The position numbers were made by a program, and so were the translations under genes. DNA of 8,811 nucleotides from JBHIER01 sp046760705 [NCBI: bacterium] (GTDB taxonomy: Bacteria; JBHIER01; G020348925), in NCBI GenBank assembly GCA_046760705.1, contig JBHIER010000111.1, positions 1-8,811 on the forward strand, in the 5' to 3' direction. Below are positions 1 to 8,811 of the stretch, one piece after another; within the stretch, counting starts at the first letter, position 1; every line of letters starts with the position of its first letter. The notes below the pieces were generated by a model, which was given only the letters and a program-made list of their open reading frames with translations, did not search any database and was not told the DNA's origin.

Positions 1-3000
1 ACCACATCGAGATGGCCGTCAACCGGGCGTGTGCCGGGGAAGTTACCCGAGTCGTCCAGGGGATCGGAGCGGCGCACGGAGACTGGTCCGGAGAGCACCA
101 GGCTCCTGTCGGGCAGACAGTCACCGTCTAAGTCTATGCCCACCAGCGCCCCGGAGGGCATGTGGTCCATCCCGGCCGGGCACTGATCGACCCAGTGCGG
201 CCCAGGGCCGCAGTCCTCACAAGAGCTGTCCGGCTCGCAGGCGTCGTCTTTGCCGTTGCCGTCCAGATCGCCCAGACATTGAGTCCCCGGCCCTTGGGGA
301 GTGCCGCCCAGAGCGATACAATCGCTCTGGGTCTCCTCCGAGCATGAGCCATCGCGAAAGCAGCAGGCCTCGGTGGGCGGCGGCACCACGTGGCGCGCAT
401 GAACCCGGTAGCCCACCAACTCCCCGGCCTCATCGAACAACTCTATCAGAACGTTCTGCGGCGGCAGATAGACCGCCACCGGAGGAATACAACAGATCAC
501 CGACTGCATCAGCAGCGGCTGCTCGTTGTGCAACGTTCCCATCATCGTCTCGATCTCAAAGAAGACATCGAAGAAGCTGTCGGCGCAGTAATCGGCACAG
601 CCCTGTCCGGCTTTGGCCTTGATCTGCCCCAAGGAGGGCTTGACCGGACTCTGGCGAATAGTGACCCCTCCGTCGACCAGATCCAGTTGTAGGATCTCCG
701 TATCAATCTGCCGGCGACAGTCCCCAGGATCATAAGGATCGCTGCGGTGAACGGTTGTCGGTCCAGTCAGAGTCATGTTCATCTGCGGGCTGCCAGCGAT
801 GATGAGCCCCACGGTCAGAGAGGTATTGAAGTGATCGTCCCCTTCAGGCGGGAACTCCTCACACACGGTGGTGTCGGGATCGCAGGCATCACCGTAGTTG
901 TCCCCATCCTCATCGGCCTGATCGGGATTGGCCACATCCGGACAGTTGTCGCAGAAGTCACCCACACCATCGTTGTCCTCATCGGCCTGATCGGGATTGG
1001 AAACATCAGAGCAGTTGTCGCAGACATCGCCCACGCCATCCCCATCTCTATCGGCCTGATCAGGATTGGGATCATCCGGACAGTTGTCTTCGATATCCGG
1101 AATGCCGTCATTATCGCGGTCCACTTCGGAAGGCTTGATGGTGAAGTCGTCGCTCATATCGCAGCATTGAGGATCCTCGCAGTCGCATATCCTCAGCAGA
1201 CAGTCGGGGGAGGGGGTGTCGGGTATGGTCCACAGATACGACCCTGTATCGGGCATGCAACAGGCGATGTCCAACCAGGTCTTACCACCATCGGTGGTGT
1301 ATTGGATACATACTTGGCCGCTGGTGCCGAAGGAACCCCACTCGATGGTGTGCTCTTCCCCCACATACCAGTACTCACCTCCGATCGGCGACCTCAGGTC
1401 GATGATGCACGGTGTAGCGCACCCCCATCCGAAGACGTTGAGAGCCAGCCAGTTATTGCTGGATTCGTTTAAACAGATGATGCCGTCGCCGTCCCAATCA
1501 CCCTTGTCCCATATATTGGCATCGCCCATGACGAAGAAGCATCCGCCGCCTTCAGGATTGCTGACCGCCATCACTGGCTCATAAGAGTGGGACCCTGTTA
1601 CTTTGGGCAAAGGTTGGCCTTCCAGGGCTGAGACTCCTGATGAAGCCCCTCCTCCCGCCTTGGCCGTCGCAGATGTGGTATAAGAGTCCTCATCACCCCA
1701 GGCCACCACCAGGCCTGGCGAGGTCGCCTGGACAGACGAACCGGCGAAGGGGACCACTCTCCACAGACCCTGGGTGACAGGATGGGTGGCAAAATTGGGT
1801 ATGTGCGGCCAGAAGGTGGGGCCCTCGTTGTTGGTGGGATCGTGGACCGCATCGGCCGACAACTGTACCCCTGTCCCGAAGTGGGCGAGGATGGTGTTCA
1901 ATATCGGCCTGGCTGCATCCGCCGGAGACCACCCCTTCCAATCTCCGATGACCACGATCTGCTTGCCGTCCTTGAGAAACTGGGCCATAGCATCCAGCTC
2001 TGCTCTACTGTAACTCTGTTGCGGCAGCATCAGAACCAAGACGTCGGCGGCCGATATTTCGGCATAGGTTAAGGAAGTGGTCAGAGAAGCCACCGAATAG
2101 CCGGAGGCAATGAGAAGATTGCCCAGCTCAGTGAAGCCATCCCAAAGGGTGTAGTTGCCAAGGGCCCCATCGTAGGCCCATCCGTGGGTCTCGTCGAACA
2201 GTATGTCCGCCGGAGCGTTGTAGATGACGAAGTTCTGGTCGCTGATGTCCCAGGGTGTGCCGTCGGCCGCATCGGAGACCCGGACCCGACAGGAGGTTGA
2301 GGGGGTGTTAGGGACAAACCACCAATGGCCTCCATCATTCGCAGTGCTCCCGACAATGGTCATCCATGTAGTGCCAGCATTGGTGGAGTACTCGATCTCA
2401 ACATTGCCGGCAAAGTTCTCCGAGGTCCACGTAATGAGCCGATAAAGACCCACCGGCCAATTCTCACCGCCGTTGGGCGAGGTGACCGTAATCTGCGGCA
2501 CACAGATAGTGAAGTTGTCGTTGCTCTGATCACAGCACCCGCGATCCTGAACATCACAGATTCTGACCAGACAGTTGGATGAAGGCGTATTCGGTATCGT
2601 CCACCCATAGGATCCATCATCGGCCGTACTGCTGACCACCGTCTGCCAACTGGACCCACCATTGGTCGAATACTCGATCTCCACGTTGCCGCTCGTTCCC
2701 TGGGAGGTCCAGGTGATGGTCCGGCTCTCCCCCACACACCAGTTCTCCCCACCGTTGGGTGAGGTGACGGTGATGGCACAGGGAAGAACGGTGATCCTGT
2801 CGTAGAAGTACGTAGCGTTATTGTAAGTGAAATCATCGCTCCCGAAGCCGTTGATGGTGACTATGGCGCCAACGTAGTATTGACCAGCGGGGATACCTGT
2901 CGGCACCGTGGTGCTATAGTCGCCCACATTGTAACACTCTCCACAAAAGCTCGTCCAATACCAATACCCTCCCATCTGATAGTCTCCGGTGCTGATGATG

Positions 3001-4676
3001 TTATTCGTGGAGAGGTAGAACCGAATCCGAACGTCGGAGAGGGCAGAGTAACTCATGTTCTCCACTGTCACGTTGTTGAGCGTAATGGGGTCCCCTGGGT
3101 AGTAGGTGGCTGCATCGGTGTAGGAGTTGTGAAGACCGTTCGACGCCCAGTACGATTCCACACCGATATCTCTGGTGCTCAGTATTGAAGTCTGGTCGTC
3201 ATATATCCTCCTGAAAAGGTAGGCGCAGGGCCGATGGATACCCCACCCATCTTCGACACGGTTCCAATAGTAAGCATGCATGACCGAAGGCTGGTCGTAG
3301 TCGTACGTCTCGGTGTAGGTTCCATCCTGATACCCCCAGGTATGCCCGAGCTCGTGCATGCAGACTGGCAGGAGAAGAATCACGCCCGAATTGCCGATGG
3401 AGACGTCAGGGTCGTCGGTCCAACTGTAGGCCGGATTCCACATCACATCGGATTCCTTAATCTCACAACAATCGCACCACCACCAATAGACGGTCATCCC
3501 AATGGAACCGTCCCAGCTAAAACCATAAACACTGTTGAGATGGGCCTCATCAACCCATCCAGAAAACTCGTTTTCGCCGTTGTGCCACCCATACGTACCG
3601 TCATCGTCTGTGTAGCGATAGACGTCCATGAAGTAGTTCCATGTCGCCATGGCACTGTTATTGATGACCCAAGACCACCACGACTCGGGCACCTGCTCCA
3701 TCACCAGATGGAGATCCTGGTAGCCGCACGCACCCAGAGCTCCGCCGGTGATGACCCCGCTTCTTTCACCAGTCTGGGCAGACTGAGAATTGCCGTCAGC
3801 TTTAGGGACATGCAGATGCGGTGGGGGTTGCTTCGGATCGAATTCATCCAGTCTCCGCAGCCGAGATGGATCGGCCAGCTTGAGATTCTCCACCTCCACT
3901 CGCTGGCCATCGCTTTTTTTGTAGAGGAGCCCCTGGCCTTCGAGTTTGAGCATTCTCTTCTTGATGGGTGTGATGAGAGCCTTGTTCTTCACATGGAGCA
4001 TAAACTCTTCGACGGACAGTGGGGAGCCCTCGACAGTTTCCAGGCGGCTCATCCTGGCCGATGACCTCGGGTCGTTGGAAGTGGGTGGCCCTACAAGGGT
4101 GTCTTCAGATTTAGGGGCAACGATCAGTCCGCCCCTGATCTCCGAGACCCTCTCTCTACTCGCTTTGAGCCCTTCAGCATCAAAACCTAAAACTGCTTTA
4201 CCCCCCGCGGTGAGAATGTAGGATTGGCCCGTCTGTGCATCCTTCACCACCTCAAACAGGCCCTGATTGCCGCCCACGATTGGATTCGCATACCTTTTGC
4301 CATCATCGAAGGCGAAGATAAAATACCGGTGGCCCATCTGAAGTTCCGGGGTCCCGCTGACTTTGACGCCGCGGCCCTCCAGAGTGCCTCCAGCAAAGGT
4401 GAGCCGGATCGTCTTGGAACCTTTCTGCAGAGAGCTCCTTTTGGCGTGCACTAAGGAGATGTCCTCAAAGAGGACATCGGTGAAAATCATGGTCTGCTGT
4501 TGATTGACCCAGCAACTCTCCTGGGCAGCGGTTCCAACAAAAATCAAGTCTGCGGTCTGGGCGACCTCTTCAAAGGACAAGTGGATCTGAAGACCGGAGA
4601 CATTCTGAGGCACCAAAAGTGAAAGTAGAAAAAACACTCCCAAACATATGCCCCCCATAGTTTTGATCGTGCGCAT
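1..4676 (-). CDS. Secreted multidomain metzincin metallopeptidase (3' end outside window)
   Basis: A single open frame of 1558 complete codons from ATG 4676, with no stop before the window edge. A GGGAGGG ribosome binding site lies 7 nt upstream. Residues 1-28 look like a signal peptide (MRTIKT, then hydrophobic [10 protein letters not shown], probable cut after VSG). Residues 29-146 form a domain of the 'ADLIFVGT ... GGNQGLFEV' kind, and 147-310 a charged linker; together they are probably a propeptide. The catalytic region is about 317-500, with [12 protein letters not shown] (408-419), zinc motif [11 protein letters not shown] (441-451) and Met-turn SVM (Met466). Then come a CARDB-like domain (501-632), SPNGGE Ig-like repeats (634-724, 729-818), a DUF4350/amidotransferase-fold-like domain (823-1085), a third Ig-like repeat (1091-1180), thrombospondin type 3 repeats (1186-1266) and Cys-rich modules (1272 on). 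A Zn-dependent extracellular endopeptidase is well supported; its substrate is unknown. Asp as third zinc ligand occurs in snapalysin (M7) and InhA-like M6 peptidases, but I cannot assign the family. Any C-terminal sorting signal would lie outside the window. Confidence 0.95.
3..155 (-). repeat. 'GPxxVxRSDPxD' module, copy 2, cut by the window edge
   Basis: Residues 1508-1558: [20 protein letters not shown] followed by a DGHLDV segment lines up with copy 1 ([17 protein letters not shown]). The protein therefore contains at least two of these modules, and more may follow outside the window. Confidence 0.5.
489..836 (-). repeat. 'GPxxVxRSDPxD' module, copy 1 (within metallopeptidase gene)
   Basis: Residues 1281-1396: [44 protein letters not shown] and LHNEQPLLM are the landmarks. 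I know similar unnamed modules in large exported proteins of Planctomycetes and FCB candidate phyla, but no function for them. A Cys-rich unit (residues 1437-1480, ACCFRDGSC then [23 protein letters not shown]) separates it from copy 2. Confidence 0.5.
879..1121 (-). repeat. Three thrombospondin type 3 calcium-binding repeats
   Basis: Residues 1186-1266. Three units follow the pattern DxDxDGxxDxxDNCPDxxNPDQADx[29 protein letters not shown] and [14 protein letters not shown], closing with [12 protein letters not shown]. The Asp positions bind calcium in the known TSP3 family and the paired Cys residues stabilise the wire. In exported bacterial proteins such arrays are usually rigid calcium-dependent spacers. 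The DNA of units 2 and 3 is also near-identical in stretches (NPDQADED). Confidence 0.92.
1137..1406 (-). repeat. SPNGGE-like Ig-like repeat, copy 3 (within metallopeptidase gene)
   Basis: Residues 1091-1180: [59 protein letters not shown]. It is more diverged than copies 1 and 2 and separated from them by the DUF4350-like domain. This suggests that domain was inserted between units of a repeat array, or that the third unit was added later. Confidence 0.7.
1422..2210 (-). other. DUF4350/amidotransferase-fold-like domain inside the metallopeptidase
   Basis: Residues about 823-1085. The order is ILFDETHGW at the start, [15 protein letters not shown], a predicted strand [25 protein letters not shown], then IVVIGDW. 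A later segment has HPVTQGLW and [10 protein letters not shown]. This layout matches the Rossmann-like 'DUF4350 / class I glutamine amidotransferase-like' domains used as accessory units in secreted proteins. No catalytic Cys is evident at the nucleophile position, so a binding or structural role is more likely than amidotransferase activity. The family assignment is from pattern only. Confidence 0.55.
2223..2492 (-). repeat. SPNGGE Ig-like repeat, copy 2 (within metallopeptidase gene)
   Basis: Residues 729-818, directly after copy 1. It shares [36 protein letters not shown] and CRVRVSD, ending in NFVI. The DNA is also similar between copies 1 and 2 in the first half. Confidence 0.75.
2505..2777 (-). 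repeat. SPNGGE Ig-like repeat, copy 1 (within metallopeptidase gene)
   Basis: Residues 634-724. The pattern is SPNGGENW, then [22 protein letters not shown], a [14 protein letters not shown] turn and CLVRI, ending in NFTI. It looks like the small Ig-like fold of Kre9/KNH type that is common as tandem spacers in secreted proteins of FCB-group candidate phyla. The close match to the next copy shows internal duplication. Confidence 0.75.
3324..3356 (-). other. Metzincin zinc-binding site HExxHxxGxxD
   Basis: Codons 441-451 read [11 protein letters not shown]. His441, His445 and Asp451 are the expected zinc ligands, Glu442 the general base, and Gly448 the turn glycine of metzincins. Met466 in PSVMHAYY, 15 residues after Asp451, fits the Met-turn. 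The catalytic residues look intact, so the enzyme is probably active. Confidence 0.9.
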
Positions 4677-4683
4677 TATATTT

Positions 4684-4690
4684 CCCTCCC
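4684..4690 (-). promoter_or_regulatory. Ribosome binding site of the metallopeptidase gene
   Basis: On the minus strand GGGAGGG is followed by 7 nt and then ATG at 4676. It decides the start: the next in-frame ATG (codon 7) has no comparable site, and ATG 4676 gives the basic N-region of the signal peptide. Confidence 0.8.
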
Positions 4691-4885
4691 GAAGGTGAAA
4701 AGGTTGACGGTTAAAGTCGAATGAACAGAGAAAAATATGGCAAATATCACCTCCTTTCCCTAAACCGATAACCAAAACCAATATCACCTGCCAAAAAGAC
4801 CGTTACCTCCTTCGAAAACGGGTTGAAAGTTAGGGGTGAAAGAGGCCTTCGACTATCACATGGCAAGGCCAAATTCTTATTCTGT

Positions 4886-4954
4886 TCACCGTACCGGATG
4901 GAAGGGATTGGCTGGAACATAAAGCCTACCGCCTTTCTCAATAATGAACAACAT
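4886..4954 (-). CDS. Possible 22-codon upstream ORF in the leader
   Basis: ATG 4954 lies 12 nt after the predicted transcription start and is preceded by AGAAGGA (4966-4960) with 5 nt spacing. The frame begins MLFIIEKGGR, runs 22 codons and stops with TGA (4888-4886). A GTG at 4889 overlaps that stop and opens a further 19-codon frame. No homology is recognised; the case rests on position, start codon and binding site only. It could be a regulatory leader peptide or chance. Confidence 0.2.
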   Translation of the reverse strand: MLFIIEKGGRLYVPANPFHPVR

Positions 4955-4972
4955 ACGAGTCCTTCTAAATTT

Positions 4973-5002
4973 AATATAAGCATCCCCAGCATATTTTGTC
5001 AA
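4973..5002 (-). promoter_or_regulatory. Sigma70-type promoter for the metallopeptidase gene
   Basis: Minus-strand TTGACA (5002-4997), an 18-nt spacer, then TATATT (4978-4973); TTATAT with a 17-nt spacer is the alternative register. The -35 is perfect and the -10 near-consensus. It lies in an AT-rich gap and points at the metallopeptidase gene. The predicted start of transcription is about 4966. A 5-bp inverted repeat (5014-5018 with 5042-5046) just upstream could be an operator, but it is too short to call. Confidence 0.7.
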
Positions 5003-5109
5003 GTCTTTTTTTCGGTCGAACAGATTTTTCTCCCATGATAGCGACCCAACATCTTGTTTTCTCGATACTTAAGATTTTTCAAGCTATATAAATATGCGCT
5101 CACCCGCAT

Positions 5110-5133
5110 CGTAGGGGCGGACGTCCCTGTCCG
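5110..5133. repeat. Short palindromic intergenic element (GTAGGGGCGGACGTCCC type)
   Basis: CGGAC (5118-5122), a 6-nt loop, then GTCCG (5129-5133), preceded by CGTAGGGGCG. It resembles the short 'GTAGGGGCGG...' palindromic repeats dispersed between genes in many uncultured FCB-group genomes. That resemblance is from memory; only one copy is in this window. A second small inverted repeat, ATGCG/CGCAT (5094-5098, 5105-5109), lies beside it and could serve as a weak terminator for the upstream small gene. Confidence 0.35.
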
Positions 5134-5157
5134 AACGTGGGGGAGTGGGAAAAACGG

Positions 5158-5190
5158 GCTCTTTGTTCTGCGCCCTCTGCTCCCGCTCTA
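5158..5190 (-). repeat. Second copy of the AGAGCAG-type repeat, intergenic
   Basis: On the minus strand this stretch has AGAGCGGGAGCAGAGG, a middle segment, then CAAAGAGC. It resembles the insert in the T9SS domain (AGCAGAGAGCAGAGAGC ... CAAAGAGC), including the shared 8-mer GCTCTTTG on the plus strand. Translated, it gives EREQRAQNKE against SREQRAWSEEQRAESRE. A 10-nt piece, CCTCTGCTCC (plus strand), occurs at 5174-5183 and again at 5218-5227. Confidence 0.55.
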
Positions 5191-5297
5191 AGGCTTGGTA
5201 AGGGGTCAGGTTCGAGTCCTCTGCTCCAAATCCCCATCCTCGTCCCGCAGGATTAAAGAAGAAACCCACAAAGAAATGGTCACTACTCAAATCAGGT

Positions 5298-5555
5298 TCA
5301 CCCAATTCTCTCATAGGTAGTGGGGCCAGGCTCTACATACCAGCGCAGAGTGTCAATCAAACCAAAGGGTTCGGTGAGCTCTAAGCCTGATCGAGGATTA
5401 TGATGGCCAGGCGATACCTTCTGGATTTTCATAAACTTGACATCTTGAGAGACACCAGCAGGCTTGGGAACCGCCATTTCCCCAGTCAGAGGTTCAAGGC
5501 CAAAGCAAAGAGCAATACTGAACAGGCTGAGTATGATTGTCCATTTTCTGACCAT
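5298..5555 (-). CDS. Small exported protein of unknown function, possibly a gene remnant
   Basis: 85 codons from ATG 5555, with GAGGAG (5571-5566) 10 nt upstream. The N-terminus MVRKWTIILSLFSIALCFG is a good Sec signal peptide, or a membrane anchor, with likely cleavage near residues 19-27. The rest (VKFMKIQKVSPGHH, LTEPFGLIDTLRWYVEPG) shows no motif I recognise. It begins 84 nt after the cohesin gene stop on the same strand with no terminator visible between them, so it could be the last gene of that transcript. The TGA stop at 5300-5298 overlaps an ATG (5314) in another frame that continues for 76 codons into repeat sequence. The ORF may therefore be the 5' piece of a broken longer gene. 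The signal peptide and binding site argue that it was once real. Confidence 0.45.
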   Translation of the reverse strand: MVRKWTIILSLFSIALCFGLEPLTGEMAVPKPAGVSQDVKFMKIQKVSPGHHNPRSGLELTEPFGLIDTLRWYVEPGPTTYERIG

Positions 5556-5565
5556 CTCTCATCAT

Positions 5566-5571
5566 CTCCTC
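5566..5571 (-). promoter_or_regulatory. Ribosome binding site of the 85-codon ORF
   Basis: Minus-strand GAGGAG lies 10 nt before ATG 5555. Two ATGs closer to it (in ATGATG) open a different frame that closes after 23 codons without a signal peptide, so the 5555 start is preferred. Confidence 0.45.
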
Positions 5572-5639
5572 AAAAATGGCAACCAAACTTAAATTGTGAA
5601 AAAAATAGATTCTTTCATTCTGGTCCCATAAGAAAAACG

Positions 5640-8600
5640 CTATTTCAAAAGAATCATTCGTTTTGTGCTCACATAATTGCCCGCCTTGAGTCGATAGAGA
5701 TAGATACCGCTGGGCAGGTTCATGCCTGAGTTGTCCCGTCCATCCCAGTTGACAGAATATTCGCCAGGCTCAAGTTGTTCGTTCACCAGTGTCTTCACCT
5801 CCTGGCCTAAGATGTTATAGACTTTGAGCGTAGTGCGAAGAGCGGAGAGCTCAGAGACCGAACTCACCTCTCTACTCTCTGCTCTTTGCTCTTCGCTCCA
5901 TGCTCTCTGCTCTCTGCTGGGGATGGCGTAGCGGATGGTGGTGGTGGGATTGAACGGATTGGGGTAATTTTGGAAGAGCGCATACTGTTGAGGGAAAAGT
6001 TCTGTCACCTCGACCGATGTCGTGCCCACAATTTTTTCCTGGCCGTTAGAACATAGAGCCCCGAGTTTGTAATGATAGGTGCCCTCCTGCCCAATCGAGC
6101 GGTCGATGTAAGAATAAGGACTCGAACCAGTGATCAAACCTTCGGTATTGATCTTTTCGAACTCTGCATCTGATGAGCTCCGATAAAGGTTAAAACCCAC
6201 AAGATCCGTCTCGGTTGAGGTCGCCCACCCAAGAACGACAAAGCCTCTTTGCCAAGTGGCATCAAAACTGGCAAGCTGAACTCCTAGGGTTGGTGTAGAT
6301 CTGGTAAATCCGCCGTTACTCGTTGAGAATGGGGTTGGTGGGGCTAGACACACCGGACAATCATAAAATTCAACGTTTGATAAGATTAACGGAAAATAGC
6401 ATGGCGGTGCATTAGAGGTCACATCGAATATGATATCGACAACAGCTCCATTACCGGGGGCAATGTCATTATAGAAACAGACAACAAAGACACGTATGCC
6501 TTCATCGATGCTACTCCAATTGAAAATTTCAACAGAATCTGTTCGTTCGGTCCGCATCACATCGGTCACCGATAGAACATTGGTATCAAAATCGAGATCA
6601 AATTGGATACCATACACTTCCATCTCATTGTCCAGAATTATAGGCACCAGGTTACCTCTGCTGCCTGCACCTCCTGAGCCACCGCCGACAACAAGGGTGG
6701 CCCAGTCGCCAATTACAGTGACCACACCGTCGACAACAGTAATCGGAATCTCCTCTCCTGGTGAGTCGGAAATGACAACTTCAGTGAGGGTCAACTCCGC
6801 ATCACCCAGAGGAGCGTTATCTGACACGTCAAAATAAAAGTCTGCAACGGACTCGGTCCCAGGTCCGACAGTTTCACCACTGACATCGGAGATGCGAACA
6901 CTCACCTGATCAGGAGATGTGTGGGACCAATCGAAAATCGACATCACCTCGCTCCTTTCCGTTGGTGTCACATTGGTTAGTGTTAATACATCTGGATCGT
7001 AGCCTAAAGTAAATAGTACTGCGGATACTGCTATCCCGTTGTGTAACTTAATACTCACCCGGTTATCGCGGCTGGCACGATCGAACATACCTCCCACAGC
7101 CATCAAGGCCGCCTCCCCGAAAATACCTTCTCCAGTCAAATACAGAATCACTTCAGGTTCGTCGGAGTCGTCAGACCTGATAATCACATCACCACTGATC
7201 TCGCCCTCTGTCCAGGGCATAAAAGTCACAGTAACATCAATACTCGAATCCTGCGGAATCGTCTGGGGAAAATGAGGTGATGTGACCACAAAGTCGGGGA
7301 TTTCAGATGAGACTTGGTCAATGACCAAATCGCCACTGCCCCTGTTAGACACCGTCGTCACCCAGTCGACAGAACTGCATACGACCACCTCTCCGAAATT
7401 GTGCGAGGTGGCGGATACATCTATGTCCGGTCGCTTTCCGTATCCGGCTAATGAGACACTAATCAGGCCTTCATCAGGGTCATCACTGCCAACACTCAGC
7501 AGCCCCTCAATTGCTCCCTCTGTAGATGGGGTGAAGGTCACTATTACCCCCAGAGCGTTGCCTGGCTCTATGGTCTGAGGAAAGGGGGTGGCGATGGCGA
7601 AGTCTGGATTATCAGAAGATATGCTGTTGATATTCAGCTTTACTCTTCCCTTGTTGGAAATGGTCAAAGTCCAATCGGCAGAACTCCCTACGGCCACGCT
7701 TCCGTAGTCATGGAAGGTCACGGGTACATTTATATCAGGCAAATCCACCGTGAACACACCGTCTACTGACACAACATCAATGGGGCTATGGTCAGCATCG
7801 TATAATTCGACGTCGGAGAGAGCAAGTGAGACCTCACCGAAGGAGATTCGGGCGGCAACATCAAAATAGAAATCTGCTATTGATCCTCTTCCAAGTTCAA
7901 TGAGCAAGCCGGTGTTGTCAAAAACCGATAGAGTCACCTGACCTGAATCGGATTGTTCCCAACGAAACGTGCTCATCCCCTCCGTTCTGGCGGTGGGGAT
8001 GACGGCAGACAGCGTCAATGAAGTGGTATCGTAGTTCAAAGTGAACTGAACTTTCGCCACCTCCACTGCATTATAGAGGTCGACAGGTACCCTGTTGTGA
8101 GCGCTGCCAGGGGTACCGGAACCTCCCACCACTCGCAGGGCTGCGTCACCGGTTACGATGAAGACACCATCGACTGTGGTGGTGGGAATGGGGTTCGCCA
8201 GTCGATCTGACACGATTACGTTTGATAGACTCAAGGCCACATCGCCAGGAAGAGCGTCAGGAGCGACGTCGAAGACAAGATCAGCCACCGATCCCTTTCC
8301 AGGGGTGATCTCATGGCCAATGCCAGTCATAACCACTCTGACAACTTCTGGAATCTGCTCCCCCCAATTGAAGATATCCATGACATCGGCCCCAGTCCTG
8401 AACGTCCTGGCGACATCGGATATCGAAAGTAAATTGGGATCAAAACCGAGATCAAATTGCATTGCAGCCACACTTACACTGTTCTCCAATTCGATGGGCA
8501 CCACCATGCCCATACCCCCAGGAGGTCCAATTCCTCCGGCAACGATCAGAATTGCTGTACCTTCCGCTACACCGTTACCCCTCACGTGGAGATAGAACCT

Positions 8601-8811
8601 TCTGTCCTCCGGGTCGTTAGTGTCTATGCTCACAACGGCCGATACCGTTCCCATAACTTTCGGGATGAAGGTGAGTGTAAGCTGCAGGCTATCTTTTGGG
8701 GCCACAAACTGAGGGAAAAATTGAGGTGCATCCACCCCAAACTCAGAACGATCTGCGGCAATAGAGTCAATGCGCAGAGCTGCTGACCCGTAGTTGTAAA
8801 TGGTAAATGGC
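5640..8811 (-). CDS. T9SS-exported protein with four cohesin-like domains (5' end outside window)
   Basis: Open from the window edge (first whole codon 8810) to TAG 5642-5640, 1056 codons visible. The internal Met at 8735 is not the real start, because the frame continues upstream with HYDIN-domain sequence. Counting from that Met: HYDIN/ASPM-type Ig fragment to residue 56; cohesin-like domains 60-195 and 197-330; HYDIN-type Ig 333-432 and 436-537; cohesin-like 541-674 and 678-812; FN3-like 818-912; T9SS type A sorting domain 916-1031. Each cohesin-like unit shows the VPVxLxN, VxFTLxYD, LxLxxV, FxW, GxGSxADxxFDV and DGVFxV landmarks. Known cohesins bind dockerins, but outside cellulosomes their partners are mostly unknown. 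The product should be exported by the Sec system, moved across the outer membrane by T9SS and held at the surface or released. An insert inside the sorting domain is described separately. Confidence 0.95.
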   Translation of the reverse strand, partial: PFTIYNYGSAALRIDSIAADRSEFGVDAPQFFPQFVAPKDSLQLTLTFIPKVMGTVSAVVSIDTNDPEDRRFYLHVRGNGVAEGTAILIVAGGIGPPGGMGMVVPIELENSVSVAAMQFDLGFDPNLLSISDVARTFRTGADVMDIFNWGEQIPEVVRVVMTGIGHEITPGKGSVADLVFDVAPDALPGDVALSLSNVIVSDRLANPIPTTTVDGVFIVTGDAALRVVGGSGTPGSAHNRVPVDLYNAVEVAKVQFTLNYDTTSLTLSAVIPTARTEGMSTFRWEQSDSGQVTLSVFDNTGLLIELGRGSIADFYFDVAARISFGEVSLALSDVELYDADHSPIDVVSVDGVFTVDLPDINVPVTFHDYGSVAVGSSADWTLTISNKGRVKLNINSISSDNPDFAIATPFPQTIEPGNALGVIVTFTPSTEGAIEGLLSVGSDDPDEGLISVSLAGYGKRPDIDVSATSHNFGEVVVCSSVDWVTTVSNRGSGDLVIDQVSSEIPDFVVTSPHFPQTIPQDSSIDVTVTFMPWTEGEISGDVIIRSDDSDEPEVILYLTGEGIFGEAALMAVGGMFDRASRDNRVSIKLHNGIAVSAVLFTLGYDPDVLTLTNVTPTERSEVMSIFDWSHTSPDQVSVRISDVSGETVGPGTESVADFYFDVSDNAPLGDAELTLTEVVISDSPGEEIPITVVDGVVTVIGDWATLVVGGGSGGAGSRGNLVPIILDNEMEVYGIQFDLDFDTNVLSVTDVMRTERTDSVEIFNWSSIDEGIRVFVVCFYNDIAPGNGAVVDIIFDVTSNAPPCYFPLILSNVEFYDCPVCLAPPTPFSTSNGGFTRSTPTLGVQLASFDATWQRGFVVLGWATSTETDLVGFNLYRSSSDAEFEKINTEGLITGSSPYSYIDRSIGQEGTYHYKLGALCSNGQEKIVGTTSVEVTELFPQQYALFQNYPNPFNPTTTIRYAIPSREQRAWSEEQRAESREVSSVSELSALRTTLKVYNILGQEVKTLVNEQLEPGEYSVNWDGRDNSGMNLPSGIYLYRLKAGNYVSTKRMILLK
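5643..5990 (-). other. T9SS type A C-terminal sorting domain
   Basis: Residues 916-1031 counted from Met 8735: FQNYPNPFNPTTTIRYAIP, then TTLKVYNILGQEVKTLVN, GEYSVNWDGRDNSG, LPSGIYLYRLKAGNY and a basic RMILLK end. This is the standard Por-secretion C-terminal domain that directs cargo through the outer-membrane T9SS translocon. The loop between the first and second strands is normally about five residues; here it carries 28 more (repeat at 5835-5918). Confidence 0.93.
5835..5918 (-). repeat. In-frame palindromic repeat insert in the T9SS sorting domain
   Basis: 84 nt, 28 codons, keeping the frame. The minus strand begins AGCAGAGAGCAGAGAGC, continues with AGCGAAGAGCAAAGAGC, and ends GAGCTCTCCGCTCTTCGC. 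A perfect 9-bp inverted repeat, GCGAAGAGC/GCTCTTCGC (plus strand 5835-5843, 5888-5896), spans much of it. It encodes SREQRAWSEEQRAESRE followed by a Ser-rich tail. It sits exactly where the sorting domain has a short surface loop (YAIP before, TTLKVYN after), so it is probably tolerated. Confidence 0.7.
6300..7115 (-). repeat. Tandem pair of cohesin-like domains (second pair)
   Basis: Residues 541-674 and 678-812 counted from Met 8735, with GEAALMAVGG/DWATLVVGGG starts, FTLGYDP/FDLDFDT, SIFDWS/EIFNWS and ADFYFDV/VDIIFDV. The second domain carries Cys residues (CFYND, APPCYFP, YDCPVCLAPP) that the other three lack, so it may contain disulfides. Confidence 0.75.
7125..7739 (-). repeat. Two HYDIN/ASPM-type Ig domains between the cohesin pairs
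   Basis: Residues 333-432 (PDINVPVTFHDYGSVAVG ... FAIATPFPQTI ... VTFTPSTEG ... DDPDEG) and 436-537 (PDIDVSATSHNFGEVVV ... HFPQTIPQ ... VTFMPWTEG ... DDSDEP). The pattern is that of 'choice-of-anchor D' / ASPM-SPD-2-Hydin domains, used as spacers in surface proteins. A similar domain is cut by the window edge at 8811. Confidence 0.8.
7746..8558 (-). repeat. Tandem pair of cohesin-like domains (first pair)
   Basis: Residues 60-195 and 197-330 counted from Met 8735. Both share a start of the TAILIVAGG/DAALRVVGG kind, VPIELEN/VPVDLYN, FDLGFDP/FTLNYDT, an IFNW/TFRW core, a GKGSVADLVFDV/GRGSIADFYFDV strand and a closing VDGVF. This is the jelly-roll beta-sandwich pattern of cohesins and related surface domains. 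The pair is a duplication. Confidence 0.75.

Follow-up and report, generated by a model that had tools for sequence, protein, structure and literature searches.

An in-frame AGAGCNN heptad hairpin in a T9SS sorting domain and its probable origin from a dispersed repeat element

The insert and its host gene

The stretch of DNA analysed in this study, here called the window, comprises 8,811 nucleotides. Most of its second part is occupied by a gene on the minus strand that encodes a secreted protein and carries the insert studied here. The features of the window are as follows (+ and −, strand).

5640-8810, −: host gene from the list of open reading frames, secreted protein of at least 1056 residues, open at the window edge
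5835-5918, −: in-frame insert of 84 nt, 28 codons as read, net gain 23-24 codons (from sequence, frame and tail comparison)
5868-5918, −: 5' arm, AGAGCNN heptad array of about seven units (Tandem Repeats Finder, period 7, 7.3 copies)
5851-5867, −: hairpin loop or core (inverted-repeat search and fold)
5825-5850, −: 3' arm, three to four reversed heptads NNGCTCT (four-unit pattern with 2 mismatches)
5835-5843, no strand assigned: one arm, GCGAAGAGC, of a perfect 9-bp inverted repeat read from the sequence, partner at 5888-5896
5158-5183, +: second, degenerate half-array of AGAGCNN-type heptads, intergenic (GCTCTNN x4 with 3 mismatches; none in 200 shuffles)
5111-5133, +: GTAGGGGCGGACGTCCCTGTCCG, by eye similar to the GTAGGGGCG palindromes of two other genomes (G206 and G064, see below); adjoins the half-array

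Pfam detected Cohesin, HYDIN_VesB_CFA65-like_Ig (HYDIN/ASPM-type), FlgD_ig and Por_Secre_tail in the host protein, in which three cohesin-like stretches were found. The FlgD_ig and Por_Secre_tail matches identify its terminal part as a sorting domain of the type IX secretion system (T9SS), and the beta-sandwich fold expected of such a domain was recovered along with the profile. An AF2 model of the tail (five-sequence alignment, mean pLDDT 75.5, about 46-66 in the insert blocks) resembles the folds of FlgD and of T9SS C-terminal, sorting-domain or substrate structures, with modest E-values in the structure search (Vpr as best match, 6e-4; FlgD, 1e-3; T9SS NucA substrate complex, 3e-3). The model has strands at residues 22-28 (TIRYAIP) and 58-63 (TLKVYN), and the insert is placed between them as a low-confidence, partly helical segment. 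Thus, in agreement with the original prediction, the insert is predicted to sit in a loop that joins two beta-strands of the sorting domain. In viral_contigs, the one collection searched, there was neither an orthologue of the entire protein nor a relative of the portion that precedes the insert. The neighbouring large ORF (3-4787) encodes thrombospondin type 3 repeats and contains three 69-nt DNA repeats at 907-1113.

The distance from NPFNP to the conserved Y-N is 47 residues in the window tail. Among 34 tails from other genomes a spacing of 23 is most frequent, and both tails of L071 have 24; none of the measured tails of other genomes carries the AGAGCNN array. Therefore, the net gain amounts to 23-24 codons (69-72 nt). 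It had been predicted that 84 nt at 5835-5918 lie in frame within a sorting domain and add 28 residues. The stop-free frame, the Pfam matches and the tail spacing bear out the in-frame position, and 28 is the number of codons as read, but not the number by which the tail is extended. The 3' border is uncertain, because the hairpin arm extends to about 5825 and thereby into conserved codons. By eye, no target duplication was evident at the insert, such as accompanies the insertion of MITEs, which rely on the transposase of a related autonomous element. A flanking direct repeat, CTACGC, was considered and rejected, since the left copy is not at the border but precedes conserved codons.

The insert consists of 7-nt units in tandem, in which some positions are constant and others vary, as in heptamer repeats, and has a facing array in inverted orientation, as in inverted heptamer pairs. 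The motif AGAGCNNAGAGC matches the window 12 times with at most one mismatch (eight in the insert, four elsewhere), compared to 0.41 matches expected from dinucleotide shuffles. A four-unit heptad pattern with at most three mismatches gave eight matches, of which seven lie in the insert and one at 5158-5183; no match occurred in 200 shuffles. The insert also folds better than shuffled sequences (z −3.35, 1 of 200 shuffles as good; z −2.81 and 2 of 300 in a second run). In the computed fold the 9-bp repeat that had been noticed before forms an uninterrupted stem, and it turned out to be part of a larger, imperfect hairpin with arms of 31 nt (5826-5856 and 5875-5905) that are 77% complementary.

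The insert is free of stops in the frame of the host gene and has stops in both other frames of the coding strand. A sequence that is open in the useful frame had been put forward as a property of the element itself. The frame in use is indeed stop-free; however, this openness is in part a by-product of the 7-nt units. Since 7 and 3 are coprime, every frame of a given strand translates a uniform heptad array into an identical heptapeptide cycle, and nine of the 16 possible AGAGCNN units yield uniform arrays that are open in all six frames. In random mixtures of 12 AGAGCNN units, a given coding-strand frame is open in just 18-24% of cases.

Dispersed AGAGCNN arrays and the origin of the insert

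AGAGCNN arrays were found in phage-like contigs as well as in cellular genomes. When the 2.9 million contigs of viral_contigs were scanned for four AGAGCNN units, 67 stretches were returned, and the hairpin form was present in 10 stretches on 6 contigs. Out of 64 viral arrays, 27 lie within some stop-free spanning frame, many of them perhaps by chance. An IMG/VR contig of 36,994 bp (IMGVR_UViG_3300044960_000747, G005) contains 10 distinct strict AGAGC hairpins (control, 0), eight of which contain the core ACACAGATTCTGGTCTC or a near variant of it in either orientation. This contig also carries related GGGAGCA heptad arrays, and elements with near-identical flanks are located close to both of its ends (L078/L079).

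In genomes the strict hairpin pattern is rare: it occurs in 3 of 297 genomes of the phylum, presumably Desulfobacterota, of a record titled as a Syntrophaceae genome (G002), with no match for the control. Twelve hand-picked genomes were compared for overlapping matches to AGAGCNN x3 with at most one mismatch. G206 and G182, which are assigned to one genus and both belong to the three genomes with hairpins, gave 209 and 122 matches (control, 0 and 1), and the ten remaining genomes gave 0-10 (control, 0-2). We examined 40 arrays of G206, taken in listing order. In all of them, AGAGCNN is interspersed with other short units, and a crude rule for calling ORFs places 30 of the arrays between genes. 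The 3' end of a called ORF is no more than 20 nt away in 12 of the 40 arrays, and a called 5' end in three. Among the ten arrays that this rule places inside ORFs, some of the ORFs are spurious (one, L257, follows a stop codon). A facing, reversed partner within 120 nt was present for nine of the 40 arrays compared to 0.1 expected from shuffles. Thus, hairpins are over-represented in G206, yet 31 of the 40 sampled arrays are one-sided by this rule, so that hairpins are the exception among them. At the one orthologous intergenic site compared, G206 and its congener G064 both have heptad arms, with the palindrome TAGGGGCGATTCATGAATCGCCCCTA in place of the core in G064. Within or next to heptad arrays, GTAGGGGCG palindromes were seen at four loci of G206 (L249, L251, L278, L279) and one of G064 (L295), and perhaps at 5111-5133 of the window. 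A comparison of 20 hairpins showed arms that differ in unit and number; a common core was considered as well and dropped, since several of the compared loops have unlike cores. The NPFN motif of sorting domains was absent from the examined stretches of G005, G206 (40 loci) and L025, the locus described next.

A second in-frame case was found in an unrelated gene. In contig L025, an ORF of 713 residues with a Mu portal domain (Portal_Mu, E 2.7e-108) contains an in-frame AGAGCNN hairpin. Of 41 relatives of this portal protein, 15 from Mu-like phages of IMG/VR (L182-L196) were aligned, and 13 of these are distinct in the linker that corresponds to the hairpin. The ten closest distinct relatives have, by eye, repeats of differing units in the linker: AGAGCNN (L182), AAAGCAG (L183), GAGTCAC (L184), AACGATG (L186), AGAGGGC (L188), TCAGTCA (L189) and an octad of the AAGATACG type (L191), with palindromes of the GGGAC..GTCCC type or similar in L185, L187 and L193. 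AAATCAC is the unit in L196, and the linkers of L194 and L195 are short and lack an array. When lags of 4-12 were tried on the 13 distinct linkers, periodicity was significant at lag 7 in seven and at lag 8 in one (0 of 300 shuffles each), and five showed none. Nine of the 13 reach a fold z of −2 or below, compared to 1 of 39 random segments from the same genes; L184, L189, L193 and L195 do not, and L194 does although it has no array. F[AS]E-like motifs occur on both flanks in 11 of the 13 linkers. The DNA of the paired copies is mostly unlike; therefore, if this is a target duplication, it is an old one. The encoded peptides are mutually unlike and none is conserved.

We consider it probable that the insert represents, within coding sequence, one copy of a dispersed hairpin of heptad repeats, with a 5' arm (AGAGCNN)n, a short core and a 3' arm (NNGCTCT)m. 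Certain genomes and phage-like contigs contain such arrays and hairpins at scattered, predominantly intergenic positions, and one hairpin copy would have entered the T9SS host gene as DNA, with another copy as its source and recombination or a transposition-like process as the route. The element would probably have moved in trans, by means of its own hairpin. The insert may have survived where it landed because the site is a loop between two beta-strands and because it comprised a whole number of codons and was stop-free in the frame used. Afterwards, the heptad units would turn over through slippage and exchange. It is tempting to speculate that units without stops are those able to enter genes. 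We infer mobility from the dispersal of the element, from its recurrence in an unrelated gene and from the differences seen in place between related sites. The proposal that the insert may represent a non-autonomous mobile element is partly supported, by the dispersal of the unit and of the hairpin design among other genomes and contigs, by the predicted loop position, by the in-frame case in the portal gene and by the lack of this array in other tails.

The main rival is a local birth of the repeat, in which the heptads arose by replication slippage within a native loop rich in purines, a template switch copied them back as the inverted arm and nothing moved in. The variation of units within one array would be accounted for, as would the missing target duplication in the window and the predominance of one-sided arrays in the G206 sample, and differing unit families at the same portal linker are what recurrent local births would yield. 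Heptameric tandem repeats are, moreover, described as widespread in prokaryotes without known cause in the SPADE study (PMC6344855). However, both the AGAGCNN unit and the arm-core-arm design recur across unrelated genes and genomes, in two genomes at high copy, and independent slippage is not expected to pick the identical unit. In addition, the window itself contains the second half-array outside genes. We therefore regard a purely local origin as unlikely, though still the most serious competitor of the dispersed hairpin.

Other repeats in T9SS tails

A further alternative arises from the tails themselves. In a genome of the Cloacimonadota (G004), 27 tails were examined among 113 tail matches, and 19 of these 27 have an NPFNP-YN spacing of at least 28 (L126 and L134 read by eye). 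Two recurrent in-frame DNA repeats, carried by tails of this genome (L119-L138, L154-L181, L223-L239), account for many of these long spacings. The repeat GCCGGACGCAG, which directly follows NPFNP, was counted 27 times with at most one mismatch; by rule, 21 of the 22 sites examined are in tails, and the 22nd is, by eye, a truncated tail. A repeat of the type GGGCTTCGTTCAACTTCG.. or GGGCTTCGTTC.., which occupies the same tail loop as the window insert, was found in T9SS tails at 17 of 17 sites. As the examined sites of these repeats were found in tails only, we rejected the idea that they are dispersed throughout the genome, and it seems that a loop insert can also spread together with its tail. 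Small palindromic inserts were also seen in T9SS tail loops (TGTCCGCCCTGGCGGA in L122, TGTCAGCCTTGGCTGA in L132), in some of them as an additional insert, and the tail loops of L230 and L232 contain similar ..TCPPW.. peptides.

The window insert might accordingly be a loop variant that arrived with the sorting domain and was passed on between paralogous T9SS tails when these recombined or were duplicated, not as a free element. The restriction of both G004 repeats to tails and the many long spacings in that genome are in line with such a route. AGAGC arrays and hairpins, in contrast, lie outside T9SS tails in the phage-like contig G005, at the 40 loci of G206 and in the portal gene of L025, and the half-array of the window is intergenic. 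We judge this explanation somewhat less probable than local birth; it is partly compatible with the dispersed hairpin, which could enter a tail once and then spread with it. Finally, a charged, Ser-rich linker under selection, encoded repetitively by chance, would fit the charged and hydrophilic peptide and its partly helical model, but is very improbable given the inverted-repeat architecture and heptad conservation, which are features of the DNA, the mostly intergenic position of same-unit arrays in G206 and the absence of a conserved peptide at the common linker of the portal relatives.

The combination of an AGAGCNN array and a T9SS tail was also sought directly. Among the 84,980 species of genome_contigs, 5 stretches have a pair of exact AGAGC units shortly after NPFNP. 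Two of these (L068 and L071) represent T9SS tails, but their repeat is of a different, ACAGAG type. The other three (L069, L070 and L072) were rejected, as there is no tail at the match. With only two such tails in genome_contigs, both of the other repeat type, the exact combination found in the window is rare.

Relation to known repeat elements

The insert had been likened to the Rickettsia palindromic elements. These are hairpin repeats that occur in frame in unrelated protein genes and also between genes, as described in the sections consulted of PMC2229807 and PMC10969869, and like them the window insert lies in frame in a conserved protein. The likeness holds for the way in which the insert works, that is, as an in-frame hairpin. 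Membership is not supported, because there is no conserved family of about 105-150 bp and no conserved peptide: according to the same sections, the Rickettsia families are of that length and conserved in both sequence and peptide, whereas the insert is pieced together from 7-nt units and its kind of arm is variable. In our best reading, it acts like a Rickettsia palindromic element but belongs with the heptamer repeats of Xanthomonas and Nostoc.

For these heptamers, PMC4692102 gives the units GGGAATC and GGGANTN as well as GGGGA[T/C]T, with 70 convergent pairs that form inverted repeats in Xcc and 75 in Xac. Like the AGAGCNN arrays, they consist of heterogeneous 7-nt units that are dispersed, mainly intergenic and located just behind the upstream gene. 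Heptads that overlap genes are already known from the same source, in which 11% (Xcc) and 7% (Xac) of the heptamers overlap a gene at least partly. The unit differs, however, and in the present case a hairpin lies in frame inside a conserved domain and portal relatives differ in their units at one linker; in-frame domain insertions are not described in the Xanthomonas section of that paper. In the literature searched, which took in few subscription papers, no report of in-frame heptad hairpins was found. Short tandem repeats of cyanobacteria were reportedly described by Mazel in 1990, and very small mobile repeats are said to have been treated by Elhai in 2008.

Tandem heptamers are the most abundant repeats in prokaryotic intergenic regions and their function is unknown, as stated in the parts consulted of the SPADE study (PMC6344855). 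The AGAGCNN arrays share their period of 7 and wide species range; hairpins and coding insertion are not described in those parts. The TAACTGA direct repeats of Beggiatoaceae are heptamers too, mostly intergenic and suspected of transmission between distant lineages, but the excerpts of PMC4679880 considered here mention only one inverted set. Forward TAACTGA units have stops in all three frames, and the authors note their restricted positions within genes. In this respect they differ from many AGAGCNN units, and the constraint agrees with a view in which entry into genes is open to units that lack stops. PARCEL is likewise a protein-coding palindromic repeat of patchy distribution, but from what is given in the part of PMC2996958 used here it is a tandem protein motif of 25 residues with a conserved amphipathic pattern.

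Coding copies of heptad elements are of value as they represent bordered insertion events in conserved proteins, and replacement can be traced in the Mu-like portal family, which includes relatives without an array. If the elements move, they would be a source of new protein loops beyond Rickettsiales. A broader and less likely possibility is a class of elements with 7- or 8-nt units, often hairpins, whose units are specific to lineages and which move among genomes, phages and protein linkers, with units and cores replaced in place and one mechanism setting the period of 7 or 8 nt. Should this be true, the elements would repeatedly land in T9SS loops and in the linker of the Mu-like portal, where selfish repeats would become protein segments.

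REP and REPIN elements are associated with a RAYT transposase. The GTAG start of the GTAGGGGCG palindromes brings GTAG-tagged REPs to mind, which we mention as a lead only; REPs are palindromes of 20-40 bp tagged with GTAG or CGTC, as stated in the portion of PMC3733652 consulted.
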